Source: an uncultured Bacillota bacterium (lineage in GTDB: Bacteria > Bacillota > Clostridia > Peptostreptococcales > Anaerovoracaceae). From it: a stretch of DNA of 64,000 nt. The position numbers and the translations under genes are program-made. The notes under the pieces are model-generated. The model saw nothing but the letters and a program-made list of their open reading frames with translations, searched no databases and had not been told where the DNA came from. How positions within the stretch are numbered: position 1 is the stretch's first letter; each line of letters starts with the position of its first letter. The stretch is from NCBI GenBank assembly GCA_949284065.1, contig CASDUO010000012.1, positions 1-64,000 on the forward strand. Reading direction: 5' to 3'. This document shows, one piece after another, positions 1 through 64,000 of the stretch.

Positions 1-100
1 GATACTCCTTTTGGTTGTTGTTTTTTTGATCGAAAACATTATATCAAAGTATCTCTCTTTATCTTTTATTCTGTAACATATGTCTTATCACATTACAAAA

Positions 101-130
101 TTGTGATAGACCCGCTTTTTGTGGTATAAT
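101..130 (+). promoter_or_regulatory. Promoter of the PepSY gene
   Basis: TTGTGA at 101-106 and TATAAT at 125-130 are 18 bp apart, and TGG directly precedes the -10, giving an extended -10 (TGn). It lies about 65 bp upstream of the ATG at 197. Bases 1-100 are AT-rich and I see no gene in them. Confidence 0.7.
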
Positions 131-196
131 TCCACGTGTGCGGCGGTAATAGGACGCTGCAGGAAACAGGAAGCGAGAACGGGAGGATACCATATA

Positions 197-790
197 ATGA
201 CAGAACAAAATTCTCAAAATCAAAAACCGGAAAAGAAAAAAGGTGTGGGAAAAGGTATAATAATTGCCATTGTAGTGGTAGCGTTGATAGCTATAGGAGC
301 GATAATCTGTTACTTCATGGGCCTTTTCGGAGGCATAGACGAATCAGAGGCCAGAAGCCTGGCATTGAGCGAGGTGCCGGGAGCTACCGAGGAAGACATA
401 ACCTATATAGGCAAGGAATTCAACGACGGGATCATGGAATACAATGTCCAGATAATGTATGAGAGCAGCATATATGAAATGTCATTCGCGGTCAGGAACG
501 GAAGCCTGCTGAATAAGGAGATGGAATACATAGAAAGTCATGGGACGCAGGACAACGGTGCGAACCAGTCGGATATAGGAGATATAGGAATCGAAAGAGC
601 GAGGAAGATAGCTCTCGGTGAGGTGTCGGGCGCATCGGAATCCGATGTGATGAAGGTTGAATTGGACAACGACGATGGCAGGACAGTATACGAAGTCGAA
701 ATAGTTTTTGACGGAATGGAGTATGATTTCAAAATAGACGCAACTACAGGTGAGATAATCTCAAGGAGTTCTGAATCGGCAAACGACTGA
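197..790 (+). CDS. PepSY-domain membrane-anchored protein
   Basis: A 197-residue protein with a lysine-rich N-terminus, one membrane segment (about residues 22-45, IIIAIVVVALIAIGAII) and two successive PepSY-like repeats outside the membrane. Each repeat has the A(R/L)xxALxEVxGA opening (SLALSEVPGA and KIALGEVSGA), and the second ends in a DATTGEI turn. PepSY domains are found in peptidase propeptides and cell-surface proteins and are thought to bind or inhibit proteases. The substrate here is unknown. The ATG at 197 is chosen because GGGAGG at 181-186 sits just upstream; an upstream in-frame extension has no ribosome site. It has its own promoter at 101-130. Confidence 0.8.
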   Translation: MTEQNSQNQKPEKKKGVGKGIIIAIVVVALIAIGAIICYFMGLFGGIDESEARSLALSEVPGATEEDITYIGKEFNDGIMEYNVQIMYESSIYEMSFAVRNGSLLNKEMEYIESHGTQDNGANQSDIGDIGIERARKIALGEVSGASESDVMKVELDNDDGRTVYEVEIVFDGMEYDFKIDATTGEIISRSSESAND

Positions 791-812
791 CAGACTCTTG
801 TTTCAGATCTAT

Positions 813-1706
813 ATGAGCAACAAGCTGAAAACACACTTTTTTGGATTCATAACGGTATTGATATGGGGGTCGGGGTTTCCGTTCACCAGGTTTATAGGTG
901 ACGAGATCCCGCCCTATGCTTTGGCGTTCATAAGGTGTTTTCTGGCAGCGGTGGTATTGGTGATTATAGGCCGCAGATGCAAAATGAGAAAACCTTTTTC
1001 CCGGCGGGATCTGGGATGGTTTTTTCTTTCAGGCATATGTGGCTTTTCCATGTATCTCATCTGCTTCAACAAGGGGCTGGAGACACTCAACTCGGCAACG
1101 GGCAGCATAATAACCGCCATAGCGCCCATATTAGTAGCTGTAGCAGCCATGAAACTCTACGGAGAAAGGATAAACATAACAGGCTGGGTATCCATATTCT
1201 GCGCATTTGCCGGCGTGGTGGTGCTCCTGCTTTGGGACGGCATATTGTCTGTGAACATCGGGGCACTGTGGATGATAGTCACAGCGACATTGTTTGCGGG
1301 CTACACGCTCCTTACGAGGAAATTGAGCAAGGCCGGATACACAGATATAGAGGTGACCACATACAGCGCCATATTCGGTGCCATCCAGACTTTACCTTTT
1401 GCGCCCGGTGCCTTAAGGGCTATGGGAGAGGCGAGTATGGCGGCGAATATTTCCGCTGTTTATCTGGGTGTGGCAGCAGGGGCCGTGGCTTATTACACAT
1501 GGAGCAGGGGCATATCCATAGCAGAAAGGACCAGCGAGGTCACCAATTATCTTTTCGTGAACCCTCTCATAGCTGCCATCATAGGCTTCATGATGCTGGG
1601 TGAGATGCCGGATATGGGAACGTATATAGGGGGAGCCATGATAATCGCCAGCGTGGTGGTCTTCAGTCTGAAGGGGTCCCCTGACAGCGTAGAAGATGGT
1701 GTGTGA
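813..1706 (+). CDS. EamA/DMT-family transporter
   Basis: A 297-residue protein of about ten hydrophobic segments in two EamA repeats, the usual size and shape of the drug/metabolite transporter superfamily. Typical motifs are the RFIGDEIPPYALAFIRC opening and a SVIxGExx-like end of the second repeat (MMLGEMPDMGTYIGGAMII). The family exports amino acids, purines or other small metabolites; the substrate cannot be read from sequence. The ATG at 813 is preferred over a TTG five codons upstream. It lies 22 bp after the PepSY stop and may be cotranscribed. A hairpin terminator follows the stop codon. Confidence 0.85.
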   Translation: MSNKLKTHFFGFITVLIWGSGFPFTRFIGDEIPPYALAFIRCFLAAVVLVIIGRRCKMRKPFSRRDLGWFFLSGICGFSMYLICFNKGLETLNSATGSIITAIAPILVAVAAMKLYGERINITGWVSIFCAFAGVVVLLLWDGILSVNIGALWMIVTATLFAGYTLLTRKLSKAGYTDIEVTTYSAIFGAIQTLPFAPGALRAMGEASMAANISAVYLGVAAGAVAYYTWSRGISIAERTSEVTNYLFVNPLIAAIIGFMMLGEMPDMGTYIGGAMIIASVVVFSLKGSPDSVEDGV

Positions 1707-1742
1707 CGTATTCCCGAAAACTTTCGGAGAATACGGTTTTGC
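1707..1742 (+). terminator. Intrinsic terminator after the EamA gene
   Basis: CGTATTC (1707-1713) pairs with GAATACG (1729-1735), with an inner CCGAAA/TTTCGG stem, followed by GTTTTG. It begins right after the EamA stop codon. Confidence 0.75.
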
Positions 1743-1795
1743 AGTCGGACATAATATGTGCGGAAAAAATTTGTTAAAAAACACAAAAAATACCC

Positions 1796-1824
1796 TTGAC
1801 AACCTATATGACATTGTTTTATAC
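1796..1824 (+). promoter_or_regulatory. Promoter of the T-box-trpB transcript
   Basis: Perfect TTGACA at 1796-1801, a 17-bp spacer and TTATAC at 1819-1824. This is the best sigma-A-type promoter in the window and would start the T-box leader near 1831. Confidence 0.85.
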
Positions 1825-1837
1825 TTCAAAACAAGTT

Positions 1838-2103
1838 AATAAGAAACCGATGATTGAGAGTAGTAGGTCGGGAAACCGAATTCACAGAGAGCCGCCGGTG
1901 GTGAGAGAGCGGCAAGGAGGATCGGGCTGAATGGACTCATGAGGGCAGGACGAAAGGTGTAAGGCCCAGTAGAACCTGACGGGAACTCTACCTGTTACAA
2001 ATTGAGCAAGTATCACGCTGTACTTGAAGCATGGGGATCTCCCCATAGGGTGGCATAGCAAAGACTGAGGTTTTTGTCCCGCAAGGGCGAAAGCCTTTTT
2101 TTA
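1838..2103 (+). promoter_or_regulatory. T-box leader, probably tRNA-Trp responsive
   Basis: A classic T-box leader. Stem I carries an AGTA-like element (GAGAGTAGTAGG), the AGAGAG...GGTG distal-loop region and a likely specifier TGG at 1932-1934 (Trp codon). The T-box sequence AGGGTGGCA is at 2047-2055. The base after TGG is C, which pairs with a G discriminator base, as in bacterial tRNA-Trp. The leader ends in a terminator hairpin at 2068-2103 with a T-run, the competing structure of the antiterminator. Uncharged tRNA-Trp would permit read-through into trpB. The specifier choice is by eye; the downstream gene supports it. Confidence 0.88.
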
Positions 2104-2135
2104 TTCCCTTATCAGCGGTATGAAAGGAGTACGAA

Positions 2136-3509
2136 ATGAGTACCAACGAAAAAATACCTTACAAGATCTATCTGAGTGAAGAGGAAATGCCTAAAGAATG
2201 GTATAACGTGCGAGCCGACATGAAGAACAAACCGGCTCCTCTGGTAAATCCGGGAACGGGAAAACCCATGACTGCGGAAGAGCTGTCCGGGGTGTTCTGC
2301 AAAGAACTGGTGGACCAGGAACTGGATGACGATACCAAGAACATACCGATCCCCGAAGAGATCTTCAATTTTTACAAGATGTACAGGCCTTCTCCTCTGG
2401 TAAGGGCATATTGTCTGGAAGAGAAGCTGCAGACCCCGGCAAAGATATACTACAAGTTCGAGGGCAACAACACCAGCGGCAGCCATAAGTTGAATTCCGC
2501 CATAGCCCAGGCATATTATGCGAAGAAGCAGGGACTCAAAGGTGTGACCACAGAGACCGGTGCGGGACAATGGGGAACTGCTCTGTCCATGGCCTGCTCC
2601 TATCTGGATCTGGACTGTGTAGTGTACATGGTAAAAGTGAGTTATGAGCAGAAACCTTTCAGAAGAGAAGTTATGAGGACTTACGGGGCTTCTGTGACAC
2701 CTTCTCCTTCCGATACTACCGAGGTAGGAAAGAAAATACTGGCAGAGCATCCGGGAACTACAGGATCTTTGGGGTGTGCCATATCAGAAGCGGTAGAATA
2801 CGCTGTCACACACGAAGGTTACAGATACGTTTTGGGAAGTGTTTTGAACCAGGTGCTTTTGCACCAATCCGTCATAGGTCTTGAGGCTAAAAAGGCCTGT
2901 GAGAAATATGGTATCGAACCTGATGTGATAATCGGATGTGCCGGAGGCGGTTCGAATCTTGGCGGACTTATCTCGCCTTTCATGGGAGAGAAGCTGAGGG
3001 GAGAAAAGGATTACAGGTTCATAGCGGTGGAACCGGCTTCATGTCCGAGCTTCACACGAGGGAAATTCGCATATGACTTCTGCGACACAGGCCAGATATG
3101 TCCTCTTGCCAAGATGTATACCCTGGGTTCCGGATTCATACCTTCCGCAAGCCATGCAGGAGGGCTGAGGTTCCACGGTATGAGCCCGGTACTGAGCCAG
3201 CTGTACCATGACGGAATGATGGATGCCGTCGCAGTGGAACAGACAGCTGTGTTCGAAGCGGCTGAGAGGTTTGCGCGAGTTGAAGGCATACTCCCTGCAC
3301 CTGAGAGCAGCCATGCCATAAAAGTGGCTATAGATGAGGCTCTCAAATGCAAAGAGACCGGAGAGGAAAAAACCATACTCTTCGGACTTACGGGAACGGG
3401 ATATTTCGACATGGTGGCTTATGAGAAATTCCACAACGGAGAAATGTCTGATTACGTGCCTACCGACGAAGATCTCAAACCCGGATTCGATTCCCTGCCC
3501 GATCTGTAG
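2136..3509 (+). CDS. trpB: Tryptophan synthase beta chain, TrpB2 type
   Basis: A 457-residue PLP enzyme that condenses serine with indole to make tryptophan. The PLP lysine is K118 in GSHKLNSA, the catalytic Glu lies in ETGAGQWG, and the phosphate-binding loop is GCAGGGSNLGG. Its length and long N-terminus (about 80 residues before the fold) fit the TrpB2 branch rather than the roughly 400-residue TrpB1. No trpA or other trp gene is next to it, so a role in indole salvage or as a free-standing synthase is likely (inference). A GGAG ribosome site precedes the ATG. Expression is controlled by the T-box just upstream. Confidence 0.92.
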   Translation: MSTNEKIPYKIYLSEEEMPKEWYNVRADMKNKPAPLVNPGTGKPMTAEELSGVFCKELVDQELDDDTKNIPIPEEIFNFYKMYRPSPLVRAYCLEEKLQTPAKIYYKFEGNNTSGSHKLNSAIAQAYYAKKQGLKGVTTETGAGQWGTALSMACSYLDLDCVVYMVKVSYEQKPFRREVMRTYGASVTPSPSDTTEVGKKILAEHPGTTGSLGCAISEAVEYAVTHEGYRYVLGSVLNQVLLHQSVIGLEAKKACEKYGIEPDVIIGCAGGGSNLGGLISPFMGEKLRGEKDYRFIAVEPASCPSFTRGKFAYDFCDTGQICPLAKMYTLGSGFIPSASHAGGLRFHGMSPVLSQLYHDGMMDAVAVEQTAVFEAAERFARVEGILPAPESSHAIKVAIDEALKCKETGEEKTILFGLTGTGYFDMVAYEKFHNGEMSDYVPTDEDLKPGFDSLPDL

Positions 3510-3587
3510 AAATACTGCGGGAAAAAGCGGGAATGATCGGAGCAGTCCCGGATAAAATGTGGATATAAGGAAGAAAACAGATAAAAA

Positions 3588-3637
3588 AGAAGAGAGGCTG
3601 TCGCACAGGGAGATGCCCGGTGCAGCGGCCTCTTTTG
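3588..3637. terminator. Bidirectional terminator between trpB and amidase gene
   Basis: A long imperfect hairpin (AGAGGC...GCCTCT with an inner GCACaGGG/CCCgGTGC stem) has a T-run on the right and an A-rich run on the left. It can therefore end both the rightward trpB transcript and the leftward amidase transcript. Confidence 0.75.
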
Positions 3638-3648
3638 ATCGACGGATA

Positions 3649-4320
3649 TTATAGATTAGACTTTACATCATCCACCAGTTTTATCCAGGCATCGGGATGC
3701 TCAACATAGTACTTGGGACAATTTTTCCTGGTGATGTCATAGTGCCGTATTATATCATCTCCTTCAAGGCCCGTCTTGTTGCACAGCCATGTGAGGAGAC
3801 GGATGAGGGATGTATAGGTCTCACTGGAAAACTCTCCCGTAGAGTCCGGATGGCAGCACTCTATGGATATGCTGTCATCGTTCCTGGAATTTGAAGCGCT
3901 GGACTGCTCGTCAAGAGGGACACATTGTATCACCGTGCCGTCCAGGCCGATTATGTAATGGGAACTGGTGACAGATTGCGGAGAATTGAAATAGTCCCAG
4001 TTGTCCCAGCCTGTGCTTCCCGGATTGGCTACATAGTGGACCACTATGTTAGTGGGTCTGCTCAAAGAGAGACCAGTCCTTGAGTGACCATCTACATCCA
4101 GGTATTTTTCCACCACCCACGAGGGAGTATCGGCGCTGCTCAAGGTCATCTTCCAATAGGTCCGGTATGCCCCGTATGAAACGATGACAATGGCCAAAAC
4201 GAGGAGCAGTACTATGACTTTCCTGCTTCTTTTTTTCCCGGCGGCCGGCCTTTTGCGCTTTTTCGTCGTGTTGGATCCCCTTTTGTATCTTTTTTTGTTT
4301 TTATGCCTGTCTGACCTCAT
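3649..4320 (-). CDS. Membrane-anchored N-acetylmuramoyl-L-alanine amidase (Amidase_2)
   Basis: A 223-residue protein with an extremely basic cytoplasmic start (about 35 residues), one membrane helix (VIVLLLVLAIVIVSYGAY) and a C-terminal Amidase_2/PGRP-type zinc domain. Visible zinc-site residues are the first His in IVVHYVAN, a later His in IIRHYDITRKNCP and the Cys of that motif. It would cleave the MurNAc-L-Ala bond of peptidoglycan outside the cell. The SSHYIIGLDGTVIQCVP stretch is typical of the family. It is transcribed away from the RND exporter, and its role could be wall turnover or germination-like remodelling. Confidence 0.85.
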   Translation of the reverse strand: MRSDRHKNKKRYKRGSNTTKKRKRPAAGKKRSRKVIVLLLVLAIVIVSYGAYRTYWKMTLSSADTPSWVVEKYLDVDGHSRTGLSLSRPTNIVVHYVANPGSTGWDNWDYFNSPQSVTSSHYIIGLDGTVIQCVPLDEQSSASNSRNDDSISIECCHPDSTGEFSSETYTSLIRLLTWLCNKTGLEGDDIIRHYDITRKNCPKYYVEHPDAWIKLVDDVKSNL

Positions 4321-4485
4321 AGGAAGAGTATATCACAGTTCCTATGATTTGGCTAAAAGAGTCAGTGGAAATATGTCGTTTTGATGGATCGGGGAACAGG
4401 TCCGACAAATGAGGATGTCTGGAAAAACGTCTTTTTATATTGACATTTTCCAGGATATGTACTGACACATTTTCGAGATTTTCCC

Positions 4486-4514
4486 TTGTTATCGTTTCCC
4501 GGTGAACATATAAT
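4486..4514 (+). promoter_or_regulatory. Promoter of the RND exporter gene
   Basis: TTGTTA at 4486-4491, 17 bp, TATAAT at 4509-4514. It lies in the 309-bp gap 4321-4629 between the divergent amidase and RND genes. The remaining leader of about 110 bases holds a short GGATC...GGATCC inverted repeat near 4569-4586; I see no gene in the gap. Confidence 0.75.
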
Positions 4515-4629
4515 GTTAGAGCACAGTGTTTATCGACGGCTGTCATTTCCGGTGTGTGCGGCAGCAAGGATCGAAATTCGGATCCGTATGATATATAGGC
4601 AGTGAAAGCAGACCGAAAGAAGGAAATAT

Positions 4630-7600
4630 ATGTTCGCCAGATCAAGTGTAAAAAAACCGTTGACCGTACTGGTACTCGTAATAGTGGTGTTGGTGTTCGG
4701 ACTCGTGTCATTTACGAGGATGACTCCCGGCCTTTTCCCCAATGTAGACCTGCCCTACGTGGCTGTCATAACTTCATATCCCGGCGCAGCTCCGGCCCAG
4801 GTGGAGGAAACAGTCACCATACCTGCAGAAGGACAGCTTGCATCTCTTGAAAATATAAAGAGCACCCAGTCTGTATCATCAAGGAATTATTCCATGATAC
4901 TCTTGGAATTCGAAAACGGTACGGACCTGTCAGCTATTTCAGCCGATATAAGGGATAGGCTGGATATGATAGAGGATCAGTGGGATGAAGGGGTGGAAAA
5001 ACCCGTCATAATGAAGATGAATCCCGAGATGATCCCGGTCAATGTTTCAGCGGTGGCTTGCCAGGGAAAGGACACGGATGAGCTCACCGATATGATAGAG
5101 GGCAACGTGGGAAGAGAACTGAGGGGAACGGACGGGGTAGCTTCCGTAAGCGTTTCCGGAGATACCGGTAACATGATAAGGGTACAGCTTTCAGAAAAAA
5201 AGATAAAAGAAGCCAACGATGAACTGAAAGCTGCCATGAACTCTGCTCTGGGTGGCAGTGTCGATATGGGTAAGCTGGACAGCGCTCAGGCTCAGATCTC
5301 CAAAGGGAAAAAACAGATAGAGAAGGCTCAGAAGGACCTGAATAAAAATTCCGAGAACGTTTCTCTCCTTTTAGAGGATATAAAGGACAAGGTGAGTGAG
5401 AGAGAAATGGCCGAGGCCCTGGGCGACACTCAGAAAGCCGCTCTGCTCCAGATGCAGATAGACGGAATGAAAGATGTGCTGGAAAAAATGTCTGATCAGA
5501 TGGAGCTCATAGGCATTGATGTGGCGTCTATAGACGACAGTTCTCTCAGTGCATCGGCAGCCCTGAGCACGTTTGAGATCTATAAAGCTAATTCATTCTC
5601 CACTCTGTCCAACAAGATGTCTGAGCTAACGGCAAAGGAGGCCGAACTCAATGGGGCGAAGAACCAGATGGCGGCATCTCTTTCCCAATTGGGGAGCAGC
5701 ACGGCTTCTGTGGATATGGAGAACATACTCACTGTTGAAAATGTCTCGGCGATCATATCGTCACAGAACTTCAACATGCCTGCCGGATATATTTCCGATG
5801 ACGGCAGGGACATGATGGTATCTGTAGGGGACAAGATAAAGAGCATAGGAGAACTCAGAGATCTCGTGATCTTCGATATGGGAATGGAAGGGATCCCGGC
5901 AGTGAAGCTTTCCGATGTAGCTGATGTGTCTTATACTTCTGATGGGGAAACGGCTTATTCCAGGATAAACGGACATGACGGCATAATCCTTACATTTACC
6001 CAGCAGTCCGATTATCCGACCACGGAGGTATCCGATAATATCAGTGAAACTTTCACCCGATTGGAAAAAGAATACAGCGGACTGGAGTTCACCACTTTGT
6101 CAGACCAGGGCAAATATATACATATAGTGATAGATTCGGTGCTCAACAATCTCCTCATAGGAGCCATATTGGCCATAGCCATACTGCTGCTGTTCCTGAG
6201 GAACTGGCGGCCCACTTTCATAACGGTCATATCCATGCCGGTGTCCATCACATGCGCCCTGCTCCTCATGTATTTCAGCGGGGTCAGCATCAATGTCATA
6301 TCCCTGTCGGGACTTGCCGTGGGGATAGGGATGGTGGTGGATAATTCCATCATAGTCATAGAGAACATATACAGGCTAAGAGAGGCAGGATACAGCAAAA
6401 AGAAGGCGGCCATAGAAGGGGCAGTCCAGATGACGGGAGCGATAACCGCATCCACCCTTACGACTATCTGTGTGTTCGCTCCCATAGTTTTCGTGGAAGG
6501 GATAACCAGAGAGGTATTCATGGACATGGCCTTGACTATAACCTATGCTCTTTTAGCCAGCCTTGTGATCGCTATGACATTCGTTCCCGCTGTGGCCGGT
6601 ATGCTGGTAGACAGACCCGAAAAGGGACGGTCCGTTTTGGGGCAGCAGTCTGCCATGCTGGAGAGATACAGAGATGCTTTGGCGTATGTCCTTGACAGGA
6701 AAAAGAGATTCTTTTCAGGGGCTCTGGCATTGTTGATACTTTCCACCGTGCCTCTCATGGTAAAAGGTCTGGATTATATGCCGGCTATGGCCATGCAGGA
6801 GATATCGGCGTCCATTACGTTGAAAAGCGATGTGAAGCTGGCGAAAGCCATGGAGACCGGAGATGAGATATGCGACCAGGTACAGGATCTGGAAGGAGTG
6901 GACACCGTAGGCATGATTACATCCAGTGAAGCTACTGCCGGGATCATAGACACGGGCAACAAAGACTGGTCCCAGTTGAGCATGTATGTGCTCCTTGACG
7001 AAGATGCCATAGATAAGAACAGTGTCGTGTCGAAAAAAATAAAGGATATAGCCACAGGTCTCGGGGCCGAAGACGTCATGGTATCCGGTGATATGGATAT
7101 AAGCAGCATGTCTGCCATGGGAGGTTCGGGGATCAGCATAGAGCTATACGGGGAAGATACAGACAAACTCAGGACTGCTGCACTCCGGGCCGAAGAGATA
7201 ATGAGGAATACCCGGGGAGTGGAGGAAGTATCGGATACCGACGAAGAAACAGAGCCTCAACTCCAAGTGACCGTAAACAAGAACAAAGCCATGAGAAAAG
7301 GATTCACCACGGCAGAAGTATACCAACAGGTGGCAGCAGCCCTGTCTGAAGGACAAAGATCGGGCGGTATGATCCGTGACGGTATGGAGAGAGACATCAT
7401 GGTAAGCTCAGATCAAAGAGAGGACGTTACCGTGGCAGATCTGAAAAACCTGGTCATATCAAAGACGGGGCAGGACGGCGAAACGGTGAAGGCCAGACTG
7501 GGATCCTTGGCGGAGATCACCAAGGAGCGATCCATGGCTTCCATCGATCATATAGATCAAAACAGAGTAGTGACGGTCAGCGGAAGTGTTTCTGAGGAAA

Positions 7601-8250
7601 GCAACGTGACTCTGACAACAGATGAAGTCAGAGAGAGAATAGAGAAGGACAGCGCATTCGAAGGCGTCGATGTAGAATTCGGCGGAGAACGGGAGGCTAT
7701 CGCAGACGCCATGGGACAGCTGACCCAAATGATGCTCCTCGGCCTCATGCTCATTTATCTGGTGATGGTAGCCCAGTTCCAGAGTTTCAGGAGTCCTTTT
7801 ATAATAATGTTCACAGTGCCGCTGGGGTTCACAGGAGGATTTTTGGCGCTGCTCATAACAGGACAGGAGTTCAGCGTGGTGTCCATGGTAGGATTCATAG
7901 TCCTGTCAGGCATAATCGTCAACAACGGCATAGTGCTGGTGGACCAGATAAACAGATGCAGATATGAGGGCATGGAAAAGAGGGAAGCTATAATACAGGC
8001 CTGTAGCACCAGGATCCGGCCTGTGCTCATGACTGCCCTGACTACCGTATTGGGCCTGGTTCCCATGGCCATAGGATTCGGTACAGGTTCAGAGATGATG
8101 CAGCCTGTTGCTATATCCTGCATAGGAGGTTTGCTCTATGCTACTCTCACCACCCTTTTCATAGTGCCGGCAGTATATGAAAAGCTGGGCAGGAAAAAGA
8201 TGGAAAGGTTCGAGGAAGATGAAAGGGAGATGGCGGAAACACCCGTATAA
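4630..8250 (+). CDS. RND-family efflux permease (AcrB/HAE1-like)
   Basis: A 1206-residue inner-membrane exporter with the two-fold RND layout: TM1 near residues 10-28, a first porter loop, a TM block around residues 505-650, a second porter loop and a final TM block around 1030-1180. RND hallmarks include SYPGAAPAQVEETV near residue 49, GLAVGIGMVVDNSIIVIENI (TM4, with the proton-relay Asp) and SGIIVNNGIVLVDQIN. It is about 150 residues longer than AcrB because of a coiled-coil-like, Gln/Lys/Glu-rich insert at about residues 195-367 in the first porter domain. Such inserts are known in Firmicutes RND proteins. No membrane-fusion or outer-membrane partner is adjacent. It is a single-gene unit with its own promoter. 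Confidence 0.9.
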   Translation: MFARSSVKKPLTVLVLVIVVLVFGLVSFTRMTPGLFPNVDLPYVAVITSYPGAAPAQVEETVTIPAEGQLASLENIKSTQSVSSRNYSMILLEFENGTDLSAISADIRDRLDMIEDQWDEGVEKPVIMKMNPEMIPVNVSAVACQGKDTDELTDMIEGNVGRELRGTDGVASVSVSGDTGNMIRVQLSEKKIKEANDELKAAMNSALGGSVDMGKLDSAQAQISKGKKQIEKAQKDLNKNSENVSLLLEDIKDKVSEREMAEALGDTQKAALLQMQIDGMKDVLEKMSDQMELIGIDVASIDDSSLSASAALSTFEIYKANSFSTLSNKMSELTAKEAELNGAKNQMAASLSQLGSSTASVDMENILTVENVSAIISSQNFNMPAGYISDDGRDMMVSVGDKIKSIGELRDLVIFDMGMEGIPAVKLSDVADVSYTSDGETAYSRINGHDGIILTFTQQSDYPTTEVSDNISETFTRLEKEYSGLEFTTLSDQGKYIHIVIDSVLNNLLIGAILAIAILLLFLRNWRPTFITVISMPVSITCALLLMYFSGVSINVISLSGLAVGIGMVVDNSIIVIENIYRLREAGYSKKKAAIEGAVQMTGAITASTLTTICVFAPIVFVEGITREVFMDMALTITYALLASLVIAMTFVPAVAGMLVDRPEKGRSVLGQQSAMLERYRDALAYVLDRKKRFFSGALALLILSTVPLMVKGLDYMPAMAMQEISASITLKSDVKLAKAMETGDEICDQVQDLEGVDTVGMITSSEATAGIIDTGNKDWSQLSMYVLLDEDAIDKNSVVSKKIKDIATGLGAEDVMVSGDMDISSMSAMGGSGISIELYGEDTDKLRTAALRAEEIMRNTRGVEEVSDTDEETEPQLQVTVNKNKAMRKGFTTAEVYQQVAAALSEGQRSGGMIRDGMERDIMVSSDQREDVTVADLKNLVISKTGQDGETVKARLGSLAEITKERSMASIDHIDQNRVVTVSGSVSEESNVTLTTDEVRERIEKDSAFEGVDVEFGGEREAIADAMGQLTQMMLLGLMLIYLVMVAQFQSFRSPFIIMFTVPLGFTGGFLALLITGQEFSVVSMVGFIVLSGIIVNNGIVLVDQINRCRYEGMEKREAIIQACSTRIRPVLMTALTTVLGLVPMAIGFGTGSEMMQPVAISCIGGLLYATLTTLFIVPAVYEKLGRKKMERFEEDEREMAETPV

Positions 8251-8313
8251 AGCCGTATGTACGAGTAAAGACATGCTAGAGGCGTCCGTATATGAGCAAT
8301 TTATCCAAAAACC

Positions 8314-8342
8314 TTGTTTTTATTATATTTTTCGTGTAAAAT
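8314..8342 (+). promoter_or_regulatory. Promoter of tRNA-Leu
   Basis: TTGTTT at 8314-8319, 17 bp, TAAAAT at 8337-8342. The tRNA begins 12 bases later, as expected for a tRNA promoter. Confidence 0.7.
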
Positions 8343-8353
8343 AATCCCGCTGT

Positions 8354-8440
8354 GCCGGCGTGATGGAATTGGCAGACGTGCAGGATTCAAAATCCTGTGG
8401 TGGCAACACCGTGTGGGTTCGACCCCCACCGCCGGCACCA
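8354..8440 (+). tRNA. tRNA-Leu (CAA)
   Basis: A complete cloverleaf with a long variable arm. The acceptor GCCGGCG (8354-8360) pairs with CGCCGGC (8430-8436). The anticodon stem CAGGA/TCCTG encloses TTCAAAA, giving anticodon CAA for UUG codons. The T-loop is GTTCGAC and an encoded CCA ends at 8440. The variable arm (TGGTGGCAACACCG region) marks a type II tRNA such as Leu. Confidence 0.95.
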
Positions 8441-8528
8441 TTTTCATAGCGAATGATTTTGTAGAAGCAAGGCAACCGGAAAAAGGCATATAAAACAAGG
8501 ATATCATTTAACTTAGGAGGTTTTTTAC

Positions 8529-8996
8529 ATGAATAGTATGATGACTTTGCTCCCGCTTATTCTTTTGTTCGTAGTTATGTATTTTCTTTTGATCAGACCT
8601 CAGAAGAAGAGAGAAAGAGAAACGGCCGCGATGAGAAACAGCGTAAGGGTCGGCGATGAGATAATCACCATAGGCGGCATAAAAGGTAAGATAGTGAAGA
8701 CCAAAGAAGAATCGTTGGTTTTACAGGTGGGCGCCGATAAAGTCAAGTTCGAGATAATGAGATGGGCTGTATCGAAGGTTGAGAACCCCTCCAGCGAGCC
8801 TATGTTTGAGGGAGAGGTATCTGCTGAAAGTGAAGATGAGGAAGAGAGCAGCGTAAAGAAGAGCAGACCCAAGAGAATGAGAAAAGCAGCTCCCGTAGAG
8901 GATGAACCGGCTGAGGAAGTTGCTGAGAAGGCTGAGGAAGCTCCGACAGAGGATGTCCCCGAGTCCGAAACTGATGAAGCCAAGGAAGACAAATAG
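8529..8996 (+). CDS. yajC: Preprotein translocase subunit YajC
   Basis: A 155-residue protein with one N-terminal membrane helix (LLPLILLFVVMYFLLIRP) followed by the conserved RPQKKRERE and VRVGDEIITIGGIKGK segments of YajC. YajC associates with SecDF at the Sec channel in the cytoplasmic membrane. The last 60 or so residues form an acidic, Glu/Ala-rich tail that the roughly 85-110-residue family members lack. A strong TAGGAGG ribosome site precedes the ATG. secDF follows after a terminator and its own promoter, so the pair is adjacent but separately initiated. Confidence 0.92.
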   Translation: MNSMMTLLPLILLFVVMYFLLIRPQKKRERETAAMRNSVRVGDEIITIGGIKGKIVKTKEESLVLQVGADKVKFEIMRWAVSKVENPSSEPMFEGEVSAESEDEEESSVKKSRPKRMRKAAPVEDEPAEEVAEKAEEAPTEDVPESETDEAKEDK

Positions 8997-9040
8997 GTAT
9001 GGCTGAGATAGGCGTGCTGCCGGTTGGATAGTTGAAGGTT

Positions 9041-9069
9041 TCCGCATCTTGACAGGAGATGCGGATTTT
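9041..9069 (+). terminator. Terminator after yajC
   Basis: TCCGCATCT (9041-9049) pairs with AGATGCGGA across a 7-base loop, followed by TTTTC. Confidence 0.75.
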
Positions 9070-9126
9070 CATGTAGTGAAGAAGTGAAAAATACCGGTAA
9101 AGGGGACGGTGAGAGCCTTTACGCCC

Positions 9127-9155
9127 TTGTACGACATGGCAAATAGTCGTATAAT
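9127..9155 (+). promoter_or_regulatory. Promoter of the secDF-led operon
   Basis: TTGTAC at 9127-9132, 17 bp, TATAAT at 9150-9155, 38 bases before the secDF ATG. It may drive the whole same-strand run to about 25.2 kb, in which I see no strong internal terminator. Confidence 0.75.
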
Positions 9156-9193
9156 ATAATGTACTGTGAATTTAGAAAAAGGCAGGTGCAAAT

Positions 9194-11761
9194 ATGAGCG
9201 ATAGCTTGAGAAAAATATTAGCATTGGTGATTTTAGTGGTCACCGTTTTAGGATGGATACTGATGGTATGGGGCTTGGGTCCCATAAGTCCCCTCAAGGA
9301 CAGGATACCTTTAGGTCTCGATATAAAAGGCGGCGTGAACGTGGTATTGGAAGCCACCGATACAGAGGCAACTGGAGAAGAGTTGAGAGACCTTATGGAG
9401 CAGACCCAGACCGTCATAAGCAACAGGGTGGACCAGATGGGCATAGCCAATGCTACGGTCCGTGTGGAAGGCAACGACAGGATAAGAGTGGAGCTTCCCG
9501 GTGCGGAAAACTCAGAGGAGGCCATCGCACAGGTGGGGAAGACCGCACAGCTCCAGTTCCTTTTGGCTGACGGCAGCATAGTCCTTGATGGGAGCAACGT
9601 AAACGATGCTTCTATGGGGCAGAACACAGAGACAGGTCAGGGAGGATATCTTGTAAACCTGGAATTCGACAGCGAAGGAGCCGCTTTGTTCGAAGAGGCC
9701 ACAAAGACGGCATCATCCGGCGAGGTCACATCGGGGATCGACGGTGTTGCAGACAATGCCATAATCATTTTGCTGGATGATGAGATAATAAGCGCACCGG
9801 TGGTGGAAGAGGTGATTTCCGGCGGTCAGTGTGTCATAGAAGGTGATTTCACCCAGGATGAGGCCACTAATCTGGCGGCTCTGATCAGAGGCGGTTCTTT
9901 GCCTGTGGAGCTTACAGAAGTCAGTTCCTCGGTACAATCGGCGGAGATCGGGTACGATGCCTTCAATATGAGCGTTATAGCCGGAGTCATAGGCGTGATA
10001 GCCATCTTCATAATGATGGTGGTCGGATACAGGATAATGGGCGTTGCCGCAAGCCTGGCGCTGCTCCTTTACGGCTTCATAATACTGGCTATAATGGCAG
10101 TTTTCGAAAGCGTCATAACGCTGTCCGGAATAGCCGGTATCATACTTTCCATAGGAATGGCAGTGGATGCCAACATAATAATATTCACCAGGATAAAGGA
10201 AGAGATAAGCGCCGGCAGGACAGTGAGGGCAGCCACACAGGTAGGCTTCAAGAGGGCCCTGAGCACTATCATAGATTCTCAGGTCACCACCCTTATAGCT
10301 GCGGTCATCCTATATCAGATAGGTACCAGTGCGGTGAAGGGATTTGCCTTTACCCTTATGATAGGTATATTCGCTTCCATATTGACGGCGGTACTCATAA
10401 CACAGCTCTACCTTGGGGTAGTAGCTAACAGCAGACGATTCGGCACTATGAAACTTTTCTGCATGAGAGAGGACGGGAAACCGGCCTTCACCCTCAATAA
10501 GGTTTTCCATGTGCTGGAACACAGAAAGATCTACTATTGTGTGTCTGCGGGAATAATAATCATCGGTTTGTGTTTCGGACTGTTCAGAGGCTTCAACTGG
10601 GGTATCGACTTTACGGGCGGTACCATGATGCAGATCAATATGGGAGGCAATGTAACGGCTGAAGAAGTCCAGAGAGTATTGAAAGAAGACGGTGTGAAGG
10701 ATGCCACGGTGATATACGGCGGGGAAAACAACGAAGAAGTGATCATCAAGACCACGGAAGCCTTTAATAATGAGGAAAGAGCTGCCATAATAGATGATCT
10801 GCAGGCAGAGTTCAATTTCTCCGATGAGGACGTGGTCGCGTCTGAACTCTTCGGTCCGGCAGTGGGGAAAGAACTGCGTAACAATGCTATAAAAGCCATA
10901 ATTCTTGCGGCGGCAGGCATGCTCATATACATAAGACTCAGATTCGCCAACTTCAAATTTGGCGGTGCGGCCCTTGCCGGGGTGCTACACGACGTCATCA
11001 TGATGCTTGTATTCTACCTGGTGTTCAATGTTACGGTGAACAATCCCTTCATAGCGGCTATACTTACAGTTGTGGGATATTCCATAAACGACACCATAGT
11101 GGTATTCGACCGTGTGAGGGAGAACAACAGGTTCATGAAGAAAGAATCGGATATGGAAATAGTCAATATATCCGTAAGCCAGACACTGAGCAGGACCATC
11201 ATGACATCCCTTACCACGTTCGTGGTCATGGTGCCCGTGTTCATAATGGGCGGAGAATCCATGAGAGAATTCACTTTGCCGTTGATGGTGGGTATATTTG
11301 TAGGATGTCTTTCATCCATATTCGTATGCAGTCCCATCTATTACGATCTGACCAGGATAGGAGCGAAGTCTGCATATGAAAAAACAGTAGAGGCAGGGAA
11401 AAAGAAAAGCAGGACCTCAAAGAAAAAATATCAGGGATTGCCGAAAAAAAAGAAAGAGCCACAAACTGACGAAAAAGCAGCTATCCCGGTAGATGTACGT
11501 CAGGATCGTCAAGCTGCAGATGAGACAGCTTCGGATGATAGGGCTCCGGGCAATGACGTTCCGGCCGGCGGTGAGGATACAGAGGATATTCTGGATGCTC
11601 CTGAACTTGAGATCGAAGAGAATATAGAAAAAAGCAATATGACTCAGGAAGAGATACTTGAGGCAGCAGAAAGAGAGGTCGCAAAGACTCCTGTTTCCGG
11701 TGCAAAGGGACATAAGAAAAAGACCAGAGCGGAGAGACGGAAAAATAGATCCGGCAAATAG
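9194..11761 (+). CDS. secDF: Protein translocase SecDF (fused SecD and SecF)
   Basis: An 855-residue single-chain SecD-SecF that uses the proton or sodium gradient to pull secreted proteins through SecYEG. The SecD half starts with TM1 and the LGLDIKGGVNVVLE motif, followed by the P1 domain and the first TM block with AVDANIIIFTRIKEE. The SecF half begins around residue 445 with WGIDFTGGTMMQI and ends with a TM block containing SINDTIVVFDRVREN. After about residue 735 there is a tail of about 120 residues, first very basic (KKKSRTSKKK), then acidic, then basic again. This tail is absent from most SecDF proteins. The next gene, rel, starts 21 bp downstream. Confidence 0.93.
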   Translation: MSDSLRKILALVILVVTVLGWILMVWGLGPISPLKDRIPLGLDIKGGVNVVLEATDTEATGEELRDLMEQTQTVISNRVDQMGIANATVRVEGNDRIRVELPGAENSEEAIAQVGKTAQLQFLLADGSIVLDGSNVNDASMGQNTETGQGGYLVNLEFDSEGAALFEEATKTASSGEVTSGIDGVADNAIIILLDDEIISAPVVEEVISGGQCVIEGDFTQDEATNLAALIRGGSLPVELTEVSSSVQSAEIGYDAFNMSVIAGVIGVIAIFIMMVVGYRIMGVAASLALLLYGFIILAIMAVFESVITLSGIAGIILSIGMAVDANIIIFTRIKEEISAGRTVRAATQVGFKRALSTIIDSQVTTLIAAVILYQIGTSAVKGFAFTLMIGIFASILTAVLITQLYLGVVANSRRFGTMKLFCMREDGKPAFTLNKVFHVLEHRKIYYCVSAGIIIIGLCFGLFRGFNWGIDFTGGTMMQINMGGNVTAEEVQRVLKEDGVKDATVIYGGENNEEVIIKTTEAFNNEERAAIIDDLQAEFNFSDEDVVASELFGPAVGKELRNNAIKAIILAAAGMLIYIRLRFANFKFGGAALAGVLHDVIMMLVFYLVFNVTVNNPFIAAILTVVGYSINDTIVVFDRVRENNRFMKKESDMEIVNISVSQTLSRTIMTSLTTFVVMVPVFIMGGESMREFTLPLMVGIFVGCLSSIFVCSPIYYDLTRIGAKSAYEKTVEAGKKKSRTSKKKYQGLPKKKKEPQTDEKAAIPVDVRQDRQAADETASDDRAPGNDVPAGGEDTEDILDAPELEIEENIEKSNMTQEEILEAAEREVAKTPVSGAKGHKKKTRAERRKNRSGK

Positions 11762-11782
11762 CCTGTAGAGGAGAAGGTAAGC

Positions 11783-13984
11783 GTGCTTACGAGAGAGGAA
11801 TTTCTGGAAAAACTTGATAGTATGAATCACAAGTACGATCTGGAAACTATCGGACGCGCTTTTGATACGGCAAAAAAAGCCCATGAAGGCCAGCTCAGGC
11901 TTTCCGGTGAGCCCTATATGGTACACCCCATAAATGTCGCCCTCATACTTGCGGAACTGGGCATGGATGAGGAGACCCTTATAGCGGCTTTACTGCATGA
12001 TACAGTGGAGGACACGGATTATACCGAAGATGAGCTGAAAGAAGAATTCGGAGAGAATGTCGCTCTTTTGGTTGACGGTGTGACGAAATTGGGTTCTCTG
12101 GTCATGGAGAATAAAGAAGAACGGCAGGCGGAGAATATGAGAAAGATGTTCCTGGCCATGAGCAAGGACATCAGAGTCCTCATAATAAAGCTTGCCGACA
12201 GACTCCATAATCTGAGGACCATCAACTATATGAGCAGTGAAAAGATCCGTGACAAGTGTCAGGAAACACTGGACATATATGCCCCTTTAGCCAGCAGACT
12301 CGGTATATACACCATGAAGTTCGAGCTGGAGGATATAGCTCTCAAGCATCTTGATCCCGAAGCCTACGAACAGATAGCCCGTGACGTCAACGCAAAAAAA
12401 GAAGAACGGCAGGCGGCGCTGGACAATGTTATCGACGAGATCAAAGAATCTTTGGACGACATGGGGATCAAATATGACATATATGGAAGATCCAAACATT
12501 TTTACAGCATATACAAAAAAATGGTGGTCCAGAAGAAACAGATAGACGAGATATTCGATCTTATGGCTGTAAGGGTGATAGTGGAGTCCATAAGGGATTG
12601 CTATGCGGTGCTTGGGATCGTCCATACTATGTGGACGCCTATACCCGGCAGGTTCAAGGACTATATCGCCATGCCGAAACAGAACATGTATCAGTCCCTC
12701 CATACTACCGTAATGGGTGAGACCGGGAACCCGTTCGAGATCCAGATCAGGACCTATGAGATGCACCGCATCGCCGAGTACGGTATAGCGGCCCATTGGA
12801 AGTACAAGGAAGGAGTGGATTCCGATAAGGAAGAGGCCAGGCTGAGTTGGCTCAGGCAGGCGCTGGAATGGCAAAAGGAGACAGATGATCCCAGAGAATT
12901 CATGGAATCCCTCAAGGTGGATCTTTTCTCGAACCAGGTGTTCGTTTTCACTCCGGCAGGAGATGTTCTGGAACTTCCCGCAGGAGCGACGCCGCTGGAT
13001 TTCGCCTTCAAGATACATACCGACGTGGGAGCGAAATGTATAGGAGCACGTGTGAACGGCAAGATGGTGCCTATAGACCATAAGTTGGAAAACGGCAACA
13101 TAATCGAGATCATAACGTCTCCAAACGCCAGCGGACCGTCTATAGACTGGCTGAAGATAGCAAAGAGTTCTACTGCCAGGACCAAGATCAGACAGTGGCT
13201 CAAAAAGGAAAACAAATCGGACAACGTGGACAAGGGCAAGGATGCCCTGGACAAATACATCAGAAAAAAGGGCGAGGATCCGAGAGATATAATGCGCTCC
13301 AGCCGCGTGGCCAAGGCCGCCAAGGAACTGGGTATGAGTGACACTGATGAGCTGTATACGCAGATAGCCAACGGAGGCACCGTCATAAGCAAGGTAGGGA
13401 ACATACTGTTCCGGCTGGAAAAGGAGGAGCATGCTGAGGAAGAAAGAAAAAAGCAGAACACGGAAGAGAATCTGACGGAGGGCAGCAAAAGGGCTGCTGC
13501 AGCCAGGGAAAAGGCGGAAAGATATCAAAGGGAGAATCCTGGCGTCATAGTCAAGGGGATGGACAACCTTCTCATAAGGATGGCAAAATGCTGCAATCCG
13601 GTGCCGGGAGACGAGATAGTGGGCTATATAACGAAGGGACGAGGCATATCGGTACACAGGAAGGACTGCAGCAATATCGTTTCTTTGCCTCCTGAAGAAA
13701 AAAGCCGTTTCATAGACGTGGAATGGGATACAAGCAAGGAGAGAGACTACAATGTGGATATAACCGTCATAGCCGATGACAGAGCGGGACTCTTTTCTGA
13801 TCTTTCAAAGACTTGCGATAATATGGGAGCTCATATATCAGGAGTGAACACCGGAAAAGAGGCAGATGGATACATAAAGATAGTCCTTACCCTCACCATA
13901 GGCAGTGTAGGGCAGATGAAAAAGATACAGAGGGCTCTGAGAAGCATCGAGGGTATAAGCGACGTTTACAGGACCAGGGCCTGA
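11783..13984 (+). CDS. rel: RelA/SpoT bifunctional (p)ppGpp synthetase/hydrolase
   Basis: A 733-residue Rel protein of the usual length. Order: an HD hydrolase domain (VHP near 47-49 and HDTVEDT at 72-78), a (p)ppGpp synthetase domain (around 230-340, with the RVIVESIRDCYAVLG core), a TGS domain (around 385-450, FVFTPAGDVLELPAGATPLD), a helical/zinc-finger region with the MAKCCNPVPGD motif, and a C-terminal ACT domain. Both catalytic halves look intact, so it should make and degrade the stringent-response alarmone. The start is GTG at 11783, with GAGGAGAAGG upstream. Confidence 0.93.
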   Translation: MLTREEFLEKLDSMNHKYDLETIGRAFDTAKKAHEGQLRLSGEPYMVHPINVALILAELGMDEETLIAALLHDTVEDTDYTEDELKEEFGENVALLVDGVTKLGSLVMENKEERQAENMRKMFLAMSKDIRVLIIKLADRLHNLRTINYMSSEKIRDKCQETLDIYAPLASRLGIYTMKFELEDIALKHLDPEAYEQIARDVNAKKEERQAALDNVIDEIKESLDDMGIKYDIYGRSKHFYSIYKKMVVQKKQIDEIFDLMAVRVIVESIRDCYAVLGIVHTMWTPIPGRFKDYIAMPKQNMYQSLHTTVMGETGNPFEIQIRTYEMHRIAEYGIAAHWKYKEGVDSDKEEARLSWLRQALEWQKETDDPREFMESLKVDLFSNQVFVFTPAGDVLELPAGATPLDFAFKIHTDVGAKCIGARVNGKMVPIDHKLENGNIIEIITSPNASGPSIDWLKIAKSSTARTKIRQWLKKENKSDNVDKGKDALDKYIRKKGEDPRDIMRSSRVAKAAKELGMSDTDELYTQIANGGTVISKVGNILFRLEKEEHAEEERKKQNTEENLTEGSKRAAAAREKAERYQRENPGVIVKGMDNLLIRMAKCCNPVPGDEIVGYITKGRGISVHRKDCSNIVSLPPEEKSRFIDVEWDTSKERDYNVDITVIADDRAGLFSDLSKTCDNMGAHISGVNTGKEADGYIKIVLTLTIGSVGQMKKIQRALRSIEGISDVYRTRA

Positions 13985-14032
13985 TGAGGGCCGCAAAGAA
14001 TATTTTGAAAGGGAGGAGCGAAGGCACGCGAT

Positions 14033-14653
14033 ATGCTGGTATATAACATGATGACGGGACCTCTCATGGTGAACACATACCTGGGGGCAGATCCTGAAAC
14101 AAAAAAAGCGTTTATAGTCGATCCGGGAGGATACAGCCGGGAAATGGTCGACCTTATCGCCGAAGAGGGATATGAGATACTGTACATAATACTCACACAC
14201 GGTCACGGAGACCATATATGCGGCGTGGAAAAATTCATGGAAACATATCCGCAGGCAAAGCTGGTGGCGGCCAAAGCGGAAGAAGAAATGCTGGCTGATC
14301 CCAGGTTGAACATGTCCACCATGACCTGCGGGATGACTGTATCTCTACACCCCCATATACTCGTAGAGGAAGGGGACACCATCGATGTGGGTGATATAGA
14401 ACTGAGATTCGTGATGACTCCGGGGCATACGAAGGGCGGCATGTGTATAATCACGGAAAAAGCCGTTTTCAGCGGTGATACTCTGTTCAATGCATCCATA
14501 GGCAGGACTGATTTTCCGGGAGGCTCTTACGAAGAGCTGCTGGATTCCATAAGGACCAAACTTTTCGTACTGCCTGATGACACTGATGTATACCCGGGGC
14601 ATATGGGCCCGACCAGTATAGGGTTTGAGAAAAAGAACAATCCGTTTTTATGA
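14033..14653 (+). CDS. MBL-fold metal hydrolase (glyoxalase II-like)
   Basis: A 206-residue metallo-beta-lactamase-fold protein with the zinc motif THGHGDH (H56, H58, D60, H61), a later His in TPGHTKGGM, the metal-bridging Asp in FSGDTLF and a final His in YPGHMGPTS. It is the size of YcbL/GloB2-type hydrolases, which split thioesters such as S-lactoylglutathione or related substrates. The true substrate is unknown. It sits between rel and hisS, a common Firmicutes arrangement. The ATG at 14033 is close behind a GGGAGGAG site. Confidence 0.88.
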   Translation: MLVYNMMTGPLMVNTYLGADPETKKAFIVDPGGYSREMVDLIAEEGYEILYIILTHGHGDHICGVEKFMETYPQAKLVAAKAEEEMLADPRLNMSTMTCGMTVSLHPHILVEEGDTIDVGDIELRFVMTPGHTKGGMCIITEKAVFSGDTLFNASIGRTDFPGGSYEELLDSIRTKLFVLPDDTDVYPGHMGPTSIGFEKKNNPFL

Positions 14654-14683
14654 TAGATATACAGAACCTTCAAGGAGGAAAAA

Positions 14684-15940
14684 ATGCTTACCAATGCACC
14701 TAAAGGAACGAAAGATGTGCTTCCCAAAGAGGCATATAAATGGCATTATGTGGAGAATGCTTTTGCCAGGCTTTGCGAAAGATACGGGTTTGAGGAGATA
14801 AGGACTCCGGTCTTTGAACATACTGAACTGTTCCAGAGGGGAGTCGGAGATACCACAGATATAGTACAAAAGGAAATGTACACATGGGAGCAGGCAAAGA
14901 GAAGTCTGACTCTCAGACCTGAAGGAACGTCCCCTGTAGTACGGGCTTTCGTTGAACACAAATTGTACGCCGGCGTACAGCCGTCAAAATACTATTACAA
15001 CATCCCATGTTTCAGATATGAAAAACCTCAGTCGGGAAGACTGAGGGCATTCCACCAGTTCGGCGTGGAGATATTCGGTACGAACGATATGATGGCCGAT
15101 GCGGAGGTCATAGCCATAGGGCATGATTTCATAAAAGAAATGGGGATAGACGACGTGGAGCTGAACATAAACAGCATAGGATGCCCCGATTGCCGTGATA
15201 AATACAGAGATGCTCTCAGAGAGTTCCTCAAGCCAAAGTATGATTTGCTTTGCGATACGTGTAAAGACAGATATGAAAGGAACCCTATGAGGATACTGGA
15301 CTGCAAATCTCCTGAGGATCAGGAACTGGTAAAGGGCGCTCCTCATATGCTGGACTATCTTTGTGATGAGTGCAGAGATGCATTTGAAGATCTCAAGGAG
15401 AACCTGACTGCCATGGGGATAGAATATGTGGTGGATCCGGGTATAGTAAGGGGGCTCGACTATTATACCAAAACGGCGTTCGAATTCGTTTCAAAAAAGA
15501 TCGGGGCCCAAGGGACCGTGTGCGGAGGAGGCAGATACGATCATCTTTCCGAAGAGCTGGGAGGACCTCCCATACCGGGCGTAGGATTTGGCCTGGGGAT
15601 CGAAAGACTGCTTTTGACAATGGAGGCAGGCGGAGTGGAGATACCTGCTCCTGAAGGGGCAGATGCCTTCATAGCCTTTGTGGGAGACAGAGCAAAATTG
15701 GCGGGGCTGAAGCTTTGCAGGGAGCTCAGACTGAAGGGATTGAAAGTGGAGATGGACGATATGGCCAGGAATATAAAAGGCCAGTTCAAATATGCCGACA
15801 GACTCAGCGTACGCAATACTATAATAATCGGAGAGGATGAACTTGCGGAAGGCAAGGTATCCATAAAGGATATGGAAAGCGGTCAGCAGACACAGGTGGA
15901 TATGGATAAAGTCTTTGACCGGTTGAAAGGAGACAGATAG
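14684..15940 (+). CDS. hisS: Histidyl-tRNA synthetase
   Basis: A 418-residue class II synthetase that charges tRNA-His. Seen in order: motif 1 region (YGFEEIRTPVFEHTELFQR), motif 2 (FRYEKPQSGRLRAFHQFG), the histidine signature loop RGLDYYTKTAFEF, motif 3 (PGVGFGLGIERLLL) and a C-terminal anticodon-binding domain. The length is normal. The ribosome site is AAGGAGGAA. It is followed without any gap by aspS, the usual hisS-aspS pair. Confidence 0.95.
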   Translation: MLTNAPKGTKDVLPKEAYKWHYVENAFARLCERYGFEEIRTPVFEHTELFQRGVGDTTDIVQKEMYTWEQAKRSLTLRPEGTSPVVRAFVEHKLYAGVQPSKYYYNIPCFRYEKPQSGRLRAFHQFGVEIFGTNDMMADAEVIAIGHDFIKEMGIDDVELNINSIGCPDCRDKYRDALREFLKPKYDLLCDTCKDRYERNPMRILDCKSPEDQELVKGAPHMLDYLCDECRDAFEDLKENLTAMGIEYVVDPGIVRGLDYYTKTAFEFVSKKIGAQGTVCGGGRYDHLSEELGGPPIPGVGFGLGIERLLLTMEAGGVEIPAPEGADAFIAFVGDRAKLAGLKLCRELRLKGLKVEMDDMARNIKGQFKYADRLSVRNTIIIGEDELAEGKVSIKDMESGQQTQVDMDKVFDRLKGDR

Positions 15941-17719
15941 ATGGCAGACGTCCTCAAACGCACTCATATGTGCGGTGAGCTTCGTAAGGAAGATGGGGGA
16001 AAAAAGGTGGTCCTCAACGGATGGGTGTCCAAGAGAAGGAATCTGGGAGGTCTGATATTTTGCGACCTTAGAGATAAGACAGGTATAACGCAGATAGTGT
16101 TTGACGACAGTGTGCCGGAAGAAGTGTTCAACAAGGCAGACAGCGTAAGAAGTGAATTCGTCATAGGCATATGCGGGACGGTGAGAGAGAGAGAATCCAA
16201 GAATCCGCAGATGGACACAGGTGATATAGAGGTGCTCGCAGACCGGATCACAGTGTACTCCGAAGCAGAGACCCCGCCTATATATGTCAAAGATGATGAC
16301 AATGTAGACGATAATCTGAAGCTGAAATACAGATACCTGGACCTTCGAAAAAAGTCCGTGCAGGACAGTCTGTCTTTCAGACACAGGATATGCAATATCG
16401 TCAGGAATTATTTCGACGAGCAGGGATTCACAGAGGTGGAAACACCTATGCTGGTCCGTTCGACACCCGAGGGGGCAAGAGATTTCCTGGTGCCCAGCAG
16501 AGTACATCCGGGAAGTTTCTATGCACTTCCCCAGTCTCCCCAGCTATATAAGCAGCTTCTCATGGCGGGAGGAACGGACAGATATTACCAGATAGTGAAA
16601 TGTTTCAGAGATGAAGACTTGAGAGCGGACAGACAACCGGAGTTCACACAGATAGATCTGGAGATGTCATTTGTGGAAGAAGACGACGTCATAAGCGTAC
16701 AGGAAGGCTTGATGAAAAAGATTTTCAGCGAACTCATGGGTAAAGATCTTGAGACGCCTTTTCCCAGACTTACGTACAGGGAAGCCATGGAGCGCTTTGG
16801 CAGCGACAAGCCTGATATAAGGTTCGGATTCGAGTTGAAAAAGCTCAATGACATTTTTGCCGATACACAGTTCAAAGTGTTCTCATCGGTCCTTGAGACC
16901 GGCGGAGACATAAGAGGCATATGCATAGAAGGCGGAGCGGACAAGTTCAGCAGGAAAGAGATAGATAAACTTACCGAGGCTATAAAAAGTTATAAAGCCC
17001 GCGGCATGGTTTGGATGAAGATCGGAGATGAGATATCATCTTCGGTCAACAAGTTTTTTTCTCAGGAAAAACTCCGTCAGGTCTCAGAGGTGTTCGGCGG
17101 GAAAAATGGAGACCTCATACTCATAGTGGCCGACAGACCCCAGGTGGTCTTCGACAGTCTGGGATTTTTGAGGCGAGAGATCGCACAGAGGATGGGTCTG
17201 CTCAGGGACGACGATTACAGGTTCCTTTGGGTGGTTGATTTTCCCCTGTTCGAATATGACGAAGATGAAGGCAGATATAAGGCCATGCATCATCCGTTCA
17301 CTTCACCTGCTTCTGAAGATGTGGACAAGATAAAAGAGGAGCCAGACAAGGTCAGAGCCAGAGCCTATGATATAGTTCTCAACGGCGTAGAGCTGGGCGG
17401 AGGTTCCATAAGGATACACGATATGGATCTTCAGGCCAGGATGTTCGAAGCTCTCGGGATGGAACAGGACGAGATAGAAGAAAAATTCGGATTCCTTCTG
17501 GAAGCGTTCAGATACGGGGTCCCGCCTCACGGAGGACTCGCATACGGTCTGGACAGGCTGGTCATGCTTCTCGCTCATAAAGCTTCCATCAGAGATGTCA
17601 TAGCTTTTCCCAAAAATCAGGCGGCTCAATGTATGGTGAGCGATGCTCCGGGAGAAGTCAGAGACGAACAGCTTGATGAACTTGGCATAGGAGTGAAGAG
17701 CAACTTGCAGGAAAAGTGA
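15941..17719 (+). CDS. aspS: Aspartyl-tRNA synthetase
   Basis: A 592-residue bacterial-type AspRS with an N-terminal OB anticodon-binding domain (residues about 1-110, with GWVSKRRNLGGLIFCDLRD), class II motif 2 (IVKCFRDEDLRADRQPEFTQ), the bacterial GAD insertion domain (about 300-410) and motif 3 (GGLAYGLDRLVMLL). It charges tRNA-Asp; whether it also mis-charges tRNA-Asn depends on features I cannot settle here. The start codon directly follows the hisS stop. Confidence 0.95.
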   Translation: MADVLKRTHMCGELRKEDGGKKVVLNGWVSKRRNLGGLIFCDLRDKTGITQIVFDDSVPEEVFNKADSVRSEFVIGICGTVRERESKNPQMDTGDIEVLADRITVYSEAETPPIYVKDDDNVDDNLKLKYRYLDLRKKSVQDSLSFRHRICNIVRNYFDEQGFTEVETPMLVRSTPEGARDFLVPSRVHPGSFYALPQSPQLYKQLLMAGGTDRYYQIVKCFRDEDLRADRQPEFTQIDLEMSFVEEDDVISVQEGLMKKIFSELMGKDLETPFPRLTYREAMERFGSDKPDIRFGFELKKLNDIFADTQFKVFSSVLETGGDIRGICIEGGADKFSRKEIDKLTEAIKSYKARGMVWMKIGDEISSSVNKFFSQEKLRQVSEVFGGKNGDLILIVADRPQVVFDSLGFLRREIAQRMGLLRDDDYRFLWVVDFPLFEYDEDEGRYKAMHHPFTSPASEDVDKIKEEPDKVRARAYDIVLNGVELGGGSIRIHDMDLQARMFEALGMEQDEIEEKFGFLLEAFRYGVPPHGGLAYGLDRLVMLLAHKASIRDVIAFPKNQAAQCMVSDAPGEVRDEQLDELGIGVKSNLQEK

Positions 17720-18354
17720 TGATGTGTGGAGATACTTGCGAAAATAAAAGGATAGGTGTTCTTGGCGGCAGTTTCGATCCTGTGCATATGGGCCATATCT
17801 CTCTGGCGAGGGACGCCCTCGCTCAGGCAAGCCTGGACAAAGTGTACTTCATGCCCGCCAAGATACAGCCCTTCAAGCAGCATCTGAACGTAACAGATGA
17901 GCGACACAGACTGGCTATGGTGAATCTTGCTGTGGAGGACATGGATGGCGCAGAGGTGACTACGCTGGAGATGGAATCGGATTCCGTATCATATACGTAT
18001 ATCTCCATGGCAAAGCTAAGAAATATGACGAGGGCACGGAACATCTATCTCATAACGGGCACCGACAGCTTTTTACGCATCGACACATGGATGGAACACG
18101 AAAGGCTTCTCAGAGACAACGGATTCATAGTAGGCGTACGTCCCGGATATAAAGAAGACGCGGTCCATGAAAAAAAGAAAGAGTATGAGGAGAGATACGG
18201 ATCCGAAGTGCTGGTCATAGACAACGAACGGCTCGATATAAGTTCAACATACATAAGGAACAACATCGACAGCGAGAAGGTAAGGACCATGGTGCCGAAG
18301 AAGTCCATGGACTATATACTGGAACATGGACTTTACATACAGGAGACCCCATAG
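17719..18354 (+). CDS. nadD: Nicotinate-nucleotide adenylyltransferase
   Basis: A protein of about 211 residues with the nucleotidyltransferase motif GGSFDPVHMGH near the start and the ISSTYIRNN motif near the end. It makes nicotinate adenine dinucleotide from nicotinate mononucleotide and ATP, in NAD biosynthesis. The start overlaps the aspS stop (TGATG); consecutive GTG/ATG/ATG codons make the exact start uncertain by two codons, and the AGGA at 17709-17712 fits either ATG. The order nadD-yqeK-rsfS downstream is conserved in Firmicutes. Confidence 0.92.
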   Translation: MMCGDTCENKRIGVLGGSFDPVHMGHISLARDALAQASLDKVYFMPAKIQPFKQHLNVTDERHRLAMVNLAVEDMDGAEVTTLEMESDSVSYTYISMAKLRNMTRARNIYLITGTDSFLRIDTWMEHERLLRDNGFIVGVRPGYKEDAVHEKKKEYEERYGSEVLVIDNERLDISSTYIRNNIDSEKVRTMVPKKSMDYILEHGLYIQETP

Positions 18355-18390
18355 ATACCCGGGTCACGATTTTGGAAAAGGCAGGACCGA

Positions 18391-19029
18391 ATGGAGATGA
18401 GAGAAAGCGATAAAAAAGAGTTTTTTGACAGACTGGAAAGATATATACGGGAAAATCTTTCGGAAAAAAGACAAAGACATACGGATGGAGTGATGAAAGC
18501 GGCAGAAGCGCTGACGCAAAGATACATACCGGAGGACCAGGATCCGGAAGAGTTCCATGAGAAAGTGAAGACAGCAGTGCTTTTCCATGATATCTATCGA
18601 GGTGTTCCGGTGGATGAGATAAACAGGAAACTGGATGAGTTCGGTATCGCCAGCATAGGAGGACACGTTTATAGAGACGATCCCAGTCTGGCCCACGGCA
18701 AGTTGGCAGCTGTGACCATGGTCACCGAATGGGGCGTCACAGACAGGGATATCATAAATGCAGTGAGTTTCCATACTACAGGGAGAGCTCATATGAGCAC
18801 TTTGGAAAAGATAGTCTTCTTGGCAGATGCCATAGAGGAAAACAGAGATTATCCCGGCTTGGACGAGATCAGAAAAGCGGCGAGAGAAAGTCTTGACAAA
18901 GGATGTCTGGCGTCTTTGAGAAACACTGTGAGTTTCCTGGAATGTAACGGAAGAGGCAGAGAAGGTATCGACAGAGATACTTTAGAAGCGATAGAGTACT
19001 TTGAAGGAGAGGAGAAAAGGATTGGATAG
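18391..19029 (+). CDS. yqeK: YqeK, HD-domain Ap4A hydrolase
   Basis: A 212-residue HD-superfamily protein. H-D pairs are seen in LFHDIYRG, an early His in RQRHTDGVMKAAEAL, and VSFHTTGRAHMSTLEKIVFLADAIEENR, all typical of YqeK. Family members hydrolyse diadenosine tetraphosphate symmetrically to ADP. It follows nadD and overlaps rsfS by a few bases, as is usual. Confidence 0.9.
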   Translation: MEMRESDKKEFFDRLERYIRENLSEKRQRHTDGVMKAAEALTQRYIPEDQDPEEFHEKVKTAVLFHDIYRGVPVDEINRKLDEFGIASIGGHVYRDDPSLAHGKLAAVTMVTEWGVTDRDIINAVSFHTTGRAHMSTLEKIVFLADAIEENRDYPGLDEIRKAARESLDKGCLASLRNTVSFLECNGRGREGIDRDTLEAIEYFEGEEKRIG

Positions 19030-19381
19030 CAGAGAAACTGCCATTATGGCGGCACGGATACTGAACAACAAAAAGGGCATAGATATAAAGATCATAGACA
19101 TCGGAGAGAAGAGCTCTTTTGCCGATTATCTGGTCATGGCGTCAGGTACGGGAGAAAGACAGATAGGCACATTGGCGGATTATGTGGAAGACGGTCTTGC
19201 CGGAGAAGGGGTCACGGTGAGGAACATCGAAGGCAAGAAGGAGTCAGGATGGATCCTTATGGATTACGGCGATATCATAGTGAATATACTCACGCGGGAA
19301 ATGAGAGAGAGATACAATATAGAGAAAGTTTGGGCCGATTGTGACATGGAGACACCTGACGATTGGCAGGAGGAGGCATAG
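19022..19381 (+). CDS. rsfS: Ribosome silencing factor RsfS
   Basis: A protein of about 119 residues of the RsfS/Iojap family, which binds L14 on the large subunit and blocks subunit joining when nutrients are scarce. Typical motifs are [21 protein letters not shown] and [14 protein letters not shown] place the start at the TTG at 19022, giving [14 protein letters not shown] as in relatives, with the purine-rich GGAGAGGAG at about 19005-19013 as ribosome site. An upstream TTG at 19001 would put that site inside the coding region. It overlaps the end of yqeK by 8 bases. Confidence 0.9.
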
Positions 19382-19385
19382 ACAG

Positions 19386-21854
19386 ATGCAGGAAAGATAT
19401 GACTTTAGGGACATAGAGAAAAAGTGGCAGAAAAAATGGGACGAGGACAAGGCATTCAAGATAACTGAAGACGGGAACAAAGAAAAGTATTATGTGCTTG
19501 AGATGTTCCCTTATCCTTCGGGAAAGATACACATGGGTCATGTCAGGAACTATTCCATAGGTGATGTACTGGCAAGATTCAAGACCATGAAGGGATATAA
19601 CGTGCTTCATCCCATGGGCTATGACTCTTTTGGACTTCCTGCAGAAAATGCAGCCATAAAACACGGAGTGGAGCCGGCCAAATGGACATGGGAGAACATT
19701 GCGGAGATGCACGATCAGCTGGCCGAGATGGGATTCTCATATGACTGGGACAGAGAAATAGCCACCTGTCATCCGGAATACTATAAATGGATGCAGTGGA
19801 TATTCATACAGTTCTACAAAAAAGGACTGGCATATAAAAAGGAGAACCCTGTCAACTGGTGCCCCTCATGTCAGACTGTTTTAGCCAATGAACAGGTCGT
19901 TGAAGGATGCTGTGAAAGATGCGGTACAGCAGTGGGGAAAAAGGAACTTTCACAATGGTATTTCAAGATCACCGATTATGCCGACAGGCTTTTGGAAAAC
20001 CTGGAAAAGCTGGAAGGATGGCCCGATAAAGTAAAGCTCATGCAAAAAAACTGGATAGGGAAGTCTACGGGAGCTCAGGTGACCTTCGAGATAGAAGGAT
20101 ATGACAAGGGCCTCGAAATATATACCACGAGACCCGATACTCTTTTCGGTGTCACATATATGGTCCTCTCTCCGGAGCATCCTTTCCTGAAGGACCTGGT
20201 CAAAGGGACAGAGTATGAAGGGCCGGCTTTTGACTATGTTGAAAAAGTACAGCATATGAGCGATATCGAAAGGACCTCTACTGTAGGTGAAAAAACCGGT
20301 GTGTTCATAGGAAGATATTGTATAAATCCTCTCAACGGAAAGAGAGTGCCCGTATTCATCTCGGATTATGTGTTGATGGGATACGGTACCGGTGCCATCA
20401 TGGCGGTGCCTGCACACGATCAGAGGGACTTTGATTTCGCTAAAAAATTCAACTTGGATATAATCCCGGTAGTCGACACAGATGATCCGGATATAGACGT
20501 ATATGATCTTGAAGCGGCTTTCGACGCAGAGGGAAAAATGATCAATTCCGGTCCATTTGACGGAATGGACAACAGGGAAGCCATAGAAAAGATCACCGAC
20601 CACATCGAAGAAAAAGGCATAGGCAGGCGCGCTGTGAATTACAGGCTCAGAGACTGGCTCATAAGCCGGCAGCGCTATTGGGGAACACCCATACCCATGA
20701 TATACTGCGATAAATGCGGTTGGGTGCCTGAAAAAGAGGAAAACCTGCCGGTGATGCTCCCTACAGATGTGGAATTTACGGGGAAAGGGGAATCCCCTCT
20801 CGCCACGAGCAAGACCTTTTCTGACACAGTGTGCCCCGTATGCGGCGGACCGGCAAAGAGGGAGCTGGACACTATGGATACCTTCCTGGATTCATCATGG
20901 TATTTTCTCAGATATTGTGACGCGAGGAACGAGAAAGCAGCTTTCGACTTTGAAAAAGTCAAATACTGGATGAGTGTGGATCAATATATCGGCGGCGTGG
21001 AGCATGCCATATTACATCTTATGTATTCACGCTTTTTCCAGATGGCTCTTTATGATCTGGGACTGGTCACCACAGAGGAGCCCTTCACTAACCTGTTGAC
21101 CCAGGGTATGGTCATAAAAGACGGAAAGAAAATGAGCAAATCCATAGGCAATGTGGTGAGCCCGGCAGAGATCATATCCAAATACGGTGCTGACACCGCA
21201 AGGCTTTTCATATTGTTCGCAGCTCCGCCGGAAAAAGAACTGGACTGGTCAGATGCGGGAGTAGAGGGAAGCTACCGGTTCATAAACCGTGTGTACAGGA
21301 TGGTATATGAATTCGTCGACATGTACGGTACAGGTGAGGAAAGTCTGGAAAGCAAGAGCGACAGTGACAGAGAGCTTCTGTACATACTGAACGGCACCAT
21401 CAAAAAGGTCACCCAGGATATAGAACTCAGATTCAATTTCAACACAGCCGTAAGTTCCATCATGGAACTGGTAAACGGGATGTACAGATATAAGGAAGGA
21501 GAAGTTAACGAAAAGCTCATGAGGGCAGCCGTCAGCAGACTCATAACCATACTGGCGCCCTTCACTCCTCATGTCTGTGAAGAGATGTGGCAGCATATAG
21601 GCAGGACGGGCAGCGTCCATGAGGAGAAGTGGCCGGGATATGACGAAAAGGCTCTTGAACGGTCAACTGTGGAGATAGTTCTGCAGATAAACGGAAAAGT
21701 AAAAGAAAAATTACAGGTAGCTGCAGAGGCGACGAAAGAGGACATGGAAAAGGCAGCTCTTGGGAATGAAAGGATAAAGGAACTCACTGAAGGGAAGACA
21801 GTAGTCAAGGTCATTGCAGTACCGGGCAAACTGGTGAACCTCGTAGTGAAGTAA
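19386..21854 (+). CDS. leuS: Leucyl-tRNA synthetase
   Basis: An 822-residue class I synthetase of the bacterial LeuRS type. The HIGH equivalent is in [14 protein letters not shown], zinc-binding Cys pairs sit in CPSC...CCERCG and CDKCGW...CPVCGG, the CP1 editing domain carries TRPDTLFG, and the KMSKS loop is [10 protein letters not shown]. The C-terminal end ([11 protein letters not shown]) is normal. The ATG at 19386 is chosen because AGGAGG lies just upstream at the end of rsfS and MQERYDF is the expected start; an upstream in-frame ATG lies within rsfS. Confidence 0.95.
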
Positions 21855-21865
21855 AGTGGAATGTA

Positions 21866-23626
21866 ATGAACGTGAATAAATCAAATGTAAAAGAAAACAA
21901 AAGAAATGAGAAAAAAGGAGGGAAGAAGATACGAAGAGAAATGACAGCAATGAAAAAGACGCGACAGCGTGAAAAGCCTGTTCTTAAGGTGGTGCCTTTA
22001 GGAGGGCTTCGTGAGATAGGCAAAAATATCACCGCTATCGAATACGGGAACGACATACTTCTCATAGACTGTGGTGCATGCTTTCCCGACGACGACATGT
22101 TCGGCATAGATCTGGTGATACCCGATTTCACCTATCTCAAAGAAAACAGGCAGAAGATAAAAGGGCTCGTGATAACTCACGGCCATGAGGATCATATTGG
22201 CGGGGTGCCATATCTGATAAAGGAGATGAGCATACCCGTTTACGGCACCAGACTGCCTCTGGGCCTTATACAGAACAAGCTTGACGAGCACGGGCTCAAG
22301 GCAAAACTCAGGAAATTCGAAGTGGGAGACACTATCAAACTGGGATGCTTCAGATGTGAGGCCATCAGGGTCACCCACTCCATTGCGGATTCCATATGTT
22401 TGGCCATCGACACTCCGGTAGGCAGGATATTCCATACAGGAGATTTCAAGGTGGACTACACGCCTGTCGACGGCGAACCCATAGATCTGGCCTACCTGGC
22501 AGAACTGGGCAAGAAAGGCGTCATGCTCATGATGTCGGACAGTACCAATGCAGTGCGTGAGGGATATACAAGGTCTGAGAAGCTGGTGGGAAAAACCTTG
22601 GATAATATATTCGCCACGTCAAACACGAGGATATTGATCGCAACGTTCTCATCCAACGTACATCGTATCCAGAAAATAATAGACAACGCAGCCGACCATA
22701 AACGAAAAGTGGCAGTGTCGGGAAGAAGCATGGAAAATGTAGTGCGCCTTGCGGAAGAACTGGGATACTTGAGGATACCCAAGGGCATTATGGTGGACAT
22801 CAATGAGACCAAAAACATACCGGACAATAAGCTGGTGATAATAACTACGGGAAGCCAGGGAGAGCCTATGAGCGCGCTGGCAAGGATGGCTTCATCGGAG
22901 CATAAGGCCATAGAGATCAAACCGGGAGATAAGGTCGTCCTCAGCTCTACCCCTGTACCGGGCAATGAAAAAATGGTATCCAATGTGGTGGACAAGCTGA
23001 TCGAAAAGGGAGCTGATGTCATATATTCGGATATAGCTGACACCCACGTTTCGGGCCACGCATGTAAAGAGGAGCTCAAATTGATGCTTTCCCTGATAAA
23101 ACCGAAGTTTTTCATGCCTGTCCATGGTGAATACAGACATCTCAAAGCCCACAGCGATATTGCCGCAGGCCTGGGGAAAAACAGGAATGACATATTCATC
23201 CTCAACAACGGCGACTGTTTGACGCTCAACGGAAAGAGGGCAAAGGTCATCGAAGATGTGGCGCCGGCAGGGGGCATCAACATAGACGGCCTCGGCGTTG
23301 GAGATGTGGGCAACATCGTATTGAGAGACAGAAGGCTCCTGTCCGAAGGCGGGCTCATAATCGTGGCAGCCGCTATGGACAGAGTGAGCAGACAAGTGGT
23401 GAGCGGACCGGACCTCATATCGCGGGGATTCGTATACGTGCGGGAGAATGAAGACCTTATGGAAGAGGCCGCTAAAGTGGCTGCAGAGAGCCTTGCCGGA
23501 TGTGAGAGAGACGGCGTTACGGACTGGAACACCATGAAAACAGTAGTTCGTGACGACTTGAGAAGATTTTTGTACAGCAAGACCGGAAGGAATCCGGTGA
23601 TACTGCCGATTTTTATGGAGGTATGA
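21866..23626 (+). CDS. rnj: Ribonuclease J
   Basis: A 586-residue metallo-beta-lactamase/beta-CASP nuclease with endo- and 5'-exonuclease activity in RNA decay and rRNA maturation. The zinc motif THGHEDHIGG, a further His in VTHSIADS, the Asp in FHTGDFK and the beta-CASP region (SGRSMENVVRLAEELGY, FMPVHGEYRH) are all present. The first 28-35 residues form a Lys/Arg-rich extension. The true start is uncertain: ATG 21866 has a weak site, while ATGs at 21941 and 21950 lie behind an AGGAGG (21916-21921) that is too far away. Confidence 0.93.
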   Translation: MNVNKSNVKENKRNEKKGGKKIRREMTAMKKTRQREKPVLKVVPLGGLREIGKNITAIEYGNDILLIDCGACFPDDDMFGIDLVIPDFTYLKENRQKIKGLVITHGHEDHIGGVPYLIKEMSIPVYGTRLPLGLIQNKLDEHGLKAKLRKFEVGDTIKLGCFRCEAIRVTHSIADSICLAIDTPVGRIFHTGDFKVDYTPVDGEPIDLAYLAELGKKGVMLMMSDSTNAVREGYTRSEKLVGKTLDNIFATSNTRILIATFSSNVHRIQKIIDNAADHKRKVAVSGRSMENVVRLAEELGYLRIPKGIMVDINETKNIPDNKLVIITTGSQGEPMSALARMASSEHKAIEIKPGDKVVLSSTPVPGNEKMVSNVVDKLIEKGADVIYSDIADTHVSGHACKEELKLMLSLIKPKFFMPVHGEYRHLKAHSDIAAGLGKNRNDIFILNNGDCLTLNGKRAKVIEDVAPAGGINIDGLGVGDVGNIVLRDRRLLSEGGLIIVAAAMDRVSRQVVSGPDLISRGFVYVRENEDLMEEAAKVAAESLAGCERDGVTDWNTMKTVVRDDLRRFLYSKTGRNPVILPIFMEV

Positions 23627-23630
23627 CGAC

Positions 23631-23972
23631 ATGAACGTATATGATCAGGCCCATTCTCTGGTCACTGCCATAAAGGGATCAGAAGAATACAAAAGGTACG
23701 TGGCCGCCGAGGAAAAGGTCAACAGCAACGAAGCCCTCAGCGCTATGCTGAAGGATTACAGACAGAAACAGATGGAACTTCAGAGAAAGCAGATGACGGG
23801 CGAGATGGACCAGCAGGATCTGATGAATGCGGCACAGGAAATATATGCCATAATGGTGCAGGATCCCACCACTGCCGATTTCCTACAGTGCGAGATGAGG
23901 TTCACCATGATGATGCAGGATGTGTATAAGATAATAGGAGATGTGATCGACATTGAAAAAATGCTCGGATGA
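23631..23972 (+). CDS. YlbF/YmcA-family protein
   Basis: A 113-residue, almost entirely helical protein of the YlbF/YmcA (DUF964) family; AxxLxxAIKxSEEYxxY and a late DFLQCEMRFTMMMQDVYK are typical. In Bacillus the YlbF-YmcA-YaaT complex adjusts RNase Y-dependent mRNA processing and development. Its place right behind RNase J fits an RNA-decay link (inference). The following peptidase gene overlaps its last 20 bases. Confidence 0.85.
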   Translation: MNVYDQAHSLVTAIKGSEEYKRYVAAEEKVNSNEALSAMLKDYRQKQMELQRKQMTGEMDQQDLMNAAQEIYAIMVQDPTTADFLQCEMRFTMMMQDVYKIIGDVIDIEKMLG

Positions 23973-24639
23973 ATTGCTTAAGATAATGAAGGCCGCAGCT
24001 ATGGGCGACATGGTCTTCGATCATATACTGGGATACATAAAGGAAGGTATGACGGAAAAGCAGGTGGCCGATGAGATCGAACGGGTGCTTTCCCTTATAG
24101 GATCCACAGGGCTCGCTTTTGATACCATATGTGTGTCCGGTGCAGCCGGAGATCAGCCTCACGGAGTGCCTTCAGAAAAAAGGATAGAAGCCGGAGACTT
24201 CATCACCATGGATTTTGGAGGTATGGTGGATGGATATTGCGGCGATATGACCAGGACTGTAGCCATGGGCTATGTCACAGATGAACAGAGGAGGGTCTAT
24301 GATACGGTCCTCAAAGCCCAGGAAGAGGCTCTGGCGATGTGTAAGGTCGGGGCCAGCTGTTTCGATATAGACAAAAAGGCCAGAGATATGATTACGGAGG
24401 CTGGCTACGGTGAATATTACATACACGGGACAGGTCACGGCGTTGGGAAAGAAGTCCATGAAAAGCCGTATCTGAATACGAAGAGCCTGGAAGTGCTGGA
24501 GGCTGACACGGCTATTACCGTAGAGCCGGGGATATATATACCGGGAGTCATGGGTGTGCGCATTGAGGACTTGGCAATAGTTACGGACTTTGGTATAATC
24601 AACGCAGTAAGATCGCCCAAAGAGTTGATCATTTTATAG
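23953..24639 (+). CDS. M24-family Xaa-Pro aminopeptidase-like protein lacking the N-terminal domain
   Basis: A 228-residue pita-bread metallopeptidase. All five metal ligands can be placed: Asp in MDFGG, Asp in CGDMTRT, His in HGTGHGVG, Glu in EPGIYI and Glu in RIEDLAI. The gene sits before efp, where Firmicutes usually carry a roughly 350-residue Xaa-Pro aminopeptidase. Here the N-terminal creatinase/prolidase domain is missing and only the catalytic domain remains. The start is TTG at 23953, inside the upstream gene, with a GGAG at about 23937-23940. The motifs fit aminopeptidase P better than methionine aminopeptidase, but specificity is open. Confidence 0.82.
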
Positions 24640-24658
24640 AAAATGGAGAGATAAAAGG

Positions 24659-25222
24659 ATGATATACGCAGGAGATTTCAAAAAAGGCATAACATTTGAG
24701 ATAAACGGAGAGCCTCATGTGGTACTTGACTTCCAGCATGTAAAGCCGGGCAAAGGAGCTGCTTTTGTGAGGACGAAGTACAAGAACATACTTTCAGGGG
24801 CAATCAGGGAGGAAGCTTTCAACCCCAATGACAAGTTTCCGAAGGCGCATATAGAGACCAAACAGATGCAATACCTTTACAACGACGGTGAACTGTATTA
24901 TTTCATGGATGGCGAAACCTATGAGCAGATACCTATCCAGGCCGATATGGTCGAAGATGCCATAAAGTACATCAGAGAAAATGACGAGGCCACCATAAAG
25001 TTCTATAAGGACGCCCCTTTCCTGGTGGAAGCGCCGAATTTCGTCAATTTGAAGGTGATCGAAACCGAACCCGGGGTCAAAGGGGACACGGCTACCAACG
25101 TCACGAAGGCGGCTACCGTGGAGACCGGGGCTGTCATACAAGTCCCTATATTCATAGAGGCCGGTGAACTTATACAGATAGATACCAGAAGCGGTGAGTA
25201 TCTGGGAAGAGCCAAAGAATGA
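24659..25222 (+). CDS. efp: Elongation factor P
   Basis: A 187-residue EF-P with three beta-barrel domains. It relieves ribosomes stalled at polyproline. The modifiable loop is [10 protein letters not shown] with Lys at position 32. The C-terminal RTGEYLGR-like end ([12 protein letters not shown]) is conserved. A lysine tip suggests EpmA-type or other lysine modification, or an unmodified factor; no modifying enzyme is visible here. It is probably the last gene of the long operon, followed by a weak hairpin. Confidence 0.95.
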
Positions 25223-25247
25223 GGAAAGAAGGAACATATGCAGATGG

Positions 25248-25268
25248 GGACGCATTTTTGCGTCCTTT
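25248..25268 (+). terminator. Possible terminator after efp
   Basis: GGACGC (25248-25253) and GCGTCC (25260-25265) are separated by ATTTTT and followed only by TTTCA, so the T-run is short. Moderate evidence. Confidence 0.5.
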
Positions 25269-25391
25269 CATAGTTTACGAGAAAACGCAGGGGTACAGGT
25301 AAAAGCGGCAGAACAGGTCGACGGGAAAACGTCAGAACTGCAGCTCGCCCGGGATGTCCCGCAGTAAATGATGGAACAACAGGAAAAAAAG

Positions 25392-26444
25392 ATGAAAAAA
25401 AAGACCGTAATGATCATCGTCATCATAGTCGCAGCACTGGTGCTTGGGACTGTGACGTATTTTGCGTTGATGGGGAGACCCATGGATAGTGATGACAAAA
25501 ATAGTATTATTGTAAACATAGAAGAAGGGAGCGGCACCAGCAGCATCGCAGCTACCTTAAGTGAGGATGGATTGATAAGAAGTGAACTGGCTTTCAAACT
25601 CCAGTCGAAAATAATGTTCAGGGACGGCAAATATCAGGCGGGAGTCTATGCTTTCAGCAGATCCATGTCCATGAGCGAGATGCAAAAGGCCATGGTGGAA
25701 GGAGAGACTGCCGGTAAAGTGTTCCAAATAACGGAAGGCATGTCCATCGACAAGATCGCAGACCGATTGGACTCACAGGGCATATGTGACAAGGAGGATT
25801 TCTACTATCAGGTGGAGCATGGGGAATTCGACTACAGCTTTATGGACAGCTTGCCGGAAGGACCGACAAGACTTGAGGGGTTCCTTTTCCCCAACACCTA
25901 TGAGGTAGCAGTAGACGCCGGAGCAAAAGAGGTCATAGATACTGTACTCAAAGAGACCGAGAGGGTCATTGAGGAAGAAGGATATAGAGAGAAGGCGAAA
26001 GATACCGGATACACTCTTTATGAGATGATCACTGTGGCTTCGATAATCGAAAGGGAAGCCACGGCGGCAGAAGACAAACCCAAAGTGGCTGATGTGATAT
26101 ACAATCGCCTCGACCAGGGTATGCATCTACAGATGGATTCTATAATAGCCTATATAACCAAGGAGGAAAAAATAAAAGCTACATACAGCGATATAGCCGT
26201 AGAGTCTGACTATAACCCCTATACCAATTACGGACTCCCTCCCGGTCCCATATGTTCACCGGGATCCGTGTCGATCGAGGCCGCCCTGGATCCGGAAGGC
26301 ACAGACTATCTGTTTTTCGTGACTACGCCTGAAATGGATGGAAGCCTTGTATTTTCAACGAAGTATGAAGATTTTCTAAAGGATAAGGAAGCTTTTGACA
26401 AGGCTTATGAGAAATATCTGGAAGAAAATCCCGATGATATGTAG
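25392..26444 (+). CDS. mltG: Endolytic murein transglycosylase MltG
   Basis: A protein of about 350 residues of the MltG/YceG family with one N-terminal membrane helix (VMIIVIIVAALVLGTVTYF), a LysM-like subdomain and the catalytic region SIIEREATAAEDKPKVADVI with the conserved Glu. A PGPICSPG segment near the end is a family signature. MltG cuts nascent glycan strands and limits their length. The start at 25392 has AGGA seven bases upstream; in-frame ATGs at 25368 and 25371 would add nine or eight residues. It precedes trmR, as in Bacillus (yrrL-yrrM). Confidence 0.9.
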   Translation: MKKKTVMIIVIIVAALVLGTVTYFALMGRPMDSDDKNSIIVNIEEGSGTSSIAATLSEDGLIRSELAFKLQSKIMFRDGKYQAGVYAFSRSMSMSEMQKAMVEGETAGKVFQITEGMSIDKIADRLDSQGICDKEDFYYQVEHGEFDYSFMDSLPEGPTRLEGFLFPNTYEVAVDAGAKEVIDTVLKETERVIEEEGYREKAKDTGYTLYEMITVASIIEREATAAEDKPKVADVIYNRLDQGMHLQMDSIIAYITKEEKIKATYSDIAVESDYNPYTNYGLPPGPICSPGSVSIEAALDPEGTDYLFFVTTPEMDGSLVFSTKYEDFLKDKEAFDKAYEKYLEENPDDM

Positions 26445-26466
26445 TGAATGAAGGAAATGATCGCAA

Positions 26467-27129
26467 ATGAGCATAATCAGAGATGACATAGCGGCTTATA
26501 TAAACAGGAATTACACACCTTTGAACCGGGACCTCGCCCGTATCAGAAGAGAAGGTGAGGAACGGCATATACCAGTCATCTTAAGGGACAGTGAGGGCCT
26601 CATGATCGATCTCCTCCTTATGCAGAAACCTGAAAGGATATTGGAGATAGGGACGGGAACGGGATATTCTTCCATACTGATGTCCACAGTGTGTCCCTAT
26701 GCTAAGATAGTGACGCTGGAAAAGGACGTGGACAGGTTCGATGAAGCGGAAAAGAACATAAAGGATCTCGGTCTTGAAGAAAAGATCTGGATCGTAGAGG
26801 GAGATGCGAGAGATATACTCGATGCCATGGGAGAAGAAGCCGATGAAGAGACTTTGTTCGACTTCATCTTCATAGATGCGGCGAAAAGCCATTACAGAGA
26901 GTTTTATGACAAAGCTGTGCCGATGGCTGCAGCCGGTGCTGTGGTGCTTTGTGATAATGTGCTGATCAGGGGGGATGTGGCCGAAGACAGGGAAGTGCCT
27001 GAAAGGAAGCACAGGACCAGCATAATGAACATGAGGAAATTTTTGGAATATGTGATCAGAGAGGATGAGAGAGGGCATACATCTCTGCTCCCCATCGGCG
27101 ACGGGATGACCCTTACCTATATAAAGTGA
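26467..27129 (+). CDS. trmR: O-methyltransferase, probable tRNA 5-hydroxyuridine methyltransferase TrmR
   Basis: A 220-residue class I SAM methyltransferase of the COMT-like family. The SAM loop is ILEIGTGTGYSS, the metal/catalytic region is FDFIFIDAAKSHYREFYDKA, and VLCDNVLIRG follows. Its neighbour is a U32 protein of the TrhP type, as in Bacillus yrrM-yrrNO. TrmR methylates ho5U34 made by TrhP to mo5U34 in wobble positions. The gene pair supports that role over a catechol-type substrate (inference from context). Confidence 0.85.
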   Translation: MSIIRDDIAAYINRNYTPLNRDLARIRREGEERHIPVILRDSEGLMIDLLLMQKPERILEIGTGTGYSSILMSTVCPYAKIVTLEKDVDRFDEAEKNIKDLGLEEKIWIVEGDARDILDAMGEEADEETLFDFIFIDAAKSHYREFYDKAVPMAAAGAVVLCDNVLIRGDVAEDREVPERKHRTSIMNMRKFLEYVIREDERGHTSLLPIGDGMTLTYIK

Positions 27130-28379
27130 TGAAAAAGCCGGAACTTTTGGCCCCTGCGGGGGATATGGAAAAACTTGAAATGGCCATAGAATACGGGGCC
27201 GATGCCGTGTATCTGGGAGGAGAGATGTTTTCCCTGAGAGCCGGCGCCGGTAATTTTTCCTTGGAAGGATTGAAAAAAGCAGAGGGATTTGTCCACGAAA
27301 GAGGGAAAAAGATCTATCTCACCCTGAACATATATCCACATAATGCGGATATAAAACCTTTGGAAGATTTTGTGATGGAGATAAGGGACAGAGGGATATC
27401 CATGGACGGATACATAATCTCCGATCCAGGGGTGTTGGAAATAATAAAGGCGACGATCCCGGAAGCACATGTACATCTTTCGACACAGGCAAACACCACA
27501 AACTACAGATCGGCCGGATTTTGGGCGAAGAGAGGTGTGAGCAGGATCATTTTGGCCAGAGAGCTTTCTTTGAAAGAGATACGAAAACTTGTGGATGGAG
27601 TGGGGGACAGATGTGAATTCGAAGCTTTCGTCCACGGAGCCATGTGCATATCCTACTCTGGAAGGTGTCTTTTGAGCAACTTCCTTACAGGCAGAGATGC
27701 CAACAGAGGCATGTGCGCCCATCCTTGCAGATGGAGATACGCACTGGTCGAGGAAGAAAGACCGGGGCAATACTATCCGGTGGAAGAGGACGGATACGGC
27801 ACATATATAATTAATTCGAAAGATCTGTGCATGATAGAGCACATACCCCAGTTGGTAAAGGCGGGGATAGGATCTTTCAAGATAGAAGGAAGGATAAAGA
27901 GTCCTTTCTACGTGGCTACTGTGGTAGGTGCATACAGGAAAGCCATAGACAGTTATTTCGAAGATCCGGAAGGGTATGTTTTCGATGAAGGGTGGCTTGA
28001 AGAGGTGAAAAAGGTCAGTCACAGGGAGTTCACCACCGGCTTTTTTATCGAGGGAAGGGAAGAAGAGACACAGGACTACAGCAGCAGCGACTATATCAGA
28101 GAGTACAGCTTTACGGGAAAAGTTCTGGGGTATGACGGGGACACAGGATTGGCCAAGATAGAACAGAGGAACAAGATGGTACTGGGCGATGAATTGGAGA
28201 TATTCGGTCCGGGTGTGGATTTTTTCTCACAAAAGCTTGAAACCATGTGGGATGAGGAGGGAAATGAAATAAGTTCTGCGCCTCATCCGCAGCAGATAAT
28301 ATATGTAAAAACCAAAAAACCTGTTAAGAAAAATTATTTGATCAGGAAAAGGAAGGTGAAGTGTAATGACAGGTTCTGA
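27129..28379 (+). CDS. trhP: Peptidase U32-family protein, probable tRNA hydroxylation protein TrhP
   Basis: A 416-residue member of family U32. The family signature is seen as FEAFVHGAMCISYSGRCLLS, followed by RGMCAHPCRWRYAL with Cys residues that probably hold an Fe-S cluster. Despite the name, this group (YrrO/YegQ-like) performs prephenate-dependent hydroxylation of U34 in tRNA. It starts one base inside the trmR stop (GTGATG), so the two are translationally coupled. The C-terminal part (residues about 310-416) matches the U32 C-domain. Confidence 0.86.
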   Translation: MKKPELLAPAGDMEKLEMAIEYGADAVYLGGEMFSLRAGAGNFSLEGLKKAEGFVHERGKKIYLTLNIYPHNADIKPLEDFVMEIRDRGISMDGYIISDPGVLEIIKATIPEAHVHLSTQANTTNYRSAGFWAKRGVSRIILARELSLKEIRKLVDGVGDRCEFEAFVHGAMCISYSGRCLLSNFLTGRDANRGMCAHPCRWRYALVEEERPGQYYPVEEDGYGTYIINSKDLCMIEHIPQLVKAGIGSFKIEGRIKSPFYVATVVGAYRKAIDSYFEDPEGYVFDEGWLEEVKKVSHREFTTGFFIEGREEETQDYSSSDYIREYSFTGKVLGYDGDTGLAKIEQRNKMVLGDELEIFGPGVDFFSQKLETMWDEEGNEISSAPHPQQIIYVKTKKPVKKNYLIRKRKVKCNDRF

Positions 28380-29847
28380 CGCGGGCATCCCCGTTGGGGG
28401 GCAAATAGCATTAATTTTTGTTTTGATCTTGATAAACGCATACTTTGCGGCATCTGAAATGGCGCTGGTATCTGCCAGCAAAAATAAGATCAAGGTACTG
28501 GCGGATGAGGGAGACAAAAGGGCCGTAAACCTTTTGAAACTGCTCGAATCTCCCAACAAGTTCCTTTCAGCCATACAAGTCGTCATAACCCTGTCCGGGT
28601 TTTTTGCCGCATCTTCGGCGGCAGTAGGACTTTCCGAACACCTTGCAGTCTGGTTCCAGGAGAGAGGCATACCGTTCAACATCAGTGTTTCGGTGGGTGT
28701 GATCACTGTGATAATTTCCTTCGTGACCCTTGTGCTGGGTGAACTTTATCCCAAGAGGATAGCCATGCAGCATGCGGAACGGGTGTCTCTGGCTGTAGCG
28801 GGGTCCATAAGATTTTTTTCCATACTGTTCAAACCCTGTGTCTGGCTTTTGTCAGTGACTGTCAATGGACTTTTGCGTATAACGGGCCAAAAAACAGGTG
28901 TGGAGGAAGATACCTTCGATGAAGAAGAGGTCAAGTCCATGCTTGAAGTGGGTCAGGAAAGCGGTGTGCTAAAGGAAGAAGGGAAAAAGATGATAGACAA
29001 TCTTTTTGCCTTTGACGACAAGCTTGCCTATGAGATAATGACGCCGAGAACAGACGTATTTTCCATAGATGTTGAAGCGACAACAGATGAATACATAGAT
29101 GAACTCATGGAATTGAAGTATTCCAGGATACCTGCATACGAAGGCGACAGCGACAAGATAATAGGGATAATCCATGTGAAGGACTTTTTCATAAAGGCTA
29201 GGGAAGTGGGCTTTGAGAACGTAAAGATAAGGGAAATAATGCGTGATGCCTATTTCGTACCTGAAACCAAAAACATAGACTCCCTTTTCCTTGAGATGCA
29301 AAAGAAGAGACATCATATCGCGATACTCATAGATGAATACGGCGGATTCAGCGGCATCGTCACCATGGAGGACATAGTCGAGGAAGTCATGGGCGACATA
29401 GACGACGAATACGATGATGAAAGCGGCAAGATAGAACCTTTGGGCAAGGACACATACAGACTTGACGGCAATGAGGACATCGACGATGTGAACGAGGAAT
29501 TGGGTACGGATTTTGAGTCCGAGAACAGTGAGACCATCGGCGGCCTGATCATAGATGAACTGGGTGAGATACCGGTAGACGATGATGAACTGGAGGAAGC
29601 CGGCCTGGGCACGGAGGAAAAGCAAAAGCTGAGGACTGTTGAAATGGGCAGATATACTTTCACCATCGAGTCCGTCAAGGAAAGAAGGATAGAGACCGTC
29701 CTCCTTCATATAGGAGAACTTCAGGAAGAGGAAGATACGGAAGAGGGGGAAAAACCCGGAAAGAAGGAGGAAAAGAATCGCAGGAAAGAGGAGAAGGCCA
29801 ACAAGAAAGAGGAAAAAAACGGGAAGAATCAAGTGCATAAGCAGTGA
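28366..29847 (+). CDS. CNNM/CorC-family membrane protein (hemolysin-like)
   Basis: A 493-residue protein with an N-terminal DUF21/CNNM membrane domain (about residues 1-190, several helices, with ASEMALVSASKNKIKVLADEGD), two CBS domains (about 205-330, EIMTPRTDVFSID and GIIHVKDFF) and a CorC_HlyC domain (GGFSGIVTMEDIVEEVMGDI). A very acidic then Lys/Glu-rich tail ends the chain. The family takes part in Mg2+ or other divalent-cation export or homeostasis. The hemolysin label is historical. It overlaps the end of trhP by 14 bases. Confidence 0.9.
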   Translation: MTGSDAGIPVGGQIALIFVLILINAYFAASEMALVSASKNKIKVLADEGDKRAVNLLKLLESPNKFLSAIQVVITLSGFFAASSAAVGLSEHLAVWFQERGIPFNISVSVGVITVIISFVTLVLGELYPKRIAMQHAERVSLAVAGSIRFFSILFKPCVWLLSVTVNGLLRITGQKTGVEEDTFDEEEVKSMLEVGQESGVLKEEGKKMIDNLFAFDDKLAYEIMTPRTDVFSIDVEATTDEYIDELMELKYSRIPAYEGDSDKIIGIIHVKDFFIKAREVGFENVKIREIMRDAYFVPETKNIDSLFLEMQKKRHHIAILIDEYGGFSGIVTMEDIVEEVMGDIDDEYDDESGKIEPLGKDTYRLDGNEDIDDVNEELGTDFESENSETIGGLIIDELGEIPVDDDELEEAGLGTEEKQKLRTVEMGRYTFTIESVKERRIETVLLHIGELQEEEDTEEGEKPGKKEEKNRRKEEKANKKEEKNGKNQVHKQ

Positions 29848-29900
29848 GGAACACGATGCTGTGATATCGCAGCAAGCGAAAGGAAAAACAGGAGAAAGAA

Positions 29901-31250
29901 TTGAAAAAAGTGGCTTTTCATACTTTAGGGTGCAAGGTCAACGCATATGAGACCCAAGCCCTGAGGGAAGCATTCAGGAAAAGAGGATATGAAGAGGCCG
30001 CCTCCGGCGAGGCGGCCTGTGTTCATGTGGTGAACACGTGTACAGTAACAGCACAAGCCGACAAAAAATCCAGGCAATTGCTGCGGCGTATCCGCAGGGA
30101 AGATCCCGATGCCATCATCGTTGCGGCAGGATGCTTCCCACAGATGAAGCCCGAAGAAGCGGCGCTGTCAGGGAGGCCGGACATCATAGTGGGCAACGGG
30201 CGAAAGATCGATATGATCTGTGAAGTAGAAAAACTGTTGTCGGAAAGAGATCTGCCGGCGGGGGAAGGAAACAAAAAGACCATATCCCTTTGGGGCAAGG
30301 ACACCGTGACTTTGCCCTTCGAGGAATGGGGAATAGTGAGATCCATGGGATCCAGGACCAGGGCCTATGTGAAAATACAGGAGGGTTGTGACAGGTTTTG
30401 TTCATATTGCGTGATACCATACGCAAGGGGCGGCCCCAGATCCCGGGAGGAAGACCTCATACTGAAAGAGGCCCGGGCCTTGGTGGATGCAGGCTACAGA
30501 GAGATAGTGCTTACAGGGATAAACACGGCTCTCTACAAGGATCTTCCGGGACTTTTATCCAAACTTGATCTTATGGAAGGGGATTTCCGCATAAGACTTT
30601 CTTCACTGGAGCCCACTGTAGTGGATGGGGATTTTGTGAAGGGACTTTTAGAGTACGACAGACTTTGTCACCACCTTCACCTTTCCGTGCAGAGCGGCAG
30701 CAACAGGATATTGAAGGCGATGAACAGGTCATACAGCCGGGAGGATTATCTCAGGATAGTCGATATACTGAAGGATTTCGATCCTCATTATGGGATAAGC
30801 ACCGATGTGATCGCTGCTTTCCCAACAGAGACCGAAAGGGATTTTCAGGAAAGCATCCGTATCATAGAACAGGTGGGATTCTGCCGTGTGCACGGTTTCG
30901 GCTATTCAAAAAGGTCAGGTACGCCTGCGGCAGACATGGAAGGACAGATATCTGAAGAGAAAAAAAAGGAGAGGGTGGAAAGGCTGATTGAGGCGGGGCA
31001 GATATCGGCTGAAAGATTCTCCAAAGGTCTTGTGGGCACCACCTGTACAGTCCTGCCTGAAATTGACGATGGGGATGAAGAAAGGGAAAGATCCGGCATG
31101 AACAAAAGAGTTGACAGCTTTGAAGGATATACCGATAATTATGTTAGAGTTAAAGCGGAAGGGCGCCCCCCGGCAGATGGCGGTTTCGCAAGGGTAAGGA
31201 TAACGGAGGGCAGCAGCTTTGGAGTAAAGGGAGTATCAGAGGAGAAATGA
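29901..31250 (+). CDS. mtaB: tRNA (t6A37) methylthiotransferase MtaB
   Basis: A 449-residue radical-SAM methylthiotransferase that turns t6A37 into ms2t6A37. The N-terminal MTTase domain holds cluster Cys residues in GCKVNAYE, NTCTVT and AAGCFPQ. The radical SAM motif is CDRFCSYCVIPYARGGPRSR, and a TRAM-like domain ends the protein. The start is TTG at 29901 with ACAGGAGAA upstream. It overlaps nothing; the next gene begins 1 base after its stop. Confidence 0.92.
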   Translation: MKKVAFHTLGCKVNAYETQALREAFRKRGYEEAASGEAACVHVVNTCTVTAQADKKSRQLLRRIRREDPDAIIVAAGCFPQMKPEEAALSGRPDIIVGNGRKIDMICEVEKLLSERDLPAGEGNKKTISLWGKDTVTLPFEEWGIVRSMGSRTRAYVKIQEGCDRFCSYCVIPYARGGPRSREEDLILKEARALVDAGYREIVLTGINTALYKDLPGLLSKLDLMEGDFRIRLSSLEPTVVDGDFVKGLLEYDRLCHHLHLSVQSGSNRILKAMNRSYSREDYLRIVDILKDFDPHYGISTDVIAAFPTETERDFQESIRIIEQVGFCRVHGFGYSKRSGTPAADMEGQISEEKKKERVERLIEAGQISAERFSKGLVGTTCTVLPEIDDGDEERERSGMNKRVDSFEGYTDNYVRVKAEGRPPADGGFARVRITEGSSFGVKGVSEEK

Positions 31251-31251
31251 A

Positions 31252-31425
31252 ATGAAAAAAGGAATGATGGCAACATTCGTAACGGTGGCCGCCGCCAGCG
31301 TATTGTTCCTAGGGCTGGGAGTTTCAGGAGTCCTGGGAGAAGGTTTAGGAGACAAGCCTGCCTGTAACGGCGGTTCGTGTGCCATAAACTGGCAGAAAAA
31401 TATGATGGAAGAAAGTGGAGAATAA
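31252..31425 (+). CDS. Small exported or membrane-anchored protein, 57 residues
   Basis: A short open frame starting ATG at 31252 with GGAG at 31241-31244. It begins with two lysines, then a hydrophobic helix (about residues 6-28, FVTVAAASVLFLGLG), then a short tail holding a CNGGSC motif (two Cys with four residues between) and INWQKNMMEES. It looks like a signal peptide or membrane anchor with a tiny Cys-pair domain outside. I do not recognise a family. It lies between mtaB and the HIT gene with normal operon spacing. Confidence 0.6.
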   Translation: MKKGMMATFVTVAAASVLFLGLGVSGVLGEGLGDKPACNGGSCAINWQKNMMEESGE

Positions 31426-31458
31426 CTGAAAACAAGTGTTACGAAAGGCGATGGAATT

Positions 31459-31800
31459 ATGAGTGATTGTATTTTTTGTAAGATAGTGGACGGCGATATA
31501 CCATCGGATAAAGTATATGAAGATGACAGGATACTGTGTTTCCGTGACCTCGACCCCCAGGCGCCGGTCCATGTGCTTATGATACCCAAAAAGCACATAT
31601 CCTCGTGTGACGATATCAGTGATGACGATGCGGAACTTGCCGGATATATGCTCAGCATGGTGAAAAAGATAGCTGCGGATCTGGACCTGGAAAAAGGCTA
31701 TAGGGTAGTGGTGAACAACGGAGAATACGGACAGCAGACGGTGCCCCATCTACACCTGCATATATTGGGCGGACGAAAGATGACATGGCCTCCCGGTTGA
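31459..31800 (+). CDS. HIT-family nucleotide hydrolase (HinT-like)
   Basis: A 113-residue histidine-triad protein with the CxxC-type opening CIFCKIVDGDIPS and the active-site triad HLHLHILGGR near the end. HinT-type enzymes hydrolyse adenosine phosphoramidates and aminoacyl-AMP. The length is normal. It lies in the same run as mtaB and the thiamine kinase gene, with a 4-base gap to the latter. Confidence 0.92.
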   Translation: MSDCIFCKIVDGDIPSDKVYEDDRILCFRDLDPQAPVHVLMIPKKHISSCDDISDDDAELAGYMLSMVKKIAADLDLEKGYRVVVNNGEYGQQTVPHLHLHILGGRKMTWPPG

Positions 31801-31804
31801 TAGT

Positions 31805-32566
31805 ATGGGCCGGTCACAGGACAGCAAAGGCGAGATCGAGGAAGCGGATTTTAAGGACATGAAAGACAGATGTGTCGTCATCGCCGGGTTTTACGACGGT
31901 GGCATAGATGGAGCGAGGACAGTCGCTGACGAGATGGGGCTTTTCCCTGCAAAAAGCGAGGATGAGGAAGAAAGAGGTGTGCCCTATGTCATATCTGCCG
32001 ACAGAGGATATGATATAGCGGAACGGCTCGGGATAAGGACAGATCTGTTGGTAGGGGATCTGGATTCACTTGCTGAGGAAAGGATGGTAAGGGCAAAGGC
32101 ACGAGGCGAACTGCCTGAAACAGTGAGAGTGCCTGTGGAAAAGGATTTCACGGACCTTAGGCTGGCCCTTGAGGAAGCCAGGAAAAGAGGGTTTTCCCGG
32201 GTGGATATAATCGGAGGCATAGGCGGCAGGCCTGATATGACCATATCGAACATACAGGACATGGCAGGGTTCGCAAAGTATTTTTCGAGTGTGACCATGA
32301 CAGATGAGAACAGCGCGATGGAAATACTGGAAGGCCCGGGCAGTACTGTGCTCCGCAAGGACAGGGGAGAGTCTTTCTCGATTTTTTCACTCAGTGAAAG
32401 ATCTAAGGGAGTTTCAGAAAAAGGATCCTATTACCCCCTGGATGACAGTGAGCTCAGACGGGATTTCCCTCTGGGTGTAAGCAACAGGATACTAAGTGAT
32501 GAAGTCCGCATATCAGTGGAAAAAGGAACATTGCTCATAGTGCAACTGAGGAAGGAATATGACTGA
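31805..32566 (+). CDS. Thiamine pyrophosphokinase
   Basis: A 253-residue protein that makes thiamine diphosphate from thiamine and ATP. Typical TPK features are SADRGYDIAERLGIRTDLLVGDLDSL, the VEKDFTDLRLALEEA segment and GGIGGRPDMTISNI, followed by a C-terminal beta domain with SGxxYPL-like KGSYYPLDDSEL. The first 18 or so residues precede the usual domain start, and a downstream ATG at 31859 cannot be excluded. A terminator follows. Confidence 0.88.
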   Translation: MGRSQDSKGEIEEADFKDMKDRCVVIAGFYDGGIDGARTVADEMGLFPAKSEDEEERGVPYVISADRGYDIAERLGIRTDLLVGDLDSLAEERMVRAKARGELPETVRVPVEKDFTDLRLALEEARKRGFSRVDIIGGIGGRPDMTISNIQDMAGFAKYFSSVTMTDENSAMEILEGPGSTVLRKDRGESFSIFSLSERSKGVSEKGSYYPLDDSELRRDFPLGVSNRILSDEVRISVEKGTLLIVQLRKEYD

Positions 32567-32580
32567 TAGATACATATCCG

Positions 32581-32603
32581 ACAGCCTCTGAGAGGCTGTT
32601 TTT
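32581..32603 (+). terminator. Terminator after thiamine pyrophosphokinase gene
   Basis: ACAGCCTC (32581-32588) and GAGGCTGT (32592-32599) form a perfect stem around TGA, followed by TTTT. Confidence 0.85.
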
Positions 32604-32706
32604 CATTTACGGGTCGGACGGTGGCAATGACCGCACGTCTGCTGTTTTCGCATAGTCGATGCCTTCTGGATAATGGCGAGAAGTCATATGAATGGAGGTG
32701 ATATAT

Positions 32707-33087
32707 ATGAAAGCACCCGGGTTTGATGACTTTATTGTATTTACCAATTTCGAAAATGGATTCACAAGATTGCCAATGAGTGATATAGCATACATAGAGC
32801 TGTCATACAGACGCAGCTTTGTGAACCTCAAAAGCAGGATATCAGTGGAGGTCAAAGAGGATGGGGAAGCTATAGAGAGTCAGTTGAACGAGGACTTTTT
32901 TCGCGTCCATTCCTATCTGATCATCAATATGTCCAATGTGCGGGAAATGAAAAACGGAGAGTTGCTTTTCGACGGCGGCAGGATGCTGCATATCGGCAAA
33001 GGCTCCTATGTGAAAGTAAAGAAGAGGGTACTCGCATATTATGCTGAGGAAAGAGAGAAGAGAATAAAAAAGGACAGAGAAGCCTGA
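32707..33087 (+). CDS. Stand-alone LytTR DNA-binding domain protein
   Basis: A 126-residue protein that is essentially one LytTR domain: DIAYIELSYRRSFVNLKS, then FFRVHSYLIINMSNVREM and a basic end. There is no receiver domain in front and no membrane segment behind. LytTR proteins bind direct repeats and often regulate bacteriocin or surface genes, and orphan ones can be constitutive or autoregulatory. The ATG at 32707 is chosen because GGAGGTG (32694-32700) lies seven bases upstream; an ATG at 32692 would overlap this site. Confidence 0.82.
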   Translation: MKAPGFDDFIVFTNFENGFTRLPMSDIAYIELSYRRSFVNLKSRISVEVKEDGEAIESQLNEDFFRVHSYLIINMSNVREMKNGELLFDGGRMLHIGKGSYVKVKKRVLAYYAEEREKRIKKDREA

Positions 33088-33223
33088 TGTATTCGCGGTG
33101 GTGATGAGACACCGCGATTTCTTTTGACGACACAAACATATACAGTTCCCGTCCGTTGTCCAGAAGGCAACATTATAAAACGGATAACAGGTGAGATATA
33201 TCGCCGAAAAAATGAAGGGGCAG

Positions 33224-33979
33224 TTATTTTCGTACCACGATATTTTTCTTTATCATGTACTGTCTTATGCCATCTATTCCCGAAGCCATGGAGATGAGTC
33301 GGAACAGGTCTTCTTTTCCGGAGGGATCCCAAAGGGAGCCGGCCAGAGTCTTCACAGGAGTACCCTTGAAGGCTTTTGGATAAAGTGGGGTGCTTGAGCC
33401 TATCATGACTACCTGGGCATCGGGGTCGCACATTTCCAAAAGATCATCCGCAGTCCGGTTGACGGTAGTGGTGCCGCTGAGGAAGACGATATCACATCGG
33501 GGTATCATCTCTTTTTGCTTTTCCACAGGGTAAAGGGAATCATCATCTTTGCCTCTGTCGAACACTATGAATTCACAGTCATAAGGTTTGAGCATCATTA
33601 TGGCCGGAGGGATCATCCCGACCATGGCGACTTTTTCACCGCCGTTCAGATCGAGGCCGAAAGGAGTGCCGGTATCGCTTTCATCCAACTCGTCAACAGG
33701 AGCAGCCCCATTGATCACTGCGTTGCCGATGGCCCTCTGTAAGTCATCATCGCCTTTTACGATCCATTCTGCCACATCGGATGCGGGGCAGCCTACGACA
33801 TCGCGGACATAGGGAAAAGCTGAGCATCCTCCGGGCAGGGTTTCTCTGAGCACATAGGATACACCTATGGCACCATGATCCAGCTCTACGGCTATAAGGG
33901 AAACGCCTGCCACTATATCTTTTATCTGTCGGTTTTTCAAACAGTGCTGTGCCGTTTCCAATATGTTTTCATTGAGCAT
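33224..33979 (-). CDS. DUF364/DUF4213-domain protein
   Basis: A 251-residue cytosolic protein with an N-terminal DUF4213-like part (enolase-N-like fold) and a C-terminal Rossmann-like DUF364 part (VAMVGMIPPAIMMLKPYDCEFIVFDR and DIVFLSGTTTVNRT). Relatives are linked to metal chelation or metallocofactor genes, but the function is unproven. AAGGAGGC precedes the ATG. It is divergent from the response-regulator gene and has its own extended -10 promoter. Confidence 0.8.
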   Translation of the reverse strand: MLNENILETAQHCLKNRQIKDIVAGVSLIAVELDHGAIGVSYVLRETLPGGCSAFPYVRDVVGCPASDVAEWIVKGDDDLQRAIGNAVINGAAPVDELDESDTGTPFGLDLNGGEKVAMVGMIPPAIMMLKPYDCEFIVFDRGKDDDSLYPVEKQKEMIPRCDIVFLSGTTTVNRTADDLLEMCDPDAQVVMIGSSTPLYPKAFKGTPVKTLAGSLWDPSGKEDLFRLISMASGIDGIRQYMIKKNIVVRK

Positions 33980-34063
33980 AACGAGCCTCCTTGCTTGTTC
34001 GATACATAAAGGGTATCATCCTACATCCCGGACAGATGATACTTCATCATCATTCTAAAACGT

Positions 34064-34092
34064 ATTATATCACCGCTTCCTGTGAGTTCAAA
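34064..34092 (-). promoter_or_regulatory. Promoter of the DUF364 gene
   Basis: On the minus strand: TTTGAA (34092-34087), 17 bp, TATAAT (34069-34064), with TGA just before the -10 (extended -10). Confidence 0.65.
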
Positions 34093-34137
34093 CAGCAGAG
34101 GGCTTTCATCCGTTATCAGGCACGGGAGAGAAGTCTG

Positions 34138-34146
34138 TGCTATAAT
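34138..34146 (+). promoter_or_regulatory. Extended -10 promoter of the response-regulator gene
   Basis: TGCTATAAT at 34138-34146 is a perfect extended -10. No good -35 is seen 17 bp upstream, which such promoters tolerate. It lies 44 bases before the ATG at 34190. Confidence 0.7.
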
Positions 34147-34189
34147 GATGCGGTAGATCATAAATTGGAAAGCGAGAGGCATTGGTAAG

Positions 34190-34867
34190 ATGAAGATGGA
34201 CAGAAAGAAGATATTGATAGTGGACGATGATGTATATATAGGCGATATGCTGGAAGAGATCCTGGAAAAAGAAGGATATCAGGTCCTTCGCGCCTATTCG
34301 GGAACAGAAGCATCGATGATATTGGATAAAGAGGAGCCTCATCTGATGCTTTTAGATCTGATGTTGCCGGGTATGAAGGGAGAAGATCTGATAGAGGAGA
34401 CCCGTGACGTGCCGGTCATCGTAGTCAGTGCGAAGGTGGATATAGACAGCAAAGTGGAACTGCTGATGAAAGGAGCGGAGGACTACGTGACGAAGCCCTT
34501 CGATGTGAAAGAACTCCTGGCAAGGATAGAGGTGAATCTCAGAAGGGGCGCCTTCGCGGGAAAGAGCTCTCTTTTAGAGGCGGGAGATCTCAGACTGGAT
34601 CCGGGAAACCATCAGGTCATGGTCAAAGATCGGGAAGTGCGGCTGACTAAGACGGAATATGCTATCCTAAAGCAGCTTATAATCAACTATCCTCGCATAA
34701 TAACCAAATCTGTCATGTTGGATCTCATAAGCGGTGATACTCCCGACTGCACCGACAGCTCGCTTAAAGTCCATGTGAGCAATTTGAGACGCAAACTGGC
34801 GGCCGCTGACGGAAAAGAACGCATCGAAGCTGTGTGGGGCATAGGGTTCAAGCTCACCAGGGCGTGA
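34190..34867 (+). CDS. OmpR/PhoB-family response regulator
   Basis: A 225-residue two-domain regulator: a receiver with the acidic pocket (VDDD near 11-14), phospho-acceptor D56 in LLDLMLPG and Lys in YVTKPFDVKELLAR, then a winged-helix domain with LTKTEYAILKQLI and VHVSNLRRKL. It is the first gene of a regulator / ABC exporter / histidine kinase module (34.2-37.7 kb), similar in order to antimicrobial-peptide detoxification modules. It probably binds the repeat array at 34893-34949 (inference). Confidence 0.9.
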   Translation: MKMDRKKILIVDDDVYIGDMLEEILEKEGYQVLRAYSGTEASMILDKEEPHLMLLDLMLPGMKGEDLIEETRDVPVIVVSAKVDIDSKVELLMKGAEDYVTKPFDVKELLARIEVNLRRGAFAGKSSLLEAGDLRLDPGNHQVMVKDREVRLTKTEYAILKQLIINYPRIITKSVMLDLISGDTPDCTDSSLKVHVSNLRRKLAAADGKERIEAVWGIGFKLTRA

Positions 34868-34892
34868 TTTGCATCTGTTTCGCAGGATGGAA

Positions 34893-34949
34893 TCTTTACT
34901 TTTTCTTTACTTTTTTCTTAACCGTTTTCTTAACCATGTCGTGTTAACC
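34893..34949 (+). promoter_or_regulatory. Array of five direct repeats, probable response-regulator operator
   Basis: Five copies of a TCTTWAC/TGTTAAC-like heptamer start at 34893, 34904, 34916, 34928 and 34942, about one helical turn (11-14 bp) apart. Tandem repeats at an 11-bp period are how OmpR/PhoB-family dimers read DNA. The array ends about 30 bp before the ABC ATPase ATG and follows the regulator gene directly. Confidence 0.6.
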
Positions 34950-34980
34950 TTGAGGCAAATGATCAAAGGAGGCATGGAAC

Positions 34981-35895
34981 ATGGAGTATGTATTATCCGT
35001 TGAAGGACTGACAAAAAGATATAGGAATTTCACGGCTCTCAATGGGGTGGACATGAATGTGCCCAAGGGAGCTATTTATGGTTTTGTCGGAAAAAACGGC
35101 GCCGGAAAGACTACGCTAATAAGACAGATATGCGGCCTGCAAAGGCCTACTTCTGGAAAGTATTCTATCTACGGTATCCCCGGCGATGACAGAGAGATAA
35201 ACAGGGTCAGGAAGAGGATGGGAGCCGTCGTGGAGACACCTTCCATTTACGGAGACCTTTCCGCATGGGACAATCTGAGGGAGCAGTTCAGAGTACTGGG
35301 AGTCCCTTCATACGAGGATATAGGTGACCTTTTGAAACTGGTGGGACTGGAAAACACGGGAAAAAAGAAGGCAAAAAAATTCTCTCTGGGAATGAAACAG
35401 AGACTGGGCATAGCCATCGCCCTTGCAGGAGATCCGGATTTCCTGGTGCTGGACGAGCCCATAAACGGTCTGGATCCCCAGGGCATAATAGAAATGAGAG
35501 AACTGATACTGAAACTCAATAGAGAAAGACAGATAACGGTGTTGATATCCAGTCATATACTGGACGAACTTTCCAAGCTGGCAACCCACTACGGATTCAT
35601 AGACAAGGGAAGGATAGTAAGGGAGATCGAAGCCACAGAACTGGAGATGGAATGCAGGAAGTGTGTCATATTCCGGGTCACGGACATGAAGCTGTTTACA
35701 GGCATACTGGACAGGGTGGCTCCGGAGTATAAAGTGACAGATACGGACAAAATAGAGGTATATGGAGAATTCATACTGTCCGATATAGTTTTGGAGGCGG
35801 CACAGAAAGGATGCAAAGTTATTTCCATATCAGAGAAAGACGAAAGTCTGGAGAGCTATTATGTAAATCTTGTGGGAGGTGGAGAGAATGATTGA
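34981..35895 (+). CDS. ABC transporter ATP-binding protein (BcrA-like)
   Basis: A 304-residue ATPase: Walker A GKNGAGKTT, signature FSLGMKQRLGIA, Walker B FLVLDEPINGLDP, then a roughly 80-residue C-terminal part typical of the BcrA/DrrA group. It should energise the permease at 35954. Such systems export or detoxify peptide antibiotics such as bacitracin or lantibiotics; the substrate is unknown. AAAGGAGGC is the ribosome site. Confidence 0.9.
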   Translation: MEYVLSVEGLTKRYRNFTALNGVDMNVPKGAIYGFVGKNGAGKTTLIRQICGLQRPTSGKYSIYGIPGDDREINRVRKRMGAVVETPSIYGDLSAWDNLREQFRVLGVPSYEDIGDLLKLVGLENTGKKKAKKFSLGMKQRLGIAIALAGDPDFLVLDEPINGLDPQGIIEMRELILKLNRERQITVLISSHILDELSKLATHYGFIDKGRIVREIEATELEMECRKCVIFRVTDMKLFTGILDRVAPEYKVTDTDKIEVYGEFILSDIVLEAAQKGCKVISISEKDESLESYYVNLVGGGEND

Positions 35896-35941
35896 ACTGA
35901 TACAATTCATACTGATGACTTTGGTAGATACGATGTTATAG
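35888..35941 (+). CDS. Possible 17-residue leader/coupling peptide
   Basis: ATG at 35888 overlaps the last codons of the ATPase gene and is preceded by GGAGGTGGAG. The frame MIELIQFILMTLVDTML ends at TAG 35939-35941, just before the GGAGG of the permease gene. It is strongly hydrophobic. It could be a translational-coupling device or a tiny membrane peptide, or chance. Confidence 0.3.
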   Translation: MIELIQFILMTLVDTML

Positions 35942-35953
35942 GAGGCATGGACG

Positions 35954-36790
35954 ATGACTAAACTTTTATCTGCGAATTTTTCCAGAATGATGAAAAAGAA
36001 GATATTCTGGCTCTGCAATATATTCATGGCCCTTATGTGCGTCCTGTATATCATATCTTTCTATACCATGAAGCAAGAGGGGTTCGAAATACATATCGAT
36101 GAGATGGCATTCTATTTCACCATATTCATAGGCACCCTGGAGGCCGTGTTCATAGGGGTATTCCTGGGAGATGAGTACAGCAACGGGACCATAAGGAACA
36201 AGATAATAGGAGGTCAGAAAAGAAGCACCATATACATGGCAAACCTGATAACGGCAGTGGCGGCATCACTGATAATGATACTGTTCTACTGTATAGTGCT
36301 TTTTGCGGCAGGCATACCGGTATTGGGAGGTTTCGTAACAGATGTGGAACATCTGGTCATACTTGCGGCAGTATCGCTGTTGTCGACAGTGGCTACGGCG
36401 GCAATATTCACTGCTGTAGCGATGCTGGTGCACAGCAAGACCATAAGCTCCATAGCGTGTATAATAACCGTGTTCACACTGCTCATCGCGGCCATAAGCA
36501 TACAGATGAAACTGGATGAGCCCAAAGTTTACGAAGCTTATTCCTATCTTGATGAAAGTACGGCACAGGTGGTGGAGGTGCCTGCGACGCCCAATCCCGG
36601 TTATGTAGACGGCACCAAGAGGAAGGTATATGAGTTCCTTATGGATTTTTCACCTCAGGGACAGGTGTATCTTATAACAAGAGACCAGCCTGGTGAAGAT
36701 TATGATATAAAGATGCTTTACTCGTGTATAATAATAGTGTGCGTTACAGCAGGAGGACTCGTTGCTTTCAGGAGGAAAGATCTCAACTAA
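35954..36790 (+). CDS. ABC-2-type permease
   Basis: A 278-residue membrane protein with about six hydrophobic segments. Early GDEYSNGTIRNKIIGGQKR is the motif found after TM2 in ABC-2 permeases of the lantibiotic/bacitracin immunity type. A large loop (about residues 185-240) separates the last two helices. It forms the transporter with the ATPase at 34981. The ribosome site is AGGAGG. Confidence 0.88.
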   Translation: MTKLLSANFSRMMKKKIFWLCNIFMALMCVLYIISFYTMKQEGFEIHIDEMAFYFTIFIGTLEAVFIGVFLGDEYSNGTIRNKIIGGQKRSTIYMANLITAVAASLIMILFYCIVLFAAGIPVLGGFVTDVEHLVILAAVSLLSTVATAAIFTAVAMLVHSKTISSIACIITVFTLLIAAISIQMKLDEPKVYEAYSYLDESTAQVVEVPATPNPGYVDGTKRKVYEFLMDFSPQGQVYLITRDQPGEDYDIKMLYSCIIIVCVTAGGLVAFRRKDLN

Positions 36791-36823
36791 AAGAAAAGAG
36801 CCAGAGCCTTATCAAGGAGAGGT

Positions 36824-37738
36824 ATGATGTACAGTCTTGCGTTCATCGCCGTCCTGCTTGCCATAGTGGCCGCAGTGCTGGCGGTAAAGGTGCATATGCT
36901 GAAAAAGGCAGCAGACGAAATAGGAAAGGAATTGGAGGAGGTGCTCTCTTCCGATACCAATCTGCTCATAAGGATATCATCAGGTGACAAGCATATGCGC
37001 CGTCTTGCCGGAACGCTGAACGTCCAGCTCAAAGAGCTGAGAAGTGAAAAAAGACGATATCAGAGCGGCAACAGAGAGATAAAAGAGGCAGTGACGAACA
37101 TATCCCACGATCTGCGTACTCCTTTGACGGCCATAATGGGTTACACGGATCTTATCAGAGCGGAGGATATATCCTCGGATGCAGCCAGATACCTGGGGAT
37201 CATAGAAGGCAGGATAACGTCTCTGAGCCGGCTCACCAACGAACTGTTCGAATATTCGCTGATAGTTTCCGAAGAGGCGGTGACAACGGAAGAAGTAGAG
37301 CTGAACAGAGCTCTGGAGGAGAGTGTGGCAGGATATTACGGAGCCCTCAAGCAAAAGGGGCTGGAGGTACAGACGGATATCACCGGAACAAAAGTCATAC
37401 GGCATCTGAACAAAAGTGCTCTCTCCAGGATATTCTCAAATATACTCAGCAATATAGTGAAGTACAGTTCAGGCGATATGGTGGGCATAAGCCTTACCGA
37501 AAAAGGAGTGATATGCTTTTCGAATGAGGCGGAGACTATGGATCCTGTAATAGTCGGACGTCTCTTTGACAGATTCTATACCGTGGAATCCGGGCGTAAG
37601 TCTACCGGTCTGGGACTTTCCATAGCCAAGACTCTGACTGAACAGATGAAGGGCAGCATAGATGCCGTGTATGAGGAAGGCAGGCTGAAAATCTATGTGG
37701 TCTTTCCGGCACTGATAGAAAAAGAGGGAGCGAAATAA
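36824..37738 (+). CDS. Sensor histidine kinase with a single membrane segment
   Basis: A 304-residue kinase: one N-terminal helix (residues about 4-23), a linker predicted to be coiled-coil, the HisKA motif NISHDLRTPLTAIMGY with H95, an N box in IFSNILSNIVKYS and a G box in TGLGLSIAKTL. It has no outside sensor domain. In comparable modules the kinase reads the state of the ABC transporter rather than a free ligand (inference). It is probably the partner of the regulator at 34190. AAGGAGAGG precedes the ATG. Confidence 0.9.
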   Translation: MMYSLAFIAVLLAIVAAVLAVKVHMLKKAADEIGKELEEVLSSDTNLLIRISSGDKHMRRLAGTLNVQLKELRSEKRRYQSGNREIKEAVTNISHDLRTPLTAIMGYTDLIRAEDISSDAARYLGIIEGRITSLSRLTNELFEYSLIVSEEAVTTEEVELNRALEESVAGYYGALKQKGLEVQTDITGTKVIRHLNKSALSRIFSNILSNIVKYSSGDMVGISLTEKGVICFSNEAETMDPVIVGRLFDRFYTVESGRKSTGLGLSIAKTLTEQMKGSIDAVYEEGRLKIYVVFPALIEKEGAK

Positions 37739-37771
37739 CATTTTGACGAATATATGGATGATTTCATGAAC

Positions 37772-37799
37772 AAACCGGGCAGCTGCTGCCCGGTTTTTA
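37772..37799 (+). terminator. Terminator after the two-component/ABC module
   Basis: AAACCGGGCAG (37772-37782) and CTGCCCGGTTT (37786-37796) form a perfect 11-bp stem followed by TTT. Confidence 0.9.
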
Positions 37800-37941
37800 G
37801 ATATGGAGAGCGATATGGCTGTAGATTCAAAAATATTGTGCCGACTATGTCAAGAAAAGGACTATTTTTGCACAGGGTGTGATAATATATGATTGAAAGG
37901 ACTTTTGATAAGGAAAGCTGTGATATTTACGGAGGTACGCT

Positions 37942-38043
37942 ATGGACGAAAGAGAAATGAGCTTGAAATATGTGGGAGAATATATAGAGAGGGCAAGGAA
38001 GGCCCAGGCGGAATTTGAAAAAATGAGCCATTTGAAAAAATGA
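37942..38043 (+). pseudogene. Detached N-terminal part of the CoA-acylating aldehyde dehydrogenase
   Basis: A 33-codon frame starting ATG at 37942 with GGAGG at 37931-37935, the best ribosome site for this gene. It reads MDERE...AEFEKMSHLKK and stops at TGA 38041-38043. Removing one copy of the 17-bp repeat (38014-38047) fuses it in frame to the enzyme body as AEFEKMSQEEVD, giving a protein of normal length (about 460 residues). So this is the true start of the gene, cut off by a tandem duplication. Confidence 0.85.
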
Positions 38044-38047
38044 GCCA
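38014..38047 (+). repeat. Exact 17-bp tandem duplication that shifts the reading frame
   Basis: TTTGAAAAAATGAGCCA occurs twice head to tail (38014-38030 and 38031-38047) with no mismatch. The unit length is not a multiple of three. The second copy makes a TGA stop and an overlapping ATG (ATGA at 38040-38043), next to a run of six A. Confidence 0.95.
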
Positions 38048-39338
38048 GGAAGAGGTCGACAGAGCGGTGAAGCTCCTTGCCAAAGTGGTATATGACAACG
38101 CTGAATATCTGGCGGAGATAGCCGTGGATGAGACCGGTATGGGCAACGTTGCTGACAAAGTGGCTAAAAATAAGCAGAAAGCCAAAATAGTGTGGAGCAA
38201 CCTGAAAGGGAAAAAGTCCAGAGGCGTACTGGATACAGATGAGACTACGGGAATAACGAGGGTCGCAAAACCCATGGGAGTGGTGGCAGCCATAACGCCC
38301 TGCACCAACCCCATAGTCACGCCTATGAGCAATTCCATGTTCGCATTGAAATGCGGCAATGCCATAATCATCACCCCGCACCACAAAGCCATAAGATGCA
38401 GCACAAAAACGGTGGAGCTCATAAATGCGGAACTGGGGAAAGCCGGATATCCGGAAAATCTGATACAGATACTGGATCAGCATTCCAGGGAAAACACGCG
38501 GGCCCTCATATCCAGCGCTGATGTAGTCATCGCGACGGGAGGAGCCGGGATGGTCAATGCAGCGTACAGCTCCGGGAGACCTGCACTCGGCGTAGGCGCG
38601 GGCAACGTGCAGTGTATAATCGATGAAGGATATGACTATAAGGAAGCGGTGCCCAAGATAATAACCGGCAGGACATATGATTACGGTATAATATGCTCGG
38701 GAGAACAGTCTGTGATCTGTCCGGAGAAAGACTTTGAGGAGATCATGGAAATATTCCGGTCGGAAGGGGGATATATAGTCAAGGATCCCGGGGAGCTGGA
38801 AAAAATCAGGGGAGCTCTTTTTGAAGACGGGAAGCCCAACAGGCATTCCGTCGGCCAGTCACCTGAAAAGATAGCGCAGCTTGCCGGCATAGACATGCCG
38901 AAAGGGACGAGGATCATAGTGGCTGTGGCGGAAGGCACGGCAAAGACCGACCTGCTGGGCGGAGAGAAGATGGCGCCGGTGATCGCTGCATATAAGTATA
39001 AGACCCTTGATGAGGCGATAAATATCGCTGCCGACAATCTGGAGAAGGAGGGAAAAGGACACAGCGTAGCTTTCCACTCCGATTCCGAGGATAACATACT
39101 GCGTGTGGGAGAAGCCCTGTGCGTGTCCAGATTCGTGATAAATCAGGTATCTGCAAGTTCAGCAGGAGGAAGTTTCTTTAACGGCCTTGCTCCCACGAAT
39201 ACCCTGGGATGCGGAAGCTGGGGCCATAACAGCATATCAGAGAACCTCGATTACAAACACCTCATGAACGTGTCGAGGATAGCCAGATATATGCCTGACA
39301 ACAAAGTGCCCTCAGATGAAGAACTTTGGAATGATTGA
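38040..39338 (+). CDS. sucD: CoA-acylating aldehyde dehydrogenase, probably succinate-semialdehyde dehydrogenase (frame-split)
   Basis: A 432-residue body of an acylating aldehyde dehydrogenase; catalytic Cys is C219 in YGIICSGEQSVI, a form seen in Clostridium SucD and the ALDH half of AdhE. It would interconvert succinyl-CoA and succinate semialdehyde with NAD(P)H, or acetyl-CoA/acetaldehyde if it is EutE-like. The nearby 4-hydroxybutyrate genes favour SucD. The N-terminal 30 or so residues lie in another frame because of a 17-bp duplication. The body could still be translated by stop-start coupling (ATGA) or a -1 slip on the A6 run; ATG 38040 has no ribosome site of its own. Confidence 0.82.
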   Translation: MSQEEVDRAVKLLAKVVYDNAEYLAEIAVDETGMGNVADKVAKNKQKAKIVWSNLKGKKSRGVLDTDETTGITRVAKPMGVVAAITPCTNPIVTPMSNSMFALKCGNAIIITPHHKAIRCSTKTVELINAELGKAGYPENLIQILDQHSRENTRALISSADVVIATGGAGMVNAAYSSGRPALGVGAGNVQCIIDEGYDYKEAVPKIITGRTYDYGIICSGEQSVICPEKDFEEIMEIFRSEGGYIVKDPGELEKIRGALFEDGKPNRHSVGQSPEKIAQLAGIDMPKGTRIIVAVAEGTAKTDLLGGEKMAPVIAAYKYKTLDEAINIAADNLEKEGKGHSVAFHSDSEDNILRVGEALCVSRFVINQVSASSAGGSFFNGLAPTNTLGCGSWGHNSISENLDYKHLMNVSRIARYMPDNKVPSDEELWND

Positions 39339-39344
39339 TGAGGG

Positions 39345-39377
39345 AGCTCCGGACCAACAGTCCGGGGCTTTATTTTT
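39345..39377 (+). terminator. Terminator after sucD
   Basis: AGCTCCGGAC and GTCCGGGGCT pair around CAACA (one G-T pair), followed by TTATTTTT. Confidence 0.85.
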
Positions 39378-39529
39378 CCTGTACTTATGTATGTGGAGAT
39401 CACTGTTTGGAGGGCCGCATGAAAAGGGAGGAAAGAACCTTCGTATAATTGTTAAAAAAGTAGCGGACAGATAAGCTGTAACCCTTGTATTTTAGGGGAA
39501 TATATCGTATCTTTCGGAAGAAAATATAC

Positions 39530-39558
39530 TTGAATAAGTCTATGTGTAAAGGTATAAT
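39530..39558 (+). promoter_or_regulatory. Promoter of the NifU-type gene
   Basis: TTGAAT at 39530-39535, 17 bp, TATAAT at 39553-39558. It lies in the 257-bp gap between sucD and the NifU-type gene; apart from the sucD terminator and an IS256-end-like string near 39440 I see nothing else there. Confidence 0.75.
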
Positions 39559-39595
39559 CAAGATGATGGCCTTTTGGGAGATTTGGTAATCTTAA

Positions 39596-39874
39596 ATGGA
39601 AGAAAGAATCAGTAGAGTTTTAAAAGAAAAGGTAGACCCGGTGCTGGCCGCTCACTATGGAGGTTCCTATCTGACGGAGTTCAAGGACGGAGTGGCGTGG
39701 ATAAAGCTTACCGGTGAGTGTGCCAATTGCCCGTCGGCTTCAGATACAATAGAAAACGTGGTCAAGGAAATCCTCACTAAAGAAGTCGATGGCGTCGTTG
39801 ACGTTAAATTGGACACTTCTGTAAGTGAGGATCTTATTGATATGGCAAGGAAAATACTCAATAAAGAAGTTTGA
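39596..39874 (+). CDS. NifU C-terminal-domain protein (Fe-S scaffold/carrier)
   Basis: A 92-residue protein consisting of one NifU C-terminal domain with the CANC cluster motif (C42, C45). Such Nfu-type proteins hand [4Fe-4S] clusters to target enzymes. It stands directly upstream of the dehydratase AbfD, which needs a [4Fe-4S] cluster, so a service role for AbfD is plausible (inference). The ribosome site is weak and distant (GGGAG, about 15 bases before the ATG). Confidence 0.85.
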   Translation: MEERISRVLKEKVDPVLAAHYGGSYLTEFKDGVAWIKLTGECANCPSASDTIENVVKEILTKEVDGVVDVKLDTSVSEDLIDMARKILNKEV

Positions 39875-39971
39875 ATACAGAATACGTTATTGGTTATGTG
39901 CGTGAGCACGATCAACATATGAAATCGGCCGATCCGGCCATAAAGTGTAAAAGTAAAGGAGTGATTGTATT

Positions 39972-41444
39972 ATGTTAATGACAGGCGAGCAGTATATCGA
40001 AAGCTTAAGGAAATTGAACACCAGAGTTTATATGTTCGGCGAGAAAATCGACAATTGGGTGGATCACCCTATGATCAGGCCTTCAATAAACTGCGTAAAG
40101 ATGACTTATGACCTGGCACAGGATCCTCAGTATGCAGATCTCATGACTGTCAAATCCAACCTGACAGGTGAGACTATCAACAGATTCGGCCATCTTCATC
40201 AGAGCACAGAGGATCTGAGAAACAAAGTAAAGATGCAGAGACTTTGCGGACAGAAGACAGCATCCTGCTTCCAGAGATGCGTTGGTATGGACGCTTTCAA
40301 CGCTGTATTTTCCACGACTTATGAAGTGGATAAGAAATACGGCACAAAATACCATGAGAACTTCGTAAATTACCTGAAATATGTTCAGGAGAACGACTTG
40401 GTAGTAGACGGCGCAATGACAGACCCTAAGGGCGACAGAGGCGCAGCTCCTCATGCTCAGGAAGATCCCGACCTTTTCCTCCACATCAAAGAGAGAAGAG
40501 AAGACGGTATCATCGTAAGAGGTGCAAAATGCCATCAGACCGGTTCCATCAACTCTCATGAGCACATCATCATGCCCACACAGGCAATGGGTGAGGACGA
40601 CAAGGATTATGCAGTATCCTTCGCATGCCCTTCAGATGCTGAAGGTCTGTTCATGGTTTACGGCAGACAGTCCTGCGACACACGTAAACTTGAAAAAGAT
40701 GCAGATGTAGACCTTGGCAACAAGCAGTTCGGCGGACAGGAAGCTTTGGTAGTATTCGACGACGTATTCATCCCCAACGACAAGATATTCCTTTGCGGAG
40801 AGTATGACTTTGCAGGAATGCTGGTAGAGAGATTCGCTGGATATCACAGACAGTCCTATGGCGGATGCAAAGTAGGTGTAGGCGATGTCATCATCGGTGC
40901 GGCAGCTCTGGCAGCAGACTACAACGGAGCTCAGAAGGCTTCCCACATCAAGGACAAGCTCATAGAAATGACACATCTCAACGAGACGCTTTACTGCTGC
41001 GGTATCGCATGTTCTGCAGAAGGATATCCTACAGAAGCAGGGAACTATCAGATCGACCTGCTCCTGGCAAACGTATGTAAGCAGAATGTTACGAGATTCC
41101 CTTATGAGATAGTAAGACTGGCAGAAGATATCGCAGGAGGACTCATGGTAACCATGCCTTCTGAAGCTGACTTCAAGTCTGACCTGAAGGTAGGAAAGAA
41201 CGGCGAGACTATCGGCGACTTCTGTAACAAATTCTTCAAGGCTTCTCCTGTGGCAACTACAGAAGAAAGAATGAGGATACTCAGGTTCCTGGAGAACATC
41301 TGTCTGGGATCTTCCGCAGTAGGATACAGAACAGAGTCCATGCACGGTGCAGGATCTCCTCAGGCTCAGAGGATCATGATCTCCCGTCAGGGCAATATAG
41401 CTGCAAAGAAGGAACTGGCAAAAGCTATTGCCGGCATCAAATAG
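39972..41444 (+). CDS. abfD: 4-hydroxybutyryl-CoA dehydratase / vinylacetyl-CoA isomerase
   Basis: A 490-residue flavin and [4Fe-4S] enzyme that dehydrates 4-hydroxybutyryl-CoA to crotonyl-CoA. All four cluster ligands fall at the same numbers as in the Clostridium aminobutyricum enzyme: C99 and C103 (ASCFQRCVG), H292 and C299 (YHRQSYGGC). The acyl-CoA-dehydrogenase-like fold is evident throughout. Codons are biased to AAC/GAC/GGC-type choices more than in neighbours, suggesting high expression. AAAGGAG precedes the ATG. Confidence 0.96.
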   Translation: MLMTGEQYIESLRKLNTRVYMFGEKIDNWVDHPMIRPSINCVKMTYDLAQDPQYADLMTVKSNLTGETINRFGHLHQSTEDLRNKVKMQRLCGQKTASCFQRCVGMDAFNAVFSTTYEVDKKYGTKYHENFVNYLKYVQENDLVVDGAMTDPKGDRGAAPHAQEDPDLFLHIKERREDGIIVRGAKCHQTGSINSHEHIIMPTQAMGEDDKDYAVSFACPSDAEGLFMVYGRQSCDTRKLEKDADVDLGNKQFGGQEALVVFDDVFIPNDKIFLCGEYDFAGMLVERFAGYHRQSYGGCKVGVGDVIIGAAALAADYNGAQKASHIKDKLIEMTHLNETLYCCGIACSAEGYPTEAGNYQIDLLLANVCKQNVTRFPYEIVRLAEDIAGGLMVTMPSEADFKSDLKVGKNGETIGDFCNKFFKASPVATTEERMRILRFLENICLGSSAVGYRTESMHGAGSPQAQRIMISRQGNIAAKKELAKAIAGIK

Positions 41445-41457
41445 TTGATTACTTCGG

Positions 41458-41490
41458 ACAAGCCACCGGGCCTCGGCTTTGGTGGCTTGT
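41458..41490 (+). terminator. Hairpin after abfD
   Basis: ACAAGCCACC and GGTGGCTTGT form a perfect 10-bp stem with a 13-base loop. Only TCTAAATTT follows, so it may be a leaky terminator or an mRNA-stabilising hairpin that keeps abfD mRNA above the downstream genes. Confidence 0.55.
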
Positions 41491-41508
41491 TCTAAATTTG
41501 GAGAAAGT

Positions 41509-41790
41509 ATGATCTGCGGCGTAAAATTTTGTGGAGGCTGCAACCCCAGATATGACAGAGGGAAAGCCTTTGAGGATATTAAAAAAGAAAGACCTGATAT
41601 CGAGTTCGCCATAGCACGGGAGGGAGAAAAATATGATTTTCTCATAGTTATCGGAGGCTGTACGTCCTGTTGCGCATCCCATTGTCAGTATACATATGAG
41701 CAGGGACTCATCAAAATGTGGGACAGAGAGCATATAGACAAAGTGCTCGATAAGCTGGACGAGGTGGCGACAAAAATCGATGGCAAATAG
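41509..41790 (+). CDS. Small cysteine-rich protein in the 4-hydroxybutyrate cluster
   Basis: A 93-residue soluble protein with seven Cys, opening with MICGVKFCGGCNPRYDRG and with a second group GGCTSCCASHC in the middle. I do not assign a family function. The CGGCNPRYDR pattern and the second cluster suggest metal or Fe-S binding. The ATG at 41509 has GGAG about six bases upstream; an earlier in-frame TTG start would lie in the abfD hairpin. It sits between the dehydratase and the CoA-transferase, so it may help one of them. Confidence 0.7.
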   Translation: MICGVKFCGGCNPRYDRGKAFEDIKKERPDIEFAIAREGEKYDFLIVIGGCTSCCASHCQYTYEQGLIKMWDREHIDKVLDKLDEVATKIDGK

Positions 41791-41838
41791 AAACAAGTTA
41801 TAGGTTATGATTTATAAGTTAATATGGAGGAAAGAAAT

Positions 41839-43155
41839 TTGGACTGGAAGCAGATTTATGAAGAAAGAAAAATGAGTGCGGATGAGGCCGTAAAAAAAGT
41901 CAAGTCCGGCGATAGAGTCGTTTTCGCTCATGCTGTTGCCGAATCTCTGGTTTTGGCCGATGCTCTTGTGGCAAACAAGGAGAATTACAAAAATGTAACG
42001 ATCTCTCATATGGTGACTCTCGGAAAAGGTGAATACTCATTGCCTGAGAACAAAGAACACTTCACATTCGAAGGATGGTTCACCAGCCCTTCCACAAGAA
42101 AGTCGTTGGAGCAGGGGCATGGAGAGTTCGTTCCTGTATTTTTCCATGAAGTACCGAAATACATAAGAAAAGGTATCTTCCATGTGGATGTTCTGTTCGT
42201 TACAGTAGCACCGCCGGATGAAAATGGAAAATGTTGCGTAGGCGTTTCCTCCGACTACACCATGCAGGCCGCAAAATCGGCAAAAATAATACTGGCAGAA
42301 GTGAATGATCAGGTACCCTATGTGTATGGAGACTGTTTCATAGACGTGGAAGATATAGATGCCTTCGTTGAAACTTCCCACCCTCTCTTTGAGAGCAAGC
42401 CGGCAAAGATCGGACCTGTTGAGGAAGCCATAGGTAAACACTGCGCATCTCTCATAGAAGACGGTTCCACACTTCAGTTGGGTATCGGCGCTATCCCGGA
42501 TGCTGTTTTGGCACAGCTGGGAGACAAAAAGCATCTGGGCATCCATTCGGAAATGTTCTCAGACGGCGTGGTCGACTTGTATGAGAAAGGCGTGTTCGAC
42601 TGCTCAGAAAAATCTCTCAACAAAGGCAAGATGATAGCAACATTCCTCATGGGAACGAAAAAGCTCTATGATTTTGCCGATCATAATCCCATCGTGGAGA
42701 TGAGGCCTGTAGATTATGTAAATAACCCTGAAGTCGTTGCACAGAACTCCAAGTTGGTATGTATAAACGCTTGCGTACAGGTAGACTTTATGGGTCAGAT
42801 ATGTTCTGAATGTATAGGAACGAAGCAGATATCCGGAGTTGGCGGACAGGTGGACTTTGTCAGAGGTGCGGCTATGACTCACGACGGACTGGGCAAGGCT
42901 ATAATAGCGATGCCTTCAGTAAACGTGATGAAGGACGGCACTAAGATATCCAAGATCGTGCCTTATCTGGACCATGGAGCAGCAGTTACCACTTCCAGAT
43001 GCGATGCTGATTACATCGTTACTGAATATGGTATAGCTGAGATGAAAGGGCGTACGCTCCATGACAGGGCAAGACAGCTCATAGATATCGCTCATCCTGA
43101 TTTCAGGGAAGAACTGAAAGAGCAGTTCAAAGAAAGATTCAATATTCCTTATTAA
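41839..43155 (+). CDS. abfT: 4-hydroxybutyrate CoA-transferase
   Basis: A 438-residue class I CoA-transferase (Cat2/AbfT type) that moves CoA from acetyl-CoA or butyryl-CoA to 4-hydroxybutyrate. Catalytic Glu is in GIHSEMFSDG; the oxyanion-hole region QLGIGAIPDAVLAQLG is clear. I choose TTG 41839 (MDWKQIYEERKMS, as relatives begin) because GGAGG (41826-41830) then lies eight bases upstream. An ATG at 41824 would swallow that site. Confidence 0.93.
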   Translation: MDWKQIYEERKMSADEAVKKVKSGDRVVFAHAVAESLVLADALVANKENYKNVTISHMVTLGKGEYSLPENKEHFTFEGWFTSPSTRKSLEQGHGEFVPVFFHEVPKYIRKGIFHVDVLFVTVAPPDENGKCCVGVSSDYTMQAAKSAKIILAEVNDQVPYVYGDCFIDVEDIDAFVETSHPLFESKPAKIGPVEEAIGKHCASLIEDGSTLQLGIGAIPDAVLAQLGDKKHLGIHSEMFSDGVVDLYEKGVFDCSEKSLNKGKMIATFLMGTKKLYDFADHNPIVEMRPVDYVNNPEVVAQNSKLVCINACVQVDFMGQICSECIGTKQISGVGGQVDFVRGAAMTHDGLGKAIIAMPSVNVMKDGTKISKIVPYLDHGAAVTTSRCDADYIVTEYGIAEMKGRTLHDRARQLIDIAHPDFREELKEQFKERFNIPY

Positions 43156-43174
43156 TCAATGACAGGAGGTCAAA

Positions 43175-44296
43175 ATGTTATCATTAAGAGTAGTACCGAA
43201 GATCCATTCTTTTGATACTTTCAAAGAGTTTGCAGAAGAGTTCCAGCTGGGCAAAGGCGACGTGCTTTTGACCAACGAATGGATGTATACACCTTATGTT
43301 AAACCCCACGGCATCGATATCCCGGTGGTTTTCCAGGAAAAGTTCGGAATGGGCGAGCCTTCCGATGAGATGATGGATGCGATAAAGGAGGAAATGGACA
43401 AATATGAATACGACAGGATCATCGCCTTTGGCGGCGGCACTATCGTAGACATATGCAAAGTCCTGGCTTTAGATATCCCCGGAAAGGTCCTTGATGTTTA
43501 TACCGGAGAGGTCCCTCCCAAAAAGATCAAGAAACTGGTAGTGGTGCCCACCACATGCGGAACAGGATCCGAAGTTACCAACGTTGCCATCGCAGAGCTG
43601 AAAGCACTTCATACAAAGAAGGGTATAGCATGTGATGAAACATATGCTGATGATGCAGTACTCATTCCCGAATCCCTTGAGGGACTTCCGGACAAAGTAT
43701 TCGCAACCAGTTCCATCGATGCGCTCATCCACGCCGTTGAATCATATCTCTCACCTAAGGCATCACCTTTCACAGAGATGTATTCACTGGAAGCCATCAA
43801 GATCATCATGGATGGATATAAGAAAGTCATAGACGGCGGAAACGATGCTGCAGCAAGAAAGCCTTATCTCAAAGACTTCCTTCTGGCATCATGTTACGCA
43901 GGCATAGCTTTCGGAAATGCCGGATGCGCAGCAGTTCACGCACTTTCCTATGCTATAGGAGGAGCCTTCCACGTACCTCACGGCGAAGCCAACTATCAGT
44001 TCTTCACCGAAGTGTTCAAGATGTACATGAGAAAAGACCCCAACGGAAAGATCGCATCCTGCAATAAGATCTTTGCAGACATACTCGGATGCGATGTAGA
44101 TGTTGTCTATGATGAGATGGAGAACTTCCTGGGCAAACTGGTTGCCAAGAAACCTCTCAAAGAATACGGAATGACCGAAGCCCAGATCGACGAGTTCACA
44201 AAGATGACAGTAGACAATCAGCAGAGGCTTTTGGCCAACAACTATGTATTCCTTACAGACGAAGAGATCAGAGAGATATTTGCAAATCTTTATTAA
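43175..44296 (+). CDS. abfH: 4-hydroxybutyrate dehydrogenase (iron-containing alcohol dehydrogenase)
   Basis: A 373-residue Fe-ADH that reduces succinate semialdehyde to 4-hydroxybutyrate with NADH. The nucleotide loop is FGGGTIVDICK, the TTCGTGSEVTN motif is typical, and metal-site His residues lie in the DALIHAVESYLS region (with Asp) and in the HALSYAIGGAFHVPHGEAN stretch. It matches the 4HbD branch by length and context. ACAGGAGGTC is the ribosome site. The gene starts 19 bp after abfT. Confidence 0.92.
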   Translation: MLSLRVVPKIHSFDTFKEFAEEFQLGKGDVLLTNEWMYTPYVKPHGIDIPVVFQEKFGMGEPSDEMMDAIKEEMDKYEYDRIIAFGGGTIVDICKVLALDIPGKVLDVYTGEVPPKKIKKLVVVPTTCGTGSEVTNVAIAELKALHTKKGIACDETYADDAVLIPESLEGLPDKVFATSSIDALIHAVESYLSPKASPFTEMYSLEAIKIIMDGYKKVIDGGNDAAARKPYLKDFLLASCYAGIAFGNAGCAAVHALSYAIGGAFHVPHGEANYQFFTEVFKMYMRKDPNGKIASCNKIFADILGCDVDVVYDEMENFLGKLVAKKPLKEYGMTEAQIDEFTKMTVDNQQRLLANNYVFLTDEEIREIFANLY

Positions 44297-44331
44297 TATG
44301 TATCGCTGAAGGAACGTAGTATGAAAATACG

Positions 44332-44361
44332 ACTGCGAGCGGATCACCGTTCGCAGTTTTT
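44332..44361 (+). terminator. Terminator of the 4-hydroxybutyrate operon
   Basis: ACTGCGAGCGG and CCGTTCGCAGT pair around ATCA (one G-T pair), followed by TTTTT... It closes the unit that contains abfT and abfH. Confidence 0.88.
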
Positions 44362-44420
44362 ATCTATCCGTCAACTGGTAAAAACATGAGATTTATGGTA
44401 TCCTCTTTGAAGAGTGTGAC

Positions 44421-44516
44421 TTGTTCCGGCAAAGTAAGCCGAGCAGTGTGGGCCGGCCTGAAAATGTGGCCGGAGGTCGTCTTGGAGACCTGAAAAAGCC
44501 AGTCGTGGAGGAAAAT
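44421..44516 (+). other. Possible structured 5' leader of the malic enzyme gene
   Basis: Between the preceding terminator and the malic enzyme ATG the transcript can fold at least two hairpins: CCGGCC/GGCCGG around TGAAAATGT (about 44453-44475) and AGGTC/GACCT just after it. I cannot match it to a known riboswitch class. Confidence 0.3.
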
Positions 44517-45695
44517 ATGGATTACGCGAAAGAATCTTTGAAGCTGCATGAGGAATGGAAAGGGAAGATACAGGTGAACGCCACGGTGCCGGTAAGCACG
44601 AAAGATGATCTGTCTTTGGCTTATACACCGGGCGTGGCCCAACCCTGTTTGGAGATACAAAAGGATCCGGAAAAGAGTTATGAGCTCACGAGAAGATGGA
44701 ATATGTGTGCGGTAGTAACAGACGGATCTGCAGTGCTTGGTCTGGGAGATATAGGGCCTGAAGCGGGGATGCCTGTTATGGAAGGTAAATGCGTGCTCTT
44801 CAAAGCATTCGCCGATGTGGACGCTTTTCCTATATGCATAAAGTCTAAGGATGTGGACACCATAGTGGAAACGGTATATATGATATCGGGTTCTTTCGGT
44901 GGGATAAATCTGGAAGACATATCTGCGCCCAGGTGCTTCGAAATAGAGAAGAAGCTGAAGGAAAAATGTGACATCCCCATTTTTCATGACGACCAACACG
45001 GAACGGCGGTGATAACCCTTGCGGGCCTCACCAACGCTCTCAAAGTTGTGGAGAAAAAGAAAGAGGACGTTAAAATAGTCACATCGGGTGCCGGAGCTGC
45101 AGCTATATCCATCACAAAACTGCTGCTTTCGGCAGGCTACAAGAATATAGTGATGACCGACAGAAGAGGCGCCATATACAGAAGTAGGCAGGAGGGAATG
45201 AGCTGGATCAAAGAAGAAATGGCTCAGGTGACCAATCTGAATAAAGAAAAAGGGAGCCTTGGAGATGTCATAAAAGGAGCCGACGTGTTTATAGGGGTAT
45301 CGGCCCCCGGGCTTTTGACAAAAGATATGGTGTCATCCATGGGCAGGGATCCGGTGATTTTTGCGTGTGCCAACCCCGTTCCAGAAATATTCCCGCATGA
45401 AGCCGTAGAAGCAGGTGCAGCAGTCATAGCCACAGGAAGGTCGGACTTTCCAAATCAAGTCAATAATGTGCTTGCTTTTCCGGGGATATTCAGAGGGACC
45501 TTTGATGTAAAGGCAAAGGATATAAATGAGGCTATGAAACTGGCTGCAGCGGAGGCTCTCGCCGGGCTCATTTCTCCGGAGGATCTCAGCGCTGAGAATA
45601 TAATACCCAAGGCTTTTGATCCAAAAGTGGGCCCTGCTGTAGCGAAAGCGGTGGCAGAGGCAGCTGTAAGATCCGGTGCAGCTGAGCAAAAATGA
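44517..45695 (+). CDS. Malic enzyme (NAD(P)-dependent, oxaloacetate-decarboxylating)
   Basis: A 392-residue short-form malic enzyme that converts malate to pyruvate and CO2. Motifs: AYTPGVAQPC at the start, TDGSAVLGLGDIGPEAGMPVMEGK, the metal/catalytic FHDDQHGTAV and the Rossmann start VTSGAGAAAISI. The cofactor cannot be fixed by eye. GGAGG at 44507-44511 selects the ATG at 44517. It lies between the 4-hydroxybutyrate operon and a membrane-protein gene and probably has its own transcript. Confidence 0.93.
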   Translation: MDYAKESLKLHEEWKGKIQVNATVPVSTKDDLSLAYTPGVAQPCLEIQKDPEKSYELTRRWNMCAVVTDGSAVLGLGDIGPEAGMPVMEGKCVLFKAFADVDAFPICIKSKDVDTIVETVYMISGSFGGINLEDISAPRCFEIEKKLKEKCDIPIFHDDQHGTAVITLAGLTNALKVVEKKKEDVKIVTSGAGAAAISITKLLLSAGYKNIVMTDRRGAIYRSRQEGMSWIKEEMAQVTNLNKEKGSLGDVIKGADVFIGVSAPGLLTKDMVSSMGRDPVIFACANPVPEIFPHEAVEAGAAVIATGRSDFPNQVNNVLAFPGIFRGTFDVKAKDINEAMKLAAAEALAGLISPEDLSAENIIPKAFDPKVGPAVAKAVAEAAVRSGAAEQK

Positions 45696-45736
45696 TGATG
45701 GATGCAAAGATATAAAACGGAAAGGAATGTTTTATC

Positions 45737-46570
45737 ATGAACAACTATTCAAACACTCCGCCACCCAACAGGATAATAACCATGTCATGTTCCGGCATAA
45801 GGAATATAGCCAGGCAGGCGCTTGCTCGTAACTGGGCAAACGCTCTTGCGGCCACGCTTCTTTATGTCATGCTGGTGGAAGTGCCGCCTCTGGTGCTGGA
45901 TGGCCTATTCGGCACCGTATATTATACAGACAACAGCGGCATGAGTATGGCGATGAATCAGATGAATGCCGAGCTGAGCAGGTCGACCCCTGCGTCTCAG
46001 CTGTACTCTCTGCTTATTGTGGGAGCATTCACATACGGCCTGGCCATGTTTTTTATAGCCATGTTCAGAAAACAGGATGTGTCGCCAATGAAGATATTTG
46101 ACGGATTCCAGTTTTTCGGAAAGGCTTTGGGATTGTATTTGCTTATTGTTTTGTTTGTGATACTCTGGAGTTTTCTGTTAATAATTCCGGGGATAATAGC
46201 CGCATTGCGATATAGTCAGGCGTTTTACATCCTAGCAGACGATCCGCAAAAACCGATCCTCATGTGCATAAATGAGAGCAAATACCTGATGAATGGTAAC
46301 AAAGCCACACTGTTTGTACTTTATCTGTCATTTATGGGATGGATAATCCTGTCATGTATACCGGGAGGAGTCGTCCTGGCGTTGCTGGGAATGGATATCA
46401 CCTACTGGTCCTTCGTAGCGTGTTCGGTGCTGGTAGTAATATGTGTATCTCCGGTGACTACATATATCAATATGACGCAGGTGGCTTTTTATGAGATGCT
46501 TACGGGAAGACTAAGACTGGAGGCGACTCTGTCTGATAGTGAGGGGGAAAAATGGAACGATCAGAATTGA
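45737..46570 (+). CDS. DUF975-family membrane protein
   Basis: A 277-residue membrane protein with about six hydrophobic segments. The N-terminal region RNIARQALARNWANALAATLL and the later segment with ILADDPQKPILMCINESKYLMNGNK are typical of DUF975. Function in bacteria is unknown. Its last 19 bases overlap the MurE-like ligase gene, so the two are coupled. Confidence 0.82.
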   Translation: MNNYSNTPPPNRIITMSCSGIRNIARQALARNWANALAATLLYVMLVEVPPLVLDGLFGTVYYTDNSGMSMAMNQMNAELSRSTPASQLYSLLIVGAFTYGLAMFFIAMFRKQDVSPMKIFDGFQFFGKALGLYLLIVLFVILWSFLLIIPGIIAALRYSQAFYILADDPQKPILMCINESKYLMNGNKATLFVLYLSFMGWIILSCIPGGVVLALLGMDITYWSFVACSVLVVICVSPVTTYINMTQVAFYEMLTGRLRLEATLSDSEGEKWNDQN

Positions 46571-48075
46571 AGATATATGAAAACAGATTGAGGCAGGCCG
46601 GACTGTTAGAGCATAGTTACCTGCCGGGAGATATTATCGGGAAGGAAGTGGGATATATATCATATGACTCAAAAGATGTGGAGGGAAACACTCTTTTCAT
46701 ATGCAAAGGTGCTCATTTTCGACCTCAGTATCTGTCGGAGGCAATAAAAAACGGAGCATTCGCATATGTGAGCGAGGTACAGTACAAAGAAGAATGGGGC
46801 ATCATACCCTATATGATAGTCAGAGACATAAAAAAGGCCATGGTGGTGATTTCGGAGACATATTACCGGAATATATGGAAAAAGTTAAAGCTTGTTGGGA
46901 TTACCGGAACCAAAGGCAAATCCACCACGGCATATTATGTAAAATCCATATTAGATGATTACGAAAAGGCCAGAGGAGGCAATGAAACCGCCATAATCAG
47001 CGGCATAGACAACTATGACGGAGTTATAAGGGAAGAGTCCCATCTGACCACACCTGAGGCCATAATGCTCCATCGTCATTTCAAAAATGCGGTGGACAGC
47101 GGCATAGAATTCCTTTCGATGGAAGTGTCCAGCCAGGCCCTCAAATATCACAGGACGGACGGAGTGATATTCGATGTGGGAATCTTCATGAACATAGGAA
47201 ATGATCATATAAGCGATGTAGAACATCCTACGGTAAAGGATTATGAGAATTCCAAACTGATACTTTTCGATCAGAGCAGGGTGGCATGTATAAGTCTTGA
47301 CGATTCCAAGTGTCACAGATTTATACAGCGGGCAAAAGCTAGTCCGGTTACAGAAAGGATGATAACCTTTGGACTGAAAGAAGGAGCGGATATATTCGGA
47401 TATGACCTGAAGCCATCCAGAGAAGGGGTGAGATTCAGGGTGAGGAGTTCCGATTTTGACAGAGAGTTCAGTATAAATATGCCTGGACTTTTCAATGTGA
47501 AAAACGCTCTGGCCGCCATTGCCGCAGCCATAGGGTTGAGTATACCGGTGGACAGTATAGAGAGAGGACTTCAAAGTGCGAAGGTAAGCGGGCGCATGGA
47601 AGTTCTGGGAGATGAGGAGATAACCGTATTCGTGGATTACGCCCATAATCAGATGAGTTTCCGCACACTGTTCGAAGCTGTGAAAGAGGAATATCCGGAC
47701 AAAAAGATATTCATAGTCTTTGGATGCCCCGGGAAAAAGGCTTTGGGTCGTAGACGTGAACTGGGAGAGATAGCGGGAAAATACGCAGACATATGTTTCC
47801 TGACGGAGGAGGATGCAGGGGAAGAGCCGGTGATAAAAATACTGGAAGAGATTGCGGTGCACATACGGAAACAGGAGGGGAATTATGAGATAATCGAGGA
47901 TAGAGGAGACGCTATAAGAGAAGCCCTCTCCCGGGCCGACGCCGGCACAGTGGTGCTCATAACAGGCAAAGGCCGTGAAACACGGCAGAAAAGGGGCACG
48001 GAATATGTGGATACTCCAAGCGATGTTGATTATGTAGAGGAGTTTTTCAGGGAAAGAAAAAAGGAGAAGCTGTAG
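46552..48075 (+). CDS. MurE-like Mur ligase
   Basis: A 507-residue three-domain Mur ligase of the MurE group: an N-terminal UDP-binding domain (YISYDSKDVEGNTLFI), an ATP-binding domain with P-loop GITGTKGKSTTAYY, MEVSSQAL and the MFMNIGNDHISDVEH-like segment, and a C-terminal domain with FVDYAHNQMSF and ITGKGRETRQ. The amino-acid-selecting DNPR loop of meso-diaminopimelate MurE is replaced by TEEDAGEEP (about residues 418-426). It may add another amino acid or act on a non-peptidoglycan substrate. No other mur gene is near. Confidence 0.82.
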   Translation: MERSELKIYENRLRQAGLLEHSYLPGDIIGKEVGYISYDSKDVEGNTLFICKGAHFRPQYLSEAIKNGAFAYVSEVQYKEEWGIIPYMIVRDIKKAMVVISETYYRNIWKKLKLVGITGTKGKSTTAYYVKSILDDYEKARGGNETAIISGIDNYDGVIREESHLTTPEAIMLHRHFKNAVDSGIEFLSMEVSSQALKYHRTDGVIFDVGIFMNIGNDHISDVEHPTVKDYENSKLILFDQSRVACISLDDSKCHRFIQRAKASPVTERMITFGLKEGADIFGYDLKPSREGVRFRVRSSDFDREFSINMPGLFNVKNALAAIAAAIGLSIPVDSIERGLQSAKVSGRMEVLGDEEITVFVDYAHNQMSFRTLFEAVKEEYPDKKIFIVFGCPGKKALGRRRELGEIAGKYADICFLTEEDAGEEPVIKILEEIAVHIRKQEGNYEIIEDRGDAIREALSRADAGTVVLITGKGRETRQKRGTEYVDTPSDVDYVEEFFRERKKEKL

Positions 48076-48089
48076 AAACCTGTATTATC

Positions 48090-49415
48090 ATGAATAAAAA
48101 CAACAAATTGAACAACGATTTAAGCAACGGATGCAACAGAGATTTAGATAAAGACACCGGTAGAAGCCTGAACAGAGAGAAAAAGATCAAAAACGGCCTT
48201 ATTTTCTCACTTTACGGGCTGATTCTGGGGGCTGTTGCCGGCGGATTGGTTTGGCTGGTCCTGAAGGTGATGAATCTGGGGATCGAGTTTCTGTGGGATT
48301 ATCTGCCTGAAAAAATAGATGGCGGTTTGTTGTACACGCTGACGGTATGCCTTACAGGAGGACTGCTCATTGGATTGTTCCAGACAAAGTTCGGAGTGTT
48401 GCCTGACAGCTTGGAAACAGTGATGGGAAAGTTGAAAGCTGACGGTACTTATCCTTATAACAATATACACGTTGTAGCCTGTGCCGCTCTGATGCCTCTC
48501 ATATTCGGAGGATCTCTGGGTCCTGAGGCTGGCCTTACGGGTATGATAGTGGGGCTCTGCTGCTGGGCCGGCGACAGATTGAAGTACAAAGGGGAACAGG
48601 CAAGAGAGCTTGCAGAGGCAGGTATGGCAGCCACCTTGGGCCTAATATTCAACGCCCCTTTTTATGGCTTTGCCAACAACTATGAGCATAGAAGGAGTGA
48701 GAACAGAAAATATTTCATAGCGAAGGAGTTCCGACTGCTCAAAACCATAGTTTATATTTGTGCCATAGCCGGAGGCTTCGCAGGAATGATGGGTCTGGGA
48801 CATATTTTCGGAGATGGAGGCGGTTTGCCCCGGTTTTCATATGAGGATGTTCCTACATGGAGCGACTGGAAGTACTTTGCAGTTTTTGCTGCAGCCGGAA
48901 CTTTAGCGGGGATCCTTTATATCCTTGTGGAAAAAGTCACCGGAAAATTGGCAGGATATGCGGAAAAGCGCAGAGTAATCAGCTGCATGACGGCAGGAAT
49001 AGCAGTAGCACTGCTGGGAACGGCCATACCCGAAACTATGTTCAGCGGCGAACATCAGCTGAGCTATCTGATGGAAGATTGGACCGGTATCACAGCAGGA
49101 TTGTTGGTGGCTATAGCTGCGTGTAAGATCGTTTTGACCAATATATGTATAGCTTTCGGGTGGCGGGGTGGAAACATCTTCCCCGTCATATATTCTGGTA
49201 CAGCTCTGGGATATGCTCTTGCGGCATTTACCGGAGTCAATCCCGTATTTGCGGTGGCGGCCACAGTGTCCGCCCTTTGCGGAGCGGTAATGGGAAAGCC
49301 TGTCACTGCAGTGGCAGTGCTTTTCCTGTGTATGCCCATTCGTTTTGTTGTGCCAATGCTGGTTGCGGCGTATATAGGATCTCTGGCGGCGTCCGCATAC
49401 AGAAAAGATAAATGA
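48090..49415 (+). CDS. ClC-family chloride channel/antiporter
   Basis: A 441-residue ClC protein with about eleven hydrophobic segments. Selectivity-filter-like motifs are GGSLGPEAGLTG (the GREGP position) and WRGGNIFPVIYSG (the GGxFxP position). It would move chloride or fluoride, with or without proton exchange. The first 30 or so residues are hydrophilic and Asn-rich. It lies 14 bp after the MurE-like gene and overlaps the phosphopantetheinyl transferase by 4 bases (ATGA). Confidence 0.87.
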   Translation: MNKNNKLNNDLSNGCNRDLDKDTGRSLNREKKIKNGLIFSLYGLILGAVAGGLVWLVLKVMNLGIEFLWDYLPEKIDGGLLYTLTVCLTGGLLIGLFQTKFGVLPDSLETVMGKLKADGTYPYNNIHVVACAALMPLIFGGSLGPEAGLTGMIVGLCCWAGDRLKYKGEQARELAEAGMAATLGLIFNAPFYGFANNYEHRRSENRKYFIAKEFRLLKTIVYICAIAGGFAGMMGLGHIFGDGGGLPRFSYEDVPTWSDWKYFAVFAAAGTLAGILYILVEKVTGKLAGYAEKRRVISCMTAGIAVALLGTAIPETMFSGEHQLSYLMEDWTGITAGLLVAIAACKIVLTNICIAFGWRGGNIFPVIYSGTALGYALAAFTGVNPVFAVAATVSALCGAVMGKPVTAVAVLFLCMPIRFVVPMLVAAYIGSLAASAYRKDK

Positions 49416-50041
49416 AAATTTTCTATTGTAAAATCCATGACTTCGCTGATCTTCGCGGATCAGAGTATCTTCTGCCTCAGCGCAGGGAACGCATGTATCG
49501 GTATATTCGTAATGAGGATCGTGCAAGATGCCTTGTGGGAGGACTTATGTTGCGTCATGTTCTCGGAAAGGGATATGGTGAGGATCTGGCATTTGGACCT
49601 TACGGAAAACCATATCTAAAGGAACAGGATGTCTTTTTCAACCTGTCTCATTCCGTATCTTATGCAGTGATTGCGGTTTCACATCATGAGGTGGGTGTGG
49701 ACGTAGAACACGTGTCTCCGTATTCCCTTTCTGTTGCAGAAAAATGTTTTACGGCAGAAGAGATGAAATGGCTTCTTCAGCATAGAAATCGCCGAGATTT
49801 TTACAGATTGTGGACAGGGAAAGAGAGCGTGATGAAGGCAGTGGGGGATGGATTGTCCATGGCGCCGGAGAGTTTTGATATAATGCCTGTCGAGGACGGC
49901 CCCCATAAAATCAGGGGAAAAACCTGGTATTTGTACTGGGCCGGTTTAGAAGAATATGAGATATGCGCGGCATGTGCGGCCGATGAGGATGTGGAGATGA
50001 TAGAGATAAAAAGAAGTGAACTTCTGGCGGAAAGATGTTAA
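49412..50041 (+). CDS. 4'-phosphopantetheinyl transferase, Sfp type
   Basis: A 209-residue Sfp-superfamily enzyme: NLSHSVSYAVIAVS, the Mg-binding VGVDVEHVSPY and FYRLWTGKESVMKAVGDGL. It transfers the phosphopantetheine arm of CoA to carrier-protein serines. Being next to the NRPS, it most likely activates both its T domains. The start overlaps the ClC stop (ATGA), and its stop codon overlaps that of the convergent MATE gene by four bases. Confidence 0.92.
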   Translation: MKIFYCKIHDFADLRGSEYLLPQRRERMYRYIRNEDRARCLVGGLMLRHVLGKGYGEDLAFGPYGKPYLKEQDVFFNLSHSVSYAVIAVSHHEVGVDVEHVSPYSLSVAEKCFTAEEMKWLLQHRNRRDFYRLWTGKESVMKAVGDGLSMAPESFDIMPVEDGPHKIRGKTWYLYWAGLEEYEICAACAADEDVEMIEIKRSELLAERC

Positions 50042-51828
50042 TAGAGATTTCGGGGATTTTTCCTAAAATGATTCCGAGAGAAGGTAAGTATGGTGGTATT
50101 AAATCCTAACTGACGGCTGTAATCCAAATTTGAAGCCAGTTTTTTCATAACTTGTATACCGTCTGTGGTAAGTTCCGGGTCAGGGGATCCACCGGGCTCA
50201 CAAGATGTGGGATCAAATATTTCCCCGTTGTCGCGAAAGCGTAGAATCAATTCTTTTTCAGTTATACGCAGCATTATATCTATAGAGCCGGGTTTGGTGA
50301 TTTTGTGAGCCAGTGCTGCAGTGTTGGCAGCCATTTCTTCCGCTGCTACACCGAGTCTGTTTGCTGTGAGCTGGTCCACATCGTTTTCTGTACAAAATTT
50401 AATAATCCGGCAGGAGATGCCTGCCGCATGATTAGGTGAGGCTTCTATAGTCACATCTAAAATCGCTCCCGGAGCGGTTTTTTCATTTATCATCAGCAGG
50501 CCCGCTACATTTTCCCTGCGCCGGATGACGGCGGCGGCGGCCAGCAGCACCAGCACCGTTGCCAGACCGGATAAACTGTAGCAAAGCCATATAAGATTCG
50601 GATCTGCAAGGGATAAAAGAAAAGCAAAGAGACAAACAAAAACCAGTCCGTCTAAAATAGCAATAAGGGAGGCGAGTTTTTCCCTGTTTGTGGTTGCGTA
50701 AAAATTCTCAAGCACTGTATTGATGGCACTGAATGGCAGATAAAGGGCAAAGAGACGGATAGCGGGTTCAAGAACGGCAAGTTCCTGCAGTCCGGACAGA
50801 CCGAAGAAACGGCCTACCGTTGCAGGTGTTATCATAAAAAAAGCCATGAGACCTACACAGGCAAATGTCAGGACTTTGCATGCGCTTTTTACGGTTTTGC
50901 GTATGCCGTAATAATCTTTTTCACCGAACAGAGTACCTACTATAGGCAAAAGAGAATCGGATGTGCCATTGACGAATATATTGGATATCAATAAAGCATT
51001 TGTGCACACCGTCATAACTGACATGCCTATGGAGCCCAAAGAAAAAACGACTATGGCGTTGAGCAGCATGGAACGGAAAAATGATGTGAGCTGGGTCAGC
51101 GCTTTTGGGAAGCCTATGAGTATTATATCCCATATTACCTTGATTTCCGCTTTGGAAGGTTTTGTAAACCGGAAGAAACGATTTTTGGATCTGAAATAAG
51201 GGATAAGTGTCAATATGCCTACAGTGTAGCCTGCAGCGGTGGATATGCCCGCACCCGCTATGCCTGTATCCAGAAATCCGATAAGGAGAAAATCCAGCAG
51301 GAGATTTACGCTGTTGGACAAAATTACTATTACAGCGGTGCTTTTAGGTCGCCCGTCTGTTCGGATAAACAGAGCAATTCCGAAAGAGAACATAAGGGTG
51401 GGACCTGCAAACATTAGAGGCCTGAGATAATCTGCTGTAATGGAGGCAAGGTATTCGTCGCCTGCGGCAAGGGCGATGGATACAGGCTCCATGATAACAA
51501 GCATAATCGCAAGAAAAAGTATCATCACTCCTGTTCCGCACAGAATGGACAGGGTAAAAACATGATTTGCCCGTTTGTCGTGGCGGCGGCCTCTTTCTAT
51601 GGATGCAAAAGTTATGCCCCCGGTACCGAAGAGCATATACACTACATTTATACAGAATATTATTGGGGAAGCAAGACCCAGGGCGGCAAGAGCCTTGTAC
51701 CCCAGGAGAAGCCCCACTATCATGCTGTCCACCACCGAAGCCAATGATATGGCCATCGAAGTCATCAGGGTTGGAAGCAAATATTCTCTGAACTTTTTTC
51801 TGACCAGTACACCTGTTCGCTCATACAT
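50038..51828 (-). CDS. MATE-family exporter fused to an RsbW-like ATPase domain
   Basis: A 596-residue fusion. Residues about 1-445 form a complete 12-helix MATE exporter (two halves, with the ASVVDSMIVGLLLG opening typical of MATE proteins). Residues about 455-585 form a GHKL/HATPase_c_2 domain like anti-sigma kinases RsbW/SpoIIAB: N box GVAAEEMAANT, a G1-like FRDNGEIFDP and a degenerate TTDGIQVMKKL. It lies 5 bp downstream of the NRPS in the same direction, so it is the probable product exporter. The ATPase part could gate export or sequester a STAS protein (inference). The ribosome site overlaps the NRPS stop. Confidence 0.9.
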   Translation of the reverse strand: MYERTGVLVRKKFREYLLPTLMTSMAISLASVVDSMIVGLLLGYKALAALGLASPIIFCINVVYMLFGTGGITFASIERGRRHDKRANHVFTLSILCGTGVMILFLAIMLVIMEPVSIALAAGDEYLASITADYLRPLMFAGPTLMFSFGIALFIRTDGRPKSTAVIVILSNSVNLLLDFLLIGFLDTGIAGAGISTAAGYTVGILTLIPYFRSKNRFFRFTKPSKAEIKVIWDIILIGFPKALTQLTSFFRSMLLNAIVVFSLGSIGMSVMTVCTNALLISNIFVNGTSDSLLPIVGTLFGEKDYYGIRKTVKSACKVLTFACVGLMAFFMITPATVGRFFGLSGLQELAVLEPAIRLFALYLPFSAINTVLENFYATTNREKLASLIAILDGLVFVCLFAFLLSLADPNLIWLCYSLSGLATVLVLLAAAAVIRRRENVAGLLMINEKTAPGAILDVTIEASPNHAAGISCRIIKFCTENDVDQLTANRLGVAAEEMAANTAALAHKITKPGSIDIMLRITEKELILRFRDNGEIFDPTSCEPGGSPDPELTTDGIQVMKKLASNLDYSRQLGFNTTILTFSRNHFRKNPRNLY

Positions 51829-51833
51829 TTTTC

Positions 51834-54800
51834 TTACCCTATATCCATGTCCCTGTCGAAAAATCCTAGACCCTTTACCGTCTCAAAGAAGCTCGACAGA
51901 TACTGTTGAGTGGTGATAGGCCACTGGAAGCCGTATCTGAGCAACGCCTGCGAGGTGTAGCAGTTGACGGAACCCACAGGTACCACACGTCTTCCATGTT
52001 CCTTATAGGCGATGAGTGAATTCATGTGCCGGGCTTTTTTTCTGTCCAGCATAGCTTCTGTGTATGCAGCCTTGTAATCTTCCGTCTCGCAGGGCAGTAT
52101 ATCTATTCCTACATGGCCGAGAGCATCTATTATATCCCCCATAAACACAGAATGGTCGTTATATGGATGGAATATACAGCATTTTTCGGGAGTCCTGGCT
52201 AAAAGGAGTATGGCGGAGGCAGTGCAGTCTATGGGAGCGAATTCAGCATCCATGCCCATATCTCCGTAAGGTATGCGTCCGATAAGGTGATATGCCTTGA
52301 TCCTGCCCAGGAAGTTGTTTGTTTTGAAGTTCGCCTGGAATTCTCCATCCTCCTGTCTGGCCATGAGATTGCCCACACGCATTATCTTTCCGTCCATGCC
52401 GTCTCTTATGGCTTCAAGGGTTATGCGTTCCGCAAGGAATTTGCTGTGAGTGTATTTGTTTGAGAGGTCCTGTCCGAAGTACAGCATATTTTCGTCAAGC
52501 TTGAGGTTTTCGTCAGGTGTGCCGTCCACGCTCATGCCCGCTATGCTGACAGTGGATATCTGTATGAACCGGCAGCCTTTCTTTTTGCAAAAGGCCACGC
52601 TGTTTTCTACTCCGCCCACATTTATATCTTCTATATCGGTGCCCGCTGAAAAATGTTTTACGTTGGCAGCGCAGTTTATGTAGGTATCTATGGGAAGACC
52701 TTCGAGTTTATCAAAAAGATCGAGCCTTGTGATATCTCCGTCTATCACGACTATGCGTGATCCGAAGAGCCGATCGAAACCGTCGGAGAAATAATAAACC
52801 AGCATGCTTTTCAGGCGATCTGTGGCCGAAGTCCTGCCTCCGCGAACCACGCAGTAGGCGGTGCCTTTCTCATTGCGCAGGAACTGGCAGAGCACATGTA
52901 TTCCCAGGAATCCGGTAGCTCCCGTTATGCATACATTACCCAGTTCACGCTGTTTTCCTGCTCGCAGAGCATCTAAGGTGTTATTCTTAAGGACTGATTC
53001 CAGTGAATCGTAATCATAGCTGCATATATCATCATCTTTGCGGACATCAGTCGGTTTCAGCTCAAGACCGGCAAGTTCACGGGGAGTGGGATTTGCAAAT
53101 ACATCGCTGTAGCTTAGAGTAAATCCCCTGGCGGCGGCATCTATGGTCACTTGTGTTACCAGTAGAGAAGTTCCGCCAAGATCGAAGAAGTTTTCCGTAA
53201 CACCTATACGCTCCATATGAAGTATGTTTTGAAATATCTCACAATAGGCCTGTTCCGCTTCATTTTTCGGGGCCTCGTAGTTTTCCCTTTGCATGAGTTT
53301 TGCATCGGGGAGAGACTTGCGGTCTATTTTACCATTGGGGGTCATGGGCATGCTTTCCAGTTGCAGGTAAGCTGTGGGCACCATATATTTGGTAAGAGAC
53401 CGGGCCAGGGATTCTCTCAGGTCTTCAATGGATATGGTGTGATCCGCAGTAAAGTAAGCGCACAAGTGTTCTTGCCCGTGAAGTTTCTTTACCAGGACGA
53501 CACAGCTTTTTATACCGGTTTGCGAACTCAGCACGTTTTCCACCTCACCCAGTTCTATACGCAGGCCGCGCAGTTTGATCTGACCGTCGTTACGTCCCAG
53601 TATGATTACTTCGCCGTCCTTTGTAATGCGAGCAAGGTCACCGGATCTGTAGTATAGTATTCCACCAAAATCGCAAAATCGCTGGGCGGTGAGTTCACTG
53701 TTGCCGAAATATCCTTTTGCCACGCCATTTCCTCCTATCCAGAGTTCTCCTGTGACACCTGCAGGCAGAGGATGGCCTTCTATGTCCATAACCAGTTCCG
53801 TTACGCCGTAAAGAGGCGGGCCCACGGTTATAGTCTTATCGGAGAGGAGTTTTCCGTTGCAGGATACGGTGGTTTCAGTGGGGCCGTATGTGTTGATCAA
53901 TAGGGCATCAGTGATATCCCGCAGCCTTTCATACAGCTGGGTGGGGTAGCCTTCTCCACCGGCCATTATCACCTTACATTTTGACAGGGCTTCTTTCATG
54001 TCATCCAATTCCATGTATTGAAGCATACGGGACGGAGTGGCATTAAATGCGTCTGCTCCGGTGCACCTGAATAGCGAGGCCAGCTTATCGGGATTCTTTG
54101 ATTGTTCATCGTCTGCCAGAACCAGCCTCAACCCGTTCATGAGAGTTGAGAAGGCTTCTTTCAGGAACATATCGAAACTTACCGTAGTAACCGATACCAT
54201 CGTGCACCTGTTCTCTTTCAGCACCTGCACATGGAGATTTTCCGGCTTATCCAGCACATAGTTGATTATGTTACCATGGGTTAGCATGACGCCTTTGGGT
54301 CTGCCTGTGGATCCGGAAGTATAGATCATGTAGCACAGGTCGCTTTCTGTCACGGGCAATAGGGGATTGCCAGTGTTTTTGTTTTTTAGCAATTCGTTTA
54401 TATCCAGAGAATTTTCTGTTTTTCCCATGCCGTCTGTAAGTATGTATCCGGCATCGCTGTCAGAGAGAATATGTTTTATGCGATCCTCAGGATAATCCGG
54501 ATCCACCGGTATATAGGCGCAGCCCGCTTTGATTATACCCAGCATGGATATTATGATTCTACTGTCGCGGGGCAGCATAAATGCGATGCGATCCCCTCTT
54601 TCTATCCCCAGATCCAGGAGAGAATGGGCCAGAGCATTTGCGCGGCGATTCAGCTCGCCGTAAGACAGGGTTCCGTCTGATGCGGTAAGAGCAGGGGCAT
54701 CAGGTGCTGCCGATACCAGATCCTCGAACACCTCTTGGAGAGAGTTGAAAGGCAACGGTTCCGTCCGGGTGTCGAAAGAGGCCGCGTAGCTTTCCTCCTT

Positions 54801-57800
54801 TCCGGTAATGAGGGAGAGGAGGCTCAGGGTCTTATCCTGAGATGAGACAAGGATGGAAGCTGCATTTGCTATACATTCCGAGAATGTTTTCATGTATGTT
54901 TTGCCGAAGACGGCATCATCGTATTCCACTTCCACGGTGTAACGATCAGGTGCCTCCTGTATGTTTACAGATATAGGGAACTTTGCCTTGTTGAGTCCCA
55001 AGACCGAAAAGGTCATGGGGCGGTCCCCAAGAGTGTGTTCCGAAACTACGCCCCCCTGATATGCATACAGGAGCTGAGCGTCATATCCCCAGTCAGATGA
55101 GGCTCGGAGGTAGGAATAGGCCTGGTGCTCCAGAACATCGACGGTTTCCTGATGGACATACTTCAAAAACTTTTCTGCAGTCATATCAGGATCGGTTTTC
55201 AAAACCATGGGAAGAGTCTTTACAAGCATGCCTATGTTGTTCTGAAGCTGTGCACCGTCCCTCCCGTTGGTTATATAGGCTATGCGGGCCTCCCTCACAG
55301 AAGCGAAGCGACCGGTGACGAAAGCTGTGGCCGCTAAAAACAGATTGGATGGAGTGATACCCAAACCTTTTACAGCGTCGTCTAAACTGCTTTTCACAAT
55401 GAAGGTTCTCACGGTTTCGGGGTGACCGGCACCATTGGCTTCGCCATCCTCAGGAATAGATGTGGCACCTTCTCCGTCACCGAGCCTGGACCGGAAAAAG
55501 TCTTCTGCCTTTTTTGCGGCATCTGTTTTTCCGGGATCTTCTTCTGCCAGAGCCAGATCGAAGCTGGTGAAATCCTCTGACTTAAGGCGAGCGCCATTGT
55601 ATGCCGCAGACAGGTCTCTCAGGAAAATATCCATGGAGCCACCATCGAATATTATGTGATGAAAGTCACAGAGCATATGAAGTTCATTTTCTGTGCGGTA
55701 TAACTCTATTCTGAAGAGTTCGCCTTCAAAGAAATTAAAAGGGCGTACGAAATCACAGAGCAACTTCTCATATTCCATTTGAGTGCATTCATTGTATGGG
55801 ATTTCTATGATCGCATGGTCGCGACGGAGCTGCATGGGTTCGTTTTCTTTCATGGTGAAATGGGTCTTTATGTATGGATGAGCATCTATGACGTCAAGTA
55901 TACTTCTTCTCAGCTTTTGAACATCGGTACCGGGATCCAGAGAGAGCGCAAAAGGTATGTTGTAGGCCAAGGTTACAGGATCTTTTACACAGGCGAAGTA
56001 CAAACCCAGCTGGTTCTGAGTAAGAGGGTACATGTCCCGCTTTTCAAAGGTTTTTTCCACATAGTCACATTTTTTTTCAAGGAGTGCCGCAATTTTCTCC
56101 ACCGTCTTTTCACGCATGAGATCCATTGTGCTCAGTTGCTTGCCGGTTTTTTCTGTTATAGCGGCGGCGGCCTTTATGGATGAAAGAGAGTTGAGGCCTG
56201 CATACATAAGGTCGGTGGTTATACCGAAGTCGTCCATGCCGATTATTGAGGAGACGATATGGAGTATATCCTTTTGCAATTCTGTGGCTGCAGGTACGAT
56301 TTCTTCTGCCTGTATGGATATTTTAGGCAGTTCCTTTCTGTTGACCTTGCCGTTCTGATTCAGTGGCATGCGCTCTATCTGCATGGTGGCGGCGGGGATC
56401 ATATATGCGGGAAGCTCTTCTCCTATGAAGGAATTGAGCGCCTTTATGTCCACGTTGGAATCGGAAACCACATAAGCGACTATACGTTTGCCGCCTGCTG
56501 CATCTTCCTGGGCTATTACTGTGGCGTCATTTATGCCCTCGTATTCCCTTATACGGCCCTCTATTTCTGTCAGTTCTACACGGAAACCGCGAATCTTCAC
56601 CTGGAAATCCCGTCGTCCTATGAAATCTATATCTCCGGATGGGAGAAAACGTGCCACATCGCCGCTTTTATACATGGTGGCGTAATCAGGATCATCGGAA
56701 AACGGGTTGTCCGCAAATTTTTCCTCTGTTAGGTCGGGACGGTTCAGATATCCCTTAGACACCTGTCTGCCCGATATGCACATCTCGCCGGCCACGCCTA
56801 CAGGCGCGAGATCGCCGTGCTGATCTATTATGTATATGGAGGTGTTGTCCAAAGGCTTTCCTATAGGAACTCGCGAGTAAAGTTTATCGACCTTGAACCG
56901 GTTGCTTATTATAGTGCATTCCGTAGGTCCGTAAAGGTTGTAGAAATCAAATGCGGGAGGCTCCAGGGGCGTGAGAGATTCACCGCCGATTGAAAGCGCC
57001 CTGAGAGTCCTTCCTTCCATGGTTTCTGCGAACTGCCTACCCAGCTGTGTAGTCATGAATGCAATCGAGATGTTGTTATCATCAAAATATCTAGCCAGGC
57101 CTGTCAGGTCGAGGCGCATTTTTTCCGGTATTATGTGAAGGCAAGCGCCACTTATAAGAGTGGGATACATATCCATCATGCAGGCGTCGAACCCGAAACT
57201 GGCGTAAGCCGGTATATTATCTGTGGCTGAAATGCGGTATTCGCGACAATAATACTGCAGGAAATTTGCAAGATTCTTGTGAAGTATCATGACACCCTTG
57301 GGATTCCCTGTTGTGCCTGAAGTATACAGCAATATGAGCAGATCCCGGGGTGAAGGTTCAGGTGGAACAGCAGAGGGCGCGGGAAGGGATTCCGTGATTC
57401 CGCTGTCGATGAATTTCCCTTTGAAGTTTGGGAGTTTGTTATAGAACTCCGGGTCTGAAATTATGATGTCCGCCCGGGCATCATCCACCATGAACTGCAG
57501 TCGTTCAGAAGGATAGGCGGGGTCCATAGGCAGATATGCGGCTCCGGATTTCAACACTGCCAGAGCGCCTATTGGCATCATCATGCCGCGTTCCACCATT
57601 ATGCCTACCACAGAGCCTTTTCCAACTCCCAAGGAGGCCAGATGCGCTGCAAGCCGATCGGTGATGTCATCCAACTGCCGGTATGAGATTTCCCGGTTGA
57701 GAAAGACAGCCGCACGGTTGTCGGGGGTCGCCTTTGCCTGTCTGCGGAAAAGCCCTACAACGGTTTCGTCTTTGTAGGCATCGTCCTTTTTTCCGGAAAA

Positions 57801-59207
57801 ATCCTCAAGGATCTGGATACGTTGACTATCCGGAAGACGGGATATATCAATGATGTTCTGTTCCGGGTCACATTTTGCCAATCTCTCAAGCACGGCGGCA
57901 TACTGCTCCATAAAATTGACAATCACTTCCTTGTAGTAGAGCTTGGAGGAATATGAAAGAGTCAGGTCCATCATATCACCGCGATGTATGGCTTCAAGCT
58001 GCAGGTCTATGGCGAGAGCCTGTCTATCAAGTTCTAATTGTTCTACAGTAGCACCATGGATCACAGGTAAAGGATCCTCATGAAGATAGTTAAAAATCAG
58101 ATCGAATACCGGTGAACGGGACGGGCTTCTGTCAGGAGCCAACACGGGAACAAGTCTTTCAAAAGGGTATGTTTCATTGGCTTTTACGTTTTTTATAGTG
58201 GCAGCAGTCTGTGTTATATAGTCTGAGACAGTCATGCTGCCCCGGGGTGTCAGGCGCACGGGCAGGGTGTTTACGAACATGCCTATCATGTCGGTCTGTT
58301 CTTTCATGGTGCGACCGCTCATGGCAGTGCCCACCACTATATCCTCACTGCCGCAGTATTTGCCCAGGGTGATACCCAAAGCGGACATCATTATCCCGTA
58401 TCGGGTGACGCCGAATTTTGTGGCAGCGGATTTTATAGTATCAGCGTTAACGTGAGCCGATACATGCTCGTCGGCAAATGGTAAAACATCAGGTCTTATG
58501 GGGACGGTGGGCATGTCTGTTTCAGGCACACCGTCGGAGAACATTTCGCGGAAGAGTGCTTCCCCTTCGTTGAAATCTGTGTTATCCTGCTGCCAAACTG
58601 CATGATCCAGGTAGTCTAGCTCTACAGGCTCCGGATCATTTCCGGCATACAGTTCAAAGAGGTCGCTCTGGAAAACTTTCATGCTCAGACCGTCTATTAT
58701 AATGTGATGCACGCAAAGGTGAACGGTATGTTCACGGTTACTGTGCTTATATATATGGAAACGTAAAAGAGGGGCTTTCGAAAGATCGAACGGTTTGTTG
58801 GAGTCACTGGTCATCTGTTTCACATCATCCGGTTCGCACTCGGTGAGGCTTACCGGGATGCATATCCGGTCTGCGATGCGGTGAGTGTATTCCCCTTTTT
58901 CCGAGGGATAATATGAACGCAGGATGGCATGGCGCTTTGCCAGATCATTGACAGCTTTTTTGAATTTATCAATATGGAACTCGCCCTCTATGCGCAGAGC
59001 ATAGTGATTGATATTGTATGCCACCGAGTCCGGAGCCATGGCCTGTTCGGTTACCATCTGGCGTTCCGAGAATGTGAGAGGCCATTTTTCTCGGCGGCCG
59101 GCTTTGAGGATGGGGATATGGGCCCGATGCTCCGAGGATGCGCCCCCTTCTTTATCCGGAGAATACTTCAGTGCATTTTCAAATCTAGTGATAAAATTCA
59201 AAATCAT
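51834..59207 (-). CDS. Seven-domain nonribosomal peptide synthetase, C-A-T-C-A-T-R
   Basis: A 2457-residue synthetase. Order: C1 (HHIIIDG, 167-173), A1 (YTSGTTGNPKG near 628-638; YKSGD; NGKVNRKEL), T1 (Ser near 1007 in GLNSLSS), C2 (HHIIFDG, 1183-1189), A2 (YTSGSTGRPKG near 1629-1639), T2 (LGGTS, Ser 2014) and a terminal thioester reductase (GATGFLG 2096-2102; Tyr2252-x3-Lys2256). It should join two amino acids and release the chain as an aldehyde or alcohol. The leading C domain suggests N-acylation of residue one. There is no epimerase or thioesterase. Hand-aligned specificity residues (235,236,239,278,299,301,322,330,331): A1 D-A-M-F-S-G-L-I-I, A2 D-M-K-N-I-A-T-V-S. AAAGGGGA precedes the ATG. 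Confidence 0.95.
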   Translation of the reverse strand: MILNFITRFENALKYSPDKEGGASSEHRAHIPILKAGRREKWPLTFSERQMVTEQAMAPDSVAYNINHYALRIEGEFHIDKFKKAVNDLAKRHAILRSYYPSEKGEYTHRIADRICIPVSLTECEPDDVKQMTSDSNKPFDLSKAPLLRFHIYKHSNREHTVHLCVHHIIIDGLSMKVFQSDLFELYAGNDPEPVELDYLDHAVWQQDNTDFNEGEALFREMFSDGVPETDMPTVPIRPDVLPFADEHVSAHVNADTIKSAATKFGVTRYGIMMSALGITLGKYCGSEDIVVGTAMSGRTMKEQTDMIGMFVNTLPVRLTPRGSMTVSDYITQTAATIKNVKANETYPFERLVPVLAPDRSPSRSPVFDLIFNYLHEDPLPVIHGATVEQLELDRQALAIDLQLEAIHRGDMMDLTLSYSSKLYYKEVIVNFMEQYAAVLERLAKCDPEQNIIDISRLPDSQRIQILEDFSGKKDDAYKDETVVGLFRRQAKATPDNRAAVFLNREISYRQLDDITDRLAAHLASLGVGKGSVVGIMVERGMMMPIGALAVLKSGAAYLPMDPAYPSERLQFMVDDARADIIISDPEFYNKLPNFKGKFIDSGITESLPAPSAVPPEPSPRDLLILLYTSGTTGNPKGVMILHKNLANFLQYYCREYRISATDNIPAYASFGFDACMMDMYPTLISGACLHIIPEKMRLDLTGLARYFDDNNISIAFMTTQLGRQFAETMEGRTLRALSIGGESLTPLEPPAFDFYNLYGPTECTIISNRFKVDKLYSRVPIGKPLDNTSIYIIDQHGDLAPVGVAGEMCISGRQVSKGYLNRPDLTEEKFADNPFSDDPDYATMYKSGDVARFLPSGDIDFIGRRDFQVKIRGFRVELTEIEGRIREYEGINDATVIAQEDAAGGKRIVAYVVSDSNVDIKALNSFIGEELPAYMIPAATMQIERMPLNQNGKVNRKELPKISIQAEEIVPAATELQKDILHIVSSIIGMDDFGITTDLMYAGLNSLSSIKAAAAITEKTGKQLSTMDLMREKTVEKIAALLEKKCDYVEKTFEKRDMYPLTQNQLGLYFACVKDPVTLAYNIPFALSLDPGTDVQKLRRSILDVIDAHPYIKTHFTMKENEPMQLRRDHAIIEIPYNECTQMEYEKLLCDFVRPFNFFEGELFRIELYRTENELHMLCDFHHIIFDGGSMDIFLRDLSAAYNGARLKSEDFTSFDLALAEEDPGKTDAAKKAEDFFRSRLGDGEGATSIPEDGEANGAGHPETVRTFIVKSSLDDAVKGLGITPSNLFLAATAFVTGRFASVREARIAYITNGRDGAQLQNNIGMLVKTLPMVLKTDPDMTAEKFLKYVHQETVDVLEHQAYSYLRASSDWGYDAQLLYAYQGGVVSEHTLGDRPMTFSVLGLNKAKFPISVNIQEAPDRYTVEVEYDDAVFGKTYMKTFSECIANAASILVSSQDKTLSLLSLITGKEESYAASFDTRTEPLPFNSLQEVFEDLVSAAPDAPALTASDGTLSYGELNRRANALAHSLLDLGIERGDRIAFMLPRDSRIIISMLGIIKAGCAYIPVDPDYPEDRIKHILSDSDAGYILTDGMGKTENSLDINELLKNKNTGNPLLPVTESDLCYMIYTSGSTGRPKGVMLTHGNIINYVLDKPENLHVQVLKENRCTMVSVTTVSFDMFLKEAFSTLMNGLRLVLADDEQSKNPDKLASLFRCTGADAFNATPSRMLQYMELDDMKEALSKCKVIMAGGEGYPTQLYERLRDITDALLINTYGPTETTVSCNGKLLSDKTITVGPPLYGVTELVMDIEGHPLPAGVTGELWIGGNGVAKGYFGNSELTAQRFCDFGGILYYRSGDLARITKDGEVIILGRNDGQIKLRGLRIELGEVENVLSSQTGIKSCVVLVKKLHGQEHLCAYFTADHTISIEDLRESLARSLTKYMVPTAYLQLESMPMTPNGKIDRKSLPDAKLMQRENYEAPKNEAEQAYCEIFQNILHMERIGVTENFFDLGGTSLLVTQVTIDAAARGFTLSYSDVFANPTPRELAGLELKPTDVRKDDDICSYDYDSLESVLKNNTLDALRAGKQRELGNVCITGATGFLGIHVLCQFLRNEKGTAYCVVRGGRTSATDRLKSMLVYYFSDGFDRLFGSRIVVIDGDITRLDLFDKLEGLPIDTYINCAANVKHFSAGTDIEDINVGGVENSVAFCKKKGCRFIQISTVSIAGMSVDGTPDENLKLDENMLYFGQDLSNKYTHSKFLAERITLEAIRDGMDGKIMRVGNLMARQEDGEFQANFKTNNFLGRIKAYHLIGRIPYGDMGMDAEFAPIDCTASAILLLARTPEKCCIFHPYNDHSVFMGDIIDALGHVGIDILPCETEDYKAAYTEAMLDRKKARHMNSLIAYKEHGRRVVPVGSVNCYTSQALLRYGFQWPITTQQYLSSFFETVKGLGFFDRDMDIG

Positions 59208-59248
59208 AATCGTCCCCTTTACTAATTAAAAAAAACCGATGTGCATCC

Positions 59249-59266
59249 ATTATACGATAAAATCGT
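59249..59266 (-). promoter_or_regulatory. NRPS -10 element with an abutting palindrome
   Basis: TATAAT on the minus strand (59254-59249) lies 42 bases before the NRPS ATG, but no acceptable -35 is found 17 bp upstream. The palindrome ACGAT-AAA-ATCGT (59254-59266) abuts the -10 on its upstream side, a likely operator position. Confidence 0.45.
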
Positions 59267-59281
59267 AGGCGTGGGTACTTA

Positions 59282-59304
59282 TTTTATAGTAAAAATGTAT
59301 ATAA
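59282..59304 (+). repeat. 23-bp direct repeat, copy 1
   Basis: TTTTATAGTAAAAATGTATA plus TAA. It matches 60520-60542 at 22 of 23 positions in the same orientation; the two copies bracket the IS1249-type relic. Confidence 0.85.
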
Positions 59305-59351
59305 CCTGCAATTTTAGGGTTATAGGAGAAAAAGAGTTGGTGGCCCTAATT

Positions 59352-60149
59352 TCAATAACCAGGGCATTCACTGGATTTATGAAATTCGCTCCATACGATC
59401 GCATCTCCCCAATCAGGGATATCACCGGATAGTTTTTCTTGTTTGGCCATCTTCCTGTATATATCAGCGATGCTCTCGTCCGTTGGCATCAGCTTCGATG
59501 ATTCAGTAGCATCAGGCGGTTCCGGTGAGTGCATATAGCACCACCAGAAAACCGCTTTTATTCTTCTTTCGATAGATAAACCTCTATGCGTTTTAAGCAT
59601 CTCTCTAAGCCTTGAATTGATACCTCCCTCGATTTGCTTATTGGTTGAAGGTGTTTTATCGATCTCATGTCTTAAAGTCTCATCAAGATAAGTGAACATC
59701 GTCCCTTCTTTAAGCAATATCATGATCGAACGTTGTGCTTTGAGAAGCTTTTCATGCGTAGGTCTGCTGTTTCCATATTCGCCATATTATTAGCTGACTG
59801 AGAAACTCATTGTACTTCTGCATCCATTCAATGAACCTCATCGCCCATACTTCTTTTTCTTCTCGACATACACCACACCATCTTGTTGTTCAACTCTCGG
59901 TGACATAGGCCATATGTTCCAAAACTGAGTTGTTTTTCTTCTGAACGCTCGTCCCTCACCCGGTATTCCCTTTTGAGTTTGTTTACTGAACAGCCACTTT
60001 AAGAATATTTTTAACTGCTTTTATGAATTATCGATTTTAGGAGTATGGATATCGGAACAATTCCTGCAATACCATCTTTGAGATCCCGATTTATTCTTTA
60101 CATATTTAATACAGATACTACTGCAGACAGGACAAATAACATGTTTCAT
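59352..60149 (-). pseudogene. Decayed IS1249-type transposase (IS256 superfamily)
   Basis: A transposase remnant on the minus strand. The N-terminal zinc ribbon is readable from ATG 60149 (CPVCSSICIKY...WYCRNC), and a middle piece in another frame reads FLKWLFSKQTQKG and FRRKTTQFWNIWPMSP. The C-terminal part, 59352-59723, keeps NKQIEGGINSRLREMLKTHR, IERRIKAVFWWCYMHS and an end like WSEFH. The whole spans only about 800 bases against about 1.2 kb for an intact gene, so there is a large internal deletion plus frameshifts. No clear terminal inverted repeats were found. Confidence 0.75.
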
Positions 60150-60519
60150 ATATCTTCCTTCGAAATACATCGTTTTTATCGCTTTTTTCTGTCCCGGAGG
60201 TCTCACATCTATTGTAAAGCTACAAATTTTTATCATCGTAAATATACTTATCCATTGAAAAATCCTTCGTATAATATATTCGCACATACATCACAGTTCT
60301 CCGATTGCCACACTTTGTTATATCTTGTTATGAGATTTTCTTGCCCTTGCATTTGCCCTGATGAGCAAGGAGGGAAAGAGTCAACTTGTGTGTAACCGTA
60401 TAAAGAGATAAGGCGAACGCATTGCGATAAATCCTTTATTTTCAAGGCTTTTGGAGGATTTTATTAAAACACTGTAACCTTTGTTGAGAAGTCATAATTT
60501 TCTGATATTCAAATTACAC

Positions 60520-60542
60520 TTTTATGGTAAAAATGTATATAA
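60520..60542 (+). repeat. 23-bp direct repeat, copy 2
   Basis: TTTTATGGTAAAAATGTATA plus TAA, one mismatch from 59282-59304. The stretch 60150-60740 around it holds no gene I can support. Confidence 0.85.
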
Positions 60543-60608
60543 TTCCGCATTACCCGAAGAGCGGAAAAACGGCATGGCATACTGTACAATGTTGCGATAA
60601 AAGATAGG

Positions 60609-60637
60609 TTACACAGATTGCTGCGGTGTGATAAAAT
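60609..60637 (+). promoter_or_regulatory. Possible promoter of the STAS-PP2C operon
   Basis: TTACAC (60609-60614), 17 bp, TAAAAT (60632-60637) with TGA before it (extended -10). It lies about 100 bases before the STAS gene. The 11-mer GATAAAATCGT at 60630-60640 also occurs at the NRPS promoter (59256-59266). Confidence 0.45.
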
Positions 60638-60740
60638 CGTGGATAGTAAGGATGATATATTGAATATGTAGAAAACAGTGCGTGTGCGACATGCCTGAAT
60701 AGCAGAGACTGATACGTCAGGTATATTAAAAGGAGGCATT

Positions 60741-61037
60741 ATGGAAATACATAAGGAGCAATCAGGGAATGAACTTGTAATAAAAGTTGAGGGCAGGCTT
60801 GACACTTTGAGTGCACCGGGATTGGAGGCGGAACTCAAGAGAAGTCTGGGAGAGACGGAAAATCTGATTTTTGATTTCGGTTCACTGGAATACATATCAT
60901 CCGCAGGATTGCGTGTGATGCTGGCAGCCCAGAAAGCAATGAATAAACAGGGAAAGATGATTGTAAAGAATGTAAACGAGTCTGTACATGAAATCTTTGA
61001 AATAACAGGATTCGTGGACATATTGACGATAGAATGA
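60741..61037 (+). CDS. STAS-domain anti-sigma factor antagonist
   Basis: A 98-residue single STAS domain of the SpoIIAA/RsbV type. The phosphorylation site is YISSAGLRV with S54 aligned to the regulated Ser. In partner switching the unphosphorylated form binds the RsbW-like kinase, and a PP2C phosphatase reverses the phosphorylation. The phosphatase gene follows after one base. AAAAGGAGGC is the ribosome site. No sigma factor gene is in the window. Confidence 0.9.
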   Translation: MEIHKEQSGNELVIKVEGRLDTLSAPGLEAELKRSLGETENLIFDFGSLEYISSAGLRVMLAAQKAMNKQGKMIVKNVNESVHEIFEITGFVDILTIE

Positions 61038-61038
61038 A

Positions 61039-63252
61039 ATGATTACGAAATTTATGGATGAATCCGAAAACAAAGCATTTATCACGGGGAGGAGCATCGC
61101 AGTTTTTTTGATCACAGGTCTTTTGTTTTTTGCAGTGACTATGCCCTTCCGACACTTTTTTCATGTGGTGTCCATGACTGAGCTGCGACCTGCCAGCGCC
61201 TTCAATCCGGTACTGGGCCTTATTTTCAATTGGCCGGCGGTTCTGGGCTGTGCTTTTGGAAATCTAGTCGCCGATATCATGTCCGGATATGATACGGTCT
61301 CATGCATATTAGGTTTCTTGGTGCAGGTGGTGTACGGAAGCGTTCCATTTTTGATTTGGAGACGTTTTGGTGGGGATGTGAGGCTCAATACGGCGGCAAA
61401 TGTATGGAGATACATGTGGATAGTATCTGTGGACTCGGCAGTCACTGCCTTGCTTGTAAGTGCTGTTATGCATACAGCGGGAAACGATGCAGATTATCTC
61501 ATGACCGCTTCCATGATATTCCTGAACAATTTTGTATTCTCCATGACCATAGGTATATTCATAGTTCTGGCGTTCATCAGAAAGACTCTGTCAAGAAAGG
61601 GCGAGACCTTTTCTTTGAATGAACGGCTGATATTAATTTTTCTGATCATGGCGGTTTTTTCCGCGGTAATGATGGCATGGACTGCTTTTGGGGACTATTC
61701 GGGAGACGACACGGAGCGTTTGTACTTCGTGGATAGGGTGTATGCACATATAGCCATAGATATCCTGCTGTTCTGCCTGATCAGCCTCTTTTTCGTCCGG
61801 TATGCGGAGCGGAATATAACTATACCCATGGAAAAGCTGGCAGAGGCAGCGGAAGACTATATAAGCGCAGGCAGAAGCGGAGAGCCTGACTATAAAATGG
61901 TAATTGAACGGTGCGGCAGGTACATAGGCTCATACGGAGAGGCGGGAAAACTGGCAGAGGTGTTTTGCGATATGTCCGTCAACCTTGAAAAATACATAGA
62001 CAACCTTACCAAGGCCACTGCGGAAAAAGAGCGCATAGACACTGAACTGAACCTTGCAAGGGAGATACAGGTGGATATGTTGCCCCATAATTTTCCCGAG
62101 TTTTCAATGAGATCCGCTTTTGAAATATATGCCTCCATGGATACAGCAAAGGAAGTGGGAGGAGATTTTTATGATTTTTATATCATAGACGATAGTCATA
62201 TAGGGATCACCATCGCAGATGTGGCAGACAAAGGAGTCCCCGCTGCGTTGTTTATGATTATGTCCAAAACTTACTTGAAAAGCCGGGCGTTGACGGGAGA
62301 AACTCCGGGTGAGATCCTCACTAATGTGAATAACCAGCTTTGTGAAGGGAACGACAAACAGATGTTCGTTACAGTCTGGATGGCTGTTTTGGATCTTGCC
62401 ACCGGCAAGCTCACAGCCGGAAATGCAGGACATGAGTATCCTATAATCTCAAAAAACAACAAAGGATTCCGGCTGTATAAAGACAGGCACGATTTTGTAT
62501 TGGGAGGCATGGAAGACACGGAATACAAAGAGTATGAGATGATTTTGTCTCCGGGAGACGTCGTCTTTGTTTACACCGACGGCGTGACGGAAGCCACAGA
62601 TGGCAAAGGTGAAATGTATGGAACGGAGCGTCTACTTCAGGCTCTTAACGGAAGCTGCGCCGAAGCGCCGGAAAAAATTATCACGGATGTCCGAGATGAT
62701 ATAAGCCGATTTGTAGGAGAGGCTGTACGGTATGATGACATGACAATGCTTGCTATGATCTATAAGGGGCCGGGCGCAGAAAGTACAATCGGACATAGAG
62801 AGGCAGAACCTCCGCCAAAAGCCATAGAGGCCGGAACATTGATCCTTGAGGCCACTATGGAAAACTGGGACGCTGTGATGAGATTTTTGGAATGCGAGCT
62901 CCAAAAGGCAGGTTGTTCCGCAAGGGGGAAAACGTCCATAGAGATCGCGGCAGAAGAGATATATACGAATATAGTGAAGTACGCCTATCCCGATGATGCC
63001 GGCACAGTGACCATATCCCTGTCTTTACATGAGGGAACAGGCGACGGTCCGGGATACGTCCGCATAGTGTTTACAGATGAGGGCATACCTTATGATCCTC
63101 TTTCCAGAGAAGCACCGGATATCACTTTGCCGGCCGAGGAAAGAACGAGCGGAGGACTGGGCATACATATGATACGGAACATGGTGGATCGTGTGCATTA
63201 TGAGTATATCGACGGGCACAATGTCCTGACGATGGAAAATAAAACCCTATAG
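61039..63252 (+). CDS. Membrane PP2C (SpoIIE/RsbU-type) phosphatase with C-terminal RsbW-like ATPase domain
   Basis: A 737-residue protein. Residues about 15-255 hold seven to eight membrane helices, followed by a linker/coiled coil (265-345). A SpoIIE-type PP2C domain follows (about 345-576) with metal Asp in GGDFYDF (D376), ADVADKG (D394), YTDGVTEA (D514) and YDDMTM. A GHKL ATPase domain ends it (about 600-735: IAAEEIYTNIVKYAY, FTDEGIPYDP, GGLGIHMI). It could both phosphorylate and dephosphorylate its STAS partner at 60741. The membrane part suggests sensing of a membrane or external signal. It forms a two-gene operon with the STAS gene. Confidence 0.92.
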   Translation: MITKFMDESENKAFITGRSIAVFLITGLLFFAVTMPFRHFFHVVSMTELRPASAFNPVLGLIFNWPAVLGCAFGNLVADIMSGYDTVSCILGFLVQVVYGSVPFLIWRRFGGDVRLNTAANVWRYMWIVSVDSAVTALLVSAVMHTAGNDADYLMTASMIFLNNFVFSMTIGIFIVLAFIRKTLSRKGETFSLNERLILIFLIMAVFSAVMMAWTAFGDYSGDDTERLYFVDRVYAHIAIDILLFCLISLFFVRYAERNITIPMEKLAEAAEDYISAGRSGEPDYKMVIERCGRYIGSYGEAGKLAEVFCDMSVNLEKYIDNLTKATAEKERIDTELNLAREIQVDMLPHNFPEFSMRSAFEIYASMDTAKEVGGDFYDFYIIDDSHIGITIADVADKGVPAALFMIMSKTYLKSRALTGETPGEILTNVNNQLCEGNDKQMFVTVWMAVLDLATGKLTAGNAGHEYPIISKNNKGFRLYKDRHDFVLGGMEDTEYKEYEMILSPGDVVFVYTDGVTEATDGKGEMYGTERLLQALNGSCAEAPEKIITDVRDDISRFVGEAVRYDDMTMLAMIYKGPGAESTIGHREAEPPPKAIEAGTLILEATMENWDAVMRFLECELQKAGCSARGKTSIEIAAEEIYTNIVKYAYPDDAGTVTISLSLHEGTGDGPGYVRIVFTDEGIPYDPLSREAPDITLPAEERTSGGLGIHMIRNMVDRVHYEYIDGHNVLTMENKTL

Positions 63253-63375
63253 TCGGATATAAAAACAGACTATATTCGCAAACACGAATAGAATTGTGAA
63301 GAGCCCCTAAAAGTTCACGTTGTTTTATGGATTTTTTTCTGGAAATTGTTAGAATCAGGACGATATATGTCTTGA

Positions 63376-63749
63376 GCGGAGAACGGTGATGATGAAAAGG
63401 AAAAGGACACTGCCGCAAAGGGTGCCGGGGATATGGGAGGATTTCCCTTCGATATCACAGCTATCATGCCTTAGAAAAACACCAGGTATACGGTAAAAGT
63501 AAGAGGTATGAAGAATACAGACGGGGAAAGGTATTACGGGAATTGTTTGATTACCAGTACTTTGTTAAAAACAAGCTTCTTGATGATGTGATAAAGGAAA
63601 TCGGAGAGCCCGGAGAATGTGTTCTTTCCGACGATGATATTGCCATGGTGAATGCGGCCGTTGAACCCGAAACACATCGTTTTAAAAATGTAAAAAAGAT
63701 ACACAGCAAAACGTTGACTGAGTTAAGCACCAAGATAACAAAGACGTGA
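63376..63749 (+). other. Possible gene remnant upstream of the oadA-type gene
   Basis: Two overlapping open stretches without a proper start. One (63376-63471) reads an acidic end, GAGDMGGFPFDITAIMP, then a stop. The other is open from 63396 to the stop at 63749 and reads YHALEKHQVYGKSKRYEEYR and LLDDVIKEIGEPGECVLSDD; its only start is a TTG at 63543 (68 residues) with a weak ribosome site. The composition looks protein-like, but I recognise no family. It is either a decayed gene or a small hypothetical protein. Confidence 0.35.
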
Positions 63750-63815
63750 TATAAAAAACAGTTTTACAGTCAGAAAAGTATACAGTATTACGTTTCAAAA
63801 TCCTTACTCAAAGCC

Positions 63816-63844
63816 TTGCAACTTGATGTCTCAATAAGTATAAT
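63816..63844 (+). promoter_or_regulatory. Promoter of the oadA/pycB-type gene
   Basis: TTGCAA at 63816-63821, 17 bp, TATAAT at 63839-63844, 83 bases before the ATG at 63927. Confidence 0.75.
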
Positions 63845-63926
63845 CTAATTCGTGTTGTTGAACAATTTTACAGAGACTGCATATATATAGCATAAGGATT
63901 CACGTTATTGCGAATGGAGGGAAAAA

Positions 63927-64000
63927 ATGGGAAAGGTCAAAATCACGGAAACTGTTTTGAGAGATGGACATCAGTCTTTGATCGCCACCAGGATGACCAC
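63927..64000 (+). CDS. Oxaloacetate decarboxylase alpha / pyruvate carboxylase subunit B, 5' part only
   Basis: The first 24 codons of a gene cut by the window end. MGKVKITETVLRDGHQSLIA is the hallmark start of the carboxyltransferase domain in OadA/PycB proteins, with the metal-site Asp in RDGHQS. Whether it works as a sodium-pumping decarboxylase, a methylmalonyl-CoA carboxyltransferase or a pyruvate carboxylase subunit depends on the missing part and neighbours. ATGGAGGG precedes the ATG. With malic enzyme it would link C4 acids and pyruvate. Confidence 0.88.
   Translation, partial: MGKVKITETVLRDGHQSLIATRMT

Follow-up and report, generated by a model that had tools for sequence, protein, structure and literature searches.

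Partner switches are known mainly as controls of sigma factors, with a few other outputs. The switches RsbV/RsbW/RsbU and SpoIIAA/SpoIIAB/SpoIIE of Bacillus each combine a STAS protein bearing a conserved Ser, a HATPase_c_2 kinase, and a SpoIIE-type PP2C phosphatase. In the SiaABCD system of Pseudomonas aeruginosa, the kinase SiaB and the phosphatase SiaA set the phosphorylation of SiaC, and the output is the diguanylate cyclase SiaD, not a sigma factor (PMC8457831). In addition, SulP/SLC26 transporters carry STAS tails (PMC8256260), which places a partner-switch-type domain at the cytoplasmic end of a transporter.

The locus described here resembles each of these systems in part. In the window (the whole stretch of 64,000 nucleotides analyzed), a partner-switching gene set, namely, a STAS protein with the Ser, a kinase-type HATPase, and a PP2C, is encoded together at 60741-63252, and a MATE exporter encoded at 50038-51828 ends in a tail with the fold of RsbW and SpoIIAB of the Bacillus switches. 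Unlike those switches, the 11 fusion cassettes examined contain no sigma factor (no sigma-70 region 2 match), and a transporter carries an extra, degenerate HATPase copy. SiaB, the SiaABCD kinase, is a protein distinct from the target SiaD, whereas the proposed target here is a transporter that itself bears the kinase-like domain. In SulP/SLC26 proteins, the antagonist (STAS) is the fused partner, whereas in the window the kinase-like side is fused, and the transporter families are unrelated. The open-access literature searched contained neither a description of the MATE-HATPase architecture nor a HATPase-side domain that is fused to a transporter and travels with a switch.

The fusion protein and its genomic setting

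The fusion gene (50038-51828) lies on the minus strand, a point missing from the first-pass annotation, and is a single, uninterrupted reading frame of 596 aa present in one copy in its genome. The exporter part, residues 1-440 (50509-51828, minus strand), is of the DinF type. Pfam MatE (PF01554) matches it in two stretches at 96 bits (cut-off 24.9), and phmmer aligns it with DinF-BH (BH2163, PDB entry 5c6o) over residues 8-441 (E 4e-22), placing D34 opposite D40 of BH2163. The D34/D40 alignment would be consistent with ion-coupled export. The tail, residues 455-596 (50041-50466, minus strand), follows the MatE region and is matched by HATPase_c_2 (PF13581) at residues 462-582 with 32.7 bits against a cut-off of 27.4. 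Its landmarks are an N-box (E498/N502), a G1 box (D533/G535), and a degenerate G2 box at G557.

The AF2 model of the full-length fusion has a pLDDT of 83.4 and a pTM of 0.85; for the tail modeled alone from a 54-row alignment, the mean pLDDT is 86.1 and the pTM 0.80. Foldseek returned RsbW/RsbV and SpoIIAB entries as the best matches of the tail model. In VIA-align comparisons, the best structural match was RsbW (6m37; Z 15.4 over 115 residues at 2.0 Å), SpoIIAB (1l0o) scored Z 15.1, and the best histidine kinase scored Z 9.1; the value for SiaB is Z 11.8. A phmmer search of the PDB with the tail sequence alone gave only noise, and the RsbW match was seen with the profile of the fusion family (A1; E 1.1e-4). 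PDB entries for MATE proteins, unlike the fusion, matched this profile over the transporter part only. By sequence and by fold, the tail is thus an HATPase_c_2 domain of the RsbW/SpoIIAB type, and the initial description of a complete MATE exporter followed by such a GHKL domain is borne out.

Immediately upstream, a dimodular, reductase-terminated, AusA-like nonribosomal peptide synthetase (NRPS) of 2457 aa is encoded at 51834-59207 (minus strand); it scores 1275.6 bits with the NCBIfam AusA model, below the model cut-off of 2500. From the domain layout, its product is probably of the dipeptide aldehyde or pyrazinone type. The fusion starts 5 bp downstream of the NRPS on the same strand; co-transcription is therefore likely, in agreement with the earlier assignment of both genes to one operon. 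The two-module NRPS, terminal reductase, and phosphopantetheinyl transferase (PPTase) recall the AusAB aureusimine and gut pyrazinone clusters (PMC12153313). The two-gene ausAB, however, lacks a MATE-HATPase exporter and a STAS/SpoIIE switch. The PPTase in question, an AusB-like 4'-phosphopantetheinyl transferase (49412-50041, plus strand; Pfam ACPS, 61.1 bits), is convergent with the fusion and overlaps it by 4 bp.

The STAS-only protein (98 aa; 60741-61037, plus strand; Pfam STAS, 63.8 bits) carries S54 (codon 60900-60902) in a Y-I-S-S-A-G-L motif; we take S54 to be the equivalent of SpoIIAA S58. The first-pass annotation had located this protein correctly, but its gene is on the opposite strand from the fusion and 8.9 kb distant, where it adjoins its own SpoIIE-HATPase gene. 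The latter (61039-63252, plus strand) starts 1 bp after the STAS gene and encodes a membrane protein in which Pfam and motif alignment place a SpoIIE-type PP2C (residues 385-573) and a C-terminal HATPase_c_2 (604-732). This HATPase keeps GGLG, so that the STAS protein has an intact kinase domain beside it, a point that had gone unremarked; the protein is a putative phosphatase and kinase in one. A small Cys-rich ORF and the remnant of an IS1249-type transposase (59352-59723, minus strand; NCBIfam IS1249, 127.6 bits, C-terminal third only) occupy 59352-60287, in the gap from the NRPS operon to the divergent STAS operon, and are possibly the trace of a rearrangement that separated the two. A promoter and terminator scan of 59000-61100 gave nothing above shuffled sequences.

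In the organism's own assembly (1.52 Mb, 95% complete), the STAS protein at 60741 is the only PF01740 match found, and SpoIIE is matched twice. A second HATPase adjoins a sigma factor on contig C21, where no STAS gene is present. There (L114:764-1911), the anti-sigma HATPase precedes the sigma factor and appears to have lost its N-box Asn, and the upstream neighbor resembles a fragment of gyrase/topoisomerase subunit A. Contig C14 (L113:1483-1812) has a near-identical but broken duplicate of the HATPase at the C terminus of the window SpoIIE protein.

Distribution of the fusion and linkage to STAS and PP2C genes

When the window protein alone was used as the query against genome contigs, no relatives were found, and an alignment query (A2) was needed. 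The best 80 of 495 candidate stretches in the genome collection were kept; these come mostly from rumen and gut MAGs labeled Lachnospiraceae, Oscillospiraceae, or Erysipelotrichaceae/Solobacterium. In total, 169 MATE-HATPase fusions were assembled, 158 of them distinct. The full-length architecture occurs throughout the window's family and in other families of the class, although most MATE matches in the class survey end before the tail. In a midpoint-rooted tree, the tails group as a single clade, separate from other HATPases (support 0.77). A cultured carrier is Butyrivibrio hungatei DSM 14810, which belongs to a different family from the window organism and in which the fusion adjoins a PP2C gene (L196). 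We could rule out a chance or assembly artifact, given the single genomic copy and the 169 fusions recovered, this cultured strain included. An oddity of Lachnospiraceae only was likewise rejected, as the window's family is a different one and many families of the class have fusions.

Linkage was scored with profiles of the STAS, PP2C, and HATPase domains encoded in the window. Of the 158 distinct fusions, 54 have a STAS gene, a SpoIIE-PP2C gene, or both within 3 kb (flanks are truncated at 53 of the 158 loci), and 73 of 78 linked STAS/PP2C genes are on the fusion's strand. On the fusion tree, the linkage trait requires at least 30 parsimony changes, compared to a shuffled mean of 45. A PP2C gene occurs within 3 kb at 19 of 60 family loci, where SpoIIE number and genome size predict 1.06; the Poisson tail (~1e-17) assumes independence among related genomes and is therefore too small, but clade redundancy falls far short of explaining the excess. 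Roughly two-thirds of fusions have no STAS or PP2C gene within 3 kb, many of their loci being cut by contig ends, and for these the partners may act in trans.

Tail-less MATE genes served as a control. None of 48 had a STAS gene within 6 kb, and those fetched independently showed no STAS or PP2C linkage. For four tail-less MATEs, a PP2C gene is no more than 300 bp away; all four are in loci fetched for their fusion, which makes the control imperfect. In L060, L063, L068, and L046, a SpoIIE-type PP2C gene lies on the same strand as a tail-less MATE gene at a distance of 40-137 bp, which suggests that the association of PP2C with MATE reaches beyond the fusions. At the genome level, two groups of the same family were hand-picked by completeness from the family listing. 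STAS was present in 24/24 fusion genomes and in 13/24 others (p 2e-4, uncorrected for kinship), and the mean SpoIIE number, likewise uncorrected for relatedness, was 4.0 versus 1.2. The co-occurrence with STAS and PP2C genes for which the first-pass annotation had called is therefore present at both scales.

Gene order varies among the linked loci. The order STAS, fusion, GNAT, PP2C+HATPase recurs in L054, L067, and L090, whereas L045 has STAS, PP2C, fusion, DUF218, HATPase, and L215 has STAS, PP2C, fusion, STAS/APH/HATPase. In the nearest relative (L031), the order is PP2C, fusion, two other genes, STAS, HATPase. The window's gene set appears in L230 as one co-directional run of NRPS, fusion, STAS, and PP2C+HATPase, and L231-L234 have NRPS followed by the fusion; the divergent STAS operon of the window therefore likely belongs with the exporter. 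Complete partner-switch sets are found in L031, L038, L045, L049, L054, L067, L075, L090, L222, L223, L230, and L235, and the Ser motif of the phosphorylation site is present in all 52 STAS proteins of fusion loci. Genes for AMP-binding, GH3, and ATP-grasp enzymes also neighbor fusions.

Further domain combinations were seen at these loci. Sodium:dicarboxylate symporters (PF00375) near MATE-HATPase fusions carry an N-terminal degenerate HATPase-like domain, detected by our custom profiles only and not by Pfam (L032:13074-14771 and L050:4620-6284). Directly after a STAS, MATE-HATPase, PP2C run, L049:8022-10736 encodes an NRPS-like enzyme (AMP-binding, PCP, thioesterase) that continues into an intact HATPase_c_2 domain. 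At L215:9452-11038, L175:2730-4304, and L129:4069-5250, triple fusions of STAS, APH phosphotransferase, and HATPase_c_2, or STAS-APH forms lacking the HATPase, accompany STAS, PP2C, and MATE-HATPase genes. L051:8068-10737 combines MATE, HATPase_c_2, and HD-CE (the last identified by Pfam) in ~890 aa; fusions of 888 and 900 aa in L064 and L077 are further three-domain candidates.

The ATP site of the tail

Conservation of the ATP site, which the first-pass annotation had taken as decisive, is split. Of 158 fusions, 155 keep the N-box Glu, 132 the N-box Asn, and 140 the G1 Asp; since the window tail retains E498, N502, D533, and G535, some nucleotide binding may be possible. However, the G2 box GGxG is absent from 164/169 tails (the window has TTDGIQ), the lid between G1 and G2 has a median of 16 residues compared to ~20 in cassette HATPases, and 127/169 tails have Cys in place of the G1 Gly. 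Among the other cassette HATPases, whether free or fused to PP2C, STAS-APH, or NRPS, GGxG is kept in 35/36, the exception being a sequence cut by a contig end. Relative to RsbW-type kinases, the window tail thus has the N-box Glu and Asn and lacks GGxG and a full ATP lid.

A 10-member subclade of tails has lost the N-box Asn, yet some of its members lie in the tightest STAS/PP2C operons: PP2C lies within 4 kb in 10/10, STAS within 1.7 kb in 7, and a separate intact HATPase is present in 8. N577, which is not an ATP-box residue, is invariant in 168/169 tails and in 38/39 other HATPases and could be part of a shared interface. Two roles had been offered for the tail at the outset, phosphorylation of the STAS protein and gating of the exporter by the regulator. 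The loss of GGxG, the short lid, and the Asn-less subclade in tight operons weaken the former and strengthen the latter. The simplest reading would be a division of labor, in which STAS phosphorylation is written by a PP2C and an intact kinase and read by the derived HATPase of the exporter.

An exporter as the proposed output of a partner switch

We consider it somewhat better than an even chance that the exporter is wired into a partner-switching module in which STAS phosphorylation gates transport through the tail. The fusion would most likely export the product of the adjacent NRPS. In the SpoIIE-HATPase protein (61039-63252), the PP2C part would remove phosphate from STAS S54 and the intact RsbW-like part would add it. 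As a derived docking domain, the exporter tail would bind STAS of one phosphorylation state, and this binding would switch transport on or off. We infer STAS binding, the direction of gating, the substrate, and the exporter (rather than transcription) as the output, and hold the mechanism no higher because an argument from fold or gene order cannot prove gating.

Several other roles for the tail can be weighed against the same evidence. Were it an active serine kinase acting on STAS S54 and reporting the state of export to gene regulation, its RsbW/SpoIIAB fold, the widely kept N-box Glu and Asn and G1 Asp (all four landmarks in the window), and the conserved S54 would follow naturally. This is unlikely given the decayed G2 box, shortened lid, and Cys-substituted G1 box, the cassettes in which Asn-less tails mostly sit beside a separate intact HATPase, and the intact HATPase already carried by the window SpoIIE protein. 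That the tail is instead a stand-alone nucleotide or energy sensor of the exporter, with no STAS role and with linkage reflecting co-regulated biosynthetic islands, would suit the majority of fusions that are not beside STAS or PP2C genes and the biosynthetic enzymes near others. We regard it as very unlikely, as linkage is recurrent, co-directional, and far above expectation and as ATP-site motifs decay in the tails while being kept in cassette HATPases.

Two further explanations return the output to sigma factors. RsbW and SpoIIAB bind such factors, and one sigma factor with its own anti-sigma HATPase is encoded elsewhere in the genome, so the tail could be a membrane-tethered anti-sigma factor or transcription regulator, with the transporter as sensor and transcription as output; with no sigma gene in 11 fusion cassettes and the genome's sigma factor already paired with an adjacent HATPase, this is the least probable of the readings weighed here. 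Alternatively, the window STAS/SpoIIE pair could serve the sigma/anti-sigma pair on C21, leaving the MATE tail as a leftover or with another partner. The genome has one STAS protein, the C21 pair has no STAS gene of its own, and in the window the STAS and NRPS operons diverge, the STAS gene being 8.9 kb from the fusion and the IS remnant lying between the operons. This is nevertheless highly unlikely, since L230 has the same four-gene set contiguous and co-directional and since the fusion of the nearest relative, L031, lies in a PP2C/STAS/HATPase cluster.

Under the preferred reading, in which the switch gates the exporter, the recurrence of the fusion in >150 other gut bacterial sequences, often beside STAS, phosphatase, and intact kinase genes, means that export, not a sigma factor, may be the output of the switch. 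More tentatively, and at somewhat less than even odds in our judgment, gut Clostridia may have a class of partner switches whose output is membrane transport. A MATE exporter would have acquired the kinase-like domain of the switch in a single event; the domain would then have lost the glycine motif of its G2 box and become a STAS receptor, so that phosphorylation would gate small-molecule export directly, without transcription, and Na+/dicarboxylate symport through similar fusions. MATE transporters need no ATP, and the fusion family offers a reason for an ATPase-like domain on such a transporter: it is probably a protein receptor, not an engine. The family also points to candidate partner proteins of the exporter, STAS and SpoIIE. 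If the switch acts on the exporter, it would provide gut and rumen bacteria with a direct posttranslational link from sensing, by SpoIIE proteins with Cache/HAMP domains, to the release of a small molecule.
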